DNA of 64,000 nucleotides from Marinomonas lutimaris (GTDB lineage: Bacteria; Pseudomonadota; Gammaproteobacteria; Pseudomonadales; Marinomonadaceae), in contig NZ_JAHLLW010000009.1 of the NCBI RefSeq assembly GCF_019426345.1, positions 1 to 64,000 on the forward strand. The letters are read 5' to 3'. The notes below the pieces were generated by a model. The model had not been told where the DNA came from, searched no databases, and saw nothing but the letters and a program-made list of their open reading frames with translations. Made by a program: the position numbers and the translations under genes. Positions within the stretch are counted from its first letter, which is position 1. Every line of letters starts with the position of its first letter. Shown in pieces: positions 1 to 64,000 of this stretch.

Positions 1-172
1 TTTATCGGGCTTTCGCCCAAACGTCTCATTTACTTTGTTTAAGGTAGCGTTTAGCAACACGACTTTTATCGTAAGGCATAGATTGTTAACTTGGTGCGAG
101 ATAGGTCTTCAAGCAATGACTCTGAAACTCCATAAAGTCGCGCAACTTCGTCGCGTCGAACTGACTTCATCC
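1..172 (-). repeat. Dispersed repeat family, copy 1
   Basis: First of seven copies in the window of a roughly 165-bp element. It begins at or before base 1 with the hairpin GGGCTTTCGCCC and ends near the GTCGCGTCGAACTGACTTCAT block. Read on the minus strand it encodes the peptide RRDEVARLYGVSES, which is nearly the same in all copies. Here it sits in an open frame of 69 codons (66-275), but other copies close that frame, so I treat it as a repeat and not a gene. Confidence 0.8.
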
Positions 173-214
173 TAGCTAATCGTCGGGAGTTACTCTGTTG
201 CAGTGAACTTAATT

Positions 215-345
215 CTTTGGTTAACTCAAGACTAACAGTGCGAGAACCAAACCCAATAACAAACGGCTTAGACAAGTCATTCCCGCGAAGGCGGGAATCA
301 AGCTCTTATGGTCTTGGGTAGGTCGCGGCTTCAGCCCGACGCGGA
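215..345 (+). repeat. Direct repeat left of the GNAT gene (REP-like hairpins)
   Basis: This stretch contains AAGACTAACAGTGCGAGAACC, then a small palindromic unit (TTCCCGCGAAGGCGGGAA, 280-297), then GGTCGCGGCTTCAGCCCGAC. The same order recurs at about 1080-1210 on the other side of the acetyltransferase gene, so the gene is bracketed by direct repeats. Confidence 0.75.
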
Positions 346-394
346 ATTTCTGATATACGATTTGTTTTGTGTTTTCAATGTCATTTGAAAATAA

Positions 395-499
395 TCACAG
401 TATTTCGCGTTGGTGCTGGTAGGGAGTAAGGAAGTCTTTTAGTATTCATTGAGAGTGACTCATCGCCTAGAGATAATCGAACATTCGTACTATTAAAAT
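395..499 (+). repeat. Cassette leader block, copy 1 (short)
   Basis: It contains GGTGCTGGTAGGGAGTAAGG followed by AAGTCTTTTAGTAT and ends in ACTATTAAAAT, immediately before the start region of the acetyltransferase gene. It matches the two longer leader blocks at 1240-1543 and 39330-39652 at both ends but lacks about 110-200 bp in the middle, including the TGTGGATAA motif. Confidence 0.65.
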
Positions 500-520
500 G
501 CCATGTAACGGAAAGGGAAA

Positions 521-1030
521 ATGCTAGAAACTGAACGATTGATTCTGCTTAAACCAAACAAAAATGATCTGGATGTCATTTCTGAAATACTCTCGTGTCC
601 TAAACAAACTAAGTACCTTCCAAATGAAGCGCCATATTCACAAATCCAACAGAAAGCGTACTTAGATAAGCGCATTGCTCATTGGGAGAATAATGAGTTC
701 GGTACTTTTATTATTTGTTTGAAAGATAACCCTCGCATCAAACTCGGTTTTGTTGGTGCTGAATACGCTCCAAACCCAAAATATGTGGATATTCGGTTCG
801 GTATCACCAAAGAGTTTGAAGAGAAAGGCTTTGTTACGGAAGCAGCAAGAGCGTTGGCAACTTGGTTTTTCGATAACACTGAACACGAAAAGCTTTATGG
901 CGTTTCAATGGTCGATAATGTTGGTTCTAAAGCTGTTTTAAAGAAACTTGGCATGACGCCAGAGAAAAATGTAGACCTCTATAATTGCGAAGGGCTAGAT
1001 AACTATAGCCTAGAGGCACCCACTGCATAA
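521..1030 (+). CDS. GNAT family N-acetyltransferase (RimJ/RimL-like)
   Basis: A 169-residue protein beginning METERLILL (after one residue) as in RimJ/RimL-type GNAT enzymes, which acetylate amino groups with acetyl-CoA. The acetyl-CoA binding region is around residues 96-125 (RFGITKEFEEKGFVTEAAR), followed by NVGSKAVLKKLGM, the usual end of the fold. ATG at 521 follows the Shine-Dalgarno sequence GGAAAGGG. The gene stands alone between direct repeats and follows a leader block shared with integron cassettes. Just after the stop, GCATAACAA resembles the left end of an attC but no right end is visible. The substrate cannot be told. Confidence 0.8.
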   Translation: MLETERLILLKPNKNDLDVISEILSCPKQTKYLPNEAPYSQIQQKAYLDKRIAHWENNEFGTFIICLKDNPRIKLGFVGAEYAPNPKYVDIRFGITKEFEEKGFVTEAARALATWFFDNTEHEKLYGVSMVDNVGSKAVLKKLGMTPEKNVDLYNCEGLDNYSLEAPTA

Positions 1031-1079
1031 CAATCTCATGTTGGCGCACATCTTTGTCGCATCGAACTGACTTATTCGG

Positions 1080-1212
1080 TTAATTCAAGACTAACAGTGC
1101 GAGAACCAAATCCAACAACGAAGCTCCATGGATGGCCGAGACACGTCATTTCCGCGAAGGCGGAAATCAAGCTCTTATGGCCTAGGATAGGTCGCGGCTT
1201 TAGCCCGACAAT
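1080..1212 (+). repeat. Direct repeat right of the GNAT gene
   Basis: Second copy of the 215-345 repeat: AAGACTAACAGTGCGAGAACC, a palindrome TTTCCGCGAAGGCGGAAA (1149-1166) and GGTCGCGGCTTTAGCCCGAC. A fragment of the seven-copy family (TCGCATCGAACTGACTT) precedes it at 1058-1074. Confidence 0.75.
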
Positions 1213-1239
1213 CAAAGAATCCAGAGCGAATAAAAAATG

Positions 1240-1543
1240 TATTTTATGTCTGTATATACAGTTTATTTTTAAAATGGTTATTTTATTGTGCGTTTAGCCA
1301 TTTTAAATAAACCCCGTTGTGCGCTTTTTGTACTGGTAGAAAGTAAGAAAGTCTTTTACTATCAATGGATAAGAATATCGGCAGACGAAATAACGCGCTG
1401 TGGATAAATTAAATAACACGTATGCTCGTTTTTCCAGTTTTGAATTTTGTTAATGTTCTTATAAAGTCTTTATTGTTTATATGGTTGTAAGGATATTTCG
1501 AGGTTTTAGAAATTGTCTAAACGCGCATGCGCACTATTAAAAT
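1240..1543 (+). repeat. Cassette leader block, copy 2
   Basis: About 300 bp shared, with gaps, with 39330-39652. Landmarks are CCATTTTAAATAAACC, GTAAGAAAGTCTTTTA, a perfect DnaA-box-like TGTGGATAA (1399-1407), GCTCGTTTTTCC, the palindrome GCGCATGCGC (1523-1532) and a terminal ACTATTAAAAT. Similarity stops at 1543, and TTAAGT (1545-1550), a possible first base string of a cassette, follows. No integrase gene is near. Confidence 0.7.
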
Positions 1544-1609
1544 ATTAAGTGTTCGCCAACATGCGATTGAATTATGCAGTAGTCGCTTTCATTAAAAAAG
1601 GAAATTACA

Positions 1610-1954
1610 ATGACCGCAAAACTGCTAAGAGTTAACAATATCGACTTGGCATTACTCAAAAGTAATCCGCCACAGCTGAGTATTACTGTTTTTGGATCAT
1701 CCCCAACCACAGGATGGACGAATACACATCTTGTACCCTATGTTTACATCATGCCTCCGGAAGGTGGTATTTATGATTTTGACTTGGTGGGAACCCCTCC
1801 ATCTGGGCCTGCTGGAGAGATGATCTCTCCAGCAGTTGCTAATTATATTTGGCCTGAATATCCGTCTGATCTTAAGGGGGTTAGGGTGCATGCATCTTTG
1901 AACAAGGCAGAAGAAATGTTAGCTGATGATACCAAGTCAATTAATTACGATTAA
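1610..1954 (+). CDS. Hypothetical protein, first gene of the Kiwa-bearing unit
   Basis: A 114-residue protein with no signal peptide, membrane segment or motif I recognise. It is rich in Pro and Gly in the middle (residues 47-75), with an acidic DFDLVGTPPSGP stretch. ATG at 1610 has the Shine-Dalgarno sequence AAAGGAAA. It follows the leader block by about 65 bp and is closed by a strong terminator before kwaA. Because it lies within the same inferred cassette as kwaAB it may be an accessory gene, but no function is visible. Confidence 0.65.
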   Translation: MTAKLLRVNNIDLALLKSNPPQLSITVFGSSPTTGWTNTHLVPYVYIMPPEGGIYDFDLVGTPPSGPAGEMISPAVANYIWPEYPSDLKGVRVHASLNKAEEMLADDTKSINYD

Positions 1955-1967
1955 TTTAATTACTTAA

Positions 1968-2010
1968 AAAATAAAGACAGCAGATGCTTCGCACCGCTGT
2001 CTTTATTTTT
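1968..2010 (+). terminator. Rho-independent terminator between 1610 gene and kwaA
   Basis: The arms AAATAAAGACAGC and GCTGTCTTTATTT enclose a loop of 14 bases and are followed by a run of T. The structure lies 10-20 bp before the kwaA ribosome binding site, leaving no room for a promoter, so kwaAB must rely on readthrough or on a promoter upstream of or inside the hairpin. Confidence 0.85.
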
Positions 2011-2030
2011 TAGCACTTTCAAGGAGTATC

Positions 2031-2543
2031 ATGCGAAACTGGATTAAGACACTTCTCTTTACATCGGCTTTTTCACCGACTTTGCTAGCACTTGCGTTTG
2101 TCAGGTTTCAAATTCAAGGTGTAGATTTTACAGTTTACCAGCTAATTATTATCTCTGTACTTGGTACCATTATCCCTTTATTAATTTTGGCTAAAGCAAA
2201 TAGATCGACGGAAGTCGTTAGGTTTCAAGCAAAGAAAATTGAGTCAACTGATTTCTTCTTGCTAGCATTTGTCGCCAGCTACATTGCTCCAATAATAATG
2301 CGAGCCGTTGAACTCGATTTTACAATTATTTCAACAATTTCAGCGCTTATAGTTGCTGTACTTTGGTTTATGACAGCGATTCCTTCGCATCCTCTTTTAT
2401 ATTTGTTCAAATTTAGATTTTATAAGGTTGAATCGGAAAGCGGGGTAGTTTACACGCTTCTAACAAAACGAGAGTTAAAAGATCCGAAAAATATCAAAAA
2501 TGTGAAATGTATTTCACACAGCATGCTTATGGAGAAGTACTAA
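2031..2543 (+). CDS. kwaA: Kiwa anti-phage system membrane protein KwaA
   Basis: A 170-residue protein with four predicted membrane helices (about residues 8-26, 36-54, 74-92 and 98-120) and a short cytosolic tail in which PLLYLFKFRFYKVESESG resembles the KwaA family ending. Size, topology and position directly before a DUF4868 gene are those of Kiwa, where KwaA senses phage attack at the inner membrane and works with KwaB. ATG at 2031 follows a strong AAGGAG (2021-2026). The stop overlaps the kwaB start (TAATG), so the two are translationally coupled. I identified it from memory of the family without an alignment. Confidence 0.75.
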   Translation: MRNWIKTLLFTSAFSPTLLALAFVRFQIQGVDFTVYQLIIISVLGTIIPLLILAKANRSTEVVRFQAKKIESTDFFLLAFVASYIAPIIMRAVELDFTIISTISALIVAVLWFMTAIPSHPLLYLFKFRFYKVESESGVVYTLLTKRELKDPKNIKNVKCISHSMLMEKY

Positions 2544-3421
2544 TGTTACTAAATTTATTTGCTCTGACAAATAATCCTGCAAATAGAATTGTACGATTTA
2601 AACTTACTGAAGATGTACAGGAAGAACTGTCTGGATTACTTATAGGTCAAGATAGGACTTTCGATGCAGCTATAGAAGAAGAGATTGAGTTTGATGGTAA
2701 GTACAAGCCTGACTCAGGTGAAGCTTTATTTATACAGAATTACGATGATATAGATAATCTGGAAAACTCAATAAGAAACCCTTTAGGGGTTGAAGAAGTC
2801 ATTCCTAATAATGACTTCTTTACATCAATTAAAGCTCTGTTTTCTGGGTATGAGAACGAAGATGGTTCCATAAGAATATTACTTCAGTATTTCGACAAAC
2901 GTAAAATCATATCAACAAATGGCCTTTCAATATTTCATTCTGTAGATGTATATAAGAAAGTTGAAGGTATAGGGATATCAATAGATACCAAGCTATCAGC
3001 AACGTTGACTGAAGGAAAATTAAGGTTCTTTAGCTTTCATCTATTACGTCAGGTTTTTGATCTAACACAATACTATAAAGAAGCCACAAATGATGATATC
3101 ACTGAGTTCTCTGGTCTGGAAAATATAAAAGTCACAGACAATGATCATCTTTTATCGATTTCTGATAGCTGGGTTCGCAGGAAGATCTCACTAATTCAGC
3201 AGAGTGAAATATTAAGTACAGTACCAATGAATCAAATGAAAGCTGTGGCTTTGGAATTTAATATTCCATTCGAAACAGTAATTGAAAGTGAAGTTGAAAT
3301 GATAAAATTACCTGATCAAAAAGCTGATCTGAAGATGCTTCTCAGGTTTCTTGATGAGGATTATTACCGATCACCATTATCAAACACTAATTTCGTCACT
3401 AATTCCAAGCGAGAAGCTTAA
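2543..3421 (+). CDS. kwaB: Kiwa anti-phage system DNA-binding effector KwaB (DUF4868)
   Basis: A 292-residue soluble protein. The N-terminus (LLNLFALTNNPANRIVRFKL) and the C-terminal half, with FDKRKIISTNGLSIFHS, a long helical middle and the tail DEDYYRSPLSNTNFVTNSKR, are typical of DUF4868, the KwaB domain. In characterised Kiwa systems KwaB binds phage DNA and stops late transcription and replication together with KwaA. An upstream ATG at 2507 is in frame, but the start at 2543 is preferred because GGAG (2531-2534) precedes it and it overlaps the kwaA stop by one base. No frameshift or truncation is seen. Confidence 0.78.
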   Translation: MLLNLFALTNNPANRIVRFKLTEDVQEELSGLLIGQDRTFDAAIEEEIEFDGKYKPDSGEALFIQNYDDIDNLENSIRNPLGVEEVIPNNDFFTSIKALFSGYENEDGSIRILLQYFDKRKIISTNGLSIFHSVDVYKKVEGIGISIDTKLSATLTEGKLRFFSFHLLRQVFDLTQYYKEATNDDITEFSGLENIKVTDNDHLLSISDSWVRRKISLIQQSEILSTVPMNQMKAVALEFNIPFETVIESEVEMIKLPDQKADLKMLLRFLDEDYYRSPLSNTNFVTNSKREA

Positions 3422-3520
3422 TTACCTACTAACAAGGTGTTGCTATGGAAAATTTACTCGCTAGCTCTCCCACGTTTCCGCAGAGCGCGGCGTTACGCCT
3501 TTTATATTAGGAGCACTACA

Positions 3521-4330
3521 ATGATTGAAGCTTTGAAGGATATTCCAATAGCAATTTGGTCGGTAGTATTGGGCTCGCTAATTACTTTATTCGGTGTTTT
3601 AATCTCCAACAGGAATAATAGAAAGAGATTGGAAATTCAGTTAAAACATGATGCAGAACTCCAAAAAGTTGAAAGAAAGGCTTCAGTGAGGCGCGAAGTT
3701 TACTTGAGTGCGGCTGAAGAATTAGTTAAGGCAAATAATTACCTTGGATCTCTTGCACAAATAGATCTCACTAAAACTAATATCGCTGAAGGGCTTCAAG
3801 GCTTTTTTACTTCAGCTGCGAAATTGGGTTTAGTTTCTGAGCAAGAAACTGGAAAAGCATTAAATGATCTGGTGTTGGCATATAGTGTTCTATTTTTTAG
3901 GTTGCTAGCTAAAGTGTCGCCTATTAATGATTCGAGAAGCGACATAAATATCATAAATTATCACTATGACGAATCTCAAATAGAGATAAAGAGAATTTTA
4001 GCTGGAATGACTAGCCAAAATGAATCTGGAGCGCCAAACAAAGTGGTTTTCGAAGCCTTAAACAAATCTTTTGAATTTCATAGTAATAGGTCAAAAGAGC
4101 TAACTGATGAAAGAGATGAGTGCTGGAAAAACGTAAATGAGCTCACAAGGAAATTCGCGATAGAGGTGGCAGAAGAAATGAAAGTAATTGTGCTACTTCA
4201 AATACCGGTTCTGGTAGGCATACGTAAAGAACTGGATTTAGAAACAGATATTGAATCCTACAAGCAACAAGTGGTAAACAACTCAGAAAAACTTAGCGAG
4301 CAACTTGATGTATTTATATCATCAATGTAA
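3521..4330 (+). CDS. Membrane-anchored coiled-coil protein (unknown)
   Basis: A 269-residue protein with one N-terminal membrane helix (about residues 10-28, IAIWSVVLGSLITLFGVLI) followed by basic residues (NRNNRKR) and a mainly helical, charged cytosolic region. An in-frame start at 3437 would cross an attC-like stretch; ATG at 3521 with GGAG (3510-3513) is the better choice. It lies 99 bp after kwaB in the same inferred cassette. The architecture recalls membrane-tethered helical proteins found near defence genes, but there is no recognised domain. Confidence 0.65.
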   Translation: MIEALKDIPIAIWSVVLGSLITLFGVLISNRNNRKRLEIQLKHDAELQKVERKASVRREVYLSAAEELVKANNYLGSLAQIDLTKTNIAEGLQGFFTSAAKLGLVSEQETGKALNDLVLAYSVLFFRLLAKVSPINDSRSDINIINYHYDESQIEIKRILAGMTSQNESGAPNKVVFEALNKSFEFHSNRSKELTDERDECWKNVNELTRKFAIEVAEEMKVIVLLQIPVLVGIRKELDLETDIESYKQQVVNNSEKLSEQLDVFISSM

Positions 4331-4336
4331 AACGAG

Positions 4337-4452
4337 ACTTAACCAATCGTGTTTGTCAGACAGTTTGTTCCATTGCTCTTTTGTGCCGCTCGCTACGCTA
4401 GCACTAGCATAAAACGCCACTACTCAAGCTGTTGCTGCACTAGGCGTTAGTG
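4337..4452 (+). other. attC-like site closing the Kiwa cassette
   Basis: R'' box ACTTAAC (4337-4343) and R' box GTTAGTG (4446-4452) bound 116 bp with an internal hairpin (GCTCGCTACGCTAGC). The right end CACTAGGCGTTAG resembles the VCR right end. ACTTAA is the complement of TTAAGT at 1545-1550, as expected if 1545-4446 is one cassette. The interior is degenerate, so confidence is moderate. Confidence 0.55.
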
Positions 4453-4467
4453 TGATCAGGAGGATAA

Positions 4468-5043
4468 ATGGCATCGTTTTGTAGTGAAAGAACAGTGGAA
4501 TACATGCTTGTCCCACGAATAGTTAGTATTCTAGAAAAGCATTTTGATACTGTCATTCCATTGTTTTCTTACGCGACGCGTGAATTCACAAAGTTGTCTA
4601 AAAACCTACATAGCAAAGATAACTTTCAAGTTATTGCGCTATTCCCAAGAAGACCGAAAGTTTCTGATACTGGAGAAGCAGGAATATCCATTTTCTATGG
4701 ACTTGATGAGTTTCAAATTATCACTCAATCTTTAGGGGTGCCAGTCGTATCAGGAAGTATTGATGCGTCTAATCTTTGGGAACTTGCTAAGCATGAAAAC
4801 TTTGTATGGTTTAATATGAGTCAATTTATAGAAGAAGCATATATAACGCCAATTAGCTCTATATATAGAAATACACCTGAAGCAATTTATAGTGAAAATG
4901 CTTTGATAGAACTGGCAAAAAGTAGTCGATGTATAACTTTTAGCGAGCTTGTTGAGATCGCAAAGCAGGGGCGTATGAAGTTGGGGCATCATCGCTATGG
5001 ACCAAGATATAGACCTGTGTACTTATTGTTGAAATCATACTAA
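4468..5043 (+). CDS. Hypothetical cassette protein
   Basis: A 191-residue protein that I do not recognise. It appears soluble, mixed alpha/beta, with no signal peptide. The start ATG at 4468 has CAGGAGG (4457-4463) in front. The stop lies inside the R'' box of the following attC, a very common arrangement in integron cassettes. The C-terminal third (LIELAKSSRCITFSELVEIA) looks like a small helical, possibly winged-helix segment, but this is a guess. Confidence 0.65.
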   Translation: MASFCSERTVEYMLVPRIVSILEKHFDTVIPLFSYATREFTKLSKNLHSKDNFQVIALFPRRPKVSDTGEAGISIFYGLDEFQIITQSLGVPVVSGSIDASNLWELAKHENFVWFNMSQFIEEAYITPISSIYRNTPEAIYSENALIELAKSSRCITFSELVEIAKQGRMKLGHHRYGPRYRPVYLLLKSY

Positions 5044-5166
5044 CAAAGCATTTAAGAGTGATTCCTAACGCTTAGTGTTTTCAGTTCAAGGTTGGGTTTC
5101 GTGTTTACGGCACAATGGTTTAGGTTATATGGTGAGCGTTGCTCACTACTTAACGCGGTGTTAAGT
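5038..5166 (+). other. VCR-like attC site
   Basis: 129 bp from R'' TACTAAC (5038-5044) to R' GTTAAGT (5160-5166). It begins TAACAAAGCATTTAAGAGTG and ends CACTACTTAACGCGGTGTTA, very close in layout to Vibrio repeat attC sites (TAACAAACGCCTCAAGAGGG start). Its R'' pairs with GTTAGTG at 4446 in six of seven positions (the seventh is T against G), so 4447-5160 is one cassette. No further cassette follows. Confidence 0.82.
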
Positions 5167-5326
5167 GTTCGGCAATCAAACTATATATCGTGTCGTTTAA
5201 AAATAAGAGGAAGGTAATGGCATTTAGGAGCCCTAATAATTTAGGGTCAGATGAAAAATAGAATCGCTTTTAATCAGTCCCAACTCCCCTAAGAATCCCA
5301 GCATTCCACATCAAACTGGAGACAAA

Positions 5327-5824
5327 ATGGATTTAGTCTTACCATCCTCAAAATATATCCAAAGTTATAACGAGTACATCGAAGAGTTGGGTGATGAAGT
5401 TCGTTACCCTTTTCCTATGGGTTTTGATCATCAAGATTTTGATGCACTTTTAGCGAAGTTGTCTGATTTTTCCTTGGGAAAAAATCTGCCTGACGGTTTT
5501 GTGCCAAGTACAACCTTGTGGCTGGTGGAAGGCGATCAGTTGCTTGGTGTGACTAATTTACGTCATTACCTTAATAGCGCTATTGAAGAGTGTGGTGGTC
5601 ATATTGGATTAGGTATTCGTCCATCTTACCGTGGCAAAGGTTTGGGTAAGTTGTTAATGAAGCTGTCGATAGAAAAGCTTAATGCTATGGACGTAAGTGT
5701 TGTTCATATTCACTGCTATAAAGATAACTCCGCATCGGCCAATACGATTATTGCTAATGGCGGCGAGTTAAGTTCTGAGCTGATTTTGGATGGTAAAGTG
5801 GTTCAACGGTATCGAGTCAGTTAA
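5327..5824 (+). CDS. GNAT family N-acetyltransferase
   Basis: A 165-residue GNAT enzyme. The acetyl-CoA binding motif is IGLGIRPSYRGKGLGKLL (residues 95-112, pattern R-G-x-G-L-G), followed by the NSASANTIIANGG helix. The substrate is unknown. ATG at 5327 follows GGAGAC. It lies just beyond the last attC of island A, and no R'' box follows it, so it is probably resident. A decayed copy of its 5' end lies downstream at 5873-5995. Confidence 0.85.
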   Translation: MDLVLPSSKYIQSYNEYIEELGDEVRYPFPMGFDHQDFDALLAKLSDFSLGKNLPDGFVPSTTLWLVEGDQLLGVTNLRHYLNSAIEECGGHIGLGIRPSYRGKGLGKLLMKLSIEKLNAMDVSVVHIHCYKDNSASANTIIANGGELSSELILDGKVVQRYRVS

Positions 5825-5872
5825 ATGGAATCAGGTGCAAATAAGACCTAATTTTCATCTGGTCCAAACGGC

Positions 5873-5995
5873 ACTTCAACTCAAGCTTTTCACCTCAAAC
5901 CAAAGACACAAACAGCGTTAGCCTTACATCCTCAAAACATATCTCAAGCTATAACGAGTCCATCAAAGCATTAGCTGATGAACTCGTTTCCACCT
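5873..5995 (+). pseudogene. Decayed duplicate of the GNAT gene 5' end
   Basis: The sequence runs parallel to the leader and first codons of the 5327 gene (5281-5400): TTACATCCTCAAAACATATC against TTACCATCCTCAAAATATAT, then CTATAACGAGTCCATC against TTATAACGAGTACATC, then GATGAACTCGTT against GATGAAGTTCGTT. There is no start codon and the frame is broken. It is a remnant of a tandem duplication that lost the rest of the gene. Confidence 0.7.
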
Positions 5996-6037
5996 CTCAA
6001 CCCCCTCCATTTTCCACAATTCCATTGACTTTCTTTC

Positions 6038-6069
6038 GTTCTTTATATAGAACGTTCTATATAAAGAAC
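6038..6069 (+). promoter_or_regulatory. Perfect 32-bp palindrome, likely operator
   Basis: Two 16-base halves, GTTCTTTATATAGAAC and GTTCTATATAAAGAAC, are exact reverse complements. Each half is itself close to a palindrome. The site lies 16-47 bp before the start of the XRE-cupin regulator gene and is a natural autoregulatory operator, or a hairpin in its leader. Confidence 0.7.
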
Positions 6070-6084
6070 AATTTGAGATGCACT

Positions 6085-6645
6085 ATGAATAAACCGATTC
6101 TCGGCTCGTTAGGGCGAAATATACAAAAATTGCGTATGGCAAAGGGGTTGTCTTTGTCTCAGCTGGCTCTGGATGCTGGGCTGGCGAAGTCTAATTTGTC
6201 TCGTATTGAGCAGGGTGAGGGCAATCCGACTTTAGAAACGATTTGGCGTTTGGCAGTACAACTGAATGTTCCGTTTGGGGATCTTGTGGCCAGTGTGGAG
6301 TCGACACTGGGCGAAAACGGTGTACAGGTCAGGTTGATTGATCAGGGCGAGGGGAATCCGCGCGTCGATGTGTATTGGATGTCTTGCGCGCCGAACACTA
6401 TTAAGCAATCAGAGCCGCATATTGCTGGTACGACAGAAGCTATAACCCTAATAAGTGGGCAATTGCTGGCGGGTGAAAGTAATGACTTACGCCAGTTGGA
6501 AATTGGCAAAGCCCATACTTTTGCGGCCGATGTTCCGCACAGTTATCAAACGGGCGATGAATGGGCGACGCTGATGATGGTCATTACTTATGCTAAACAG
6601 TCTGATGCTAAACAGGACGATGCCATACAGGAGGTACAGTCATGA
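6085..6645 (+). CDS. XRE family regulator with cupin domain
   Basis: A 186-residue transcription regulator: helix-turn-helix at residues 9-63 (LSLSQLALDAGLAKSNLSRI) and a C-terminal cupin (about 105-175), a fold that often binds a small ligand. An in-frame start at 6025 would pass through the 32-bp palindrome, so ATG at 6085 (MNKPILGSLG) is preferred although its Shine-Dalgarno (GAG) is weak. The stop overlaps the azlC start (ATGA), so it is co-transcribed with azlCD and probably controls amino-acid export. Confidence 0.88.
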   Translation: MNKPILGSLGRNIQKLRMAKGLSLSQLALDAGLAKSNLSRIEQGEGNPTLETIWRLAVQLNVPFGDLVASVESTLGENGVQVRLIDQGEGNPRVDVYWMSCAPNTIKQSEPHIAGTTEAITLISGQLLAGESNDLRQLEIGKAHTFAADVPHSYQTGDEWATLMMVITYAKQSDAKQDDAIQEVQS

Positions 6646-7364
6646 ATACAGCAACTCAAACTCTTGCGGGAACGCCTTGGAAACAAGGTGTAAAAGACGC
6701 GATTCCACTGCTTGGCGGTTACATTCCTGTGGCGATTTCGTTTGGTCTGATTTCCGTTCAGTCTGGTTTTAGTGTGTTAGAGACTGTTCTTATCTCTGCC
6801 TTTATTTATGCGGGCGCGTCACAGTTTCTTTTTGTTGCTATGGCGGCTTCTGGCGCGCCGTTATGGTTTGTGGTCATCATGACTTTGTTAATTAACGCTC
6901 GACATGTTGTTTATGGGCCAAATCTCTCTCCTTACTTAAACCAAGATAAAAAGTGGTTGCCACTAATGCATGGTTTGACCGATCAAATTTTTGCGCTGGC
7001 TCACGCACGTTTGCCTCAGCTTCCAGATCAGGCGCGGATAGGTTGGTACACAGGTGCAGCGGTGTTGGCCTGGTTGAGCTGGATTGCAGGAACCGCACTG
7101 GGTGCCATTGCGGGTGGAGAGTTGACGCAACGGTGGCCATTAATCAACGATATTTTGCCATTTGCACTACCAGCTCTGTTTTTCGTTTTAATTGTGCCGC
7201 GTTGTAATAATCGCTTGTGGACATTAACGATCGCTTTGTCTGCTGTTAGCGCTGTTATTTTGAAAGTGTCAGGTTACCCAAATGTCGCTATTCCGTTAGC
7301 GGCTTTGTGTGGCGCAGCCTTGTTCTACGCTCTGAAAAATCAGCGCGATATGGGAGGGCAATAA
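6642..7364 (+). CDS. azlC: AzlC family branched-chain amino acid exporter subunit
   Basis: A 240-residue integral membrane protein with the AzlC/YgaZ signature PLLGGYIPVAISFGLISVQSG near the N-terminus and YAGASQFLFVAMAASGAPLW in the second helix pair. It pairs with AzlD to export leucine analogues or other branched-chain amino acids. It overlaps the regulator by four bases and is followed by azlD after two bases. Confidence 0.9.
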   Translation: MNTATQTLAGTPWKQGVKDAIPLLGGYIPVAISFGLISVQSGFSVLETVLISAFIYAGASQFLFVAMAASGAPLWFVVIMTLLINARHVVYGPNLSPYLNQDKKWLPLMHGLTDQIFALAHARLPQLPDQARIGWYTGAAVLAWLSWIAGTALGAIAGGELTQRWPLINDILPFALPALFFVLIVPRCNNRLWTLTIALSAVSAVILKVSGYPNVAIPLAALCGAALFYALKNQRDMGGQ

Positions 7365-7366
7365 GT

Positions 7367-7708
7367 ATGGAAATGTCTATGTGGCTGGCGCTTGCTAGCA
7401 TTGCCATTGGTACCTATTTAATTCGTCTTTTACCCTATATTTGGATGAAGCGAAGCTTGGCGAAAAGACAAACGGAGGACGGCGTTGGCTCAATGCCGAC
7501 TTGGTTAACCATACTGGGGCCAACCATGATTGCCGCGATGTTCGGTACTTCGTTAGTTCCTGCTCATTCTGGGGCTTTGTCATGGCTAGCGACTGGGGTT
7601 GGGATACTGGTTACTTACGGTGTTTGGACTCGAACTCGCTCTATGGGTTTGCCTATTTTATTTGGGGTCCTGGCATTTGGAATTGTGATGCTGTTTTTTG
7701 TTTTCTAA
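7367..7708 (+). CDS. azlD: AzlD family small exporter subunit
   Basis: A 113-residue protein with three to four membrane helices (about residues 5-22, 40-60, 65-82 and 88-108) and the early IGTYLIRLLPYIW motif of AzlD/YgaH proteins. ATG at 7367, two bases after the azlC stop and preceded by GGGAGGG, is chosen over an in-frame start at 7307 inside azlC. Regulator, azlC and azlD form one operon. Confidence 0.88.
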   Translation: MEMSMWLALASIAIGTYLIRLLPYIWMKRSLAKRQTEDGVGSMPTWLTILGPTMIAAMFGTSLVPAHSGALSWLATGVGILVTYGVWTRTRSMGLPILFGVLAFGIVMLFFVF

Positions 7709-7853
7709 GAAAAATCCATTTAGTGCCCCAATAGTTGAAGAAAACTAAACACCTGAGTGAAAAAGCATCGTTTGTTAGGATGTTTATCTCCGATTAAAAT
7801 TGTATTAGTAAATAATTTCATCTACTCATACATTTTTATTCGGAGTGTTTATT

Positions 7854-8039
7854 ATGAACGCATTAGATAGCAAATCCTTATCTTCTCATGTGTTAGGCAA
7901 TGTAAAAATCGCAGGCCTTAACGGTTTGTTTGGTAAGCTAGTTAGCCTTTTTAAAAGCAGTGAGAAAGCAGCTAAAGCACCAGTAGACATGGAAGTAGAC
8001 AATCTTGATTGGTACCGCACTTTTCCTGTTAAAAAGTAA
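7854..8039 (+). CDS. Small hypothetical protein
   Basis: A 61-residue protein, with an amphipathic helix (LNGLFGKLVSLFKSS) and the C-terminus DNLDWYRTFPVKK. ATG at 7854 has CGGAG (7841-7845) at eight bases; a GTG at 7845 would overlap that site. It stands alone between azlD and a 340-bp gap. I do not recognise the family. Confidence 0.6.
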   Translation: MNALDSKSLSSHVLGNVKIAGLNGLFGKLVSLFKSSEKAAKAPVDMEVDNLDWYRTFPVKK

Positions 8040-8382
8040 GCCTCGCTTTCCTGCAGCAATTTCCTACAGCAACGACCGAGAGAATAAAAATAACATTCCT
8101 CTGGTTTTGCTCGTTCTTGTAAATTTCTTTATTTTCTTATTTTTTCGATTCTAAATGGCTTTGTAAGCTTTTAGCTTAGTCGTTCGCATGGATCCTGATT
8201 TTTTACTACTTTGATTCAGGTGTAATCACTGCTCAAAACATTTTTTCCGATAGATAGCATCTTGCTTCCACTCCCTGTACATTGGTTACTCGGTCTGTTT
8301 CTTTATTAAGATCAATATTGGCTACTTACAAAGCCTACCAGTGTTATTTCCTGCAATGTTAGCGTTCAAATAGGAGTGCTCG
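8040..8382. other. 343-bp intergenic region without a recognised feature
   Basis: AT-rich sequence with no ORF of note, no strong hairpin followed by T, and no repeat shared with the islands. It must hold the promoter of the 8383 gene, but I cannot point to clear -35 and -10 boxes. Confidence 0.5.
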
Positions 8383-9072
8383 ATGCAAGCTAAGTTTACC
8401 GTTCAAATTGATTCCTTTCAGAAAATTAGCAAGATTCCAAACGCGTGGTCTGACGAAGATTATCGTGCTCTTTTGAGCATTATGGATTTCGACGATGATG
8501 TCGAGAAAATGGATGCAGCAGAGCTCCGCGAGATGTGCATGATGTCGCTGAACGATCTTGAGCCTGCGGATGCGGCAAAGGCGGTATTAACGCATTTATT
8601 TCCTGAGTTATCGAAAGGCAAGGTAGATCAAATTAGCCACGATATGCTTGATGACCGTTCGTGGGAAGAGTATCCAGATTGTCTGTTTCATGAGCGTTTT
8701 TTTAGTGCTTATGCCTTGTTGCGCGAGGCCTTTAATGGCACTTTCGCGAAGCCAACGGGTGTTGAGTTTGCCATTACGGTTACCGCTGAACATGTTGAAG
8801 ATATGGCAATTTTTGATGAGTCGTTACATTCATCGATTGTACGTTTATTGGCGAGTGGGCAAGGCGATGATGCGTTAATCAATCGCTTATATGAAGATCA
8901 AATCAAAGGCACACAGTTTCCTGAAGCGCCGGGTCTTGTTTGGCAACTTAAGCAAGTTGCAGACGAAGGCACAACCCGCCAGTTTAGCTTGGTGAGTTCC
9001 TATTTTTGGATGGAAAACTTCGAGCAGATGGATGGTTTTCAAGCCGTCTCTCATGCTGATGCAGAAGAATAG
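8383..9072 (+). CDS. Conserved-looking hypothetical protein
   Basis: A 229-residue acidic protein, probably cytosolic. The first part is alpha-helical and acidic (MDFDDDVEKMDAAELREMC), the rest mixed. No motif is recognised. ATG at 8383 follows TAGGAG (8371-8376). It is monocistronic, ending in a strong terminator. Confidence 0.7.
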   Translation: MQAKFTVQIDSFQKISKIPNAWSDEDYRALLSIMDFDDDVEKMDAAELREMCMMSLNDLEPADAAKAVLTHLFPELSKGKVDQISHDMLDDRSWEEYPDCLFHERFFSAYALLREAFNGTFAKPTGVEFAITVTAEHVEDMAIFDESLHSSIVRLLASGQGDDALINRLYEDQIKGTQFPEAPGLVWQLKQVADEGTTRQFSLVSSYFWMENFEQMDGFQAVSHADAEE

Positions 9073-9110
9073 CTTAGTGACGTGAGTTGAATCAGTCTTA
9101 CGAAGGTGAC

Positions 9111-9141
9111 AAAAAGCGAATCAATGATTCGCTTTTTGCTT
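9111..9141 (+). terminator. Rho-independent terminator
   Basis: Arms AAAAAGCGAATCA and TGATTCGCTTTTT with a very short loop, then T-rich sequence. It ends the 8383 gene. Confidence 0.85.
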
Positions 9142-9221
9142 TTCTAGGTTGGCAAACATGCAGTATTTCGATTTAATTCCGTTCTGTTTATGAATAAAAG
9201 CATTTAATCACGAGGCTCAAA

Positions 9222-9668
9222 ATGACCAATTCACCTATTCAAATAGTTTGTCAAAGTTGCAGTACGAAGAATCGCGTACCGAAAGATAAACTTGGTAATA
9301 AGCCTCTTTGTGGCAAGTGTAAAAAGCCCGTTCTTTCAACACAGCCCATAATGGGCGGTGATAATAATTTTAAACGCTACATCAATGATAATGACCTTCC
9401 TGTTGTGGTGGACTTTTGGGCATCTTGGTGTGGGCCGTGTCAGCAATTCGCGCCTATTTTTGAACAGGTAGCCAGCGAGATGTCGACAAAAGCTTGTTTC
9501 TTGAAGTTAGATACTGAGCAGAATCAAACGACGGCCGGTGGCTATAATATTCGTTCTATTCCGACTTTGATGATCTTCCATCATGGCAAAGAAGTAGCTC
9601 GTTTATCTGGCGCGCTACCGAAAGCACAATTCCAACAATGGTTAGCGCAGAACTTGCCAGCGGCTTAA
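9222..9668 (+). CDS. trxC: Thioredoxin 2 (zinc-binding thioredoxin)
   Basis: A 148-residue protein: an N-terminal zinc finger with CQSC (10-13) and CGKC (30-33) pairs, then a thioredoxin domain with active site WCGPC (about 69-73) and cis-proline motif SIPT. This is the TrxC layout. It reduces protein disulfides in the cytosol with thioredoxin reductase, and the zinc domain makes it oxidative-stress responsive in other bacteria. ATG at 9222 follows GAGG. Confidence 0.93.
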   Translation: MTNSPIQIVCQSCSTKNRVPKDKLGNKPLCGKCKKPVLSTQPIMGGDNNFKRYINDNDLPVVVDFWASWCGPCQQFAPIFEQVASEMSTKACFLKLDTEQNQTTAGGYNIRSIPTLMIFHHGKEVARLSGALPKAQFQQWLAQNLPAA

Positions 9669-9692
9669 GATGTTTTGGATATTGGCTGGACG

Positions 9693-9950
9693 TTAAACGC
9701 TGGTATCAAAATGCATCTCAACAAACTTTTCGTATAGTGCTTCTTCTGTTTCGCGTCTGTCTGGATCGGGTTTTACACAGTCTATCGGGCAGACGGCGAC
9801 ACAGGTGGGTTGGTCGTAGTGACCAACGCACTCTGTGCATTTATCTGGATCAATGACATAAATCTTGGCGCCCATGGTAATGGCGTCGTTAGGACATTCT
9901 GGTTCACACATGTCGCAGTTTATGCATCGGTCGTTAATGAGTAATGCCAT
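9693..9950 (-). CDS. yfhL: YfhL family 2[4Fe-4S] ferredoxin
   Basis: An 85-residue ferredoxin with the two cluster motifs CINCDMCEPECP (residues 8-19) and CTECVGHYDQPTCVAVCP, the second with the extended spacing typical of the YfhL/FdxA-like Alvin-type proteins. It is an electron carrier. It lies 10 bp after trhP on the same strand, which suggests that it supplies electrons for the tRNA hydroxylation carried out by TrhP. Confidence 0.9.
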   Translation of the reverse strand: MALLINDRCINCDMCEPECPNDAITMGAKIYVIDPDKCTECVGHYDQPTCVAVCPIDCVKPDPDRRETEEALYEKFVEMHFDTSV

Positions 9951-9960
9951 GGCCTTGCCT

Positions 9961-11358
9961 CTACGCCGTCGCGCTGGCGTGAGGTTGGCGGGTGGTTTGC
10001 CCTTCCGATAGGTTTCTCATTAGGATCCCCATGGAAGCATCAATACCTTGCGGGCAAGGAATAGACACCACATGACCACTGCCTTTTGCTACGTCGATAG
10101 GGCGACCTTGTTTGTCATTTAGTTCGCCTAATGCAAAAGTGACATTGCCTTTTGGTGTTATTAATTCCAAAGAATCCCCAACACTGAAGCGGTTCTTCAC
10201 TTCAATAGTGAGTGAGTCGTCATGGGTTGCAATGACTTCACCGACAAACTGCTGTTTGTCACTGATGGAATTACCTGTTTCATAGTTTTGTAGGTCCACA
10301 TGACGATGGCGTTGCAAGAAGCCATCTGTGTAACCACGATTTGCTAGGTTATCTAAGCTGCTCATGAGACTGGCATCAAAAGGGCGACCTGCGACGGCGT
10401 CATTAATGGCTTTGCGATAGATTTGTGCCGTTCTGGCGCAGTAATAAAAAGACTTTGTACGACCTTCCACTTTTAGAGAATGTACGCCCATTTTTACGAG
10501 TCGTTCAACGTGTTGAATGGCGCGCAAGTCTTTTGAGTTCATGATGTAGGTGCCCTGTTCGTCTTCAAACGCAGGCATATATTCGTCTGGACGACCGCGT
10601 TCTTGTAACAAAAAGAGCTGATCGCTTGGCTGTTGAATTTGCACTGCAGACGCTGGAGTTTTTGATGAAGCGGCACTGCTGGCAATGATCTGACCTGTTT
10701 CGTCTTGTGTTGCTTCGTGGGCGTTGTATTCCCATCGGCAGGCATTAGTGCAAGCGCCTTGGTTTGGGTCGCGTTTGTTCATGTAACCCGATAACAGGCA
10801 GCGGCCAGAGTAGGCCATACACAACGCACCATGAACGAAGACTTCCAGTTCCATGTCGGGTACTTTTAAGCGAATTTCTTCAATTTCATCTAGCGATAGT
10901 TCACGGGACAAAATAACGCGGGAAATGCCTTGTTGTTGCCAGAATTTCACGGTAGCCCAATTGACCGCATTGGCTTGTACTGATAGGTGAATTTGTTGAT
11001 CGGGAAAGGCTTCACGCACCATCATTATTAAGCCTGGATCAGACATGATGAGCGCGTCTGGTTTGAGATCAATGACCGGTGCTAAGTCTTGTAAGTAGGT
11101 TTTCAGTTTCGCGTTATGGGGTGCGATATTGCTGACCACGTAGAGTTTTTTGCCCAGCTCGTGTGCTTCATTTATGCCAATGCCCAGCTTTTCTAGATCA
11201 AACTCGTTATTGCGCACTCTTAGGGAGTACCGTGGCTGGCCTGCGTAAACGGCATCGGCTCCGTAGGCGAAGGCATAACGCAGATTTTTTAACGAACCTG
11301 CTGGAGAGAGTAATTCTGGCATGAAGCTTTTTTGCTGAGACATTTTTTCTTGAGACAT
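9961..11358 (-). CDS. trhP: tRNA uridine hydroxylase TrhP, peptidase U32 family
   Basis: About 465 residues, aligning from memory along its whole length with E. coli YegQ/TrhP, which makes 5-hydroxyuridine at position 34 of tRNA by the oxygen-independent, prephenate-dependent route. Motifs seen are ELLSPAGSLKNLRYAFAYGA, FVHGALCMAYSGRCLLSGY and NQGACTNACRWEYN with the conserved cysteines. A TTG at 11415 gives a longer frame; ATG at 11358 or 11343 fits the E. coli start better. A GTTGGT-free, FNR-like site lies upstream at 11454-11467. It is transcribed with yfhL. Confidence 0.9.
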   Translation of the reverse strand: MSQEKMSQQKSFMPELLSPAGSLKNLRYAFAYGADAVYAGQPRYSLRVRNNEFDLEKLGIGINEAHELGKKLYVVSNIAPHNAKLKTYLQDLAPVIDLKPDALIMSDPGLIMMVREAFPDQQIHLSVQANAVNWATVKFWQQQGISRVILSRELSLDEIEEIRLKVPDMELEVFVHGALCMAYSGRCLLSGYMNKRDPNQGACTNACRWEYNAHEATQDETGQIIASSAASSKTPASAVQIQQPSDQLFLLQERGRPDEYMPAFEDEQGTYIMNSKDLRAIQHVERLVKMGVHSLKVEGRTKSFYYCARTAQIYRKAINDAVAGRPFDASLMSSLDNLANRGYTDGFLQRHRHVDLQNYETGNSISDKQQFVGEVIATHDDSLTIEVKNRFSVGDSLELITPKGNVTFALGELNDKQGRPIDVAKGSGHVVSIPCPQGIDASMGILMRNLSEGQTTRQPHASATA

Positions 11359-11453
11359 AAGGCGCACCGACCGATCAAAACGGGCGGAGTTTACCTGTGT
11401 GTTAATTGAACTCAAGTGATGATGGCGGGATTGGTGACTTAAATAAGCTCGGT

Positions 11454-11467
11454 TTGATCTAGGTCAA
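11454..11467 (-). promoter_or_regulatory. Candidate FNR/ANR site upstream of trhP
   Basis: TTGATCTAGGTCAA differs from the FNR/ANR consensus TTGAT-N4-ATCAA by one base. It lies about 95 bp before the chosen trhP start. The link to an oxygen-independent tRNA hydroxylase is sensible, but the site is only a sequence match. Confidence 0.45.
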
Positions 11468-11496
11468 ATATTAGAAATGACAGAGTAAAGTTAAAG

Positions 11497-11537
11497 GGGC
11501 AGATTCCTTTAATAGGCTCAAGGAATCTGCCCCTGTT
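11497..11537 (-). terminator. Terminator of the TonB-dependent receptor gene
   Basis: The arms GGGGCAGATTCCTT and AAGGAATCTGCCCC are exact complements around an 11-base loop. On the minus strand, T-rich sequence follows. It lies 20 bp past the receptor stop. Confidence 0.8.
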
Positions 11538-11554
11538 ATTGCTTCTTTACTCAG

Positions 11555-13687
11555 CTAAAAGTCATAGGCAGCGGTGACGTAAACGCGACGTCGTTCACCG
11601 ACGAATGATCCTATGTTTTTGGTAAAGCCACTAACAGCATATTCTTTATCTAACAAGTTTTTGATGTTCAGCTGGAATTTCCAATCCTGCCATTTTGTCT
11701 GCCATGACATGTCATAAACAGTGTAAGGTTTGACTATTTGATCATCTCGGTTCTTTTGTTGGCTAACGTAATCTGCGCCAACAGCAATAGAGGAATCTAT
11801 GCTAGGGAAGTCGTAGCGACTCCAAAGGCCAAGTTGATGATAAGGGGTGTTAGCAAAATATACGCCTTCTGCAGCATCAGTTACTTTCACATCGTTGTAG
11901 GCGTAACTGATATTGGCTACCCAGCGAGGTGTGATGTCTGTGAGAATATCCAGTTCGACACCTTGGCTGCGCACTTTGCCAAATGAAACCAACAAGTCAC
12001 TGTCATTCGGGTCTTCTTGTAGGATGTTTTTGCGGACAATGTGATAAGCAGCAAGATTCACGTTGAGCTTGTTGTTAAACCAATAACTTCTTACACCTGC
12101 TTCAAATTGCTGACTTTCCTCTGGATCAAACAAGCTGCCATCGGCTGACTTTTGTTGGTCGGCTGCGTCTTGTGGTACGAATCCAGTGGAGAAAGAGGTG
12201 TAGGGTTTCCAGTTGTCATTGAGTTTATACGTCGCGCCAATGCGGCTAGAGTAGCCTGTGTCCTTGTAGTTTGCTTTTGTGGTCCCCGTTTTTAGTTTGT
12301 AACCATCGTATTTTTCTTCGATACGATCTATTCGTGCACCAGCAAGGAAATCTAGGCGATCGGTGACTTGCCATTGGTCTTGAACGTATAAGCCAATTTG
12401 ATCCGTTGTGGTGCTTTCATTTGTTTGGAGAGCCATGTCATAGGCACTGATATCGTCTTGACCATAAACAGGATTGCTTAGACTTAGCTCGGCAACACCT
12501 TTGGTCGTTTTGTGATAAAGGAAATCGTTTTTCTGATGGAAATAATCACTCCCGACTAACACGGTATGATCACCTAGCTCTGCGATTAAATTACCTGCAA
12601 GCGTAATGCCTTCGCGAGAACGGACTTGGTCACGAAATTCTCGTTTCACTTTATCGCTATCGGTCGTATCAAGACCTTTAGACTCATGGTATTTCTGGGT
12701 TTCCGTGTTTTCGAAGTAACGAACAGACGCATTGCTCTCTAGCCATGAGTTGATGCTGTGGTCTAGGCGTGCTTGAAAGACTTGGGCATCCAGTTCTTGG
12801 TAATCACTTTTTTCGTTATTGTTCCAAGAAGTGTCGGCTAGGAAGTTGCCCTCGTCATCAGTAGGAATACCCCGTAAGCGGGCGCCAGAAAGGTATTGAT
12901 GGATGTCCGTGTATTGAACGGTGAGTGTGTTGTTTTCATCGATGTCCCAAGCGTAACCAAGGTCAATAATGCGGTTTTCTTCTTCAACATTATTGCGGTA
13001 GGAGTTTTGTCCATCGGAGTAAATACCAACACGGTAGCGTTGCGATGCATCTTCATTGGCAGGACCAGATGATTCAATACTGCCACTCAAGAAGTCTTTA
13101 TTGCCCGCACTGACTTTTAGGGTGTTTTTTTGTTCATAAGTCGGCTTTTTCGTCACATAGTTTATGACGCCGCCGGGTTCACCTGCGCCATAGATTGCAC
13201 CAGATGGTCCTTTAAGGACTTGTATTTGTTCTATGGTGAACAGTTGAGGAATAGAAAAGTCGCCAAAAGGGTCGCCTTTCAGACCGTCGTAGAGTACTTC
13301 GTCTTGGCTAAAACCTCGTAATGTTACTGTGGAGACATTGTTTTGCGACATGCCTGAAATAGAGCGATATAAGTCCGTGATTTGTCTCGCGGCTTGGTCT
13401 TCAATGAGCTCTTCTGTCACGATTTGAATAGATTGAGGTGTTTCGTCTATTGGGGTGGAAGTTCGAGTGGCTAGGGCGGCTTCATCTTCTTTGTAATAGG
13501 ATAGCGCGCGACCTTGTACCTGAAGTGTTTGAAGCTCTATGTTGGATCCATCCTTAACTTTGTTATCTCCATCATTGAGATAACTGTCTTGTGTGATGTT
13601 GCTTGCAGCATTTTCGGCAAAAATCACAGTAGAAAAAGCAAGCGCTCCACATGCTTGCATCATCATTAAGGTGGTTCTTAACGTCAT
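11555..13687 (-). CDS. TonB-dependent siderophore receptor
   Basis: A 710-residue outer membrane receptor. Residues 1-24 form a signal peptide (ACGALAFSTVIFA). The plug domain (about 70-175) carries DETPQSIQIVTEELI and GPSGAIYGAGEPGGVINYVTK. The barrel follows, ending LDKEYAVSGFTKNIGSFVGERRRVYVTAAYDF with the terminal aromatic Phe. The FhuA/FpvA-like plug suggests ferric hydroxamate or similar siderophores, but the ligand cannot be read. No regulator or transport genes adjoin it. Confidence 0.92.
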   Translation of the reverse strand: MTLRTTLMMMQACGALAFSTVIFAENAASNITQDSYLNDGDNKVKDGSNIELQTLQVQGRALSYYKEDEAALATRTSTPIDETPQSIQIVTEELIEDQAARQITDLYRSISGMSQNNVSTVTLRGFSQDEVLYDGLKGDPFGDFSIPQLFTIEQIQVLKGPSGAIYGAGEPGGVINYVTKKPTYEQKNTLKVSAGNKDFLSGSIESSGPANEDASQRYRVGIYSDGQNSYRNNVEEENRIIDLGYAWDIDENNTLTVQYTDIHQYLSGARLRGIPTDDEGNFLADTSWNNNEKSDYQELDAQVFQARLDHSINSWLESNASVRYFENTETQKYHESKGLDTTDSDKVKREFRDQVRSREGITLAGNLIAELGDHTVLVGSDYFHQKNDFLYHKTTKGVAELSLSNPVYGQDDISAYDMALQTNESTTTDQIGLYVQDQWQVTDRLDFLAGARIDRIEEKYDGYKLKTGTTKANYKDTGYSSRIGATYKLNDNWKPYTSFSTGFVPQDAADQQKSADGSLFDPEESQQFEAGVRSYWFNNKLNVNLAAYHIVRKNILQEDPNDSDLLVSFGKVRSQGVELDILTDITPRWVANISYAYNDVKVTDAAEGVYFANTPYHQLGLWSRYDFPSIDSSIAVGADYVSQQKNRDDQIVKPYTVYDMSWQTKWQDWKFQLNIKNLLDKEYAVSGFTKNIGSFVGERRRVYVTAAYDF

Positions 13688-13727
13688 AGGAAAACCAAGT
13701 TGAAGTGAGTGAGTTGCGTATATTAAT

Positions 13728-13760
13728 GTTTATGATATTCGTTTACAAATGAGAATGGAT
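13728..13760 (-). promoter_or_regulatory. Possible Fur-binding region upstream of the receptor gene
   Basis: On the minus strand, ATTCTCATTTGTAAACGAAT and TATCATAAAC resemble parts of Fur boxes (imperfect GATAAT hexamers). The position, 40-75 bp before the start of a siderophore receptor gene, makes Fur control likely, but the match is poor. Confidence 0.35.
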
Positions 13761-13935
13761 TTACAAAAGCTTCAAAATACAAAATTGGCCGTTTTAACGC
13801 TAATGCAGTATTAGAAATGGTGTGGAGAGAAGGGCGTTTCTGGATTATCTGAGCTAGTTCATCGGGAAGTAAGTTGAGCGGTTTTAAAAACTAAAACCGC
13901 TCTTTGGGAAGGTGTTCTTTGTGGCGGTGTTGCTG

Positions 13936-14196
13936 TTACGCTTTTTCAGCAGCGAGTTTCGATGCTTTAATGTAGCCTTGTATAGTGTCTTTTAGCTGCA
14001 GGCGTTGTTTCTTTAACTTTTCTTCTTCGATTGTGGTCGCTGGGATGATTTCCTGCTCCATCTTTTCCACTTCTTTTGTTAAGTGGTTGTATTCGTCATA
14101 GAGTCTTTTAAAGTGCGCATCGTCCATTTTTAGCTGGTGGATGTCATCTTTATATTCAGGAAATTCGTTTACTAAATTATGGTCTTCAATCGGCAT
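13936..14196 (-). CDS. YdcH family protein (DUF465)
   Basis: An 86-residue, all-helical, highly charged protein with the DUF465 pattern FPEYKDDIHQLKMDDAHFKRL followed by HLTKEVEKMEQ. These small coiled-coil proteins are widespread in proteobacteria and have no firm function. ATG at 14196 is preceded on the minus strand by AGGAGG. Confidence 0.85.
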   Translation of the reverse strand: MPIEDHNLVNEFPEYKDDIHQLKMDDAHFKRLYDEYNHLTKEVEKMEQEIIPATTIEEEKLKKQRLQLKDTIQGYIKASKLAAEKA

Positions 14197-14437
14197 AATT
14201 GCCTCCTATACTTGCTAGCTTTCGTTTAAGACTAACCTAGTTTGGTTTGTCTTCTCTTGATGTTGGTCATGCTTTATTGAGTCTTTAACATATTCAAATC
14301 AATTACTTTGCTACATAGGGATTTCAAACGCTGCTTATATAGTTATGGCCTGTTTATTTTGGTTTTCAATGGGGGAATTTAAGTCTAGAGGATGTTGCAC
14401 TATTTGGTGGGTTTCTTTGCGTCTTTTTGACATTAAA

Positions 14438-14465
14438 AAGCCGCGATAGAAACATCTATCGCGGC
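14438..14465 (-). terminator. Terminator of the DUF748 gene
   Basis: Arms AGCCGCGATAGA and TCTATCGCGGCT around a four-base loop, followed on the minus strand by TTTTT. It lies 45 bp past the stop. Confidence 0.88.
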
Positions 14466-14509
14466 TAGCTTGGTTTGATTTTTTTTAAAGAGTGTCTAAA
14501 AATAGGTGC

Positions 14510-17500
14510 CTAGAAGTTCAGTTCTATCCTTGGTTTACTACTTTTCGATAGATCAATCTCAGGTGAGCAGAGGAGAACGCGTGAAGACGCAATCCCTTCC
14601 TTGACTAAATAATCTTTTAAATTATCTGCTCGCTTCTGCGCCAATTCTCTTGCTGTTTCTTTTGTGTCGTCGTCTATAGATACTGGCGGATTCTCAAGGC
14701 CTAGATCGCGGTAGCTGGCGACTCCACATGCTTTTAATTGACTGTCTTTTTTGTCTTTCATCAAAGCAACCAACTGAGTTAAAAAGGCATCTTGGGAATC
14801 GTTTAGCTCATCATCCTCGGCTTCAAATATCAAAGGCTCTACGCGAATTTTAAGCAGCTGGTCGCCAGCAAATTGCGCAATGCTAATAACATTAGCGTAT
14901 GGCACAAAAGTTTGCATCAAGTAGGTACTCGATGCACTAAATAGCGCTTTTCGAACCGGTAACAGCAAGAAGTCTTGCCAACCGAATGCTGGGTTTTCAA
15001 TGTCGCCAGAAAGTGGAATATCTAGATCAATATTGTTATCGCTGTCTTTTAGGACGCCAACGGCAATATTGAGAGGAACGGCGCCTGCTTTGATAACCGT
15101 GCTGCTGTCTTGGCGGCCACCTAGATCGAATTCTCGTAATAAAATGTGAGAGTTGCCACTCAACACTCCTTTGTCTGCATTGAGTTTTAAATCGAGATCT
15201 AATTGCCCAGAATCTATTTGATAACCTAAGACGCTAGCAATATAAGAAGAATAAGGTGGAAGCTCTGCTTCACGAATTACCAAATCGCTCTTTAGAGTTA
15301 ATTCCTCTGCTAGAGGCCAAACTGTGATATCACTTTGCAGTGTTGCGTATTTGCCGTTACGAGCTTTTAGCGCAAGTACCGTTGCTTGGTCTTTTTTCTG
15401 TGTATTTAGATTACGCAATGACAATGTGTCTATGTCTAAAGTGCGTTGCAGCATCGGCGAAATGCTCTTATCTTTAACATAAATGCTGGATTCTCCAGTG
15501 GTGTCGTAAGCATCTAGAATGACGAAATAAGGTGCTTTAAAAGCGGGGTTTTGTTCGGCATCCTGTGTATTGCTGATGACGTTTTTAGCGTCTTTTTCTC
15601 GCGGAACCGTAGGGTTTTTTAATGCAGGCTCAGGGGTGGGTTGCTGATCTACATCGACGAAAACTAGGTTTTCTATGCGTTTTTTCGCATCCAAAATCAG
15701 GCTGACTTTGGCTGAATCTGTGGTGATCTGTTTGATTTTAGCGCCATCTTGCGTCGCATTAACGTTTTCAACCTTGATACTACCAATGCGGCTTAATGGT
15801 GGGAGAGTTTGTTTGCTACCTGCATCTGCAACCAGTTCGGAAACGGTTAAATCTATAACACTTAACTGCGTTAACGAGGCGTCAAAGTCTTTATCTTGTT
15901 GAGTAAACGAAAGGCCGCTGATGTCGGCATTTTTCCAAGAAGCAATGCGCTTTTTATTCGTTAGCATGCTGTCTAGCGATTCACTGGTGAAGTTAAGGTT
16001 AGTGCCTTTTATTGCTGGAGGTTGCTGATTAGCTTGTTCTACATCCAATTGGTCTGCTGTGAGTTTGGCCGCACTTAACGAGAATTGTTTTTCGTCACTT
16101 TGTTGCGCCTTTAGACCTTTAATATCTATCGTTAATTGCTTGTTTTGAACAGCAAGTGAGTCGCTGTTTTTTTGCAGAGCAAGTGTGTTTGATAAATTGA
16201 ATGTGTCGTAGTCGGCTGTGTTTCCTGCTTGTTGTACGGATAAGCCATTGCTTTGGATGTTGGCAAGTAGAGCGGCGGTTAGGGCTTCATTGTTATCCAT
16301 AGTAAAAGCCACATCGTTTAATGCAATGTGCAGTTGTTTGTTTTGTACAGCAAGGCTTTCTGATGAAAGAGAAAGCTCATCCATGTTCAATACAGAAGAG
16401 GTGGTCTTTGCACTGAGGCCTGATTGCTTATCCTGTTTTACATCAAATGGTGCTTTCAATGTAAGGTTGTCAAATTGTGCTTTTTGCTCGGCTTGAGCAA
16501 AGAGGGATTTCCCAAGCTGTAAATCAAGGTCGCCGGTCGCAGCTAACCCAAGTTCATTCTGTGTGATATCGAAGGGTGTCTTTAGTGTTAGGTTATCAAA
16601 TTGTGCTTTTTGCTCGGCTTGAGCAAAGAAGGACTTGCCTAACTGTAAATCAAGGTCGCCTGTCGCGGTTAGCCCAAATTCATCACTTTGCTTTATGTCG
16701 AATGGCGTGTTCAGCACAAGCTTATCAAGTTGTACTTTTTGTTCTGCCTGAGTGAAGAGCGGCTGTTCTAACTGCAAATCTAGTTTTCCATTTGCTGCTA
16801 ATCCCTGCTTATCACGTTTAACATCGAACGGCGTGTTTAGGGTTAGCTTATCAAATTGTGCTACTAAATCTGCTTGTGCAAAGAATGACTGCGTTGATTG
16901 TAAGTTAAGTGTTCCTGTTGCCGCTAACTGATCGGCGGAGGCAAAGTGGATATTGGCTTTTGAAAGCACTAGCGATGTAGATTTTGTTGTAGCTTTGTCT
17001 TGCTGACCTAAAGGTAAATCTAGATCGTCAACTTGGGTGTTTAGAGTTAGATTGTTAATATCAAAAACAGGTACGCCATTAATGTGTTGCTGAGTAAATT
17101 GAAAACCTGCTGAGAGGTCTAATTTACCTTGACCTTCGTTATAAGGCGCAGGCAAAAAGTGACGAAAGCTTTCTATCTGCACTCGTGTATTTTTAATATC
17201 GACGTCTGCGCTGGCTTGTTCTGGTGAGTAGTCAAATTGGCCATCTACAGACAGCGTCGTTTCATTAATTAGAGCTGATAAAGCAATTTCACCTTGCCAA
17301 GTGAGTTCTTGGCCGGATAGGTCTTCAATAGACAAATTTGTTAAGACGAATTTATCGGATTCAGCGGGTACGTTTAAGTCCGGCTGGCGGGATAAATTAA
17401 CTTGGCTGTCTGTAAAGGAAAACGAAGGCAGTTTGATGTTCCAAGGCGTGCTTGTGTTTTTTTCCGACTCAGGTTCCGGCTCTTTTTGATCTTCAGGCGT

Positions 17501-17884
17501 GATAAATTGAGAGGTATTAATGCCCGCAACAATCCAGTCTTTTTCCTGTTGAGCGACAGTCAGATTTAAACCTTCAATCTTAGCTTCTGAAATATGGACT
17601 GTCTTAGTAAATAAAGGCCATATTTCGATTTCAACAATAGCGCGCTTAAGCGTTAAGGTGTCTTGGTTTTTGTCATTGATGACTACGTCTTTTAAATCTA
17701 CTTTAGGTGGAAAAAAGTCAATAGACAGCTTGCCAATGCTAAGGTCTTCACCTTGTTCTTGAAAATAGGCCGTGAGGTAGTGTTCAGCTACAAATGGCGC
17801 TGCTAGCCAGGTTGCAGTAGTTAAGCCTGTCAGAGCTGCAAATGGATAAAAGACAAAATGTCGAAAATGTCGGCGTGTTATCAT
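14510..17884 (-). CDS. DUF748 / AsmA-like envelope protein with internal repeats
   Basis: A 1124-residue protein. An N-terminal membrane helix (about residues 12-34) is followed by an AsmA-like start (SIGKLSIDFFPPKVDLKDVVI) and long beta-rich segments, with the DUF748 region towards the C-terminus (DLDIPLSGDIENPAFGWQ). Residues about 318-488 hold four tandem units of roughly 42 residues built on LDLQL-FAQAEQKAQFDNL. The C-terminus (ARELAQKRADNLKDYLVKEG) resembles an OmpA-like segment. Such proteins are thought to span the periplasm and move lipids between membranes; this is by family analogy. Confidence 0.85.
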   Translation of the reverse strand: MITRRHFRHFVFYPFAALTGLTTATWLAAPFVAEHYLTAYFQEQGEDLSIGKLSIDFFPPKVDLKDVVINDKNQDTLTLKRAIVEIEIWPLFTKTVHISEAKIEGLNLTVAQQEKDWIVAGINTSQFITPEDQKEPEPESEKNTSTPWNIKLPSFSFTDSQVNLSRQPDLNVPAESDKFVLTNLSIEDLSGQELTWQGEIALSALINETTLSVDGQFDYSPEQASADVDIKNTRVQIESFRHFLPAPYNEGQGKLDLSAGFQFTQQHINGVPVFDINNLTLNTQVDDLDLPLGQQDKATTKSTSLVLSKANIHFASADQLAATGTLNLQSTQSFFAQADLVAQFDKLTLNTPFDVKRDKQGLAANGKLDLQLEQPLFTQAEQKVQLDKLVLNTPFDIKQSDEFGLTATGDLDLQLGKSFFAQAEQKAQFDNLTLKTPFDITQNELGLAATGDLDLQLGKSLFAQAEQKAQFDNLTLKAPFDVKQDKQSGLSAKTTSSVLNMDELSLSSESLAVQNKQLHIALNDVAFTMDNNEALTAALLANIQSNGLSVQQAGNTADYDTFNLSNTLALQKNSDSLAVQNKQLTIDIKGLKAQQSDEKQFSLSAAKLTADQLDVEQANQQPPAIKGTNLNFTSESLDSMLTNKKRIASWKNADISGLSFTQQDKDFDASLTQLSVIDLTVSELVADAGSKQTLPPLSRIGSIKVENVNATQDGAKIKQITTDSAKVSLILDAKKRIENLVFVDVDQQPTPEPALKNPTVPREKDAKNVISNTQDAEQNPAFKAPYFVILDAYDTTGESSIYVKDKSISPMLQRTLDIDTLSLRNLNTQKKDQATVLALKARNGKYATLQSDITVWPLAEELTLKSDLVIREAELPPYSSYIASVLGYQIDSGQLDLDLKLNADKGVLSGNSHILLREFDLGGRQDSSTVIKAGAVPLNIAVGVLKDSDNNIDLDIPLSGDIENPAFGWQDFLLLPVRKALFSASSTYLMQTFVPYANVISIAQFAGDQLLKIRVEPLIFEAEDDELNDSQDAFLTQLVALMKDKKDSQLKACGVASYRDLGLENPPVSIDDDTKETARELAQKRADNLKDYLVKEGIASSRVLLCSPEIDLSKSSKPRIELNF

Positions 17885-17928
17885 AAAGTGCCTTCCTGCT
17901 TTCTAAACAGTCAATAAGTGAATATGAG

Positions 17929-18360
17929 TTAGCTGGTCTCGTCTTTGTCTTTTGGGCTTTTTAATGACTCTTCAGCTTCTGTGGCAATCGGGGTTTCCGA
18001 ACGAAGAGGCATACGTAATAAATAGATGCTGACGCATAGCCCTATGGTAATTAGTCCAACGGTTGCCCATAAGCGAGAAACAATAAAGATCGAAATCGCC
18101 ATGCCTGCCCACATAAAAATGATGGCGCGGTTTCTTGCTTTACGAGGAATACCATCAGAAGATTGCCAGTCACGAACAATCGGGCCAAAGAATTTATGTT
18201 CAATCAACCATGTGTGGAATCGTACCGAGGATCGAGAGAAACACCAAGCAGCGAGTAACACCAGCGGTGTTGTGGGAAGTAAGGGAAGGAAAATACCAAT
18301 AATGCCAGTGATCAGAGAAAACCACCCCAGCATCAGATATAAGATTCGCTTTCCTTGCAT
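17929..18360 (-). CDS. YbaN family inner membrane protein (DUF454)
   Basis: A 143-residue protein with two helices before residue 45 (LMLGWFSLITGIIGIFLPLLPTTPLVLLA, given here in outline), then CFSRSSVRFHTWL and a C-terminal pair of helices. These features define DUF454/YbaN. Function unknown. It is followed closely by the DUF748 gene on the same strand. Confidence 0.88.
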   Translation of the reverse strand: MQGKRILYLMLGWFSLITGIIGIFLPLLPTTPLVLLAAWCFSRSSVRFHTWLIEHKFFGPIVRDWQSSDGIPRKARNRAIIFMWAGMAISIFIVSRLWATVGLITIGLCVSIYLLRMPLRSETPIATEAEESLKSPKDKDETS

Positions 18361-18390
18361 AGTAATGCCTACTTAATAGATAAAGAAAAA

Positions 18391-18415
18391 ATGGGCTTTG
18401 GTGACTCAAGCCCAT
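18391..18415 (-). terminator. Terminator of rnt
   Basis: ATGGGCTT and AAGCCCAT arms with a nine-base loop; on the minus strand a run of six T follows. It separates rnt from the DUF454 gene. Confidence 0.8.
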
Positions 18416-18428
18416 TCTTATTGTGGCG

Positions 18429-19097
18429 CTATTTTCCTGAGTTGAAAATAGCCGCCATGCTATCTTCTGCTTCGTTTTCAACCAGTGGCCAGCCGCCAAG
18501 ACGTTTCAAGCGGTTAACCATTTCACAAAATAGTTCAGCGGTCTTTTCTGTATCATATTTTGCTGAGTGTGCTTCGGAGTTGCTAAACGGAATAGACGCT
18601 GCTTCACAGGCTTTTGCCAATACCGTTTGCCCAAACACCAAACCCGCTAGGCTTGCGGTATCGAAGCTAGAGAAAGGGTGGAATGGATTACGCTTAATGT
18701 CAGCACGTTCAATCGCTGCATTTAAAAATCCGTGATCAAAAGCCGCGTTGTGGCCAACTAAAATGGCACGTTTACAACCTACAGACTTTAGTTCTTTACG
18801 AACTTTCGTAAACATTTGATTGATAGCCTCTGTTTCTGGCATGTCTTGTCTGCCAGGCGCAAAAGGATCAATGCCAGTAAAGTCTAGCGCTGCTTTTTCA
18901 AGGTTTGCGCCTTCAAATGGCTTAATCAAAAATTCCAATGTTTCATGGATATATAAGTCGCCATTTTCATCCATTCTTAGGATGCTGGCCGCCATTTCTA
19001 GTAAAGCATCGGTTTTTTGATTAAAGCCTGCGGTTTCTACGTCGATAACAACAGGTAGGAAGCCGCGGAATCTATCTTTGATTTCATGGTTTGACAA
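18429..19097 (-). CDS. rnt: Ribonuclease T
   Basis: A 222-residue DEDDh exonuclease. The three Exo motifs are visible: VIDVETAGF (Exo I, residues 17-25), [16 protein letters not shown] (Exo II) and [14 protein letters not shown] (Exo III with catalytic His and Asp). It trims the 3' ends of tRNA and other stable RNAs. The divergent neighbour motY is a familiar partner in pseudomonads and relatives. Confidence 0.95.
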
Positions 19098-19192
19098 AAG
19101 AAGGTCCTTAATTCTGCCGCTTGATCAACAGTAACGGTATACAATAGGATCGGATCATAACACATTTGATAATGCTTGAACGAGATGTCTAA

Positions 19193-20083
19193 ATGGGAAT
19201 TCCCCAACAACTTCTAATTCGCACCACATTTTTATTGGCTGCTGGCATGCCATTTACGCAGGCCAACGCCATAACTCACTACCAATCCGGTATTTCGGAC
19301 TCTGAGTGGCTACTTTCGGGCGATATTTTTTCGTGCAGTTTAACGCACCCCGTGCCGAATTACGGAGAAGGTCACTTTATAAAAGAAGCGGGCGAACCGA
19401 TGAAGTTTATTTTGCAGCCGCAGAATGAAAAGCTTGGTCCCGGTCAGGTTTATATTATTTCCCAAGCACCAGATTGGTCGCCGGGTTTAAAGCCAGAAAC
19501 CTTAGATATTTTGCCTTATCCTGGCTATGGGTTGACGGTTGAAGTCGGTGGCAAAGTAGCAGAGAGAATGCTCTCTAGCTTGGATCGTGGGCGTCATCCA
19601 GTCGTGGCTGGAACAGCTTGGGAAAATAATCGTGAGACAATAGAAGTAGGTTTGTCGAATATTAACTTTGCGCCTGCTTACAATGAATTTAGACGCTGCC
19701 TGTCTAGCTTGTTGCCAGTGAACTACGACCAGATTGCTAGAACTGCAGCATTATTTCCAACCAATGGCGTGAACCTTACAGATCGAATTAAGGCACGTTT
19801 GGATCTGGTAGCCTTGTATGTTTCTTCTGATCCAAGTGTGGAATACATCTATATTGATGGCCATACGGATATTATTGGTTCTCGCCGAGATAACCGTGAA
19901 TTGTCAAAAGTACGAGCAGAAAAAGTAACGTCGTATTTACTTGAGAAAGGTGTGCCGGCTGGAAAAATAATTTCTCGTTATCATGGTGAACGTTATCCTT
20001 CGACCACAAATAATACCGCTCAAGGCCGAGAACGTAACCGACGAGTCACGATTCGCTTAGAGAAGTCATCTGAGTCGAGTTAA
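19193..20083 (+). CDS. motY: Sodium-type flagellar stator-associated protein MotY
   Basis: A 296-residue protein with a signal peptide (cleavage after about residue 25, QANA), a MotY N-terminal domain (about 27-165) and a C-terminal OmpA-like peptidoglycan-binding domain (DGHTDIIGSRRDNRELSKVRAEKV, NRRVTIRL). In Vibrio and Pseudomonas MotY forms the T ring that anchors stators around the flagellar motor. ATG at 19193 has only a weak Shine-Dalgarno. Confidence 0.9.
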   Translation: MGIPQQLLIRTTFLLAAGMPFTQANAITHYQSGISDSEWLLSGDIFSCSLTHPVPNYGEGHFIKEAGEPMKFILQPQNEKLGPGQVYIISQAPDWSPGLKPETLDILPYPGYGLTVEVGGKVAERMLSSLDRGRHPVVAGTAWENNRETIEVGLSNINFAPAYNEFRRCLSSLLPVNYDQIARTAALFPTNGVNLTDRIKARLDLVALYVSSDPSVEYIYIDGHTDIIGSRRDNRELSKVRAEKVTSYLLEKGVPAGKIISRYHGERYPSTTNNTAQGRERNRRVTIRLEKSSESS

Positions 20084-20121
20084 TTTATAAAGTATTACAG
20101 ATTTATCTGATTTACTAAAAG

Positions 20122-20165
20122 AGCCCCGTTTTGCTGAATTATCTGAGCAAAACGGGGCTTTTTAC
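20122..20165 (+). terminator. Terminator of motY
   Basis: Arms AGCCCCGTTTTGCT and AGCAAAACGGGGCT are exact complements around a ten-base loop, followed by TTTTTA. Confidence 0.92.
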
Positions 20166-20285
20166 TTGCTAAGCAAGAATCGAGATCTTACACTTACAGC
20201 CCCTTTTTTAAATTTTTTGCGCCGCCATGTTCTGGTTTGAAAGCACTGGTGAGGGAGCGCGAGCTCGTTGAGGAGAATAGAGATA

Positions 20286-21518
20286 ATGTCTGACGTGAAG
20301 AAGGTAGTGCTTGCCTATTCTGGCGGCCTGGATACTTCCGTAATCGCGAAGTGGCTTCAAGAAGAGTATAACTGTGAAGTGGTTACCTTTACCGCTGATT
20401 TGGGTCAGGGTGAGGAAGTTGAACCAGCTCGTGCTAAAGCTCAAGCGTTGGGTATTAAGGAAATCTACATTGAAGATTTGCGCGAAGAATTTGTTCGCGA
20501 CTTCGTTTTCCCTATGTTCCGTGCCAACACTATTTACGAAGGCGAATACCTATTAGGTACGTCTATTGCGCGTCCTTTGATCGCTAAACGCTTGATCGAG
20601 ATCGCCAATGAAACAGGTGCCGATGCCATTTCTCACGGCGCAACAGGCAAAGGTAACGACCAAGTACGTTTTGAGCTTGGCGCTTACGCATTGAAACCTG
20701 GCGTTAAGGTAATTGCTCCTTGGCGTGAATGGGATCTAACGTCTCGTGAAACCCTAATGGCATACTGTGAAGAACACAAAATCCCAGTTGATTTTTCTAC
20801 TAAAAAGAAAAAATCTCCTTACTCTATGGACGCTAACTTACTGCACATTTCTTTTGAAGGTGATCAGTTGGAAGATCCATGGACAGAGCCAGAAGACGAC
20901 ATGTGGCGTTGGTCTGTCTCTCCAGAAAATGCTCCAAACGAACCAACTTACATCGAAATTGGTTACCAGAAAGGCGATCCTATTTCTATCAATGGCGAAG
21001 CAATGTCTCCAGCAACTATCTTGGAAACATTAAACAAAGTTGGTGGCGCGAATGGTATTGGTCGTGTTGATATCGTAGAAAACCGTTTTGTTGGTATGAA
21101 AGCCCGTGGTTGCTATGAAACACCTGGTGGCACTATCATGATGAAAGCACACCGCGCGATTGAGTCTATTACTCTTGACCGTGAAGCGGCGCATTTGAAA
21201 GATGAGATGATGCCTCGTTACGCTAAATTGATCTACAACGGCTTCTGGTGGTCAGAAGAGCGTCGTATGATGCAAGCTTTGATCGACACATCTCAGAAGT
21301 ATGTAAACGGTACAGTACGTCTTAAATTGTACAAAGGTAACGTAAGTGTTGTTGGTCGTCAGTCTGAAAACAGCTTGTTCGACAGCAAAATTGCTACTTT
21401 TGAAGACGATGCTGGTGCTTACGATCAGAAAGATGCAGCTGGCTTTATCAAGCTAAACGCATTACGTATGCGTATTGCCGCTCAGAAAGGTCGTGGTTTT
21501 CTAGATAGCGACAAGTAA
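20286..21518 (+). CDS. argG: Argininosuccinate synthase
   Basis: A 410-residue enzyme joining citrulline and aspartate with ATP in arginine synthesis. The N-terminal nucleotide-binding motif is [16 protein letters not shown], followed by [15 protein letters not shown] and [19 protein letters not shown] at 20286 follows GAGGAGA; an in-frame start at 20268 would lie upstream of that site. It is a single gene ended by a terminator. Confidence 0.96.
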
Positions 21519-21548
21519 GCACTTGTTGATTTAGAAAAATAAGCTTTC

Positions 21549-21588
21549 AAAAAACGCTCCATTCTTGCAGAATTGGAGCGTTTTTTAT
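21549..21588 (+). terminator. Terminator of argG
   Basis: AAAACGCTCCA and TTGGAGCGTTTT with a partly paired loop, followed by a T run. Confidence 0.85.
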
Positions 21589-21703
21589 TTTTGTACACTT
21601 GGTCAGTATTCGCTGGTTAATTGACATAGCATGTCGCTTTGCAGAATGAACAGTAGAATGAAATGTGCCGATACGATGCATACTGATCTGAAGGAAGAGA
21701 ATT

Positions 21704-22597
21704 ATGACAATTTATAACTTTGGTTCGATTAACCTCGACCACCTTTATCAGCTAGATCATTTTGTTCGACCTGGCGAAACAATGGCTTCTAATAGCTATC
21801 AGTGTTTGTTGGGTGGTAAAGGAGCAAATCAATCTGTTGCACTTGCTAAAGCAGGTGCTGATGTAAAGCATGTCGGTGCGATTCATCACAGTGATCAAGC
21901 TGTTATTGATCAGTTAGAGTCCCTTGGTGTCGATACAGGTCTGATAAAGCAAATTGATGTGCCAACGGGTCATGCGATTATTCAGCTAACCAAAGAAGCA
22001 GAAAACTCGATTATTTTGTACCAAGGCGCGAACCATGCATTGACGGAAGAACAAGTTGATCAAGTTTTGTCGCAAGCAAACGCAGGTGATTGGGTATTGC
22101 TGCAAAATGAAACTAACCTTATCGAATATATCATGCGCAAAGCGCAAGAGAGCAAAGTTAAGGTTGCGTTTAACCCAGCACCAATGGACGCTGAATTAAC
22201 CAAAAAAGTGCTTGGTTTTGTTGATTTATTGATTGTTAACGAAGTTGAAGCCATGGACTTAATTGGTACAACGGATATAGACAGCACTATTGAAGCGTTT
22301 CCAAAAGCTTATCCAGAATTAGAGGTGTTGATGACCCTTGGGAAAGCGGGGGTATGTTATTTCAGCGGTAATGAAAGCGTGAAGGTAAAAGCTTTTTCTG
22401 TGGATGCCCTAGATACGACAGCGGCGGGTGATACCTTTATTGGTTTCTGCTTGTCTTCCATCATGAATGGCGAAGACATGAAGCAAGCCATTACTCGTGC
22501 CTGCGCAGCTTCTGCTATTTGCGTTACTCGTTTGGGTGCAGCGTCATCTATACCGACACAAGATGAAGTGACGGCTTTTCTTGCCAAAAACAGTTAG
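21704..22597 (+). CDS. rbsK: Ribokinase (PfkB family)
   Basis: A 297-residue sugar kinase with both PfkB signatures: GGKGANQSVALAKAGADV near residue 37 and DALDTTAAGDTFIGF near 232, which holds the catalytic Asp. It phosphorylates ribose to ribose 5-phosphate. ATG at 21704 follows GAAGGAAGAG. The nucleoside hydrolase gene 76 bp downstream would release the ribose, so the two form a nucleoside salvage pair. No ribose transporter is adjacent. Confidence 0.88.
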   Translation: MTIYNFGSINLDHLYQLDHFVRPGETMASNSYQCLLGGKGANQSVALAKAGADVKHVGAIHHSDQAVIDQLESLGVDTGLIKQIDVPTGHAIIQLTKEAENSIILYQGANHALTEEQVDQVLSQANAGDWVLLQNETNLIEYIMRKAQESKVKVAFNPAPMDAELTKKVLGFVDLLIVNEVEAMDLIGTTDIDSTIEAFPKAYPELEVLMTLGKAGVCYFSGNESVKVKAFSVDALDTTAAGDTFIGFCLSSIMNGEDMKQAITRACAASAICVTRLGAASSIPTQDEVTAFLAKNS

Positions 22598-22672
22598 CTA
22601 AAAAGAATTCGCTAAGAATGCTTAGCCAGAAATACATAGCCAACAATGAATAGTTAAAAGAGGAACAAAAAC

Positions 22673-23614
22673 ATGGCTCGTAAGATTATTATTGATACGG
22701 ATCCAGGCATAGATGATGCAATGGCGATCTTCTTCGCCTTTCAAGCGCCACAGCTTGATGTATTGGGTCTAACCACGACGTTTGGTAATGTGTCTGTGGA
22801 TTTGGCAACACAAAACGCCATCACTTTAACTGAGATCGCGAAAGTAAGCGTACCAGTTGCCAAAGGTGTAGCGGTACCAAGTAAGATTGCACCACGTCCA
22901 CACCCAGATTTTGTTCATGGTAAAGATGGTTTCGGTAACATTGATTGGCCGGCACCAAAAGGTAAGGCAATCGAGAAAAGCGCGGCGCAGTTTATCGTTG
23001 ATACCGTGCGTGAATTTCCGGGTGAAGTCACCATTATCGCTCTTGGGCCACTAGGCAACTTGGCAAAAGCGTTAGAGCTTGATCCTGAAGTGGCAAATCT
23101 GGTTGACGAAGTGGTTCTTATGGGTGGTACTGCAATTGAATACGGTAACGTGTCGCCTGTTGCAGAAGCCAATATCATGAATGACCCACATGCGGCAGAC
23201 AAAGTTTTCACCGCAGCGTGGCAAGTGACTATGATTGGTTTAGATGTTACTCATCAGGTGTTATTAGACAATTCTGTATTAGAGCGTATTAAGAAAGCCA
23301 ATCCGACGGAAGGTGGTTTCTTGTACGATTGTGCTCAGCATTATATTAATTTCTACAGTAGTCGTTTTGATATGGATGGTTGCTACTTCCATGATGCATC
23401 AACCATTGCTTATGTAATGGACCCAAGTATTTTTGGTGTTGAGTTGGGAGCGGTGCGTGTTGCTTGCGAAGGCATTGGTATCGGTCAAACGATTTTTGCG
23501 CCTCAAGGCATGAGCTTCCCAGAGCCTCATTGGAGCGATGTGCCAATGACGCAGGTTTGTATGGAAGTCGACAGTGAAAAATTGTTGGCCTTGTTTGAGA
23601 CAACCTTGTCTTAA
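22673..23614 (+). CDS. Pyrimidine/purine ribonucleoside hydrolase
   Basis: A 313-residue member of the inosine-uridine nucleoside hydrolase family, with the calcium-binding N-terminal motif DTDPGIDDAMAI (residues 8-19) and FGNVS further on. It cleaves ribonucleosides to base plus ribose. Substrate preference (RihA, RihB or RihC type) cannot be settled. ATG at 22673 follows AGAGGA. It is coupled by position with ribokinase. Confidence 0.9.
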   Translation: MARKIIIDTDPGIDDAMAIFFAFQAPQLDVLGLTTTFGNVSVDLATQNAITLTEIAKVSVPVAKGVAVPSKIAPRPHPDFVHGKDGFGNIDWPAPKGKAIEKSAAQFIVDTVREFPGEVTIIALGPLGNLAKALELDPEVANLVDEVVLMGGTAIEYGNVSPVAEANIMNDPHAADKVFTAAWQVTMIGLDVTHQVLLDNSVLERIKKANPTEGGFLYDCAQHYINFYSSRFDMDGCYFHDASTIAYVMDPSIFGVELGAVRVACEGIGIGQTIFAPQGMSFPEPHWSDVPMTQVCMEVDSEKLLALFETTLS

Positions 23615-23641
23615 ACCGTTAGAATGGCGCAATCAAACTTG

Positions 23642-23670
23642 AAGGCATGGTAAGTAACTTCCATGCCTTT
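23642..23670 (+). terminator. Terminator of the nucleoside hydrolase gene
   Basis: AGGCATGG and CCATGCCT arms with a T6 run. It lies just before the RRM gene and its ribosome binding site. Confidence 0.8.
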
Positions 23671-23691
23671 TTTATTTATAAAGAGAAAAAT

Positions 23692-23964
23692 ATGAAATTA
23701 TTAGTAAGAAACCTTGCCCGTAACACTACGGAAGACGAATTGAGAAGCTTGTTTGCCGTTCACGGTACTTTGCAGTCTTGTACGATTGTTATGGACAAAG
23801 AAACAGGCGAATCTAAAGGCTTTGCGTTTGTTGAAATGCCAAAAGTGGGCGAAGCGAAAGTCGCGATCAAAACACTGAATGGCATGGACGTAGATGGTTC
23901 TAAAATTCGCGTGAAGAAAGCGGAAGAGACAGCGAAAAAAGCGGATAGTAACGACGCAGAGTAA
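23692..23964 (+). CDS. RNA-binding protein with one RRM domain
   Basis: A 90-residue protein made of a single RNA recognition motif: RNP2 LLVRNL (residues 3-8) and RNP1 KGFAFVEM (about 41-48), with a charged tail. Such small RRM proteins in gammaproteobacteria are often cold- or stress-related; no specific target is known. An in-frame start at 23647 runs through the preceding terminator, so ATG at 23692 is taken. Confidence 0.9.
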   Translation: MKLLVRNLARNTTEDELRSLFAVHGTLQSCTIVMDKETGESKGFAFVEMPKVGEAKVAIKTLNGMDVDGSKIRVKKAEETAKKADSNDAE

Positions 23965-24010
23965 AATACACGCCTAGTTATCCGCTATCCTAGCTTGTCA
24001 CTGCTATGAG

Positions 24011-24337
24011 CTAGGAATGAGCGTCTGCGAACTCTTTGATAAAGGCAAGATCTTTGTCTGATATAGTGTGATAAACGAGTTTAAAATAATGTTTATTATG
24101 CTCGTTAAACACATCCAGTTGTGGGTCACACAATGCTTTGATTGTGGCTGTTTTCCCTTCATGAATTGCCTTTAGCTCTACTTTAACTAATTTTGATCCA
24201 TGTAGACCGTCTGGTGCTTCTACCTCTAGCATTTTTGTAGATATGTGCGTGCAATGAATTGGCATGATAGTTCCATTGGTTAGGTATAGGGAACCGGTCC
24301 AAAAGCAGCGAACATAAGGTGAGTGTGTAATAGACAT
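24011..24337 (-). CDS. Small protein, possibly PilZ-like
   Basis: A 108-residue protein predicted mostly beta in the first 70 residues, with PIHCTHISTKMLEVEAPDGL and a helical C-terminus (DKDLAFIKEFADAH). The pattern recalls a degenerate PilZ fold, which binds cyclic di-GMP, but the arginine-rich RxxxR motif is missing. It could be unrelated. It stands alone. Confidence 0.55.
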   Translation of the reverse strand: MSITHSPYVRCFWTGSLYLTNGTIMPIHCTHISTKMLEVEAPDGLHGSKLVKVELKAIHEGKTATIKALCDPQLDVFNEHNKHYFKLVYHTISDKDLAFIKEFADAHS

Positions 24338-24450
24338 TGGTTTTATCCTTTACTGGGTGAAGATCCAAGGTCATTGATGACTCTTCTAGGACAGCCATTA
24401 TAGTGCAAGATTACAGGTTAGAGATAGCTAGAAAAAATTGATGTGAATCA

Positions 24451-24487
24451 AGATGTTGCTGTGAACTTACCAACAACATCTTGATTA
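24451..24487 (-). terminator. Hairpin past the aminotransferase gene
   Basis: CAAGATGTTG and CAACATCTTG arms lie 35 bp past the stop on the minus strand. There is no T run, so it may be a weak terminator or a 3' stabilising hairpin. Confidence 0.5.
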
Positions 24488-24520
24488 TAGAAAAGTATTA
24501 CGAAGATAATTGAGAGGCTT

Positions 24521-25846
24521 TTATCTTTGTTGCTTAATTGTCTCGCCTAGGGCATTGACTAGGCTGTCAATCTCGGACTGCTCTGTTGTGAAGGGTGGTG
24601 CTAATTGAATAGTGTCGGCACCATAACGTACATAGTAACCTTTGTCCCACATTGCCATGGCGATTTGGAAGGGACGCTTAGCTGGTTCACCATCTATTGG
24701 TGCAATGGTGATGCCTGCCGCAAATCCATAGTTACGAATGTCAGTGATCATAGGGCTAGCGTCTTTAAGTTGATGTACGCTGTCCTCCCAGACCGAACTC
24801 ATGCTGCTAACTCGTTCAATCAAACCTTGTTTCTTTATCTCACTAAGAGATGCTAAGCCAGCTGCGCAGGCAATAGGGTGAGCCGAATAGGTGTAGCCAT
24901 GAGGAATTTCCAGCATGTAGTCTGGGCCGCCGTTATCCATGAAGGTATCGTAGATCTCCTGTTTGAAAGCTACAGCGCCCATTGGAATAACACCATTGGT
25001 TACTTGCTTTGCCATGGTAATCACATCAGGCGTCACCCCAAAAGCTTCTGCACCGGTTTTTGCGCCCATGCGACCAAAAGCGGTAATCACTTCATCAAAG
25101 ATAAGCAAAATATTGTGCTGATCACAGATTTCACGCAAACGCTGCAAATACCCTTTTGGTGGAACGATAACGCCAGCGGAGCCAGACATAGGTTCAACAA
25201 TGACTGCCGCAATGTTAGACGCATCGTGCATCATGATTAGGTTAAGCAAATCTTCAGCGCGTTCTTTGCCTTGTTCGGCCATGCCTTTAGAAAATTCGCT
25301 GCCCGGAACTTGGGTGTGAGGTAAGTGATAAGATTCTAAGCCTTGACCATAAAGCGTACGGTTCGCAGGAATACCGCCGACGCTGAAGCCTGAAATCCCC
25401 GCACCATGATAACCTTTAGCACGACCGATAAATTTAGTCTTAGTGCCCATGCCTTTTTTACGCCAGTAAGCACGCGCCACTTTTAACGCTGTATCAACGG
25501 ATTCGGAGCCCGAACCCGTGAAGAAAATGCGGTTTAAACCAGCAGGCATAAACTCGGTAATTTGCTCTGCTAACAAGAAAGACTTCTCGTGACCGAATTG
25601 AAACGCAGGGGAGTAATCGAGGGTCTTAACTTGCTCAGCCACCGCTTCATTTATTGCTGGGTTGCTATGTCCTAAACCGCAAGTCCATAAACCAGAAAGC
25701 CCGTCAAAAATCTTTCTACCATCACTGTCAGTGTAATAATTTCCTGCGGCAGAGGTAATAATGCGAGGATCTTTTTTAAATTGGCGGTTGCCTGTGTAGG
25801 CCATCCAATGGGCATCAAGCTGGGCTTGGGTTAAACGGTGACTCAT
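24521..25846 (-). CDS. Omega-amino acid:pyruvate aminotransferase (class III)
   Basis: A 441-residue PLP enzyme of class III. It shows FTGSGSESVDTALKVARAYW, LLIFDEVITAFGRMGA, the catalytic Lys in MAKQVTNGVIPMGAV, and HGYTYSAHPIACAAGLA. These are closest to beta-alanine:pyruvate transaminases, which move amino groups from beta-alanine, taurine-like or polyamine-derived amines to pyruvate. Exact substrate unknown. No regulator or dehydrogenase partner is adjacent. Confidence 0.85.
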   Translation of the reverse strand: MSHRLTQAQLDAHWMAYTGNRQFKKDPRIITSAAGNYYTDSDGRKIFDGLSGLWTCGLGHSNPAINEAVAEQVKTLDYSPAFQFGHEKSFLLAEQITEFMPAGLNRIFFTGSGSESVDTALKVARAYWRKKGMGTKTKFIGRAKGYHGAGISGFSVGGIPANRTLYGQGLESYHLPHTQVPGSEFSKGMAEQGKERAEDLLNLIMMHDASNIAAVIVEPMSGSAGVIVPPKGYLQRLREICDQHNILLIFDEVITAFGRMGAKTGAEAFGVTPDVITMAKQVTNGVIPMGAVAFKQEIYDTFMDNGGPDYMLEIPHGYTYSAHPIACAAGLASLSEIKKQGLIERVSSMSSVWEDSVHQLKDASPMITDIRNYGFAAGITIAPIDGEPAKRPFQIAMAMWDKGYYVRYGADTIQLAPPFTTEQSEIDSLVNALGETIKQQR

Positions 25847-25968
25847 GGCATTCTCCCTCTAAAAAGTGAAATCTTAATAGAGTAAGAATGCCGAGCTAGA
25901 AAGGTTTAATAAATGTGATGTTATTTAATTTTAGGTTAGTCTTTAGTTAACTAAAAAAAGTTGGATAA

Positions 25969-26604
25969 TTAAGTTGAGGTTTTGTCTTTGTATTCACACA
26001 AATCTTCAATAATACAGGCATCGCATTTAGGCTTGCGAGCGACACAGATGTAACGACCGTGAAGTATCATCCAGTGATGCGCATCCAAAAGAAATTCCTT
26101 CGGAACAAACTTCAACAGCTTCATTTCCACTTCTAAAACATTTTTGCCCGGCGCGACTTTTGTTCGATTACCAAAGCGGAAGATATGCGTATCAACGGCC
26201 ATGGCCACTTGTCGAAATGCCGTGTTTAGAACCACATTGGCGGTTTTACGGCCAACCCCTGGTAGGGCTTCCAGCTCTTCGCGCGTTTCAGGTACGACGC
26301 TGTTGTGTTTTTCGATCAGGATTTTGCAGGTCTTGATGGCGTTTTCGGCTTTGGCGTTGAACAGACCAATAGTTTTGATGTAGCTTTTTAGGCCATCAAC
26401 ACCAAGCGCCAGCATGGTTTCTGGCGTATTGGCGACAGGGAAAAGCTTTCGTGTGGCTTTATTGACGCTAACGTCCGTAGCTTGTGCTGAAAACAGCACC
26501 GCAATCAAAAGCTCAAAAGGCGAGCTGTATTCCAGCTCGGTTACGGGATTTGGGTTTTCAGCTCGTAAGCGAGAAAAAATCTCGTAGCGCTTCTCTTTGT
26601 TCAA
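25969..26604 (-). CDS. nth: Endonuclease III
   Basis: A 211-residue DNA glycosylase/AP lyase removing oxidised pyrimidines. The helix-hairpin-helix LPGVGRKTANVVL carries the catalytic Lys, VDTHIFR the catalytic Asp, and CVARKPKCDACIIEDLCEY the four-cysteine [4Fe-4S] cluster. It is the last gene downstream of rsxABCDGE, as in E. coli, but a 120-bp GC-rich repeat separates it from rsxE. Confidence 0.95.
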   Translation of the reverse strand: MNKEKRYEIFSRLRAENPNPVTELEYSSPFELLIAVLFSAQATDVSVNKATRKLFPVANTPETMLALGVDGLKSYIKTIGLFNAKAENAIKTCKILIEKHNSVVPETREELEALPGVGRKTANVVLNTAFRQVAMAVDTHIFRFGNRTKVAPGKNVLEVEMKLLKFVPKEFLLDAHHWMILHGRYICVARKPKCDACIIEDLCEYKDKTST

Positions 26605-26627
26605 AATAAATTGCCTTTGTTCATTTT

Positions 26628-26716
26628 TTAACCCCCTCCCAGCCTCCTCCTTGGCGGGGGGAGGAGCTTAGAGCTTTTTTGTTCCTTCCCCCTTAGCAGG
26701 AGGGAGGAGAACAGAA
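26628..26716. repeat. GC-rich inverted repeat between rsxE and nth
   Basis: CCCCCTCCCAGCCTCCTCC and GGCGGGGGGAGGAG, then CCTTCCCCCTTAGCAGGAGG. The C-rich units resemble CCTTCCCC elements at 37659-37704, 38861-38900, 41711-41757 and 42249-42297. It could fold in the rsx-nth transcript. Confidence 0.55.
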
Positions 26717-26725
26717 TTTGTAGAG

Positions 26726-27493
26726 TTAACTAACTTGCCCAGTCACCCGCACACGTTTTGAGGCACTTGGGCCGTCTTTGGCCTTTTGTTCTGCAACGCG
26801 TTTTTTCTCGCGTTCGTCTAGATAGTTCTTACCCGCGATCAATAAGCCTAAACCAATAAAGGCACCCGGTGGTAATACGGCAAACAATACATTTGGGTAG
26901 TTTTCGAAAACGGTGATTTTCCAATGGATAGCCATATCGCCGAACAACAACTGCATATCTGAAAACAATGTGCCTTGTCCGATTAGTTCACGCATGGCGC
27001 CCAAGGTGACAAGGATAAACATGAAGCCCAAGCCCATCATAAAACCATCTAGCGCTGAAGGCAGCACAGGGTTGCGGCTGGCAAAAGCGTCAGCACGGCC
27101 AAGGATTGCACAGTTGGTTACGATTAGAGGAATGAAAATCCCCAAAATCTGATAAAGCTCATAGGTGTAAGCCTGCATTATCAATTCGATACAGGTGGTA
27201 AACGAGGCGATGATCATGACAAAAGCAGGTAGGCGAACCGCATCGGCAACGTAGTTACGAATTAGGGAAACCGCAATGTTGGAACCTATTAAAACCACCA
27301 TGGTAGCCAACCCAAGACCTAATGCGTTGACGACAGTACTGGTCACCGCCAACATAGGACATAAGCCAAGTAATTGAACTAAAGCTGGGTTGTTTTTCCA
27401 AATGCCGTTGTAAATGATTTCTGCGTAATTGGCGCTTGGTTTACTCTCTTCTTGAGTAGCGTCACTGGTTACTGTTTCTGCGCTCATTTTCAT
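26726..27493 (-). CDS. rsxE: Electron transport complex subunit RsxE/RnfE
   Basis: A 255-residue membrane protein with six predicted helices. [21 protein letters not shown] and [20 protein letters not shown] are the RnfE/NqrD signatures. Together with RsxA it forms the central membrane pair that holds an iron-sulfur centre. ATG at 27493 has AGGAT in front. It ends the rsx genes. Confidence 0.95.
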
Positions 27494-27502
27494 TTGGCTA
27501 TC

Positions 27503-28120
27503 CTAATACGCTAGCAGCGTATCTTTGTGTTGATCAAAATAAATAAGAGTGTTCTTTACGGCACGAACCACGGCACGAGGTGTGATCGTTGCACCTGTGA
27601 ATTGGTCAAAATCGCCACCGTCTTTTTTCACGCCCCAGCCTTTTAGGCCTGGATTATCTAACGATTTGTTAGCAAAGCTTAATATCCATTTGGACTTTTT
27701 AAGATCCACCTTGTCGCCAAGTCCAGGTGTTTCTTTGTGGCTAATGACTCGGCTACCAGTGACTACGCCGTTTTTATCAATGGCAATGAGCATGTCTAAA
27801 TTGCCGTTATAGCCGCGCGGGGCGATGGTCTCGAAAATGATGCCAGAGACTTCGCCATTCTTACGGGCGATGTGGATTTTTATACCTTCTTCGCTACCTA
27901 ATAAAGGATCAGCTGGCAAAATGGCAGTGTCTTTGGTTAAGTCGTTATCGTATAAATTGGCTGGTAAGATTTCGTTAAAAGCAGAAATTTGCGCATCCAA
28001 AATATTGTTCTTAATGGTGTGATCTGTCAGCTGATGGGTGATGGCAATGAGGCCAGCAGTCAACACCGCGAAGATAGCCAAACCAAGACTATTACGACGA
28101 ATAGAGGCGAACAATTCCAT
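27503..28120 (-). CDS. rsxG: Electron transport complex subunit RsxG/RnfG
   Basis: A 205-residue protein with an N-terminal membrane anchor (residues 10-30) and a periplasmic FMN-binding domain. The covalent flavin motif FTGATITPRAVV, with Thr as the attachment site, is intact. It transfers electrons within the Rnf complex. Its start overlaps the rsxD stop by one base (TAATG). Confidence 0.95.
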   Translation of the reverse strand: MELFASIRRNSLGLAIFAVLTAGLIAITHQLTDHTIKNNILDAQISAFNEILPANLYDNDLTKDTAILPADPLLGSEEGIKIHIARKNGEVSGIIFETIAPRGYNGNLDMLIAIDKNGVVTGSRVISHKETPGLGDKVDLKKSKWILSFANKSLDNPGLKGWGVKKDGGDFDQFTGATITPRAVVRAVKNTLIYFDQHKDTLLAY

Positions 28121-29178
28121 TAGTTATCCTCCCCAATTTTTAAGCCGGTTTTGGCTTTTTTATGACCATAGGTTCTGGGTTGTGTGTAGTAATCGATTAA
28201 TGGTGCCGCGAAGTTCATTAGCAATACGCCAAACGCCACGCCATCAGGATAACCGCCCCAAGAGCGAATGATGTAAATCAAGATGCCAATGCCCGCGCCA
28301 TAAATCAGTTTGCCGCGATTACTGGTGCAAGAAGACACAGGATCGGTAGCAATAAAGAAGGCACCAAACATGGCGGCGCCAGTGGTTAGGTGGAAAAATG
28401 GCGTTGCCGTGTTGCTAGGATCAAATAAATGGAATGCGCCAGACATTACTAACAAAGCACCTAACAATGCCACAGGCGTGTGCCAAGTAATAATACGCAA
28501 CCAAATCAGAGCAAGACCACCCACAAGGTAAGCCAAGTTCACCCAAAGCCAACTGTTTAGGCTTGGGCCTTGTAGCGCTGCAATGCTGTTAAAAGCTGCT
28601 TGGGTGTCTAATAAATCTTTGTGTTTGAAGCCATCTAATGGCGTTGCCATGGTGTAGCTATCGATCACGGGTAAGTGATGGAAAATAGCTTGCAAGCTCT
28701 GTATGAAAGACAGGGTTTCACCAGCAGGAATCATGCTTTGCACACCAAGCCATTGGCTCATAGGTACAGGAAAAGACACCAATACAATGGCATAACCGAC
28801 CATAGCAGGGTTGAATGGGTTATTGCCCAAGCCGCCATAAAGCTGTTTGGCAAAAATAATAGCAAAGGCGACTGCTGTCACGGTTACCCACCAAGGCACA
28901 ACGGGAGGCAAAGCAACGCCTAACAACACCGCAGTTAATAGCGCACTGTAATCTTTTAAGAAGAAGCCGACAGAGCGACGACGAATCGCCAAAATAGCCG
29001 CTTCACTTAATAGTGCCGTGATGCAGGCAATCATTAGGTTGATTAGCGTGCCCCAGCCAAATAGCCAAGTCTGTACGACTATGCCAGGAATGGTCGCTAA
29101 AATGACCATCTGCATCACCCAAGAGGTGCGACGTCCTGCACGTTGTGTGTGGGGGGAGGTGATCCTCAATAATGCCAT
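28120..29178 (-). CDS. rsxD: Electron transport complex subunit RsxD/RnfD
   Basis: A 352-residue membrane protein with about nine helices, including GGLGNNPFNPAMVGYAIVL and FFIATDPVS typical of RnfD/NqrB. In the best known members the second FMN is linked to the Thr of SGAT. Here the aligned sequence reads TTGAAMFGAFF, with Ala (codon GCC) where that Thr is expected, which is either family variation or loss of that flavin. The start abuts the rsxC stop. Confidence 0.93.
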   Translation of the reverse strand: MALLRITSPHTQRAGRRTSWVMQMVILATIPGIVVQTWLFGWGTLINLMIACITALLSEAAILAIRRRSVGFFLKDYSALLTAVLLGVALPPVVPWWVTVTAVAFAIIFAKQLYGGLGNNPFNPAMVGYAIVLVSFPVPMSQWLGVQSMIPAGETLSFIQSLQAIFHHLPVIDSYTMATPLDGFKHKDLLDTQAAFNSIAALQGPSLNSWLWVNLAYLVGGLALIWLRIITWHTPVALLGALLVMSGAFHLFDPSNTATPFFHLTTGAAMFGAFFIATDPVSSCTSNRGKLIYGAGIGILIYIIRSWGGYPDGVAFGVLLMNFAAPLIDYYTQPRTYGHKKAKTGLKIGEDN

Positions 29179-32151
29179 TTAACGATTCTCTTGCATGTTG
29201 GTTTGCGAATGAATAAGTTTTTCTAACAAGGTTTCGGCGCTCTGCAGACGTTGCTCAGTAGCGGCAATCTCTTGATTGATGCTATCGGCGTCTTCAGGCG
29301 AGTTTTCTAAACGCTTGTTGAGCTTGTTAATTTGCGCTTTGGCGAGCGCGACAGCGATTTTTTCTTTCTTGATCTGCGTTGTCAAATCCATTTCTGGTTC
29401 AACTTTGGCTTCGCTGTCAGCAGCAGCTGTTTTCTCTACAGGCGTAGAAACGGAAGTAGCTGATGTGCTTTCTTCTGCTTCAAGCGCGGCTAGCTTTTGT
29501 TGTGCTTCAATGAGCTTTTTAGGCCACTCCGATGCCTCTATCTCGCTTTCGTCTTTGCCTTGCTCTTTTAAAAGCTGAATATTTTTCTCGGCTTTCTTGA
29601 TACCGGCCTTAGCAATAGCTAGGTCTATCTTGCGTTTTTTAGCGGCATCTGCATCGACGTTTTCCGTGGCTACTGGTGTGGATGGCGCACTGGCTTCTGT
29701 TGTCGCAGGAGATTTAGTGGTTTCTGCTGCCTGTTCTTTCTCAAGTGCGGCGAGTTTATCCTGTGCTTCTTTTAGTTTGCTTGGCCATTCAGAAGCATTG
29801 ATTTCAGCTTCGTCTTTGCCTTGCTCTTTTAGAAGCTGAATATTTTTCTCGGCTTTTTTAACGCCTGCTTTGGCGATGGCAAGATCAATTTTGCGTTTCT
29901 TCGCTGCATCGGCATCAAGATTCGCGGCGGTTGGCTCTGCTTTAGCCGCCGCAACTTTTGGCGCCGTTGTTTCTGGATTAGCTAAGGCTTTTTCCAGCTC
30001 ATCAGCTCGTTGTTGCGCTTCTTGCAACTGCTGGCGAATAGACTCGATTTCTGGTGCTTGAATTTCTTCGGCTTTCTTCAAGGCTTTTTCGACTTTTTTC
30101 ACCGCCGCTTTGGCAATGGCAGCATCGATTTTTAGCTTTTTCAATTCATCACTAATCACGGCTTTTGGTTCAGCTGCTGCCGTATTTGCGCTTGGCTGAG
30201 TGTTTTCGCTTAGCTTGCTGACTGTGTCTTGCGCGGCTTTTAGATCGGTTTCAAAAGCGCTGATCTTGTCTTTCAGCTCTTGATCATCTGGTGTTTCGCT
30301 AAGCTGCTTTTGTAGTTTCTTCAGTTTCACGCCAATCAAGGCTACATCGACTTTGGCTTTTTTCAGCTCGTCGCTAACCGGCGCAGGGCTTGCCTTGGCG
30401 GTATTTTCTACTGGAGCGACAGGCGCCGCGCTAGGAACTTGCGCAAGCTGCTCTTCTAGTGATGCGATAGCTTTTTCTTGATCAGTGACTTGCAGTTGCA
30501 AGCTGTTGATCTCTTCCACGTGTTCGTTTTCTTGCGCTTCAAGCAGCTGTTTTTGTAGCTTCTTCAACTTGGATTTGCCAATGGCGATATCGACCTTGAG
30601 CTTTTTCGATTCGTCATTGCTTGCCGGTGCAGCAGTGGCCGTTGGAGCCGCTTTTGCTGGTGCGGCTTTTTTCGCATCGGTTGCTTTGCTTGATGTCGCT
30701 TTTTGACGAGCAAGACGTTTGGCTTCTTTCTCCGCGGCCTCTGCGTCTTGACGAGCTTTACGCGCTTCAAAACGTTGCTTGGCTAAGTCTGATTTCACAT
30801 TGGCTTCGCGAGCTTCACGGATGCTGCTCTTGGAATGACGATAATATTGCACCAGCGGAATGCTGCTTGGACAAACATAAGAGCAAGCGCCACATTCGAT
30901 GCAATCAAACAAGTTGTGGTGTTCGGCTTTTTCGAACTCTTGGCTTTTGCTGAACCAAAGCAATTGCTGAGGTAGCAAACTAGCAGGGCAGGCTTGTTCA
31001 CACATGCCGCAACGAATGCAGGCTTGTTCAGGTGCTGGTGGCGGAAGTTCTTTTTTGCTGGCCGCTAAGATGCAGTTGCTGGTTTTAACAATCGGCACAG
31101 CCGCTGAATCTAAGGTGTAGCCCATCATTGGACCGCCCATGATCAGACGGCTGAGTTTTTTCTGTTCAGAGTCGGCGTAATCCAATAAATGCGCAACTGG
31201 AGTGCCAAGTAGCACTTCGACGTTTTGCGGATTTTTTAATGCGTCACCGGTCAATGTGGTGAAGCGTGAAATCAAAGGCTTACCCAGTGTGATAGCGTCG
31301 TGAACCGCAACACAGGTACCGACGTTTTGACACAAAATGCCGATGTCCGCTGGATATTGACCGCTTGGGACTTCTTTACCCGTTAATAGCTGGATTAATT
31401 GTTTCTCGCCACCAGACGGGTATTTAGTCGGCACCACGGCAAGTTGAATCTTGCTATTGCGCTTGGTGAGTAGCGACTTTAGTGCGGCGATGGCTGTCGG
31501 TTTATTGTCTTCAATACCAATGACAACGTTATCGGCTTCTACAAGATGTTGAAGTATCTCGATGCCTAATACCAACTCTAGCGTTTTTTCACGAATCAGC
31601 ATGTCATCGGCGGTGATGTAAGGTTCACATTCTGCCGCGTTAACAATGAAGTGCGTTAGTGGGTTTTTGTGTGCACCTTGTAACTTCACTTGAGTTGGAA
31701 AGCCTGCGCCGCCCATGCCGATGATGCCCATTTCAGACAAATACGCCAGCACGTCAGTTTTGCTAATGTCTTGCCAATTGCTTAATGGCTCAAGTTTTGT
31801 CCAGGTTTCATTACCGTCTGGGATGAGGATAATACAAAGGTCGCTTAAACCAGATGGATGGGCAATTAGGCGCTCTTCAATAGCAGCAATGGTGCCAGAG
31901 GTTGGTGCATGTAAAAAGCTGCTTAAAAAGCCATTGTTAATGGCAATGGTTTCGCCTTTTAGTACCTTGTCACCCACTTTTACTAGAGGGCGAGAGCTTT
32001 GACCAATATGTTGTCCAAGCGGCAAAATAAGCTCACTCGGTAGGCTTGGTCTGCCCAAAGGTAATTGCAACGATTGCGCTTTGTTTTCCGGTGGATGAAT
32101 GCCGCCGTGAAAAGAAAAAACGTTTGCTGTTTGCATGTTTACTGCTGACAT
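29179..32151 (-). CDS. rsxC: Electron transport complex subunit RsxC/RnfC with long C-terminal repeats
   Basis: A 990-residue subunit, larger than the roughly 740 residues of E. coli RsxC. The N-terminal part holds the NADH/FMN-binding region (GMGGAGFPTQVKL, NAAECEPYITADD) and two [4Fe-4S] sites, CIRCGMCEQACP and CIECGACSYVCPSS (about residues 375-440). From about residue 465 on it is Ala/Lys/Glu-rich with repeated units such as KKRKIDLAIAKAGVKKAEKN, present at least twice nearly identically. ATG at 32151 overlaps the rsxB stop by one base; a longer frame to 32235 lies within rsxB. Confidence 0.94.
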   Translation of the reverse strand: MSAVNMQTANVFSFHGGIHPPENKAQSLQLPLGRPSLPSELILPLGQHIGQSSRPLVKVGDKVLKGETIAINNGFLSSFLHAPTSGTIAAIEERLIAHPSGLSDLCIILIPDGNETWTKLEPLSNWQDISKTDVLAYLSEMGIIGMGGAGFPTQVKLQGAHKNPLTHFIVNAAECEPYITADDMLIREKTLELVLGIEILQHLVEADNVVIGIEDNKPTAIAALKSLLTKRNSKIQLAVVPTKYPSGGEKQLIQLLTGKEVPSGQYPADIGILCQNVGTCVAVHDAITLGKPLISRFTTLTGDALKNPQNVEVLLGTPVAHLLDYADSEQKKLSRLIMGGPMMGYTLDSAAVPIVKTSNCILAASKKELPPPAPEQACIRCGMCEQACPASLLPQQLLWFSKSQEFEKAEHHNLFDCIECGACSYVCPSSIPLVQYYRHSKSSIREAREANVKSDLAKQRFEARKARQDAEAAEKEAKRLARQKATSSKATDAKKAAPAKAAPTATAAPASNDESKKLKVDIAIGKSKLKKLQKQLLEAQENEHVEEINSLQLQVTDQEKAIASLEEQLAQVPSAAPVAPVENTAKASPAPVSDELKKAKVDVALIGVKLKKLQKQLSETPDDQELKDKISAFETDLKAAQDTVSKLSENTQPSANTAAAEPKAVISDELKKLKIDAAIAKAAVKKVEKALKKAEEIQAPEIESIRQQLQEAQQRADELEKALANPETTAPKVAAAKAEPTAANLDADAAKKRKIDLAIAKAGVKKAEKNIQLLKEQGKDEAEINASEWPSKLKEAQDKLAALEKEQAAETTKSPATTEASAPSTPVATENVDADAAKKRKIDLAIAKAGIKKAEKNIQLLKEQGKDESEIEASEWPKKLIEAQQKLAALEAEESTSATSVSTPVEKTAAADSEAKVEPEMDLTTQIKKEKIAVALAKAQINKLNKRLENSPEDADSINQEIAATEQRLQSAETLLEKLIHSQTNMQENR

Positions 32152-32747
32152 TAGTGTGCAACCTCCGCTTGGCGGTCGGTGGCAATAATGTTTAACGAGG
32201 TTGCCGCGATACCCTGCGGTTTGTCCCAAGACCAAGTTTTCGCTGTCACGCCTACTTCTACCATATCAATACAATCTACAGGACAAGGCTCGACACAAAG
32301 GTCGCAGCCTGTGCATTCGTCCGCTATGACGGTGTGCATTTGCTTTGCTGCACCTAAAATCGCGTCTACAGGGCAGGCTTGAATGCACTTGGTGCAGCCG
32401 ATGCACTCGTCTTCACGAATGACAGCCACACGCTTTGCGCTTTCTGCACCGTGATCGCCATCTAACGGAACCGCTTCTACATCCAATAAGTCGGCTAAGG
32501 CTTGGATTGTTGCTTGTCCGCCTGGTGGGCAATGGTTAATGGCTTCGCCGTTCGCAATGGCTTCTGCATAAGGGCGACAACCTGGATGACCGCATTGGCC
32601 ACACTGGGTTTGTGGAAGAAGAGCATCGATTTGGTCAACAATTGGATCGCCTTCCACGTGAAAGCGTACATTGGCATAACCCAAGATTGCGCCGAAAATA
32701 AGCGATAAAAGTACTAAGATGGCGATAGCGAGTAAAACAGTAAACAT
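32151..32747 (-). CDS. rsxB: Electron transport complex subunit RsxB/RnfB
   Basis: A 198-residue protein with an N-terminal membrane helix, the [16 protein letters not shown] cluster motif (about 48-63) and a ferredoxin domain with [12 protein letters not shown] and [12 protein letters not shown]. It carries electrons into the Rnf complex. Ten bases separate it from rsxA. Confidence 0.96.
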
Positions 32748-32757
32748 CGTCTGGCTC

Positions 32758-33339
32758 CTAAATCTGCACGAGGGCGGTGAAGCCCATAAAAGCGAGAGCC
32801 ATAAGACCTGCGGTAATCATACCGATGGCAGAGCCTTTAAAAACAGTCGGTACATCTGCAACGTTAATTCGTTCGCGCATAGCAGAGAACAGAATTAATA
32901 CGAAGGAGAAACCCACCGCAGCGCCAAAGCCGTAAAGGATAGATTCAACAAAGCCGTTTTGTTTGCTGATGTTTTGCAGTGCCACACCCAAAACCGCACA
33001 GTTTGTGGTGATCAAGGGCAAGAAAATCCCCAATACGCGATAAAGCAGAGGGCTGGTTTTATGGACAACCATTTCGGTGAACTGTACAACCACCGCAATC
33101 ACCAAAATAAAGGAAATGGTTTGCAGGTATTCAAGTCCAAATGGCTGAAGTATGTAGGTATAAGTGAGATAGCTACATAGGCTAGACAATGTCAAAACAA
33201 AAGTCGTGGCCATCGCCATGCCAATAGAGGTTTCTAGTTTCCCAGACACGCCCATGAAAGGGCATAGGCCCAGAAACTGTACCAATACAAAGTTGTTAAC
33301 CAAAATGGTACTGACCAGTATCAGGAGATATTCAGTCAT
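32758..33339 (-). CDS. rsxA: Electron transport complex subunit RsxA/RnfA
   Basis: A 193-residue protein with six membrane helices and the signatures [20 protein letters not shown] and [13 protein letters not shown], the mirror partner of RsxE. First gene of the operon rsxABCDGE-nth. In E. coli this complex reduces SoxR; in other marine bacteria Rnf links NADH and ferredoxin to a sodium or proton gradient. Confidence 0.96.
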
Positions 33340-33526
33340 CTCAAATCCAAAGTATGTGGTGAATATTGTGTGGTTTTAGACACCTTTAGACAAAAGTATC
33401 TTTGAGCGTAACTATACCAATCTGCTTATAACTAACAAGACTAAAGCTTTTGTATTTCTAGTCCGATTTAGTATATAGATAATAAGTTATGCTTATATAA
33501 GTTCGATTTATGTTTCTTTATTAATG
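33340..33526. other. Intergenic region upstream of rsxA
   Basis: An AT-rich stretch that must include the rsx promoter. TATAGATAATAAG and several TATA-like strings are present, but no clear -35/-10 pair or operator can be named. The hairpin at 33527-33577 separates it from metG. Confidence 0.4.
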
Positions 33527-33577
33527 CCAATGCCCACCTTATTAAGAATGTTTCTTATTAACTAAGGTGAGCATTGG
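33527..33577 (-). terminator. Long hairpin between metG and rsxA
   Basis: The arms CCAATGCCCACCTTA and TAAGGTGAGCATTGG pair with a single G-T wobble, and a smaller inner AAGAA/TTCTT pairing extends the stem. It lies about 60 bp past the metG stop. There is no T run, so its role as a terminator is not certain. Confidence 0.5.
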
Positions 33578-33634
33578 TTTCTCATGCAATTTTTAGAGCT
33601 ACCAAGAGGTGCTCTGTTGTTTGCTGAATAGTTG

Positions 33635-35686
33635 TTACATCACGCGTTGGCCTGGTTTCGCACCTGCATGAGGTTCCAGTAGGTAAATTTCTTCGCCACC
33701 AGGGCCTGCTGCTAATACCATGCCTTCTGACATGCCAAACTTCATTTTGCGTGGAGCAAGGTTGGCAACCATCACAGTATGTTTGCCTTCTAAGTCTTCT
33801 GGCTTATAAGCTGACTTGATACCAGAGAACACGGTGCGAGTTTCGCCACCGATGTCCAATGTCAGTTTTAGTAGCTTATTGGCTTTTTCAACGTGCTCGG
33901 CTTTGACGATCAAGGCGATACGTAAGTCAACTTTCGCGAAGTCATCAAAATTGATTTCTGCTTCAATAGGTTCTTTGCTTAGTTCAGTTTCTATTTGAGC
34001 GGGTTGAGCGGCTGCTTTCGCTGCGGCTTCTGCCGCCGCTTCTAGCTTGCCTTCTTCGATGATGGCATCAATTTGTGTTTGCTCAATACGACCCATTAGC
34101 GGTTTAAAGGTATTCACCGTACGACCAAACAACAATTCGCTGCGGTTGTCCCAAGTTAGTTCTTTGCCAAGGAAAGCTTCAGCCTCTGCCACCATGTTTG
34201 GCATAACTGGTTTCAAATAAGTAGCCAAGATGCTGAATAAATTCAAGGCAACAGTACAAACGTCTTGAACTTTCGGTAATGTCGCTTCATCTTTTGCCAA
34301 TACCCAAGGTGCTTGCACGGCAATGTATTCGTTTGCCACATCAGCAAGGCGCATCACTTCACGAATCGCTTTACCGTATTCACGGCTTTCAAAGTGATCA
34401 GCAATCACTTCACCAGCATCGATGAAAGATTGAATCATTTCCTCTTCGCTCACTTTGCTGGCTAATTGACCGTCGAATTTCTTGCTGATGAAGCTCGCTG
34501 TGCGGCTAGCAATGTTAACCACTTTGCCAACAACGTCAGAGTTAACGCGTTGTAAGAAATCACCTAAGTTAAGATCGATATCGTCAACACGAGAGTTCAG
34601 TTTGGCTGCATAGTAGTAACGCAAGTATTGCGGATCCAAATGCTTCAAGTAAGTACGGGCTTTAATAAAAGTGCCACGTGACTTAGACATTTTTTCGCCG
34701 TCAACGGTTACATAGCCGTGTGCGTTCACCGCTGTCGGTGTGCGGTAGCCTGCACAGTCCAACATCGCAGGCCAGAACAAAGCGTGGAAATTGATGATGT
34801 CTTTACCGATGAAGTGGTAAAGCTCAGCGTTAGAGTCTTTGCCCCAGTAATCATCAAACTCTAAACCTTCCGTACGATCACACAGGTTTTTAAAGCTCGC
34901 CATGTAACCAATCGGTGCGTCTAGCCAAACGTAGAAATATTTGCCCGGCGCGTCTGGGATTTCAAAACCAAAGTAAGGTGCATCACGGCTGATGTCCCAC
35001 TCTTTTAGGCCAGAATCCAACCATTCAGATAGCTTGTTAGCCACTTGCTCTTGCAAGGTGCCGCTGCGCGTCCATTTTGCTAGGAAGTCTTGGAAATCTG
35101 GCAATTTGAAGAAATAATGCTCAGAGTCTTTTTCAATCGGCGTCGCACCAGAGTAAACAGAGCGCGGATTGATCATTTCCATTGGCGTGTAAGTTGCAGA
35201 ACAGACTTCACAGTTGTCGCCGTATTGATCTTCTGCTTTACACTTAGGACAAGTTCCCTTAATGAAACGATCCGCAAGGAACATCTCTTTTTCAGGGTCG
35301 TACGCTTGTACTATAGAACGAACAGCGATTTTGCCATTGTCACGAAGGGCTTTGTAGATGCTGTTTGAGAATTCGCGGTTTTCTTCAGAATGCGTTGAAT
35401 GGTAATTATCGTAACCAATCAGGAAGTCATTAAAGTCTGCCATGTGCTCTTGGCGAACACCTTCGATCAACTCTTCTGATGTGATGCCATTTTGCGCAGC
35501 TTTGATCATAATCGCCGTGCCGTGAGCGTCATCCGCACACACTGCTGTACAAAGATGGCCGCGCATTTTTTGAAAACGCACCCAGATATCTGTTTGGATG
35601 TGTTCCAGCATATGCCCCAAATGGATAGAACCATTGGCATAAGGAAGGGCGCTGGTGACTAAAATTTTGCGTTGCGTTTGTGCCAT
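33635..35686 (-). CDS. metG: Methionyl-tRNA synthetase
   Basis: A 683-residue class I synthetase. It has the HIGH-like [10 protein letters not shown] near residue 20, a zinc knuckle [17 protein letters not shown] (about 145-161), the KMSKS loop [10 protein letters not shown] and a C-terminal tRNA-binding domain ([18 protein letters not shown]). It charges initiator and elongator tRNA-Met. ATG at 35686 ([19 protein letters not shown]) is preferred to an in-frame start at 35731. Confidence 0.96.
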
Positions 35687-35940
35687 TTTTGATAAGCCTG
35701 CTGGATTAAAAAAGGTCGGGTATTCTATCAATAATTAGGCGTAGATGACGAATAAATAAAGCGCCTAAAGGATAGATAGTCTAAGAAAAGCGACATTATA
35801 AGACCCAATCTTCCATGTGCAAGGGCTTGTCTTCTTCCATAGCTCTGCTTTTCTGGTTTCTGGGCTTGCTTTTCTGCAATTTGCCCCCAAACTTGGCTCA
35901 ACATTAAAAGATTTACATTACGCCTTACAAGGATCCCCCT

Positions 35941-37011
35941 ATGTTAACTGATGCCCAACTACAGGCGACTTTAGAAAACCTTATTGATGATAATAGCGGC
36001 CAACCTTATGGTGCTGTTTGGAACGTCGTAGCAGATGATAATCGCGTTCATGTCACCTTGATGCTTGGCTACCCAGCGCAAAAACAACAAGCTCAACTAG
36101 AAGACAAGATCAAAGAGCTCTTGGACGATTCTCGCAACTTGGTGCTAGACATCGACTTTCAAGTCAAAAGCCACGCGACTCAAGGCAACATCGCAGGGCT
36201 AAAAGGCGTGAAGAACATTATTGCCGTGGCGTCTGGCAAAGGCGGCGTGGGTAAATCCACTACCACGGTTAACCTTGCCCTTGCCATGGCAAAAGAGGGC
36301 GCTCGCGTTGGTATTCTAGATGCGGATATCTACGGCCCAAGCCAAGGCATGTTGCTCGGCTTCGCCGAAGGTACTCGTCCTCAAGTTCGTGAAGACAAAT
36401 TCTTTGTGCCGCCAACTGCGTTTGGCGTGCAAGTCATGTCTATGGCGTTTCTGACCACTAAAGACACGCCAGTTGCATGGCGTGGTCCTATGGTGACAGG
36501 CGCCTTGATGCAGATCCTAACGCAAACCGATTGGGATAACCTTGATTACCTATTTATCGACATGCCACCTGGTACAGGCGACATTCAACTGACGCTGGCG
36601 CAAAAAGTCCCAGTGGCAGGTTCCGTCATTGTGACAACACCGCAAGACATCGCTTTGCTGGATGCTCGTCGCGGAATCGAAATGTTCAACAAGGTCAAAA
36701 TTCCTGTGTTGGGCGTGGTTGAAAACATGTCGACGCATATTTGCTCCAACTGCGGTCATCACGAAGCCATCTTTGGTGACGAAGGTGGCGCGAGCCTAGC
36801 AAAAGAATACGATGTTAATGTATTGGGTAAACTACCACTCAGCCTAGCGATCCGTGAACAGAGTGATGCTGGCCGACCAATCGTGGTAAATGCCCCAGAA
36901 AGTGATACTGCAAGCATTTATCAGTCGATTGCACGCAAGCTTGGTGCTACCCTTGCATCCCAACAAAATGAACAAACAGCGATGCCTATTATTGGCATGA
37001 GCGACGATTGA
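35941..37011 (+). CDS. apbC: Iron-sulfur cluster carrier Mrp/ApbC
   Basis: A 356-residue P-loop ATPase. The deviant Walker A is GKGGVGKSTTTVNLA (about 98-112), and the cluster-binding pair is CSNCGHHEAIFG. It receives and passes on [4Fe-4S] clusters to target proteins. ATG at 35941 follows AAGGAT. It is divergent from metG and precedes dcd by nine bases, an order also found in pseudomonads and enterics. Confidence 0.94.
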   Translation: MLTDAQLQATLENLIDDNSGQPYGAVWNVVADDNRVHVTLMLGYPAQKQQAQLEDKIKELLDDSRNLVLDIDFQVKSHATQGNIAGLKGVKNIIAVASGKGGVGKSTTTVNLALAMAKEGARVGILDADIYGPSQGMLLGFAEGTRPQVREDKFFVPPTAFGVQVMSMAFLTTKDTPVAWRGPMVTGALMQILTQTDWDNLDYLFIDMPPGTGDIQLTLAQKVPVAGSVIVTTPQDIALLDARRGIEMFNKVKIPVLGVVENMSTHICSNCGHHEAIFGDEGGASLAKEYDVNVLGKLPLSLAIREQSDAGRPIVVNAPESDTASIYQSIARKLGATLASQQNEQTAMPIIGMSDD

Positions 37012-37020
37012 GGAAAAGTA

Positions 37021-37605
37021 ATGCGTTTGTGTGACCGAGATATTATTAAAGCCCTAGACGAAGGTTCCATTGTCATCGAACCCCGCCCAGATAACAGCGT
37101 TATCAGCGGCGTATCTGTTGACCTACGATTGGGCAACTCGTTTCGCGTCTTTCAAGGTCACCCAGCGCCTTATCTTGACCTAAGCAGCTCAAAAGCGGAC
37201 TTAAGCAAAGTTATTGAATCCGTGATGAGCGAAGAAATCCTTGTCGAAGACGGCAAACCTTTCTTTATTCATCCGGGCGAACTCGTACTTGGCGTTACCA
37301 AAGAATCTGTCACCTTGCCTGATAACCTAGTCGGCTGGCTCGATGGTCGTTCTTCCCTCGCACGCCTTGGCTTAATGGTTCACGTAACCGCACACCGCAT
37401 CGACCCAGGTTGGAGCGGCGGCATCGTTCTAGAATTCCTCAACGGCGGCAAACTACCAATCGCCCTAAGCCCAGGCATGACCATCGGCGCCATCAACTTC
37501 GAAACCATGTCGGGTTCTGCGGATCGCCCTTATAACAAGCGGGATAACGCAAAGTATAAAGACCAAACTTCCGCAGTTGGTAGCCGGATTTCCGGCGAAA
37601 ACTAG
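37021..37605 (+). CDS. dcd: dCTP deaminase
   Basis: A 194-residue enzyme with the usual family length, converting dCTP to dUTP for thymidylate synthesis. Signatures are [36 protein letters not shown] (active-site Arg and Ser) and [14 protein letters not shown] with the catalytic Glu. GAGGAAA precedes the ATG. It is the last ordinary gene before the repeats of island B. Confidence 0.96.
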
Positions 37606-37836
37606 TTTTCAGTTTCTTCCTCTTTTTTAAGGGGAAGACGGAAAATGGGGCTGTTCTTTGTTCCCTCCCCTTATGTCTTTCAAGGGGGGGGTTAGGGTGG
37701 GGTTAATCTTTAGATCTTCAAGTCTGTTTGTTACTTCTCAACACTTCCTAGTTTGCAAGCTTAGTTCCGCTCTGCTGAGCGGGTAACTTTTTGCTAGCGC
37801 CCAAAAACTTCAGTTTAAAGGAAAGCAAAAATTCGC
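37606..37836. repeat. Start of composite repeat region after dcd
   Basis: It contains a C-rich inverted unit (CCCTCCCCTTATG with CAAGGGGGGGGTTAGG, 37652-37700) and GTTCCGCTCTGCTGAGCGG, both of which recur at 38838-38990 and, inverted, at 41711-41780 and 42160-42297. No gene is visible. Confidence 0.7.
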
Positions 37837-38000
37837 TTTATCGGGCTATCGCCCAAACGTCTCATTCATTTTGTTTAACATCACGTCTTGCAAGACGATT
37901 TTTATCGGAAGGCATAGATTGGTTTTGATGATGCTAGGAAAGGTATTTTTATCTGATTCTGAAACTCCATAAAGTCGCGCAACTTCGTCGCGTCGAAGCC
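37837..38000 (-). repeat. Dispersed repeat family, copy 2
   Basis: TTTATCGGGCTATCGCCCAA start and the CGCGCAACTTCGTCGCGTCG end as in copy 1. After the shared GGAAGGCATAGATTG part it differs from copies 3 and 4, and it lacks AACTGACTTCAT. First 86 bases are almost identical to copy 4. Confidence 0.8.
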
Positions 38001-38127
38001 GCTTTTTTAAATTTATCTGGTTCCACTCAAACGCTTTGTATTCCCAACCTTTATTCCGCTTTTTAATTCAGGAAAAAGCTGAGCTGGTAACTTTTGCCAA
38101 TCGATGCAAAAGTAACCAAAAGGTCGC

Positions 38128-38296
38128 TTTATCGGGCTATCGCCCAAACGTCTCATTCACGTTGTTTAAGATTGGTCTAGCAGGACGATTTTTACCGTAA
38201 GGCATAGATTGTTTATTTAGTGAGAGACAGATTGTCAAACAATGACTCTGAAACTCCATAGGGTCGCGCAACTTCGTCGCGTCGAACTGACTTCAT
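38128..38296 (-). repeat. Dispersed repeat family, copy 3
   Basis: Complete copy ending GTCGAACTGACTTCAT. The minus strand reads MKSVRRDEVARPYGVSESLF and then soon stops. Preceded by the inverted pair GTAACTTTTG / CAAAAGTAAC. Confidence 0.85.
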
Positions 38297-38436
38297 GTGT
38301 GATGCTGGTTTTTGTAGGGCGGATGAGGGAGGTACGACCGTGATCCGCCGGAGAAAGCGAAGCTTTCATATGTAGGTCGTCCTTCAGGGCGACGCGAAAT
38401 TTAGATTCCATTCAAACGCTTTGTATTCCCAAGCTT
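38201..38436 (+). repeat. Exact direct duplication, left copy
   Basis: 236 bp repeated without a difference that I can see at 38600-38835, offset 399 bp. It spans the second half of family copy 3, a GTAGGGCGGATGAGGGAGG unit, GTAGGTCGTCCTTCAGGGCG and ATTCCATTCAAACGCTTTG. Confidence 0.85.
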
Positions 38437-38525
38437 TATTCCGCTTTTTAATTCAGGAAAAAGCTGAGCGGGTAACTTTTGTCCGCCGTTTAATTCAGAA
38501 AAGTACAAAAGTAACCAAAAAATCT

Positions 38526-38695
38526 TTTATCGGGCTATCGCCCAAACGTCTCATTCATTTTGTTTAACATCACGTCTTGCAAGACGATTTTTATCGGAAG
38601 GCATAGATTGTTTATTTAGTGAGAGACAGATTGTCAAACAATGACTCTGAAACTCCATAGGGTCGCGCAACTTCGTCGCGTCGAACTGACTTCAT
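38526..38695 (-). repeat. Dispersed repeat family, copy 4
   Basis: Left half matches copy 2 and right half matches copy 3 exactly, so it is a mosaic of the two, as gene conversion or unequal crossover would leave. Confidence 0.85.
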
Positions 38696-38835
38696 GTGTG
38701 ATGCTGGTTTTTGTAGGGCGGATGAGGGAGGTACGACCGTGATCCGCCGGAGAAAGCGAAGCTTTCATATGTAGGTCGTCCTTCAGGGCGACGCGAAATT
38801 TAGATTCCATTCAAACGCTTTGTATTCCCAAGCTT
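38600..38835 (+). repeat. Exact direct duplication, right copy
   Basis: Second copy of the 236-bp segment at 38201-38436. Sequence identity across the whole length implies a recent duplication or ongoing correction between copies. Confidence 0.85.
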
Positions 38836-39018
38836 GGTTCCGCTCTGCTGAGCGGGCTAGTTCCTTCCCCTTTCTTCAAGGGGAAGGTTAGGATGGGGTT
38901 ATTTCTTTGGGTTTTAAAGGATATTTGTTACTTCTCAATAGCTCCGAGCTGCAGGTTTATTCCGCTCTGCTGAGCGGGTAACTTTTGTCCAGATCCACAA
39001 AAGTAACCAAAAGGTCTC

Positions 39019-39186
39019 TTTCTCGGGCTATCGCCCAAACGTCTCATTTACGTTGTTTAATTCTGGATTAGCAACACGATTTTTATCGTAAGGCATAGAT
39101 TGATTATCTTGTGGGAGTTGGCTCGTCAAACAATGACCCTGAAACTCCATAGGGTCGCGCAACTTCGTCGCGTCGAACTGACTTTT
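39019..39186 (-). repeat. Dispersed repeat family, copy 5
   Basis: Complete but more divergent (TTTCTCGGGCTATCGCCC start, GTGGGAGTTGGCTCGTC inside). Followed by GTAGGGCGCGATGAGGGAGG and then the leader block of the cassette array. Confidence 0.82.
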
Positions 39187-39329
39187 TCGTAGCTAATTGT
39201 CTGCAAATTTATACCCGATACCGTAATGCTAATCGTAGGGCGCGATGAGGGAGGTACGACCGTGATCCGCCGGAGAAAGTGAAGCTTTCATTGTCTGAAA
39301 CCGACTTTATTTTTGGATGAAATTTAAAA

Positions 39330-39652
39330 CACAATTTATGGGTGGATATACAGTCTATTTTTGAGATGAAGGTATTTTTGCTCGTTTAACCATTTTAAAT
39401 AAACCGGTTGTGCGCGTTTTGTGCTGGAGGTAAGTAAGAAAGTCTTTTAGTATCAAGGAATAAGGATTTACAGAGCAGAAATAACGCGCTGTGGATAAAA
39501 AGAATAACGCGCACGCTCGTTTTTCCTGTTTTTCCTGTTTTTCCTGTTTTAACTTTTGTTGATATCTCTATTTATGGTTTTAGAGTCAGTGGCTTATAGT
39601 AATATTAAGAAGGTTTCCAATCTGTGTAAACGCGCATGCGCATTAACAAAAT
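39330..39652 (+). repeat. Cassette leader block, copy 3
   Basis: It shares with 1240-1543 the strings CCATTTTAAATAAACC, GTAAGTAAGAAAGTCTTTTA, TGTGGATAA (39490-39498), GCTCGTTTTTCC, GTAAACGCGCATGCGC and the terminal AAAAT. Inside, TTTTTCCTG is repeated three times (39520-39546) where copy 2 has it once. Similarity ends at 39652, and GTTAGGC, a good attI/attC core site, follows at 39653-39659. Confidence 0.75.
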
Positions 39653-39678
39653 GTTAGGCAACAATAGTGAGTATAAAT

Positions 39679-40284
39679 ATGGTAACAGAAGAATACACTA
39701 AGTATCTGAAAAGGCTTCAAAAAATTGTTTCAATGGAAGTCGTTCCTAAAACAGCTATGTTTGATTACTTTACATCAGATATTTATAAATATGATGAAGA
39801 TCCTCTAAAAGTTGAGCCGTTAGTGTGGTATATCCAATCAGCTTTACTATCAGACTTAACGTTTTCTATTTTTCGACTTTTTGATGATAAATCTGATAAA
39901 AATTTATATCACTTTGTTCGATTTTCAAGAGAAAACGCAAATAAAATTGAATGGAAATCGCCTTTAACTGCTGATGATTTCAAAGAGCAGCAGACAATGC
40001 TAAAAAGTATTCATGATCGCAAAGATAAATTGAGAAGACGTCGCAATATGTATTTTGCGCATTATTCAGAAGATTACTTTTTTGAACCCGAAAAAATACA
40101 GAAAGAGCTCCCTTTTACTAGGGAAGATGCCATAGCATTGGTTCGAGTTGCTCAGCAGATTATTGGTAAACATTCTTATGCTTTGAGCAACTCATCAGCA
40201 ATAAGTATTGATGGGTTCGTCTACGCTGCATCGGAGAAATTGTATGAAAAATTGAGAAGTAGCTATAATCAACCAATTGCCTAA
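39679..40284 (+). CDS. AbiU2/HEPN-like cassette protein
   Basis: About 201 helical residues. HDRKDKLRRRRNMYFAHYSED contains R-N-x4-H, the catalytic pattern of HEPN RNases, in the setting of HEPN_AbiU2-like proteins (abortive-infection family). A GTG at 39667 is in frame four codons upstream; neither start has a clear Shine-Dalgarno. The gene begins 20-26 bp after the core site GTTAGGC (39653-39659), and its stop lies within R'' GCCTAAC (40279-40285), exact complements, so this is a textbook cassette. Function as a toxin or defence RNase is inferred from the motif only. Confidence 0.65.
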   Translation: MVTEEYTKYLKRLQKIVSMEVVPKTAMFDYFTSDIYKYDEDPLKVEPLVWYIQSALLSDLTFSIFRLFDDKSDKNLYHFVRFSRENANKIEWKSPLTADDFKEQQTMLKSIHDRKDKLRRRRNMYFAHYSEDYFFEPEKIQKELPFTREDAIALVRVAQQIIGKHSYALSNSSAISIDGFVYAASEKLYEKLRSSYNQPIA

Positions 40285-40404
40285 CAAACTGTTCAAAAGG
40301 GACTCGTAACGCGTACCATTTTCACTATGCGTTGCGTTTAGTGTTTAAGGTGGTATGCGCGAGCTTTGGTATTGCGTTGCTCACACCTTAACAGGACGTT
40401 ATGT
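40279..40404 (+). other. VCR-like attC site (cassette B1)
   Basis: 126 bp from R'' GCCTAAC (40279-40285) to R' GTTATGT (40398-40404). It opens TAACAAACTGTTCAAAAGGG and closes CACACCTTAACAGGACGTTA, close to Vibrio VCR sites. The R'' box is the exact complement of the cassette start GTTAGGC at 39653. Confidence 0.9.
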
Positions 40405-40889
40405 TTTCTGGAGAGATCGTGCGTAAAGAAGATATTAATGACCCTTTAAAGGAGTATGCGTTTGATTTCTTTTATTGGTTCTCACGATTTGAGTTTGCGC
40501 TTAAAGAAAACCGTTTCTTAAAACGCAATGGCGCTGGAGAAAATGCAGAACCGGGGTGGGATGCGTTCGTAGAAAGGTACGCAGAGATGTTCGAGCACAC
40601 AGCGGAAACCAATAAGCTAATTGAACTTAACCCCAAAAGACAAAAGATTGGGGAGCATTCAGACCTTCAATGGCGCGAAGTAGGCTTAGCAGATTGTAAC
40701 TCTGAACTCTGTAGAGTTGTTCGCTTACTTAAAACGATCAGAAACAACCTCTTTCACGGAGGTAAACACGGTGCAGAGGGCTGGGATAATCCAGAACGAA
40801 CACAAGACTTATTGGTTACAGGTAAATCAATCCTAGATCAATTGGCAAGCTTGGCTGACATTGAAGCAGACTATACCCAATACTATTAA
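40401..40889 (+). CDS. HEPN-domain cassette protein
   Basis: A 162-residue helical protein. RLLKTIRNNLFHGGKHG (about residues 110-127) is a very good HEPN signature, R-N-x3-H, typical of RNases in toxin-antitoxin and defence proteins and of some nucleotide-transfer-regulated toxins. The start ATG at 40401 lies inside the R' box GTTATGT, with AGGA (40393-40396) in the preceding attC as the only ribosome binding site, so the previous cassette supplies its translation start. No antitoxin gene adjoins it in the same cassette. Confidence 0.72.
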   Translation: MFSGEIVRKEDINDPLKEYAFDFFYWFSRFEFALKENRFLKRNGAGENAEPGWDAFVERYAEMFEHTAETNKLIELNPKRQKIGEHSDLQWREVGLADCNSELCRVVRLLKTIRNNLFHGGKHGAEGWDNPERTQDLLVTGKSILDQLASLADIEADYTQYY

Positions 40890-40891
40890 AA

Positions 40892-40964
40892 ACATAACAA
40901 GCAAAGGCAGCATCGCCCTGCGGGCTGGACGCGCTACCGCGCGCCGCTGCTTTGGGCGTTATAG
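40892..40964 (+). other. Short attC site (cassette B2)
   Basis: 73 bp from R'' ACATAAC to R' GTTATAG. The arms ATAACAAGCAAAGGCAGC and GCTGCTTTGGGCGTTAT pair almost fully and the loop contains GCCCTGCGGGC and GCGCGC. R'' is the exact complement of the cassette start GTTATGT at 40398. Confidence 0.9.
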
Positions 40965-40978
40965 GGCAAAGGAAACTA

Positions 40979-41419
40979 ATGGAAAGCATCGACTTCTATA
41001 CCGTTTCATTAAAAAAGGTATACAAAGAATGGCCTCAAAGTACTCGAGACGCGATAGATCGAGATAGTAAAATCATCTGGTATTATTTTCTTGGTTGGGT
41101 TGCATTCCTTGTGCTGGCATTAGCTGGTGCAATGTACCTTATTGTAAGTGATGTTGTCCTTGATTCTGTTGGAAACAAAATACAGAGGGTTGGCTCACTC
41201 ATGTCGTTGTTTATTTTGTTTGGGGAGATAGCTTTTATTTATAAGCTTAATGACCTCACAAAAGTGAAGCATCCTGCTGGGCTCATGTTTGAAATCTATA
41301 AAGCTAGATTCTTTAAGCCTCTGACAATATTTACATTAGTTGTATCATTTATCCTTGTGGCATCAGGTGCAATCATGTCTGGGTATGGTGATTGTATATA
41401 TGAGCATTTTGCCCAATAA
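40979..41419 (+). CDS. Small membrane protein of cassette B3
   Basis: A 146-residue protein with three predicted membrane helices (about 33-54, 68-86 and 111-133). No family recognised. ATG at 40979 with AAAGGAA in front is preferred to an in-frame TTG at 40952, which would lie within the attC. It follows two HEPN-type cassettes; a joint function is not implied, because cassettes usually move alone. Confidence 0.7.
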   Translation: MESIDFYTVSLKKVYKEWPQSTRDAIDRDSKIIWYYFLGWVAFLVLALAGAMYLIVSDVVLDSVGNKIQRVGSLMSLFILFGEIAFIYKLNDLTKVKHPAGLMFEIYKARFFKPLTIFTLVVSFILVASGAIMSGYGDCIYEHFAQ

Positions 41420-41542
41420 CAAACGCATTAAGTCGCTCGCAGGCTTGCTTGGACGCCAAAACTACACGGCGATTTAGTTTTGTGCTTCGCAATTTTAAAC
41501 CAATCGCCGCTAATTTTGTCGCCACTTATGCGGGCGTCACCT
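41414..41542 (+). other. attC site with degenerate right end (cassette B3)
   Basis: R'' CAATAAC (41414-41420) fits the cassette start GTTATAG in six of seven bases. The arms AACAAACGCATTAAGTCGC and CCACTTATGCGGGCGT pair with a bulge. The R' box has become GTCACCT in place of GTTRRRY, so this end may no longer recombine. Repeat copy 6 starts right after it. Confidence 0.72.
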
Positions 41543-41543
41543 C

Positions 41544-41704
41544 CTTCGACGCGACGAAGTTGCGCGACTCTATGGAGTTTCCGAGTCATTAACGGAAAGA
41601 TTCTCTCCAGCAGCATAACCAATCCATGCCTTACGATAGAAGTCGTGTTGCTAGACGTGATGTTAAATAAAGTAAATGAGACGTTTGGGCGATAGCCTGA
41701 TAAA
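41544..41704 (+). repeat. Dispersed repeat family, copy 6 (inverted)
   Basis: Inverted relative to copies 1-5. It reads TTCGACGCGACGAAGTTGCG at the left and GGGCGATAGCCTGATAAA at the right. It abuts the end of the cassette array within two bases. Confidence 0.82.
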
Positions 41705-41710
41705 ATAACG

Positions 41711-41850
41711 ACCCCATCCTCCGCCTTCCCCTTGGAAGACAAAAGGGGAAGGGACTAAGCCCTCGCTCAGCAGAGCGGAAAAAAAGCTTAGGAATCCAAA
41801 GCATTTGAATGGAATCTAAATTCCGCGTCGGGCTAAAGCCGCGACCTACC
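41711..41850. repeat. Composite repeat segment, inverted
   Basis: CCATCCTCCGCCTTCCCCTT with AAAAGGGGAAGGG, then CGCTCAGCAGAGCGG, CATTTGAATGGAATCTAAA and CGTCGGGCTAAAGCCGCGAC. These are the reverse complements of units at 38200-38440 and 38838-38990 and of 316-340. Confidence 0.75.
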
Positions 41851-41947
41851 ATACAATGAAAGCTTTGCTTTCAGCGGCAGTTTTTAATTAGATAGTCGCT
41901 GCGCTTATGATGCCCTACGTCCTTTGTTTTCCATCACTGCAATCCTG

Positions 41948-42117
41948 AAGAAGTCAGTTCGACGCAACGAAGTTGCGCGACCCTATGGAGTTTCCGAGTA
42001 ATTAACGGAAAGCCTCTCTCGAACAGCAAGACCAATCTATGCCTTACGATATAAGTCGTCTTGTTAATGATGATGTTAAACAAAGTGAATGAGACGTTTG
42101 GGCGATAGCCCGATAAA
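41948..42117 (+). repeat. Dispersed repeat family, copy 7 (inverted)
   Basis: Starts GAAGTCAGTTCGACGCAACG and ends GGGCGATAGCCCGATAAA. It is followed by AAGTAACC-type and CAGCAGGACGGAA units and by a second C-rich element at 42249-42297. Confidence 0.82.
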
Positions 42118-42248
42118 GAGACTTTTTGGTTACTTTTGCACTTTCCTAAATTAAGTAGTGGGTAAAAGTTACCCGCTCAGCAGGACGGAATAAACTTGCA
42201 GCTCAAAGTCATTGAGAAGTAACAAATATACTTGAAGATCCATAGAAC

Positions 42249-42297
42249 AACCCCATCCTCCGCCTTCCCCTTGGAAGACAAAAGGGGAAGGGACTAA
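42249..42297. repeat. C-rich inverted repeat, right edge of island B
   Basis: CCCCATCCTCCGCCTTCCCC and AAAAGGGGAAGGG, identical over about 45 bp to 41711-41757. It marks the right limit of the repeat region before the Nudix gene. Confidence 0.75.
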
Positions 42298-42404
42298 TCC
42301 CTCGCCCAGCGGAACCAAGTTTGCAAACTAGGAATCGTTGAGAAGTAACAGATATACTTGCAGACCAAAGAAAACTAACCCAACCACACGAAGTGTCCCA
42401 ATCT

Positions 42405-42935
42405 ATGCGTTTACTAAAATCCTCTATCCATCCAAGCCTTGAATCCCTCGATCAATCTTCTTTTTTACGTCTTGCTGCCCGTGGGATTATTTTGAAAGGC
42501 GAGGATATTTTGATGCTGTACACCCAGCGTTACGATGATTACACCTTGCCGGGTGGTGGGATTGATGAAGGCGAGAATCAGGTGGAAGGTTTGATCCGTG
42601 AGTTAACGGAGGAGACTGGGGCGCGGAATATTCGCAATGTCGAGGCGTTTGGTTTATATGAAGAGTTTCGGCCTTGGAATAGGGATGGTTTTGAGATCAT
42701 GCAGATGAAGTCTTACTGTTATACCTGTGAGATTGATGAACAGTTAGGCGAGACTAGTCTGGAAGATTACGAAGTCAAAAACGGTATGAAGCCGGTGTGG
42801 ATTAATGTCCACGATGCCATTAAGCATAATTTGGATACCATTAAAAACAGCGATAAAAAAGGCATGTCGATTGAGCGGGAAACCTTTTTATTATCTATGA
42901 TTCGAGATGAGCTGTTGGTTGTTGCAAGCTGTTAG
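42405..42935 (+). CDS. Nudix family hydrolase
   Basis: About 176 residues with a full Nudix box GGIDEGENQVEGLIRELTEE followed by TGA, matching G-x5-E-x7-R-E-U-x-E-E-x-G-U. It hydrolyses a nucleoside diphosphate-linked substrate that cannot be named. A GTG at 42393 is in frame four codons upstream; neither start has a strong Shine-Dalgarno. It is the first gene beyond the repeats. Confidence 0.85.
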   Translation: MRLLKSSIHPSLESLDQSSFLRLAARGIILKGEDILMLYTQRYDDYTLPGGGIDEGENQVEGLIRELTEETGARNIRNVEAFGLYEEFRPWNRDGFEIMQMKSYCYTCEIDEQLGETSLEDYEVKNGMKPVWINVHDAIKHNLDTIKNSDKKGMSIERETFLLSMIRDELLVVASC

Positions 42936-42963
42936 TCTCTGGCTAAAGTTATTAGGATTGAGC

Positions 42964-43410
42964 ATGTTTACTAGAAAACTTTTATATTTATTGGTGTTTA
43001 TTTTATTGCAGGGGTGTTCAAGCCATATGCCGAATTTAGGTGTTTCTAATGAGAAGTTAGCTGAGTGTCCTAGTTCGCCAAATTGCGTGAGCAGTCAGGC
43101 ACCGGTCAGTGATAAGCATTACATTGAGCCTATTGTGTTGAAAGGTTCCAATGTGTCTGCCCATGATAAGGTGTTGGCGGTACTGGAGTCTTCGAAACGC
43201 ACTAAGGTTGTGGTGAATGAAGAGAATTATATCCACGCTGAATTTACATCCTTGGTGTTTCGTTTTGTGGACGATGTGGAGTTTTTGTTTTCGCAAGAGC
43301 TAGATGGAGAAGTGAGCATCGATATTCGTTCTGCCTCTCGTGTTGGGCACTCCGACTTTGGCGTGAATCGAAAACGTATGGAAGACATTCGCGGCAAACT
43401 TAATAAGTAG
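42964..43410 (+). CDS. DUF1499 family lipoprotein
   Basis: A 148-residue protein with a lipoprotein signal (lipobox LLQGC, Cys about residue 18) and the DUF1499 pattern CPSSPNCVSSQAP followed by HYIEPI. Function unknown; members are envelope proteins. ATG at 42964 is chosen because it gives the lipobox at the right distance; a longer frame from 42907 overlaps the Nudix gene. Confidence 0.88.
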   Translation: MFTRKLLYLLVFILLQGCSSHMPNLGVSNEKLAECPSSPNCVSSQAPVSDKHYIEPIVLKGSNVSAHDKVLAVLESSKRTKVVVNEENYIHAEFTSLVFRFVDDVEFLFSQELDGEVSIDIRSASRVGHSDFGVNRKRMEDIRGKLNK

Positions 43411-43429
43411 TCTGGTCGGTTATTGATTT

Positions 43430-43466
43430 GAAGGCGCTCTGTATATTCTGTAGAGCGCCTTTTTTA
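43430..43466 (+). terminator. Terminator of the DUF1499 gene
   Basis: GGCGCTCT and AGAGCGCC around an 11-base loop, followed by TTTTTT. It lies between convergent genes and may also serve the minus-strand gene at 43472. Confidence 0.88.
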
Positions 43467-43471
43467 TCAGG

Positions 43472-44200
43472 TCACAGTGTTTGTGAATGTTTCACTTCGT
43501 ATTCGATGTTTTGACGCAGGTCGTTTGGTAAGTGTAGGGCGTCGCCTAGACGATCTAGGTAGCGGCGTTCTTCGTCGGTATCGATATCGATTGCGAGCAT
43601 AGAAACGAGGTAAATCTCTGCCGATTGTGCTTCATTTTCAGACAGGCGTGCGATTGCGATTGGGTCGCTGGTTGCTCGTAGTTGCTCTATTAGAAATTTT
43701 TGTTCTTCTGCGCTGATACCTAGGTCATTGATTTCTTGTTCGATTCGGGCGCGTTCGGTCGCATCGATATGACCATCGGCTTTGGCGGCGCTGATCATGG
43801 CTTTTATTAGAATGATGTATGTATTTTGCGTCTGTTTGCTTGGCTTCTCTTCAGCGAGGTCGAAGATGCTACCTGCGGGCGCTTCGGGTATGGTGGTGGA
43901 TGAGTCGAAGCTCTGATTAGGCTCAAGGTTAGTTATTTGTGTCGTGGTTTTGTCCTCTTTGTGAGCGCGCCAGGCTTTGTAGGCCATTCCGCCCACAGCT
44001 GCCATGCCACCGTATTTGATGGCTTTACCGCTCATTTTACGGGCTTTTTTGTTCGTTAATAACATGGCGGCTAATCCGCCAGCGACTGCACCGCCCATTA
44101 GACCACCGGGCATAGAGCCAGATTTTGCTTTGGTGACGGCTTTGCCAATTCCTGAGCCTGTAGAGCCCATAATGCTGCTTAACAATGAGTTGATATTCAC
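43472..44200 (-). CDS. TerB-like DUF533 membrane-associated protein
   Basis: A 242-residue protein. The N-terminal half is Gly/Ala-rich with a hydrophobic stretch (GGLMGGAVAGGLAAMLLTNKK), and the C-terminal half is a TerB-type helical domain with acidic metal-binding residues (AKADGHIDATERARI). This is the DUF533/YebE family, linked to envelope stress in E. coli. The start is GTG at 44200 with GGAG on the minus strand at ten bases. Confidence 0.87.
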   Translation of the reverse strand: MNINSLLSSIMGSTGSGIGKAVTKAKSGSMPGGLMGGAVAGGLAAMLLTNKKARKMSGKAIKYGGMAAVGGMAYKAWRAHKEDKTTTQITNLEPNQSFDSSTTIPEAPAGSIFDLAEEKPSKQTQNTYIILIKAMISAAKADGHIDATERARIEQEINDLGISAEEQKFLIEQLRATSDPIAIARLSENEAQSAEIYLVSMLAIDIDTDEERRYLDRLGDALHLPNDLRQNIEYEVKHSQTL

Positions 44201-44414
44201 GATTGAGAATCTCCTATTAATTTATTGGTTAATTGATCAGACTGAATAAGCGTGGGAGAGTTCATCTTTGGCTGTTTTGTTCCCTTTCTTTTACTCTTTA
44301 ATTACGCTATTGAAAGGGGATAAATCTATGACTTGTTTGAGCTATTTATGTCGAAAAATGTGTTGATGGTTAGTGGGGAAGCGTGTCTAGTTTCCCGATG
44401 GGTGGTGAGTTGAA

Positions 44415-44699
44415 ATGATTTATGTGTTTTCTATTTATGGCTTTCTTAGCCTAATCACTTTTTGTGTCTATGGTCTCGATAAGTCCGCGGCAAAGCGTGG
44501 CAAGCAGAGAGTTAGAGAATCGACTTTGCATTTGTTGTCACTGTTTGGCGGTTGGTTCGGTGCTCTGTTGGGGCAGAAGGTGTTTCGTCATAAGACGAAG
44601 AAGATGCGTTTTCTGGTGGTGTTTTGGCTGACGGTTGTGATGAATGTCTCTGTAATAAGTTATGCCATTTATTTTTTCAATTCTCTTGATGTTGGTTAA
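44415..44699 (+). CDS. DUF1294 family small membrane protein
   Basis: A 94-residue protein with three predicted helices and the DUF1294 signature YGLDKSAAKRGKQRVRESTL followed by GGWFGALLGQKVFRHKTKK. Function unknown; some relatives carry an added cold-shock domain, absent here. Confidence 0.88.
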   Translation: MIYVFSIYGFLSLITFCVYGLDKSAAKRGKQRVRESTLHLLSLFGGWFGALLGQKVFRHKTKKMRFLVVFWLTVVMNVSVISYAIYFFNSLDVG

Positions 44700-44850
44700 T
44701 CTCGTTACGTTATGTAATTGGCGTAGGTTTTTTATTCAAAAACCATAGATAATAATTACTTAGATAGCAGCGCTAGATAGAGCGCTTTATTGGGTTGTCT
44801 TCTACAATCCATGAATGGCACTGATTTTTTATCTTTGGGTGTAATGTTTT

Positions 44851-45729
44851 ATGAAAAACAATGAACTAGCCATTAGCCTTGCCGATGTGATGGAGCTGAT
44901 GCTCGATGCGGTTTGTGTTGTTGATCGTGATGGAGGTTTCGTTTTTGTTAGTGCGGCTTTTGAGGATATGTTTGGCTACGCGCCCCATGAAGTGATTGGC
45001 AAGCCTATGATTGATCTGGTGTATGCAGATGATAGGGAAAGAACGCTAGGCATCGCAGAGTCTGTTGTTGATGGTCACATGCTACCTCGCTTTGAGAATC
45101 GTTGGGTGCGTAAAGATGGCAAGGTGGTGAATGTTCTGTGGTCGGCTAGGTGGTCGGAAGAGCACCAGGTAAGAATTGCGGTTGCTCATGACATTACTGA
45201 GCGTAAGGAAATGGAGGCTCAGTTGCTTTACGCAGCGGGCCATGATGATTTGACGGATTTACCCAATCGTACTTTGCTTTTGGATCGTTTGCAGGCGTCG
45301 CTAACCTTGGCGGAGCGTGAGCAGGCAGGTTTATCTGTTTTGTTTATTGATATTGATGGCTTTAAAGATATCAATGATGGTTATGGTCATGCGGTTGGTG
45401 ATTTGTTGTTACAGCAAATAGCCAAAAGATTAGGGGCTTGTGTTCGTAAGTCAGATACGGTTGGGCGTCTTGGCGGCGATGAGTTTTTAATTATTTTAAA
45501 TAAAGTGAGTAATACGGAAAGTGCTACTCTGGTTGCTGAGAAGATTCGTGCAATGTTAGCTGAGGCTTTTGTGATTGAAGGTTCTTCTTTGCTCGTTTCT
45601 GCCAGTATTGGTGTTGCCCGTTATCCTGAAAACGGTAAAGAGCCGTTGGATTTGGTGCAGTCTGCTGACCATGCTATGTATCAAGCCAAAAACTATGGCG
45701 GTGATAAGGTTGTTTTGACGGCTTCTTAG
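44851..45729 (+). CDS. Diguanylate cyclase with PAS sensor domain
   Basis: A 292-residue protein: a PAS/PAC domain at residues 8-125 (DAVCVVDRDGGFVFVSAAFE) and a GGDEF domain at 128-290 with an intact active site RLGGDEF and an inhibitory site RKSD five residues before it. It makes cyclic di-GMP from two GTP and is likely feedback-inhibited. There is no membrane segment, so it senses a cytosolic signal. The gene stands alone. Confidence 0.93.
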   Translation: MKNNELAISLADVMELMLDAVCVVDRDGGFVFVSAAFEDMFGYAPHEVIGKPMIDLVYADDRERTLGIAESVVDGHMLPRFENRWVRKDGKVVNVLWSARWSEEHQVRIAVAHDITERKEMEAQLLYAAGHDDLTDLPNRTLLLDRLQASLTLAEREQAGLSVLFIDIDGFKDINDGYGHAVGDLLLQQIAKRLGACVRKSDTVGRLGGDEFLIILNKVSNTESATLVAEKIRAMLAEAFVIEGSSLLVSASIGVARYPENGKEPLDLVQSADHAMYQAKNYGGDKVVLTAS

Positions 45730-46016
45730 GTTTTTTTGCTTGGAGATGTGCTTTGGGTTATTGAGCACTTTTCATCGAAAAGGTAATATCCTTGTTACGT
45801 TTCATCACTCTTCTGTCAGTCTATTTTCTGCTTCAAATTAGCAAATATACTGGAAATACACATTCTGTTTGATCCGTGGTTTACGATTTGCTTTCTTCGT
45901 GTTGGTTTCCGTTTTACTATCGTGTCATTGGGCGAGAAGCAAAGTCTAGAGTCCACATAATATCTGTGTCGATCACTGGTATTGTTTGTAATCATTTAAC
46001 TTTATAGGAAACAATA

Positions 46017-47015
46017 ATGGCGGCTTTTGGTAGCGTGTTTATGCCTAAAATGGCATTGGCAACATTCGAAAATAATCAATGGAGTGACGCAAGCATTGTC
46101 GCATCGGACAGCATTCAATTGCATCCTGGTGCTCACGTGTTGCATTACTCAAGTACCTGTTTTGAAGGTTTGAAGGCGTTTCGTCATGCTGATGGCAGTG
46201 TACATGTGTTTCGTATGGACCAAAATATTAAGCGTTTAGCACAAAGTAGCCGTCTATTGTCTTTGCCAATTTTGGATGAAGCTCAAGTTTCTAAAATGAT
46301 TATTGATGCGGTTGCTGAGTTTGCGACTGATGTGCCAGAGCCACCAGGATCTATGTATATTCGCCCAACTCACATTGGTACGGAAGCGGCGGTTGGTAAA
46401 GCGGCGGCGCCAACAGCAACGTCTATGTTGTATGTTTTGTTGTCTCCTGTAGGTGATTATTTTACTGGTGGTGCTAAAGCGCTTCGCCTTCTATTGGATG
46501 AAACGGGCATGCGTTGTGCGCCACACATGGGGATGATCAAAAGTGGTGGTAATTACGCCAGTGCTTTGGGTCCTATGATGAAGGCGAAAGCGGAAGTGCA
46601 AGCAGACCAAATTTTGTTCTGTCCAAATGGCGATGTACAAGAAACTGGCGCGGCTAACTTCTTGTTGATCGATGGCAATGAGATCATCACGAAAGGTTTG
46701 GATTCATCTTTCCTTCACGGTGTGACTCGTTCTTCTATCTTAACGCTTGCGAAAGATCTAGGTATGACGGTAAGTGAGCGTGATTTGACGGTTGCTGAGT
46801 TACTAGAGCGTGCCGCTAAGCCTGAAGTGGAAGCCGTGTTGTCTGGTACAGCGGCGGTATTAACGTCTGTTGGTACTTTTATCCATAACGATAAAGAGTA
46901 CAAAGTAGGTACTGGTGAGCCAGGTCCTATCGCCCTAAAACTTCGTCAAGCATTGAATGATATTCAGTGGGGCAAGGCAGAAGACAAGCATAACTGGCTA
47001 ACAAAGGTTTGCTAA
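46017..47015 (+). CDS. ilvE: Branched-chain amino acid aminotransferase
   Basis: A 332-residue class IV PLP aminotransferase. The PLP lysine is in MGMIKSGGNYASALGPM; other signatures are CFEGLKAFRHADGSVHVFR and GDVQETGAANFLLID. It makes leucine, isoleucine and valine from their keto acids. ATG at 46017 follows ATAGGAAAC. Confidence 0.92.
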   Translation: MAAFGSVFMPKMALATFENNQWSDASIVASDSIQLHPGAHVLHYSSTCFEGLKAFRHADGSVHVFRMDQNIKRLAQSSRLLSLPILDEAQVSKMIIDAVAEFATDVPEPPGSMYIRPTHIGTEAAVGKAAAPTATSMLYVLLSPVGDYFTGGAKALRLLLDETGMRCAPHMGMIKSGGNYASALGPMMKAKAEVQADQILFCPNGDVQETGAANFLLIDGNEIITKGLDSSFLHGVTRSSILTLAKDLGMTVSERDLTVAELLERAAKPEVEAVLSGTAAVLTSVGTFIHNDKEYKVGTGEPGPIALKLRQALNDIQWGKAEDKHNWLTKVC

Positions 47016-47038
47016 GTTAGATCTGTTTAGGTTGTAAA

Positions 47039-47080
47039 AAAATGGGCTGACATGTTGAATGTCAGCCCATTTTTTATGCT
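47039..47080 (+). terminator. Shared bidirectional terminator
   Basis: AAAAATGGGCTGACAT and ATGTCAGCCCATTTTT around a five-base loop, T-rich on either strand. It separates convergent ilvE and the beta-barrel gene. Confidence 0.92.
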
Positions 47081-47091
47081 GATTGAGTGCT

Positions 47092-47643
47092 TTAGAAATT
47101 GAGTCTTAGTGACGCAAACATGGCGTTTAGGTCGTTGCCATTGGTTTCTGCTGTGTCATAGTTTGCAGCCACAGAAAAGTTTGGCGTGACATAGTATCTA
47201 AGAGCAGCGGCAAAGCTGGTATCGGTTTGTGAGTAAACATCGTCGTGTTTAATTTTACCTTCTAACTCGACACGGTTTGTTAGAGTGGTTCGTACTCCCG
47301 CAGAGATTCTAAAACCTGTTTCGTCGTTGTTACCATAGTCCGCCTTTATGTATTGCAGCATACCGAACACATTGGACTGGCCGCCAACTGGCGCATAGAC
47401 ACCAGCACCGATAGCCAACACATCGAGTTCGCCGTATTCTGTGGTTTCAAGGGCAATAAAAGGGCCTGCCGATGTTTGAAAGGCGCCAGACAGTGATGAA
47501 TAGTCATCGGATGATGAAGATGAATCTGGGTCGATTTTGCCAAATCCATAATCGATATAATCGAATGGACCTGCTTGAGCACCTGCTGATAAAGCGCATG
47601 CTGTGGCTGTTAAGCCGGATAGTATTATGTTTTTCATGTTCAT
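47092..47643 (-). CDS. Outer membrane beta-barrel protein
   Basis: A 183-residue protein with a signal peptide (cleavage after AGA/QAG, about residue 24), alternating hydrophobic strands and a terminal Phe (ASLRLNF), as in small eight- to ten-strand barrels like YfaZ. A poly-Ser stretch follows the start of the mature chain. ATG at 47643 is preceded by AAAGGAT. Ligand unknown. Confidence 0.8.
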   Translation of the reverse strand: MNMKNIILSGLTATACALSAGAQAGPFDYIDYGFGKIDPDSSSSSDDYSSLSGAFQTSAGPFIALETTEYGELDVLAIGAGVYAPVGGQSNVFGMLQYIKADYGNNDETGFRISAGVRTTLTNRVELEGKIKHDDVYSQTDTSFAAALRYYVTPNFSVAANYDTAETNGNDLNAMFASLRLNF

Positions 47644-47826
47644 ATCCTTTGTTTTGATTTATGGGAAATCTGTCACATAAGGCGCTGGAACGTTTCTTTC
47701 CCCTTTATATTCTGCGGCGGATGTAGATATTAGTTTAGTGAACTGAGGCATTATTTTTGTCAATCTGACGCATTTTACGGTAACTTTACGGTATTGGCTT
47801 TTGTATACAGGTGAAGGGCGTTATTT

Positions 47827-48105
47827 ATGAAAGAGGTTTTGAGAAAGCTCTGCTCTCCAGTGTTGGGGATGTTTGAGTCTGGTGAGGGAGATTTTGATTA
47901 TAAATCATCCCATCGAACCATATTGATTGTATTAGGATTGCTCTGTTTAGTGATTGCATCCGTTTCTTTGACTATGACTCTGATGACAGGAGAGGCTGCC
48001 GGTATCATCCCTATCATGGTATTTTTACTAATGGGCTTGGTGTGTGAAATTGTCGGCTTTTTAGGTAGTGATCGTGCAGTGGCAAGAATTTGGAAACGCA
48101 GTTAA
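47827..48105 (+). CDS. Small inner membrane protein
   Basis: A 92-residue protein with two predicted helices (about 28-50 and 54-78). No family recognised. The ATG at 47827 lacks a strong Shine-Dalgarno (GAAGGGCG lies 10 bases upstream). A tandem GTAAA-like motif is upstream at 47769-47787. Confidence 0.65.
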   Translation: MKEVLRKLCSPVLGMFESGEGDFDYKSSHRTILIVLGLLCLVIASVSLTMTLMTGEAAGIIPIMVFLLMGLVCEIVGFLGSDRAVARIWKRS

Positions 48106-48167
48106 TTAGATCGTTTTAAAATGTACTCATTTATATTGAGACCTTTGTACGACGACTGTGCTGAATA

Positions 48168-48204
48168 CGAAAAAAGCGATCCTAGACTAGGATCGCTTTT
48201 TTGT
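48168..48204 (+). terminator. Bidirectional terminator
   Basis: AAAAAAGCGATCCTAG and CTAGGATCGCTTTTTT around a two- to three-base loop, between convergent genes. Confidence 0.92.
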
Positions 48205-48230
48205 TATCCGCTATTTGTAGTGATCGTGGC

Positions 48231-48731
48231 TTATTTGCGATCTTTGCCGTGATGGCGAGGCATGTCGTCACAATCTTCCATGCGCTCTTTTTGTAGTTCG
48301 ATGAATTTGGTTTTTTGCTCAGGAGTTAAGATACTAAGCATTTTGTGTTGTTTGCTTAGCATGTCTACTTGACGCTTAACCTGTTTATCGGACATTTCTT
48401 GTGCCAGTTCAGTGGCTTTGGCTGGATCAAATTTGTCTGCAGTAAGTAGGGCGTTTACTTTATCAAAATGAGCCATGCGAGCTTTTTCGCCTTGTTCTTT
48501 TTGGTCATTGAAGCGCCCTTTCATTTCTTCTTTGTTAGCTTGGCGAAGCGTTTTGAATTGTTCTTTTTGGGTGTCAGTTAGATTCAGTTCTTTCATCATG
48601 CCGCGGTCTAGACCTGGACGACATTCGTCCTGTGGACCTTTGTGGTCTTTGCCGCCAAATGCAAATGCGCTAGTGCTCAATACTAGTGGTAAAACAACAG
48701 AGGCTAGGATAAGTTTTTTTGCCATTTTCAT
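48231..48731 (-). CDS. Spy/CpxP family periplasmic protein
   Basis: A 166-residue secreted protein with a signal peptide (cleavage after AFA, about residue 24) and two LTxxQ motifs, LNLTDTQKEQF and SILTPEQKTKF, in the CpxP/Spy helical chaperone layout. CpxP binds the sensor CpxA and damps it in the periplasm. It is divergent from cpxRA with a CpxR box between, so I read it as this organism's CpxP, although Spy-like chaperone action is also possible. Confidence 0.87.
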   Translation of the reverse strand: MKMAKKLILASVVLPLVLSTSAFAFGGKDHKGPQDECRPGLDRGMMKELNLTDTQKEQFKTLRQANKEEMKGRFNDQKEQGEKARMAHFDKVNALLTADKFDPAKATELAQEMSDKQVKRQVDMLSKQHKMLSILTPEQKTKFIELQKERMEDCDDMPRHHGKDRK

Positions 48732-48837
48732 ATTTTATTCCTTATATACTTTAGGGGATCAGATTGTTGATAATTACAGCGTTCTGAACGCATGGGAGTA
48801 GAATAGAGGTTGTAAGGTAAAGTGGCGTATCAGCTGG

Positions 48838-48852
48838 GTAAAGTATCGTAAA
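48838..48852 (+). promoter_or_regulatory. Perfect CpxR box
   Basis: GTAAAGTATCGTAAA is exactly GTAAA-N5-GTAAA. It lies in the divergent region about 107 bp before the cpxP-like start and 118 bp before cpxR. A further GTAAAG at 48816-48821 lies nearby. Confidence 0.8.
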
Positions 48853-48969
48853 GGCTGCATCACGCACTGTATTTCGACGTAAAATGCTATCTGAGAGTTG
48901 CGCTTTACCTGGTGATCGCTGCAAGGTCTCTAGCTAGTTATTTATCTAAACCGTTTTTAGGAATTGTTG

Positions 48970-49656
48970 ATGCCACATATTTTAATAATCGATGATGATG
49001 TTGAATTGAGTGATTTGCTCAAAGAAGTTTTGTCTTTTGAAAATTGCGCTGTATCTGTTGCTTATGATGGCTTGTCTGGTTTGGAAGCGGTGGATGATAG
49101 TGTGGATTTGATATTGCTTGATGTGATGATGCCTAAACTGAATGGCTTTGAAACCTTGAAGCAGCTACGTGAAAAATGGGATGTGCCGGTTCTGATGTTA
49201 ACGGCGAAAGGTGATGAGATTGATCGTGTTGTGGGTCTTGAACTTGGTGCGGATGACTACTTGCCGAAGCCTTTTAGCGAACGAGAGTTGTTGGCAAGGA
49301 TTCGTGCGATTTTACGTAGAACTCAGGTCAGTAAAGGTCAGCCACAAAATGATTTTGTGACGTACCGAGACATCAAGCTTTATCCAGGTCGCTTAGAAGC
49401 GTATTGCAATGGTGATTTATTAGATTTGACCAGTACTGAGTTTGCGCTTTTGCATTATTTTTTGCTCCACCCTGGCACCGTTTTAACCAAAGAAGACTTA
49501 AGTTTGGATGTGTTAGGTAAACGTTTAGCAGCGTTTGACCGAGCAATCGATATGCATGTTTCGAATTTACGTAAAAAATTGCCTGATTGGCCAAATGGCA
49601 AGCCTCGAATTAAAACCTTGCGTGGGCGAGGCTATTTATTGGTGGAGGGCGATTGA
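48970..49656 (+). CDS. cpxR: Response regulator CpxR (OmpR family)
   Basis: A 228-residue regulator: receiver domain with acidic pocket IDDD, phospho-Asp in LLDVMMPKLNG and Lys in DYLPKPF, then an OmpR-type winged helix (residues 130-226). ATG at 48970 with AGGA seven bases upstream is preferred over TTG at 48964. Its stop overlaps the cpxA start by one base. Gene order with the cpxP-like gene and the CpxR box support the assignment. Confidence 0.9.
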   Translation: MPHILIIDDDVELSDLLKEVLSFENCAVSVAYDGLSGLEAVDDSVDLILLDVMMPKLNGFETLKQLREKWDVPVLMLTAKGDEIDRVVGLELGADDYLPKPFSERELLARIRAILRRTQVSKGQPQNDFVTYRDIKLYPGRLEAYCNGDLLDLTSTEFALLHYFLLHPGTVLTKEDLSLDVLGKRLAAFDRAIDMHVSNLRKKLPDWPNGKPRIKTLRGRGYLLVEGD

Positions 49657-51044
49657 TGCGCTTGCCAAAGATTACCAGCTTGTACGGGCGTATCTTCGCT
49701 ATTTTTTGGTTCACTATGTTCTTGGTGATTTTGGCTGTGTTGGCTTTGCCTAGTTTTGACCCTCGTAAGCCTCGAGATATTCCACCTCCTCATTATGATC
49801 GGATGTTGGAAATAAGAGATCGAATCGAGCAAATGTTCTCTTCTTCGAAAGATTTGGTACCAGTTTTAAATAATTTAGAAGGCTGGTCACACCGCGGACC
49901 AGATGATCATAAACTGCGGCTTTTTATTACAGACCTTGATGGCAATGTAATCACGACGGATCGTCGTCCAGATTTTAGTTATAAGGCGTTGCGTAACTTT
50001 GTGACAAGCATTGATAATCCTCTTAGCCCCCAGCAAAAATTATATGGTAAGACGATGATTTCTGGGCCTTTTCCTGTTCGGTTGGCAAGAAAAGATTACT
50101 TTCTCTACATTGGCGCTCGCTGGAGTGAGCCGCCGCACTTCTTAATACAATTATTTGATCATCCATTTCGCTTGTTGTTGGCAGTGATGTTAGTCAGTAC
50201 ACCATTACTGCTTTGGTTGGCGTGGGCATTGAGTCAACCTGCTCGTCGTCTAGAGCTGGCTGCCCAGCGTGTAGCAAAAGGGGTGTTTGAAATTGACCCA
50301 GAGCTTGAAAAAGGCACGTCGGAGTTTCGCCAAGCAGGGGCTAGTTTTAATCAGATGGTGACGGCCGTTAACTTAATGATTTCGCGTCAGCAACGCTTGT
50401 TGTCGGATATCTCTCATGAGTTACGCTCACCTTTGACGCGACTAAGAATGGCGCAAGCTTTGGCGAAACGAAAGTTAGGCGACAGTGCAGATTTGACACG
50501 TATTGATACCGAAGCTCAGCGGCTTGAGCAGATGATCGCTAAGTTGCTTGAACTGTCGAGTGTTCAAGTGGACAGTCATTTGAATCGCGAAGCTCAGCCG
50601 CTTGCGAGTTTGTGTGATGCTCTGTTGGCTGATAGCCAGTTTGAGGCTGAGCAGGTTGGTAAGACTTTACTGTCTTCGGATGTTCCTAATCGAATGGTTA
50701 ATTGTCATCCGCAGTTATTAATGAGCGCTTTGGAAAATATTGTTCGCAATGCTATTCACTATGGTAAAGAGCAGATAAAGGTTTCGCTGGACGTGAATGT
50801 AGATACTTTGAGTATTCGAGTGGAAGATGATGGTGAAGGTGTGCCTGACGATGAGTTTGATTCTATCTTTAGGCCTTTTTATCGTGTTTCGACCGCTCGA
50901 GATCGACACAGTGGTGGCGCAGGATTGGGCTTAGCCATTGCTGAAAACGCCATTCGTCAACATAATGGTACGATCAGAGCAGCTCGAAGTACATTAGGTG
51001 GATTGCTGGTGGAAGTCACTTTACCGTTATTAGCTGAGTCATAA
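49656..51044 (+). CDS. cpxA: Sensor histidine kinase CpxA
   Basis: A 462-residue kinase: membrane helices near residues 12-32 and 165-190 with a periplasmic domain between, HAMP (about 190-243), H-box ISHELRSPLTRLRMAQAL, N-box SALENIVRNAIHYG and GGAGLGLAIAENAIRQHNG. ATG at 49656 overlaps the cpxR stop (TGATG). With CpxR it responds to envelope stress. Confidence 0.9.
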   Translation: MRLPKITSLYGRIFAIFWFTMFLVILAVLALPSFDPRKPRDIPPPHYDRMLEIRDRIEQMFSSSKDLVPVLNNLEGWSHRGPDDHKLRLFITDLDGNVITTDRRPDFSYKALRNFVTSIDNPLSPQQKLYGKTMISGPFPVRLARKDYFLYIGARWSEPPHFLIQLFDHPFRLLLAVMLVSTPLLLWLAWALSQPARRLELAAQRVAKGVFEIDPELEKGTSEFRQAGASFNQMVTAVNLMISRQQRLLSDISHELRSPLTRLRMAQALAKRKLGDSADLTRIDTEAQRLEQMIAKLLELSSVQVDSHLNREAQPLASLCDALLADSQFEAEQVGKTLLSSDVPNRMVNCHPQLLMSALENIVRNAIHYGKEQIKVSLDVNVDTLSIRVEDDGEGVPDDEFDSIFRPFYRVSTARDRHSGGAGLGLAIAENAIRQHNGTIRAARSTLGGLLVEVTLPLLAES

Positions 51045-51315
51045 TATGTTTAAATCTTTGTTTATTAGTAGACAAAGCGATTAATTCAGCTCATATTAGA
51101 ACCTCATCGTTCTTATTATGCAGTCGGTTAATCGCTTTCCCCAAAGATTTCCCTAAAAGTACAGAGTAACGCAGAGAGTGTTTTTCTCTCGCCACCTTGC
51201 CTTTTTATACTTTATTTGAATACGAAATTTGCTAGTAAGCGCTCGGTCTATTTGTTTAGACTCGTTTTAAAAAGAGAAAAGCCTTGTCGTTTTTCTCTAA
51301 AACCATAGGTAATAC

Positions 51316-51537
51316 ATGATTAATACAGCCAAAGAATTCGTACTACAGCGGATTTGCATTTTTGCAAGTCAGGCATTCGATCCTAATTCAGACTCGCAGG
51401 TGGTTGGATTATTAAAAAGCAAATTTAATATCCGTTTGCCGCAACGACGCTCTATCAATGAGTCTTTATCCTCTTCCGTTAGCGACCATGAAATTATTGC
51501 TTTGATTCTAAAATATCGCTCGATGACAGAGTCGTGA
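51316..51537 (+). CDS. Small conserved-looking hypothetical protein
   Basis: A 73-residue protein with FDPNSDSQVVGLLKSKFNIRLPQR and DHEIIALILKYRSM. It looks folded and helical. ATG at 51316 has no strong Shine-Dalgarno. I have a vague memory of similar small proteins in pseudomonads but no name. Confidence 0.6.
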   Translation: MINTAKEFVLQRICIFASQAFDPNSDSQVVGLLKSKFNIRLPQRRSINESLSSSVSDHEIIALILKYRSMTES

Positions 51538-51558
51538 GTTTAAGCCATTAAGTCTTCT

Positions 51559-52302
51559 TTATTTTTTGACACATAAAAAAATAGCATTACCAGATAGCTT
51601 GTCCCAAGGTATGATTTTGTCGTGCTCATGTTCAAAAATATGAACGTCAAAATACGGCATTAATAGCACTTGTAACTCGTTAAAGCTTAATGCAACCATA
51701 GGGTGTTCGTCTGTCCAAAGTTGAGTTTGTAGTGCAGTTGTTTTTTCAATGCTCAGCTTTAGTGTTTGTTTTTCTCCCTCTCCACAGTAATACCAAGAAG
51801 AACCAAACGAGAACTCGCTATTGTCGTGAATGACGCTGTGTTTCGCAGAAAGCGTATTATTAATGTGGTTTTTGTCTACCGAGTTAAAACAAAAAACACC
51901 ACCCGCACTGAGCGATTTGTGTACGCTTTGAATGCAACTTGTTAGGTTTTTAGTGTCGCCGCTGTAATGAATTGAGTATAAAAAACAGGTAATTAAGTCA
52001 TAAGACTCGGCTGCATCAAATGCACACATATTGCCTAGTTCGAATTGCGCATCAGGGCATCGTAGTTTGGCAAGATCTAGCATCGGCTGATTAATATCTA
52101 AACCGCTAGATTGATAACCTGTTTGACTAAGATAGCTAATATGTGGTCCAGTGCCACAAGCTAAATCTAAATGTTGTTTCCCGCCATTGCCGAAAATTTG
52201 ATGAAGTCGATGTACGTTGTTGCTTTGCGCTTGATAATTAATATCGGCACACATTAAATCGTAATAGCCGGATAGGTCCGTATAAAGCGCGTTTTCAGAC
52301 AT
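51559..52302 (-). CDS. Class I SAM-dependent methyltransferase
   Basis: A 247-residue enzyme with the SAM-binding motif HLDLACGTGPHISYLSQTGY and post-motif GLDINQPMLDLAK. Target unknown. It stands alone between the small gene and the permease. Confidence 0.85.
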   Translation of the reverse strand: MSENALYTDLSGYYDLMCADINYQAQSNNVHRLHQIFGNGGKQHLDLACGTGPHISYLSQTGYQSSGLDINQPMLDLAKLRCPDAQFELGNMCAFDAAESYDLITCFLYSIHYSGDTKNLTSCIQSVHKSLSAGGVFCFNSVDKNHINNTLSAKHSVIHDNSEFSFGSSWYYCGEGEKQTLKLSIEKTTALQTQLWTDEHPMVALSFNELQVLLMPYFDVHIFEHEHDKIIPWDKLSGNAIFLCVKK

Positions 52303-52437
52303 GTTTTCTTCACTTGGCGAGTTGGTAATATGGTAGGTAAAATTTGATGGCGAATAATATAGTAGATACTTTCATACGACTACAAAAACGTTCAGGTAAT
52401 CACCAAGATCGTAATACTTGGGGAAGTTAGGATAAAA

Positions 52438-52472
52438 AACGGGAACAAAGGGTTACTTTGTTCCCGTTTTTT
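52438..52472 (-). terminator. Terminator of the purine permease gene
   Basis: AAAAAACGGGAACAAAG and CTTTGTTCCCGTTTTTT around a five-base loop, T-rich on both strands, 20 bp past the permease stop. Confidence 0.92.
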
Positions 52473-52493
52473 ATTGATGTTTCGTTATCTTAA

Positions 52494-53786
52494 TTAGACG
52501 AATATAAAGAATTTAGCGATAAACAGGGCTGCTAAAAGATATACTGCAACGCCTACTTGCTTGCCTTGACCTGATAGTAGTTTGATAACTGCGTAGCTGA
52601 TGAAAGACAACGCGATGCCATCTGCTATTGAGTAGGTAAGTGGCATGGTAAAAGCAGCAATCAGAACTGGTGCTGCTTCAGTAATATCATCCCAATCTAC
52701 GTGCGCTAGGCTGCTTGTCATCAATACAGCAACGTACATTAGTGCGCCAGCTGTTGCGTAAGCAGGAATAGAGCCAGCTAATGGTGCAAAGAACAGGCTT
52801 AGTATAAACAGTAGCGCAACCACTACGGCGGTTAAGCCAGTACGTCCTCCAGCGGCAACGCCAGAAGCGCTTTCGATATAGCTTGTTGTAGAAGATGTAC
52901 CTAGTGCAGCACCAACTACTGTTGCGCCGGAGTCCGCTAGTAGTGCTTTTTTAAGGCGAGGTAGTTTGCCTTCTTTATCCAGTAAGCCACCACGTTGGCC
53001 AACGCCAATTAGCGTGCCCGAAGTATCAAACAAATCGACAAAGAAAAACGCGAAAATCACGCTTAACATACTTATTTGGAAAGCACCTTCTATGTCCATA
53101 GCAAGGAATGTTGGAGCAACGGATGGTGGCATTGATACAACACCGCTGAATTCATTTTGACCAAATAAAATAGACAATACTGTCACAAAAAGTATGCCGA
53201 TCATTACTGCGCCAGTGATATTTAAATACGACAGCGCACAGATAACAAAAAATCCAAGCAAACCATAAATTGCAGTTGGTGAAGACAGATCGCCTAAGGA
53301 CACCATGGTCGCAGGGTTTTTAACTATGATGCCTGAATTTTGTAGGGCAATCATAGCTAAGAAAAGACCAATACCTGCCGCGATCCCCAGCTTTAATGAA
53401 GACGGAATAGCATTAATAACCCATTCACGAATTTTAAAAATACTAATGAAGATGAAAAGAATACCGGATAAGAAAACCGCGCCAAGTGCTTGTTCCCATG
53501 TGTAGCCCATGCCTAAGACTACACCGTAGGTAAAGAAAGCGTTCAATCCCATGCCTGGTGCAAGAGCAATGGGGTAATTTGCGTACAAGCCCATAATCAA
53601 GCAACCAATGGCAGCAGCAAGACAAGTTGCGACAAATACAGCGCCTTGATCCATTCCCGCTTGGGCAAGAATAGAAGGGTTAACGAAAATGATGTAAGCC
53701 ATCGTCAAGAAGGTAGTAATACCTCCAACAACTTCATTACGAACCGTGGTGTTGTGCGCTTTAAGTTGGAAATAACGTTCGAGCAT
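52494..53786 (-). CDS. NCS2 family purine permease (AzgA-like)
   Basis: A 430-residue transporter with 12-14 helices. The start NEVVGGITTFLTMAYIIFVNP and FVDLFDTSGTLIGVGQRGG and TTSYIESASGVAAGGRTGL are the signatures of the AzgA-like NCS2 branch (E. coli PurP, YicO, GhxP), which takes up adenine, guanine or hypoxanthine with protons. The exact base is not readable. No purine riboswitch is seen upstream. Confidence 0.92.
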   Translation of the reverse strand: MLERYFQLKAHNTTVRNEVVGGITTFLTMAYIIFVNPSILAQAGMDQGAVFVATCLAAAIGCLIMGLYANYPIALAPGMGLNAFFTYGVVLGMGYTWEQALGAVFLSGILFIFISIFKIREWVINAIPSSLKLGIAAGIGLFLAMIALQNSGIIVKNPATMVSLGDLSSPTAIYGLLGFFVICALSYLNITGAVMIGILFVTVLSILFGQNEFSGVVSMPPSVAPTFLAMDIEGAFQISMLSVIFAFFFVDLFDTSGTLIGVGQRGGLLDKEGKLPRLKKALLADSGATVVGAALGTSSTTSYIESASGVAAGGRTGLTAVVVALLFILSLFFAPLAGSIPAYATAGALMYVAVLMTSSLAHVDWDDITEAAPVLIAAFTMPLTYSIADGIALSFISYAVIKLLSGQGKQVGVAVYLLAALFIAKFFIFV

Positions 53787-54064
53787 GAGGGGGACCTTTT
53801 GCTAGTAGACGGCAGCGAATATTAACGGTGAGGCTATTTGTTTAAATTGACCCACAGTACAATACGCCGAGATAAGTTTAGTAACTGATCATTTGGTCAG
53901 TAAATAATTTCGGCGGCAAGTATAAAAAATTCGAGGTGATTTGGGGAGAAAAATTGTCAGAAATAATTGATGGATTGTAGTTAAGCGGTAAAAACGCACG
54001 TTTTCGTGAGTTTTTACCATTAGTTGCGTGTTTTTTGACTCTTACAATACAGTTAATTTGTCAC

Positions 54065-54925
54065 TTATAGTCGAGTGACTTCATAGCCACCAGCTTTGAG
54101 CTTTGCAAGGATGCTGTCTGGCCCTGCAAGATGCATAGCGCCAACCATGATGAATTCGACATCACTGTCTTTTAACATATCTTCAATTTGAGGCATCCAA
54201 AGGTCGTTTCGTTCCACTAAAAGTGAGTGATACACCTCTGGGTAATCTTGTTTAAAATCTTTCAATTCTATGTCAGCCATGGCTTCCATATCGCCTTTAC
54301 GCCAGCTTTCTCTTAGGTCATTCATGGTTTTTGGCATGTCTTTAATGTCTGACAATGTATAGTTAATAACATCATTGCTGTCTTGGCTATTAAGGTTACT
54401 GAGCATTTCGACTTGAGCTTCAGGTTCCTCAAGCCAGCCTTTGGTTTTTTGATCTTGTTGGGCTTTTTGCGCATAAAACTGATCCACCCCTTCGCTGGTA
54501 AAGCCTAAATGTTTCAGTTCAATCATGCTTAGGGAAATCGCTAGCGCGCTGGGTTTAAGATGTTGTATGGCGGTAAATGGGATTTGTCGAGCATTCAAAT
54601 AGATTTTGAGTGATTGGCAGGTTTCCGGTGAGATCACTTGATCTATGGTCGTGCCATCAGAATAAGACAGCTCAGCTTGCATTTGTTGTTTGAACGTAGG
54701 GCTACCGATGGTTTCCATGTTGGTTTCAAAAATGATTTTGTCGGCCGCTTGATAAGCTTTCTCATAGGCTTTTGGTAAAGGGTAATCTTGTGGTGTAAGC
54801 AAATGAATAGTGCCACCAATGTAGAGCGTATTTGTTCCTGACGTGACTTTCCAGACAGAGGCTGCTTGGGTTTGAAATGTGGCGGCCGCAAGTAGGGTAA
54901 GGCCAAATTTTTTAAGAAGATTCAT
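54065..54925 (-). CDS. TraB/GumN family protein
   Basis: A 286-residue protein with a signal peptide (cleavage after QA, about residue 21) and the two GxxH elements of the family, IGGTIHLLTPQDYPLP and VGAMHLAGPDSI. Members are thought to be metal-dependent peptidases of the envelope. It is monocistronic. Confidence 0.88.
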   Translation of the reverse strand: MNLLKKFGLTLLAAATFQTQAASVWKVTSGTNTLYIGGTIHLLTPQDYPLPKAYEKAYQAADKIIFETNMETIGSPTFKQQMQAELSYSDGTTIDQVISPETCQSLKIYLNARQIPFTAIQHLKPSALAISLSMIELKHLGFTSEGVDQFYAQKAQQDQKTKGWLEEPEAQVEMLSNLNSQDSNDVINYTLSDIKDMPKTMNDLRESWRKGDMEAMADIELKDFKQDYPEVYHSLLVERNDLWMPQIEDMLKDSDVEFIMVGAMHLAGPDSILAKLKAGGYEVTRL

Positions 54926-55142
54926 GGGTTTCCCTGAATGATTTGTGAATCAATAAGTCATTATTATAGTTTTTAGTTTACCTACATTGAGGGGAAGCGG
55001 AAGAGGGCTGTCAAAGTTGTACTCCTTTTTTCTCATTATTTGCTACAGTTGATCAGTTAATAACGAGATAAGGAATGGCTATAAAAATACACAAAAGTGT
55101 TATTATCGTCGTTCTTTAAAATGCTTGTGTAGTGAATTTTTG

Positions 55143-55667
55143 ATGGAAAATGAATGTGTCTCTATAGGGTTAACGAATCCTAAAAGTACATCTAATGTTG
55201 GTTCTGTGATGAGAGCGGCTGGATGCTATCAAGTGGATCAAGTTTTTTATTCTGGTAGCCGCTACGACCGCGCTGTCAAAATGGCGACAGATACTAAGAA
55301 AGTCAGCACGTCGATTCCTTTGATTAATATAGACAGTCTTGGTATCGATAATTTAATTGATGCTGTGGATACTGATACAAAAATAGTGTGTGTCGATTTG
55401 ATTCAAGGAGCCACACCTTTACCAGCGTTTCATCATCCTGATAAGGCTTTATACATCTTTGGACCAGAAGACGGTACGATAGGGCAAAAAATTGTTGATA
55501 GGGCGGATTTTGTCGTCTTTGTTCCTACCGTTGGTTGTATGAATCTTGCGGCATCGGTGAATGTTTTGCTCTATGATCGCTTGGCAAAATCTACACGTGC
55601 AACAGCGGGAGATGAACTTATTCGTCAGAGCAAAGACGTAAACAATAACGTAAAAGTGCGTATTTAG
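55143..55667 (+). CDS. SpoU (TrmH) family RNA methyltransferase
   Basis: A 174-residue SPOUT enzyme with the three family motifs: NVGSVMRAAGCYQVDQV, LYIFGPEDGTIGQ and VPTVGCMNLAASVNVLLYD. It methylates a ribose 2'-OH in rRNA or tRNA; the target cannot be told. ATG at 55143 is preferred to an in-frame TTG at 55125. Confidence 0.9.
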   Translation: MENECVSIGLTNPKSTSNVGSVMRAAGCYQVDQVFYSGSRYDRAVKMATDTKKVSTSIPLINIDSLGIDNLIDAVDTDTKIVCVDLIQGATPLPAFHHPDKALYIFGPEDGTIGQKIVDRADFVVFVPTVGCMNLAASVNVLLYDRLAKSTRATAGDELIRQSKDVNNNVKVRI

Positions 55668-55887
55668 TGTAAACGTAAGGCTTCTTTGTTTTCTTATCTA
55701 TTACTTTGCATATAGTTAACAGAATTTTGACTGTGATAATGCGGTATCAATGTAAAAATGTCTCTAAGCCTATATGGCGATTTAGAGGGGACGAGCGTTA
55801 GTGTTTTGTCTGCATGTCTTTTTTTTCGTTACATCCTCTGTTCGCCAACATGGAATTTGTTTGATGAGATAAAAGGAACGCATCTAA

Positions 55888-56637
55888 ATGAAGCCCTTAA
55901 AACGAATCGTGCTCGCTATGTTTGCTTGTTCTGCACCTATCGTTTATGCCGAGCCTTTTGCTCCCTTAGAGCCGTTAAGTGCTGAGTTGGAGTTGGGCGT
56001 CATTGCAATTACTGGTAATACAGAAAGCACAGCCGTAAAAGCCAAAGCCACTATAAAGCAGGATTTTGTCGCTTGGAAAGCAAAATATCAGATAGATACT
56101 CTTTATAAAAGAGGCAAGAATACACCGGACGATGAAACCACAACCACAGCTCAAAAACTATTTATGTCAGCCCAAGGTGATTATAAATTAAGCAGTGAGG
56201 ATAGCTCTGTGTTTGTTTATGGGTCTTATACCGGTGATCGTTTTAGTGGTTATGAATATCAGAATACCGTATCTGTAGGTTATTCTGGCCGGGTGTTTGC
56301 TGATGAAGACTCGTTTTTAGACTACAGCGTTGGTCCTGGTTATTCTTTTAGCCAAACGGATGACGGTGAGGAAGATGAAACGGCAATTGTGCATGTGGAG
56401 TTGCAGTATGAGTATACGATTAGTCCTAATGCCACGTTTCAGCAGGCGCTAAGTACCGAAGCAGCATTACAAAATGATAAAAACACGCGTTCTAAATCTG
56501 AAACATCTATTAGTGTACAGCTGAGGGATAACCTTAGTATGAAAGCCGCTTATAGTCTTACCCATAATAGTCAAGTGTTGGACGATAAAAAAAATACAGA
56601 TGGCACAACAAGCATCATATTTGCTTATACATTTTGA
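55888..56637 (+). CDS. DUF481 family outer membrane protein
   Basis: A 249-residue protein with a signal peptide (cleavage after VYA, residue 21) and the DUF481/YdiY hallmark ELGVIAITGNTESTAVKAKA, then beta strands ending in Phe (FAYTF). Acid-induced in E. coli; function unknown. AAAAGGAA precedes the ATG. Confidence 0.88.
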   Translation: MKPLKRIVLAMFACSAPIVYAEPFAPLEPLSAELELGVIAITGNTESTAVKAKATIKQDFVAWKAKYQIDTLYKRGKNTPDDETTTTAQKLFMSAQGDYKLSSEDSSVFVYGSYTGDRFSGYEYQNTVSVGYSGRVFADEDSFLDYSVGPGYSFSQTDDGEEDETAIVHVELQYEYTISPNATFQQALSTEAALQNDKNTRSKSETSISVQLRDNLSMKAAYSLTHNSQVLDDKKNTDGTTSIIFAYTF

Positions 56638-56649
56638 GATATTCTCGTT

Positions 56650-57672
56650 ATGCGTTATCAGGGTATAAAGGTCACTGTGGTGACAGGCTTTTTAGGTGCA
56701 GGGAAAACAACTCTGATTCGTCAGTTACTTGAACAATCCCCTTCTAATGAACGCTGGGCAGTGTTGGTTAATGAGTTTGGTGATATTGGTCTTGATAGTG
56801 CGTTTTATGCGGATTTAGGTGTGGCAATTAGTGAAGTGCCTGGCGGCTGTGTTTGTTGCACGACATCTGCCGCTTTTCAGCAAGGACTGAACCAATTAAT
56901 TCGTCGATACAATCCTGATCGTATTTTTATTGAGCCGTCTGGGCTTGGCCATCCGAAACAGATTATGCAAAAGTTGCGCAGTGCTTCTTATAAAGATGTA
57001 TTACTGTTGACTGGGGCATTTTGTGTATTAGATGCTCGCAATCTCAAAGACGAGCGTTATACCAAGCATGATATTTTTAATGACCAAATTGAGTCTGCTG
57101 ACGGCATAGTATTTAGTCATGTTGATCGTTATCATCAAGAAGATATGGCTCTATTAGAGTCCCATTTTGGCAGGTTTACTTCAGAGAAATCAAAACCAGT
57201 ACTTTTTATCTCCGATCCTATGACCTTGAGTGTAGACTCGTTAGACATTGGTTTAATGGATTCATTAAACACTTTTAATGTCTCTGAAAATGATTCGAAT
57301 CATTCTTCTCACCATCACCAATATCCTGAACCTACTCATGATATAGAAACACAGATTCAAAACGAACGTTGGAGCTATCATAAACGTCAAAATGCCATGC
57401 AGGTTGTCGGCTGGCGCTGGCCTAGTCTTGATGAGTTTGATAAAGAGAAAGTGGCATCAATCATTCAAAATATGTCTAAGCTTAATGGTGTTTATCGTAT
57501 CAAAGGTGTGTTTGTTATCAACTCAACCGAGGCGTTATTTGTGAATGTGGCACGAGGGGAAGTTGTGATCACAACATCATCATGGTACGAAGGTAGTCGA
57601 TTGGAAATCATCGGTGGAATCGAGGGTGATTGGCTGGAATTTGCTCATAAGAGCTGTGCTGGATTACTTTAA
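56650..57672 (+). CDS. CobW/ZNG family metal-chaperone GTPase
   Basis: A 340-residue G3E GTPase. Walker A GFLGAGKTTLIRQ (residues 15-27), metal-binding GGCVCCTTSA (C-x-C-C) and a His-rich loop (NHSSHHHQYPE, about 217-227) define a metallochaperone that delivers zinc or cobalt. It starts 13 bp after the DUF481 gene. No Zur box is seen. Confidence 0.88.
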   Translation: MRYQGIKVTVVTGFLGAGKTTLIRQLLEQSPSNERWAVLVNEFGDIGLDSAFYADLGVAISEVPGGCVCCTTSAAFQQGLNQLIRRYNPDRIFIEPSGLGHPKQIMQKLRSASYKDVLLLTGAFCVLDARNLKDERYTKHDIFNDQIESADGIVFSHVDRYHQEDMALLESHFGRFTSEKSKPVLFISDPMTLSVDSLDIGLMDSLNTFNVSENDSNHSSHHHQYPEPTHDIETQIQNERWSYHKRQNAMQVVGWRWPSLDEFDKEKVASIIQNMSKLNGVYRIKGVFVINSTEALFVNVARGEVVITTSSWYEGSRLEIIGGIEGDWLEFAHKSCAGLL

Positions 57673-57884
57673 TTCAGATCGAGCTGGTTATATTTGCTAG
57701 CTTTGTGCTTGCTTATTTTTACTTAATTCTCTTTGTTTAACTGGCAAAATCTTATGCTTGGTCTATTTTGTCATTAACTTTGGCACCTTTTGTTATTGAG
57801 AGAAAGCCTCTGATAGAGGAACCTTTCTAGTATAAGAGGTTCCTATTGGAACTGATGGACAAAAACAATAAGAGGTCATAGGCC

Positions 57885-59690
57885 ATGCCTGAATATAAAG
57901 CGCCATTGCGCGACATCAAATTCGTCACTGAAGAAGTTCTCGATTTTCACGGACACTACGCTAATTTGCTAGGTGCTGAAGAAGCAACGCCTGATATGGT
58001 GGCGGCGATTCTGGAAGAGGGTGCTAAGTTTGCTGAGCGTGTTCTTTCTCCTCTAAACCGTGTTGGTGATCAGCAAGGTTGTCAATTTAAAGACGGTGTA
58101 GTAACAACCCCAGACGGTTTTAAAGAAGCTTACCAGCAATATGTTGAAGGCGGTTGGCCTTCGTTGTCTCATCCTGAAGAAGTGGGTGGACAGGGCTTAC
58201 CAGACTCTCTTGGTATGATGGTAACGGAAATGATCGCCACATCAAACTGGTCATGGGGTATGTACCCAGGCTTAAGTCACGGCGCGATGAATACCATCGA
58301 GCTACACGGCACAGATGAACAAAAACAAACCTATCTAACAAAGCTTGTGTCTGGTGAATGGACAGGCACTATGTGCCTAACTGAACCTCACTGTGGTACA
58401 GACCTTGGTATGTTGAAAACCAAAGCAGAGCCGCAAGCTGATGGCAGTTATGCCATTACTGGTACTAAAATCTTCATCTCCGCTGGTGAACATGATATGG
58501 CTGACAATATTGTCCATATCGTATTGGCTCGTCTACCTGATGCACCAGCTGGTACCAAAGGTATTTCACTGTTTATTGTGCCGAAACATAATGTTGATGA
58601 TGCTGGTGAAATGGCAGATCGCAATCACGTTTCTTGTGGTTCTATTGAACACAAAATGGGTATCCACGGAAACGCGACTTGCGTAATGAACTTTGATGGC
58701 GCGAAAGGTTTTCTTATTGGTGAACCAAACCGTGGTTTAAATTGTATGTTTACTTTTATGAACACCGCTCGTCTTGGTACAGCATTGCAAGGTTTGGCTC
58801 ATGCTGAATGGGCATTACAAAACTCGGTTGCTTACGCGAAAGACCGTTTGCAAATGCGTGCTTTGTCTGGGCCTAAAGCACCAGAAAAAGCAGCGGATCC
58901 AATTATTGTTCACCCTGATGTTCGTCGCATGTTGCTAACGCAAAAAGCCTTTGCTGAAGGTGGTCGAGCCTTGATTCATTATTGTTCTAAACTGGTGGAT
59001 ATCACTAAGAAGGGCTCTAAAGAAGAGAAAGAAGAAGCTGATGAATTAATGTCATTATTGACTCCGATTGCTAAAGCGTTTCTAACTGAAACCGGTTTTG
59101 AATCTGCTAACCATGGCTTACAAGTGTTTGGTGGTCATGGCTTTATCGCTGAATGGGGCATGGAGCAAAACGTACGTGATTGTCGTATTGCTATGTTGTA
59201 TGAAGGGACGACCGGCATACAGGCGTTGGACTTATTAGGTCGAAAAGTACTAATGACTCAAGGTGCAACATTACGTCGTTTCACAAAAATCATTCATAAA
59301 TTCTGTAAAGAGCACAAAGGCGATAAGCGCTTAAAATCTTATATCACTGCACTGGATAAATTGAACGGCGAGTGGGGCGATGTAACGATGAAAATCGGCA
59401 TGAAAGCCATGCGTAACAAAGATGAAGTAGGTGCTGCATCTGTGGATTATTTGATGTTCTCTGGTTATGTCGTCTTAGCGTATTTCTGGGCTCGCATGGC
59501 CGTAACAGCACAGACAAAACTAGATGAAGGCACAGATGAAGTTGGTTTTTATACTGCCAAACTACAAACGGCAACGTTTTATTATGAGCGTTTATTACCA
59601 CGTACTCGTGCCCATGTAGAAGCTATGTTGTCCGGTGCTGATAATTTATTAGCGATGGATGAAGATAATTTCTTATTTCTTAATGCGTAG
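57885..59690 (+). CDS. Acyl-CoA dehydrogenase, large (DmdC/AidB-like) type
   Basis: A 601-residue flavoprotein with the three acyl-CoA dehydrogenase domains and the added C-terminal domain of the 600-residue class. Signatures are CLTEPHCGTDLGMLKTKA, HKMGIHGNATCVMNFDGA and the catalytic Glu region AMLYEGTTGIQALDLLGRK. It oxidises an acyl-CoA to the enoyl-CoA and passes electrons to ETF. The class includes methylmercaptopropionyl-CoA dehydrogenase DmdC, but the acyl chain cannot be read. AGAGG lies before the ATG. Confidence 0.9.
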   Translation: MPEYKAPLRDIKFVTEEVLDFHGHYANLLGAEEATPDMVAAILEEGAKFAERVLSPLNRVGDQQGCQFKDGVVTTPDGFKEAYQQYVEGGWPSLSHPEEVGGQGLPDSLGMMVTEMIATSNWSWGMYPGLSHGAMNTIELHGTDEQKQTYLTKLVSGEWTGTMCLTEPHCGTDLGMLKTKAEPQADGSYAITGTKIFISAGEHDMADNIVHIVLARLPDAPAGTKGISLFIVPKHNVDDAGEMADRNHVSCGSIEHKMGIHGNATCVMNFDGAKGFLIGEPNRGLNCMFTFMNTARLGTALQGLAHAEWALQNSVAYAKDRLQMRALSGPKAPEKAADPIIVHPDVRRMLLTQKAFAEGGRALIHYCSKLVDITKKGSKEEKEEADELMSLLTPIAKAFLTETGFESANHGLQVFGGHGFIAEWGMEQNVRDCRIAMLYEGTTGIQALDLLGRKVLMTQGATLRRFTKIIHKFCKEHKGDKRLKSYITALDKLNGEWGDVTMKIGMKAMRNKDEVGAASVDYLMFSGYVVLAYFWARMAVTAQTKLDEGTDEVGFYTAKLQTATFYYERLLPRTRAHVEAMLSGADNLLAMDEDNFLFLNA

Positions 59691-59773
59691 TCAACATAAC
59701 GAATAAGTGTCTTTGCATGTTGTTATTCTGTGCATAGTAAATAAAGTTTTAAAAGATTGAAGGGGTTGGTGAT

Positions 59774-60085
59774 ATGAGTGAAGCAAGAGGTGTTTTTGAA
59801 TCCATGTTAAATCGTTTCGATGCTGACGAAGCTGATGATATGGAGGCTGTATTTCAATTTGACTTAGATGATGCTGACAGTTATTACTTAAGTATATCTG
59901 ATGGAAAATGTGATATGGGAGAAGGTGAGCATGATGACCCAACCGTGACTCTTAGTATGGATTTAAATACCTTGAAAGATGTCATGAGTGGTGAGCTAGA
60001 TGGTATGGCTGCTTTTATGCAGGGAAAAATCCGTGCCGATGGTGATATTATGCTGGCGACAAAATTGACGCAAATTTTCCCTTAA
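59774..60085 (+). CDS. SCP2 sterol-binding domain protein
   Basis: A 103-residue SCP2-fold protein: DDYLSI-like strands, HDDPTVTLSMDLNTLKDVM and the tail AAFMQGKIRADGDIMLATKL are diagnostic. It may bind acyl-CoA or lipid and fits a fatty-acid operon. Starts 83 bp after the dehydrogenase gene with AAGGGG in front. Confidence 0.9.
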   Translation: MSEARGVFESMLNRFDADEADDMEAVFQFDLDDADSYYLSISDGKCDMGEGEHDDPTVTLSMDLNTLKDVMSGELDGMAAFMQGKIRADGDIMLATKLTQIFP

Positions 60086-60115
60086 TAGGGGATCTTTTAG
60101 CGATTTTATAGCTCT

Positions 60116-60149
60116 AAAGCTCAACTGCAATGTATGCAGTTGAGCTTTT
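60116..60149 (+). terminator. Terminator after the SCP2 gene
   Basis: AAAGCTCAACTGCA and TGCAGTTGAGCTTT around a five-base loop, followed by T-rich sequence. Confidence 0.88.
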
Positions 60150-60271
60150 GTACTGAGATTTTACACGATACTGTACTCGCCAATACTTTGTTAAGAGCGA
60201 CTTGGCTTAGTTGGTTTAATCGTGAAAGAGTCTCGCATTCTCCTAAATAAAAAAAACAAATGGAGCTTATT

Positions 60272-61969
60272 ATGACAATGGACACTTCTGCTCATAGCAA
60301 TGTAAGCACTGGAAAAGCGCCAGGCAGCTATTTACCAGAATCGCTTAATCCACATGGTTACCAATCCTTAACAGATGTTTTGGCATTGGCTGCGAAAAAA
60401 TTTGCCGATAGACCTGCTTTTACGAGTGTTGGCAGAACATTGACGTATCGAGAACTAAATGAGAAATCTGATCAGTTTGCGGCCTATCTTCAGCACGAAA
60501 CAGATTTATTGCCCGGTGATCGGATTGCGGTACAACTACCTAATGTTATTCAATATCCTGTCGTGCTATTCGGTGCTATGAAAGCCGGCTTGATTGTTGT
60601 CAATACCAATCCACTTTACACGCCAAAAGAGCTTCAACATCAATTTAACGATTCGGGTGCAAAAGCTTTGGTCGTGTTTGCGAACATGGCGCATAACGTC
60701 GAAAAAATATTGGCTAAAACGTCAATAAAACACGTCATTATTACTGAAATTGCTGATTTTCACTCTCCATTAAAACGCTTGCTAGTGAACTCCGTTGTTA
60801 AGTATGTGAAGAAAATGGTGCCTGCTTACCATATTACGGGAGCTTTGACGCTAAATGATGTGTTGGTCAAAGGTAAAGGTAAGCGGGTAACTAAAGTCGA
60901 AGGTAAGCCTGAACAAATTGTGGTGCTGCAATATACTGGCGGCACAACAGGTGTTGCGAAAGGGGCGATGCTGACGAATGCTAATTTGATTGCCAATATG
61001 TATCAGTTAAGCTCGAGATTGCATTCTATTATTGATGATCAGAATGAAGTCTATATTGCTCCGCTGCCGCTTTATCATATCTATGCTTTTCTAATTCATG
61101 GTCTGACGTTATTAGAGCGCGGCGCTCATACAGTATTAATTCCTAATCCTCGAGATTTACCTGGCTTTGTTAAAGAACTGAAGAAATGGCCATTTACAGG
61201 CTTTGTCGGATTGAACACTTTATTCGTGGGCTTGTGTAACAAAGCTGAATTCAAAGCACTCGATTTTTCTACGCTTAAACTAACCTGTTCTGGTGGTATG
61301 CCTCTAACTCACGCTGCTGCAGACGAGTGGGAGAGAGTTACTGGTTGTAAAATAGTCGAGGGTTATGGTTTAACCGAAACATCACCTGTTGTGTCTTTTA
61401 ATCCAATTGGTAAAGAGCGTATTGGTACAATTGGTCTTCCTGTAGCGGAAACTGACATTAAGATCCAAGGACGTGATGGTGAAGCTTTGCCACAAGGTGA
61501 AGCGGGGATGCTTTGTGTGCGCGGCCCTCAGGTGATGAAGGGTTATTGGAATCGTGAAGAAGCGACCCGAGAAGTGATGACAGAAGATGGTTTTTTAATT
61601 ACAGGTGATATTGCTATGCAGCACCCTGATGGTTATTTACAAATCGTCGATCGTGCGAAAGATATGATCATTGTATCTGGCTTCAATGTGTATCCAACGG
61701 AAGTGGAAGATTGCCTTTCTTCTCATCCATCAATTTTGGAATCAGCTGCTATTGGTGTGCCTGATGACAAAACGGGTGAGTCAGTAAAAGCCTTTGTCGT
61801 TTTAAGAGCGAACGTTGACACACTTGATGAAAAAGCCTTGCGCTTGTACTGCAAAGAAAATCTTGCGGCTTACAAGGTTCCTAAATTTGTTGAAATTCGC
61901 AAAGAACTGCCAAAGACCAATGTGGGGAAAGTCTTGCGTCGTGCGTTGCGCGAACAAGAGCAGGCATAA
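60272..61969 (+). CDS. fadD: Long-chain fatty acid-CoA ligase
   Basis: A 565-residue AMP-forming enzyme. It has the P-loop YTGGTTGVAKGAML, GYGLTETSPVV, and DRAKDMIIVSGFNVYPTEVE, typical of FadD. It activates fatty acids to acyl-CoA at the inner membrane. ATG at 60272 with TGGAG six bases upstream is preferred to TTG at 60260. Confidence 0.93.
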   Translation: MTMDTSAHSNVSTGKAPGSYLPESLNPHGYQSLTDVLALAAKKFADRPAFTSVGRTLTYRELNEKSDQFAAYLQHETDLLPGDRIAVQLPNVIQYPVVLFGAMKAGLIVVNTNPLYTPKELQHQFNDSGAKALVVFANMAHNVEKILAKTSIKHVIITEIADFHSPLKRLLVNSVVKYVKKMVPAYHITGALTLNDVLVKGKGKRVTKVEGKPEQIVVLQYTGGTTGVAKGAMLTNANLIANMYQLSSRLHSIIDDQNEVYIAPLPLYHIYAFLIHGLTLLERGAHTVLIPNPRDLPGFVKELKKWPFTGFVGLNTLFVGLCNKAEFKALDFSTLKLTCSGGMPLTHAAADEWERVTGCKIVEGYGLTETSPVVSFNPIGKERIGTIGLPVAETDIKIQGRDGEALPQGEAGMLCVRGPQVMKGYWNREEATREVMTEDGFLITGDIAMQHPDGYLQIVDRAKDMIIVSGFNVYPTEVEDCLSSHPSILESAAIGVPDDKTGESVKAFVVLRANVDTLDEKALRLYCKENLAAYKVPKFVEIRKELPKTNVGKVLRRALREQEQA

Positions 61970-62010
61970 AGCTTGTTTTAAAAGCCTTTTGACGTATTGG
62001 GAGAGCGGTA

Positions 62011-62571
62011 ATGGCACAGATTAAGCGTAATCTAATGCACCGACGTTGCATAGAATCCTATGGTTTTTTGCGTGAGGATGGCTTCTGGGATATAGAGGCT
62101 ACCATGCAAGACCTTAAGGCTTATGATGTTAATCGTGAGTTTGATGGCAGCTTGGTGCCGGAAGGCAGTCCTTTTCATGATATTCGTGTTTGCTTAACAC
62201 TAGACGACACCTTTTTAATTAAAGAAGTGTCGGTTTCTATGGATTCCTATCCTTTTCCTAGTTGTGGTGGTGCTGCGCCTAGTTTCTCGATTCTAAAAGG
62301 TACTCGCATTGAGTCAGGTTGGAATCGTTGGTTAAAGGAAACTTTTAGCGGCAAAGTAGGTTGTACTCATGTTTTGGAGCTTTTCCCAGTCATTGCTACG
62401 ACTGCTTTTCAGACTATGTGGGGACCGTTAGGAAAAAAATATCCGAAACATGTCCCTGCTGCACTGACTAAGCTGATTAATAGTTGTCATGGTTGGTCTG
62501 AAGACGGCCCAATGGTTCGTAAGTTGGTTGATGAACAGGTACTTAAACTACCATCAGAGGAGAATCAGTAA
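62011..62571 (+). CDS. DUF2889 family protein
   Basis: A 186-residue protein with MHRRCIESYGFLREDGFWDIEA, shortened in quotation, the mark of DUF2889. Function unknown, but the family is repeatedly found beside acyl-CoA genes. It is coupled to the hydratase gene by TAATG overlap. Confidence 0.88.
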   Translation: MAQIKRNLMHRRCIESYGFLREDGFWDIEATMQDLKAYDVNREFDGSLVPEGSPFHDIRVCLTLDDTFLIKEVSVSMDSYPFPSCGGAAPSFSILKGTRIESGWNRWLKETFSGKVGCTHVLELFPVIATTAFQTMWGPLGKKYPKHVPAALTKLINSCHGWSEDGPMVRKLVDEQVLKLPSEENQ

Positions 62572-63326
62572 TGAGTGATTTTGTTACTGAAAGCATTGAG
62601 TCTGGTGTGCAGATTTTGTGCCTAAATAGAGTCGAAAAAAAGAACGCGATTACATTAGATATGTATCAAGCATTAACTAATTCCTTGCGTAGCGCGGAAC
62701 TTAACCCTGATATAAAAGTGACGTTAATTCACGGAGCGGGGAATGATTTTTCGTCGGGCAATGATATTAATGAGTTTGTTCAGATAGCTCAAACACCAGA
62801 GAAAATGGAAGCTATTATGGCTTTCTTGCAAGTATTAAGTAGTTTTAAAAAGCCTCTTATTGCAGGTGTAGAAGGTCGAGCCGTTGGTGTTGGCGCAACT
62901 ATGCTGCTTCATTGTGATTTGGTTCTTTCCTCACGTGCCGCTCGCTTACAATTTCCCTTTGTACAATTAGGATTGGTGCCCGAGGCCGCGTCGAGTCATC
63001 TATTACCTCAGTTAGTTGGTCATCAAAAAGCCTTTGAAATATTAGTGTTAGGCGACATTGTTAGCGCGGAACAAGCCTATGAACTTGGACTGATAAATCA
63101 CTTATGTGAAGAGGGTGAGGCTTATAAAATGGCGTTGTTTTATGCTGAAAAAACAGCGGCATTGCCTGTTGAGGCTGTGGCATTAAGTAAGGATCTATTG
63201 AAATATCGAGGTCAGGATGATGTTCAAATGGCGTTAATGCGAGAGGGACGGATTTTCAAAGATCGTTTGCGCTCAACAGAAGCTCATCAAGCTTTTACAG
63301 CATTTTTGTCGCGTAATAAAAAATAG
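62571..63326 (+). CDS. Enoyl-CoA hydratase/isomerase family protein
   Basis: A 251-residue crotonase-fold enzyme. The oxyanion-hole regions are GNDFSSGNDINEF and AGVEGRAVGVGATMLLHCDL; PFVQLGLVPEAASSHLLPQL holds one catalytic Glu. It hydrates or isomerises an enoyl-CoA; the tail SRNKK lacks a peroxisomal-type mark of interest. Translationally coupled to the DUF2889 gene. Confidence 0.9.
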   Translation: MSDFVTESIESGVQILCLNRVEKKNAITLDMYQALTNSLRSAELNPDIKVTLIHGAGNDFSSGNDINEFVQIAQTPEKMEAIMAFLQVLSSFKKPLIAGVEGRAVGVGATMLLHCDLVLSSRAARLQFPFVQLGLVPEAASSHLLPQLVGHQKAFEILVLGDIVSAEQAYELGLINHLCEEGEAYKMALFYAEKTAALPVEAVALSKDLLKYRGQDDVQMALMREGRIFKDRLRSTEAHQAFTAFLSRNKK

Positions 63327-63740
63327 TGTTATTTGGCAAATAAAGCTACTTTAAAGCTCCACTGTTTCAGTGGGGCTTTTTTGTTTCTGACATGCATTGA
63401 GATCTCTACACTGAAACAGTAGATTATTGCGCTTACTGAACTCGTCAATTCTTTATTTAATCCATATTTTCACCATTTAATTTCATTGCAACGTACTAAA
63501 CTGATTCTAATCAAAGCTTGAGGTGTGTTCTTTTCTTCATGAATAAAGCGTATCTTGATCAGGCTTGAATATTTTTGTCAGTTAACTGGCGCTTTTTTGT
63601 TATTGATGAAAACCATTCCCAAACTACTATAGAGGGTAAGTAAAGAGTTCTATTGATAGGGAATATTTGCATGCTACCAATCTGGTGAAAATCTGGACTG
63701 AATGTATGAAACAGAACTTAATAATAAATACGAGGGGCTT
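63327..63740. other. 414-bp intergenic region before etfB
   Basis: It holds the terminator at 63353-63383 and then about 350 bp of AT-rich DNA with the etfB promoter. I see no repeat, operator or small ORF that I could name. Confidence 0.5.
63353..63383 (+). terminator. Terminator of the hydratase operon
   Basis: AAGCTCCACTG and CAGTGGGGCTT, with one T-G wobble and a three-base loop, then TTTTTT. Confidence 0.88.
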
Positions 63741-64000
63741 ATGAAAATCTTAGTATCTGTAAAACGAGTCATAGACTACAACGTCAAAGTTCGAGTCAAA
63801 GCCGACCATACTGCGGTCGATCTTACCAATGTAAAAATGTCCATGAACCCTTTCTGTGAAATCGCAGTGGAGGAAGCTATTCGTTTAAAAGAAAAAGGTG
63901 TGGCATCTGAAGTTGTGGTGGTCTCTGTTGGCTCAAAGTCTTGTCAGGAGACCTTGCGTACCGCAATGGCATTAGGTGCAGACCGCGCTATTCAAGTTGA
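63741..64000 (+). CDS. etfB: Electron transfer flavoprotein beta subunit (partial)
   Basis: The first 86 codons; the gene runs off the end of the window. [40 protein letters not shown] and [20 protein letters not shown] are EtfB signatures. ETF accepts electrons from acyl-CoA dehydrogenases such as the one at 57885. GAGGGG precedes the ATG. Confidence 0.95.

Follow-up and report, generated by a model that had tools for sequence, protein, structure and literature searches.

The Kiwa genes kwaA and kwaB in a 64,000-nucleotide stretch of Marinomonas lutimaris DNA, the whole of which is called the window here, appear to form the second of about four cassettes behind an orphan integron platform, i.e., the intI promoter/attI region in a 300-bp copy that lacks intI itself. 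Such orphan attI platforms are probably loaded in trans, often with defense genes. The IntI encoded on contig C15 would recognize the attI core at the orphan sites and insert or excise cassettes there; if it acts in trans in this way, one enzyme serves several docks, many of which seem to carry phage-defense genes. The observations described below suggest that an enzyme encoded elsewhere can load defense genes at many places.

The Kiwa genes and the leader ahead of them

The product of kwaA (2031-2543, + strand, 170 aa) matches PADLOC model PDLC00210 (4.2e-73), and that of kwaB (2543-3421, + strand, 292 aa) matches PDLC00222 (8.2e-106) and the KwaB family PF16162 of Pfam (35.6 bits; cut-off 26.3). 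A first-pass annotation had placed these reading frames correctly, including their overlap, which amounts to one shared base, 2543. Its assignment to Kiwa agrees with the HMM searches for KwaA and DUF4868, i.e., with PADLOC and, for KwaB, with Pfam. With a KwaA membrane protein adjoining KwaB (DUF4868), the pair at 2031-3421 is, by its profile matches, Kiwa. Whilst it resembles other Kiwa loci in gene adjacency and in these matches, and the PADLOC subfamily models fit strongly, it differs in that its scores are well short of the NCBI equivalog cut-offs (28.3 of 100 bits for KwaA, 20.7 of 200 for KwaB) and is, therefore, distant from the members of those models. A sequence-only search among solved structures returned no relative of KwaA or KwaB. 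KwaA has been described as an infection sensor at the membrane, and KwaB as a binder of injected DNA (PMC12904381). The pair in the window is presumably expressed and protective.

Upstream of these genes lie the following features:

1249..1544, + strand: orphan attI leader, made up of attI and what was once the promoter region of intI, 227 bits with leader profile R1
1250..1261, + strand: degenerate LexA-type box CTGTATATACAG, with a spacer of 4 instead of 8, read from the sequence
1518..1544, + strand: attI core TAAACGCGCATGCGCACTATTAAAATA, one to two bases off the published Shewanella attI

Profile R1 was built from six leader copies, the copy at 1249-1544 included. Across 233 bases, the leader is 78% identical to the sequence that separates intI from its first cassette on C15. 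This intI-linked copy has a LexA-type box reading CTGTACAAATATACAG; the box at 1250-1261 was read against the LexA consensus. The attI core is a known one, as it closely matches the Shewanella attI, AAACGCGCATGCGCACTAATAAAATGTT (PMC9892861). In a draw of 369 genomes from the class, with up to two mismatches allowed, this 26-base core was found in five copies in the present genome, the sole representative of its genus in that draw, and in no other. An inverted repeat within the leader gives reverse-strand self matches. A promoter scan of the region yielded 15 sites where 14.6 were expected, hence no excess, and within the leader it detected nothing promoter-like on the plus strand.

The left breakpoint proposed earlier, 1544/1545, was confirmed by relatives, whose homology runs through the leader and then stops. 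Eight relatives have a leader where the Kiwa leader lies on the chromosome, upstream of azlC; in seven of them homology to the window ends within 1547-1551, and in the eighth (G038) it ends at 1451. At the crossover, the Kiwa dock has an A, not a G, ahead of TT; G is present in 63 of 69 leaders, A in four, including that of the Kiwa dock, and T in two. The Kiwa dock is also outside the 54 leaders with exact closure described below and may be inactive.

Leaders, integrases and changing arrays in the genus

The genome contains a single full-length match to intI, on C15, with its own leader. The encoded protein is full-length and matches the Vibrio cholerae integron integrase 2a3v (7.2e-87), and the catalytic R, HxxR and Y of IntI are visible in the alignment. 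Thus, the earlier description of a segment without an integrase is true of the window segment but not of the genome. At the Kiwa dock, no intI adjoins attI, as it would in a complete integron, and the contig itself begins at window position 1. The genome has 12 leader matches at E≤1e-5, six of which are full or nearly full; the five besides that on C15 are not beside an intact intI. Across Marinomonas, 225 leader copies were found in 47 of 48 genomes (E≤1e-12; the family-level search covered these same 48 genomes). Full-length intI is much rarer, with 19 copies, one with a stop codon, in 17 of the 48 genomes, and leaders were still present in 30 of the 31 genomes without it. Since many leader-bearing genomes have no intact IntI, docks will be frozen there unless IntI comes and goes.

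The leaders analyzed further were 72 forward matches of >70 bits, six weaker ones being left out; they are high-scoring copies from chosen genomes and not a random sample. Three had no recognizable crossover, leaving 69, and four more had too little downstream DNA, leaving 65. The LexA box was kept in all five leaders beside full-length intI, in eight of the 12 with an intI-type flank only, and in two of the 52 orphans without such a flank; in these 52 orphans, the attI block is conserved at about 0.89. Some leaders carry one extra A, which distorts core-mismatch means. Of the 65 leaders, 54 open onto a cassette that has the exact complement of its first six bases plus CAA within 5 kb, whereas 11 fail. 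After swapping of the motifs, the mean number passing was 10.2, and the maximum in 1000 swaps was 21.

At conserved chromosomal sites, the cassettes differ. No two of the nine leader-bearing genomes at the azlC site, and no two of the eight at the dcd site, are alike in the first 500 array bases. For azlC, 15 of the 25 other matching genomes were looked at, one with about 1.3 kb before the contig end, and for dcd 15 of 47. The azlC leaders do not group in a single clade, and this site may therefore be a hotspot or recombine. Array stretches are also shared between different docks: positions 1-922 at the dcd site of G028 are 90% like 899-1827 at the azlC site of G030, and 725-1270 at the azlC site of G039 are 92% like 1205-1750 at the dcd site of G013.

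The intI-less arrays could be ordinary CALINs, i.e., wrecks of complete integron copies that lost intI, whose cassettes were loaded while it was still in cis and have been frozen since. An origin of CALINs by integron degradation has been proposed (PMC9024848), and some features in the genus would fit it: a 5' remnant of intI was seen by eye to the left of the leader at the C1 locus, 12 of the 69 leaders have an intI-type left flank without full-length intI, and several genomes contain intI fragments only. However, four of the dcd leaders form one clade (support 99) with a common left flank without intI, and are followed by four dissimilar first-array stretches that start from the same base. 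Changes at this base, be it by insertion or excision, at a site that had already lost intI point to an IntI acting from elsewhere. A purely degenerative origin is, thus, rather unlikely, and under loading in trans the docks would still be working.

Cassette borders around kwaAB

The array behind the leader is composed as follows:

1545..2009, + strand: probable cassette 1, ORF1; runs from the crossover to where relatives place the start of the kwaAB cassette
1610..1954, + strand: ORF1 (ORF list), 114 aa, no family in PADLOC, Pfam and NCBI profile searches
1962..2016, + strand: perfect hairpin in the ORF1-kwaA gap, terminator or decayed attC, z -6.97
2010..3492 (about), + strand: cassette 2, kwaAB; start like closed kwaAB cassettes, attC-like site at the end
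3427..3498, + strand: attC of cassette 2 (kwaAB), R'' TACTAAC, R' GTTACGC, arm-pairing score 13.0
3493..4446, + strand: probable cassette 3, ORF4; in G352 a relative with an attC-like site (by eye) directly behind it
3521..4330, + strand: ORF4, 269 aa, 115 relatives, N-terminal hydrophobic stretch by eye
4337..4452, + strand: ORF4/ORF5 junction, R'' ACTTAAC, R' GTTAGTG, weak arms (arm-pairing <9.5; z +1.14)
4447..5160, + strand: cassette 4, ORF5 (4468-5043, 191 aa); start TTAGTG against R'' TACTAAC, 5/6 bases
5038..5166, + strand: long-form attC of cassette 4, R' GTTAAGT, arm-pairing score 13.2; z -2.69

Whole-site folding separates attC sites poorly, and arm pairing and closure were, therefore, used instead; a Ferrimonas site with good arms, for example, has a fold z of +0.56. 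In window positions 1-8000, the arm-pairing scan listed 3427-3498, 5038-5166 and 644-758, the null expectation for scores of 13 or more being about 0.15 on each strand of 10 kb. The last of these (11.1, weak) lies within a GNAT gene and is probably false. With two attC sites and no intI on the window contig (C66), the array constitutes a CALIN. The window contains no Rfam match and no tRNA.

That Kiwa is carried by integron-type cassettes, as the first-pass annotation had it, stands. The annotation further proposed that all four genes from ORF1 to ORF4 reside in one cassette of 2.9 kb (1545-4446). Such a cassette might have arisen by fusion. Its motifs are present, with TTAAGT at 1545-1550 immediately 3' of the leader and ACTTAAC at 4337-4343, and they are exactly complementary. 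A normal attC core is missing at the ORF1/kwaA junction, where AAC/GTT is replaced by AAA/TTT in the hairpin, so that ORF1 might now travel together with kwaAB, and the attC-like site after kwaB folds no better than shuffled sequences (z +0.02). Against this, attC-like arms are located directly 3' of kwaB, an attC-like site of its own ends the ORF4 relative, and kwaAB closes alone in other genera, where two-gene cassettes are found in Shewanella profunda (8 bases; attC 5887-5984, arm-pairing 13.4, z -2.86), Ferrimonas kyonanensis (7) and perhaps Alloalcanivorax (6). Nor does the motif match prove a single cassette: 5 kb of sequence contains the 7-base motif at both 4337 and 5148, and when motifs were swapped between leaders, such a match arose by chance in about a third of them (mean 20.8 of 65). 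The site at 4337-4452 also turned out not to be a convincing attC. A single four-gene cassette is, hence, improbable.

Most likely, kwaAB is a two-gene cassette of its own, at about 2010-3492, judging from its borders. In the window, kwaA is preceded by TTAGCACTTTCAAGGAGTATC, a matching start similar to those in the closed cassettes of Ferrimonas (TTAGCCGCACAAGGAGTA) and Shewanella. Closure is inexact here, with one mismatch between TTAGCA and TACTAAC, and 28 of the 31 KwaB loci examined outside the window show no closure at six or more bases (31 of 32 were examined, L191 being left out, and the kwaA start was guessed in five). When 390 genomes of the order were searched with the ORF4 profile, two had a match, including the present genome. 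The site downstream of its relative in another genus, with a fold z of -2.54, was not listed by the scan at 12.5. The hydrophobic stretch in ORF4 suggests a membrane anchor near the N terminus. Two structure matches to ORF4 in a sequence-only search (E 0.03-0.04) were taken as chance.

A second leader and the proposed exchange of cassettes

The first-pass annotation did not include the attC at 3427-3498, the attI nature of the leader, or the second leader and array of the window:

39348..39653, + strand: second orphan attI leader, crossover 39653/39654, 215 bits
39654..41540 (about), + strand: array of the second leader, right end by eye
39667..40284, + strand: AbiU2-type HEPN gene, PF18734 (4.9e-12)
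40401..40889, + strand: ORF
40952..41419, + strand: ORF, start codon tentative

G013, G001 and G038 have leaders at the same place, and the four together form one clade (SH-aLRT 99). Closure of its array is found at 40279 (TTAGGC/GCCTAACAA), and the arm-pairing scan located an attC at 40892-40964.

Homologous recombination between leader copies or strains, instead of IntI, might also exchange cassettes. Leaders of the same genome sometimes cluster (G018 dcd/d, G039 c/dcd and G013 intI/azlC, SH-aLRT 99 each), and two docks of G027 have 99% identical stretches in common. But homologous exchanges would break off at any point of the 300 bp, whereas in seven of eight genomes the azlC breaks coincide with the crossover; most first cassettes are, moreover, self-closing. 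This explanation is, therefore, very unlikely as well. That the docks are attG-like genomic sites and not true attI copies is scarcely credible: IntI is able to use genomic attG (PMC12901181), but the flank here is a 300-bp homolog of the intI-attI region and not a short, unrelated target.

A possible distributed integron and its relation to known systems

In the usual picture, an integron is a single platform next to its intI, and intI-less arrays are regarded as remnants. Should orphan attI sites be loaded in trans, cassettes can be placed at several first positions per cell, which would change the view of cassette expression, defense-gene storage and CALINs, and prophage-borne copies would be a vehicle for docks. 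For the genus as a whole, the balance tilts slightly towards a distributed integron, in which a single IntI, often lost and regained, would serve dispersed orphan docks, up to about 15 per genome and some in prophages. At least one dock would have been inherited across species, the SOS control of intI would have been shed and attI kept, and defense cassettes would have been exchanged repeatedly. Many CALINs elsewhere may represent the same, and could have gone unseen as docks because attI was not searched for. Cassette-borne defense genes, as found here, are reportedly also the subject of work by Darracq, Getz and Kieffer in 2025, cited in PMC12444791, whose titles concern sedentary chromosomal and mobile integrons as defense libraries.

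A link between Kiwa and integrons, as drawn in the first-pass annotation, had already been reported in Xanthomonas, where DefenseFinder detected Kiwa among integron cassette genes (PMC12444791). The present case is similar in this respect and adds the cassette borders and an orphan attI, compared with what the available part of that paper describes. CALINs and SALINs (Shewanella, PMC9229058; IntegronFinder 2.0, PMC9024848) likewise comprise attC cassettes away from intI, with several per genome, but the arrays described here start with an attI leader; IntegronFinder does not detect attI outside class 1 (PMC9024848). Among the open-licence papers listed, no report on Marinomonas integrons or dispersed attI was found besides that on prophage M16-3. 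Another close known system is this Shewanella prophage, whose CALIN is an intI-less array headed by attI with an almost identical core (PMC9892861). M16-3, as described there, is a single prophage that also has a complete integron, whereas in Marinomonas the copies are genus-wide and occupy conserved chromosomal sites with changing cassettes.

An attI without intI and its copies

Left of position 1545, the window shares 78% identity with the region that separates intI from its first cassette on C15, the contig carrying the intact integrase gene of this genome, and on this sequence likeness the leader is an attI region. Its core is one or two bases away from that published for a Shewanella attI (PMC9892861). 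The C15 intI product scores 285 bits against the NCBI integron-integrase model, under the cut-off of 435; it is nonetheless full-length, and the alignment with the V. cholerae integron integrase of known structure covers it from end to end. Among the best 120 of its 1030 matches, the nearest named relatives are all from Marinomonas (77–87% identical), which makes this the most likely genus of the source genome. Two leaders without adjoining intI (orphan leaders) lie in the window:

1249–1544: leader upstream of azlC, with the crossover at 1544/1545 (the Kiwa dock)
39348–39653: leader after dcd (the second dock)

With the leader as query, ten matches, itself included, were found in its own genome; with a profile of six copies the number rose to twelve (E<=1e-5), of which six are full or nearly full leaders (on C15, C1, C5 and C10 and two in the window). 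Of three weaker copies on contig C65, two have phage tail and regulator genes no more than a few kb away, and docks may be carried by a prophage. The copies at loci L015 (C65) and L086 (genome G039) are near such genes, and L086 shares its left flank with a C65 copy. Within the leader profile, an inverted repeat spans approximately 152–283; the attI core block resembles the upstream GCGCACGCTCG block on the other strand, as seen in reverse-strand self matches. The repeat might give IntI a second place to bind.

Leaders are found in 47 of the 48 genomes of the genus, 225 in total and 0 to 15 per genome; the cut-off excluded self matches, and these counts are lower bounds because scoring was limited to 37 candidates per genome. 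Full-length IntI (at least 77% identity) is encoded in 17 of these genomes by 19 genes, of which one contains a stop codon, and leaders are also present in 30 of the 31 genomes that do not encode it. Among 369 genomes drawn from the class, the source genome being the sole genus member, only the source genome has an attI core (up to two mismatches). In a viral collection, the exact core was found on six contigs, and no intI was found on these within 11–15 kb of DNA for five and 3 kb for one. The closure motif, by which the first bases of a cassette are complementary to the R'' box of its attC, is present on five of them; on the sixth, just 400 bases lie downstream.

Closure at the leaders

From 66 sources searched, 72 forward leaders above 70 bits were taken; three had no recognisable crossover and four too little downstream DNA, leaving 65. 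In this sample, which is biased to high-scoring leaders of chosen genomes, 54 of the 65 show an exact closing motif RYYYAACAA, against a mean of 10.2 and a maximum of 21 in 1000 trials with motifs swapped between leaders. The Kiwa dock is among the 11 that fail. At L120, L123, L132 and L079, a sequence starting with TTGAACTAAG begins exactly at the attI crossover; it is possibly an element aimed at attI. In three TTGAACTAAG cases (G038, G001 and G003), a distant tyrosine recombinase (26–29% identical to IntI) is encoded approximately 100 bp beyond. The array proteins that were scanned include two IS91-type transposases.

Conserved docks, variable contents

The breakpoint proposed at 1544/1545 in the first-pass annotation is borne out in relatives. 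A leader is present at the azlC site in 8 of the 15 other genomes examined; homology to the window runs to 1547–1551 in seven and stops at 1451 in G038. Beyond the arrays it resumes at 5956–6038 in seven genomes, three of which (G032, G024 and G039) also match the GNAT gene, from 5268–5307 on; G038 matches that gene in a stretch that stops short of azlC. Window 348–1030 contains a truncated and decayed copy of the leader (28 bits) before a GNAT gene, and G032 has a stretch 94% identical to window 1–1073 just before its leader.

The dcd site has a leader in 7 of the 15 other genomes, with other cassettes there. In the window, this second dock (39348 to ~41540) comprises the leader and its own cassettes, an AbiU2-type HEPN gene first. 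By blastn at E 1e-5 over the initial 500 bases, none of the nine arrays at azlC resembles another, nor does any of the eight at dcd. The dcd copies of the leader from G000, G013, G038 and G001 group in a single clade (SH-aLRT 99); those at azlC do not group together. Two array stretches were found at different docks in different genomes. L087, L088 and L089 in G027 have 99% identical stretches at different docks of one genome, which we read as recent copying between docks.

The Kiwa array

The window covers the first 64 kb of contig C66, whose sequence begins at position 1 and which measures 172,708 bases in a draft genome of 4.54 Mb. The genes called earlier, kwaA and kwaB among them, are real open reading frames. 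KwaA and KwaB match PADLOC models (4.2e-73 and 8.2e-106), and KwaB scores above the Pfam cut-off. As both are far under the NCBI equivalog cut-offs, the pair is a divergent Kiwa. KwaB is present in 5 of the 48 genus genomes, the other four being 31–39% identical to that of the window. ORF1 (114 aa), ORF4 (269 aa) and ORF5 (191 aa) have no family match above curated cut-offs in PADLOC, Pfam and NCBI models; ORF4 has 115 relatives besides itself, 31–84% identical and mostly on contigs under 10 kb.

A single four-gene cassette at 1545–4446 had been proposed from the complementarity of TTAAGT at 1545 and ACTTAAC at 4337. Both motifs are present; they do not prove one cassette, since swapped motifs gave a 7-base match within 5 kb at a mean of 20.8 of the 65 leaders and the motif occurs twice here. 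Our arm-pairing scan, in which 61% of closure-defined sites score at least 13, a value that the null reaches ~0.15 times per 10 kb and strand, returned attC-like sites at 3427–3498 and 5038–5166 and none at 4337–4452. Whole-site folding (z of -2.69 for the 5038 site, +0.02 for the 3427 site and +1.14 for the 4337 site) supports the 5038 site only. In Shewanella profunda, kwaAB starts with G^TTAGCCGA and ends with TCGGCTAAC, an 8-base closure, with the attC directly 3' of kwaB; the closure is of 7 bases in Ferrimonas kyonanensis and of 6 in Alloalcanivorax gelatiniphagus. Overall, closure of at least 6 bases is found in 3 of 31 other kwaAB loci, against 2.3% of swapped pairs, and is absent in 28. 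In the window, TTAGCACTTTCAAGGAGTATC, which resembles the Ferrimonas start, precedes kwaA, and the closure is one base off. A relative of ORF4 in another genus has an attC-like site 3' of it, read by eye (z -2.54) and absent from the hits of the scan at a threshold of 12.5. The scan sites, the kwaAB closures in relatives and this last site therefore lead us to read the region as four cassettes, i.e., ORF1, kwaAB, ORF4 and ORF5, which replace the single one. A perfect hairpin (core AAA/TTT, z -6.97), either a terminator or a decayed attC, forms the ORF1/kwaA junction, and ORF1 and kwaAB may now be mobile as one unit.

Cassette loads

A PADLOC defence match was found at five of the six full docks of the source genome.

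Loads at the full or nearly full leaders of the source genome
Kiwa dock, window: Kiwa (PADLOC)
C15 dock, with intI: PDC-S21 (PADLOC)
C1 dock: AbiJ, weak match (PADLOC), with a PIN-domain gene in the same array
C10 dock: AAA ATPase resembling AriAB (PADLOC)
C5 dock: Shedu (2e-150) and PDC-S15 (PADLOC)
Second dock, window: AbiU2-type HEPN gene (Pfam only)

HerA/SIR2, restriction-modification and a number of candidate systems are matched among the 136 array proteins of other genomes. Acetyltransferases are the commonest family (9 of 136), and the docks are thus not for defence alone.

Proposed working and spread of the docks

In the proposed scheme, IntI from C15 would bind to the attI cores of the orphan docks, where it would insert or excise cassettes. 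The leader might also provide a promoter; a promoter scan showed none in it. All 5 leaders next to a full-length intI retain the LexA box CTGT-N8-ACAG, as do 8 of the 12 that have just an intI-type flank and 2 of the remaining 52; in these orphans the attI block is still conserved. This pattern fits selection for the dock and not for control of intI. Left flanks devoid of intI are common to 6 and to 21 of 69 leaders (by motif), which suggests that orphan leaders were themselves copied. The second dock is flanked, at 37840–39320 and 41545–42130, by dense dispersed repeats (cgggctatcgcccaaacgtctcatt ... cgcgcaacttcgtcgcgtcgaa), which many leaders of other genomes also have on their left side; these repeats are a possible route of leader duplication.

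Comparison with known systems

A genus-wide set of scattered, conserved attI docks whose cassettes change was not found among the listed open-licence papers on orphan or multiple attI sites. Single elements of this arrangement are on record: one paper already describes Kiwa inside integron cassettes (PMC12444791), and another an attI heading an array without intI in a Shewanella prophage (PMC9892861).
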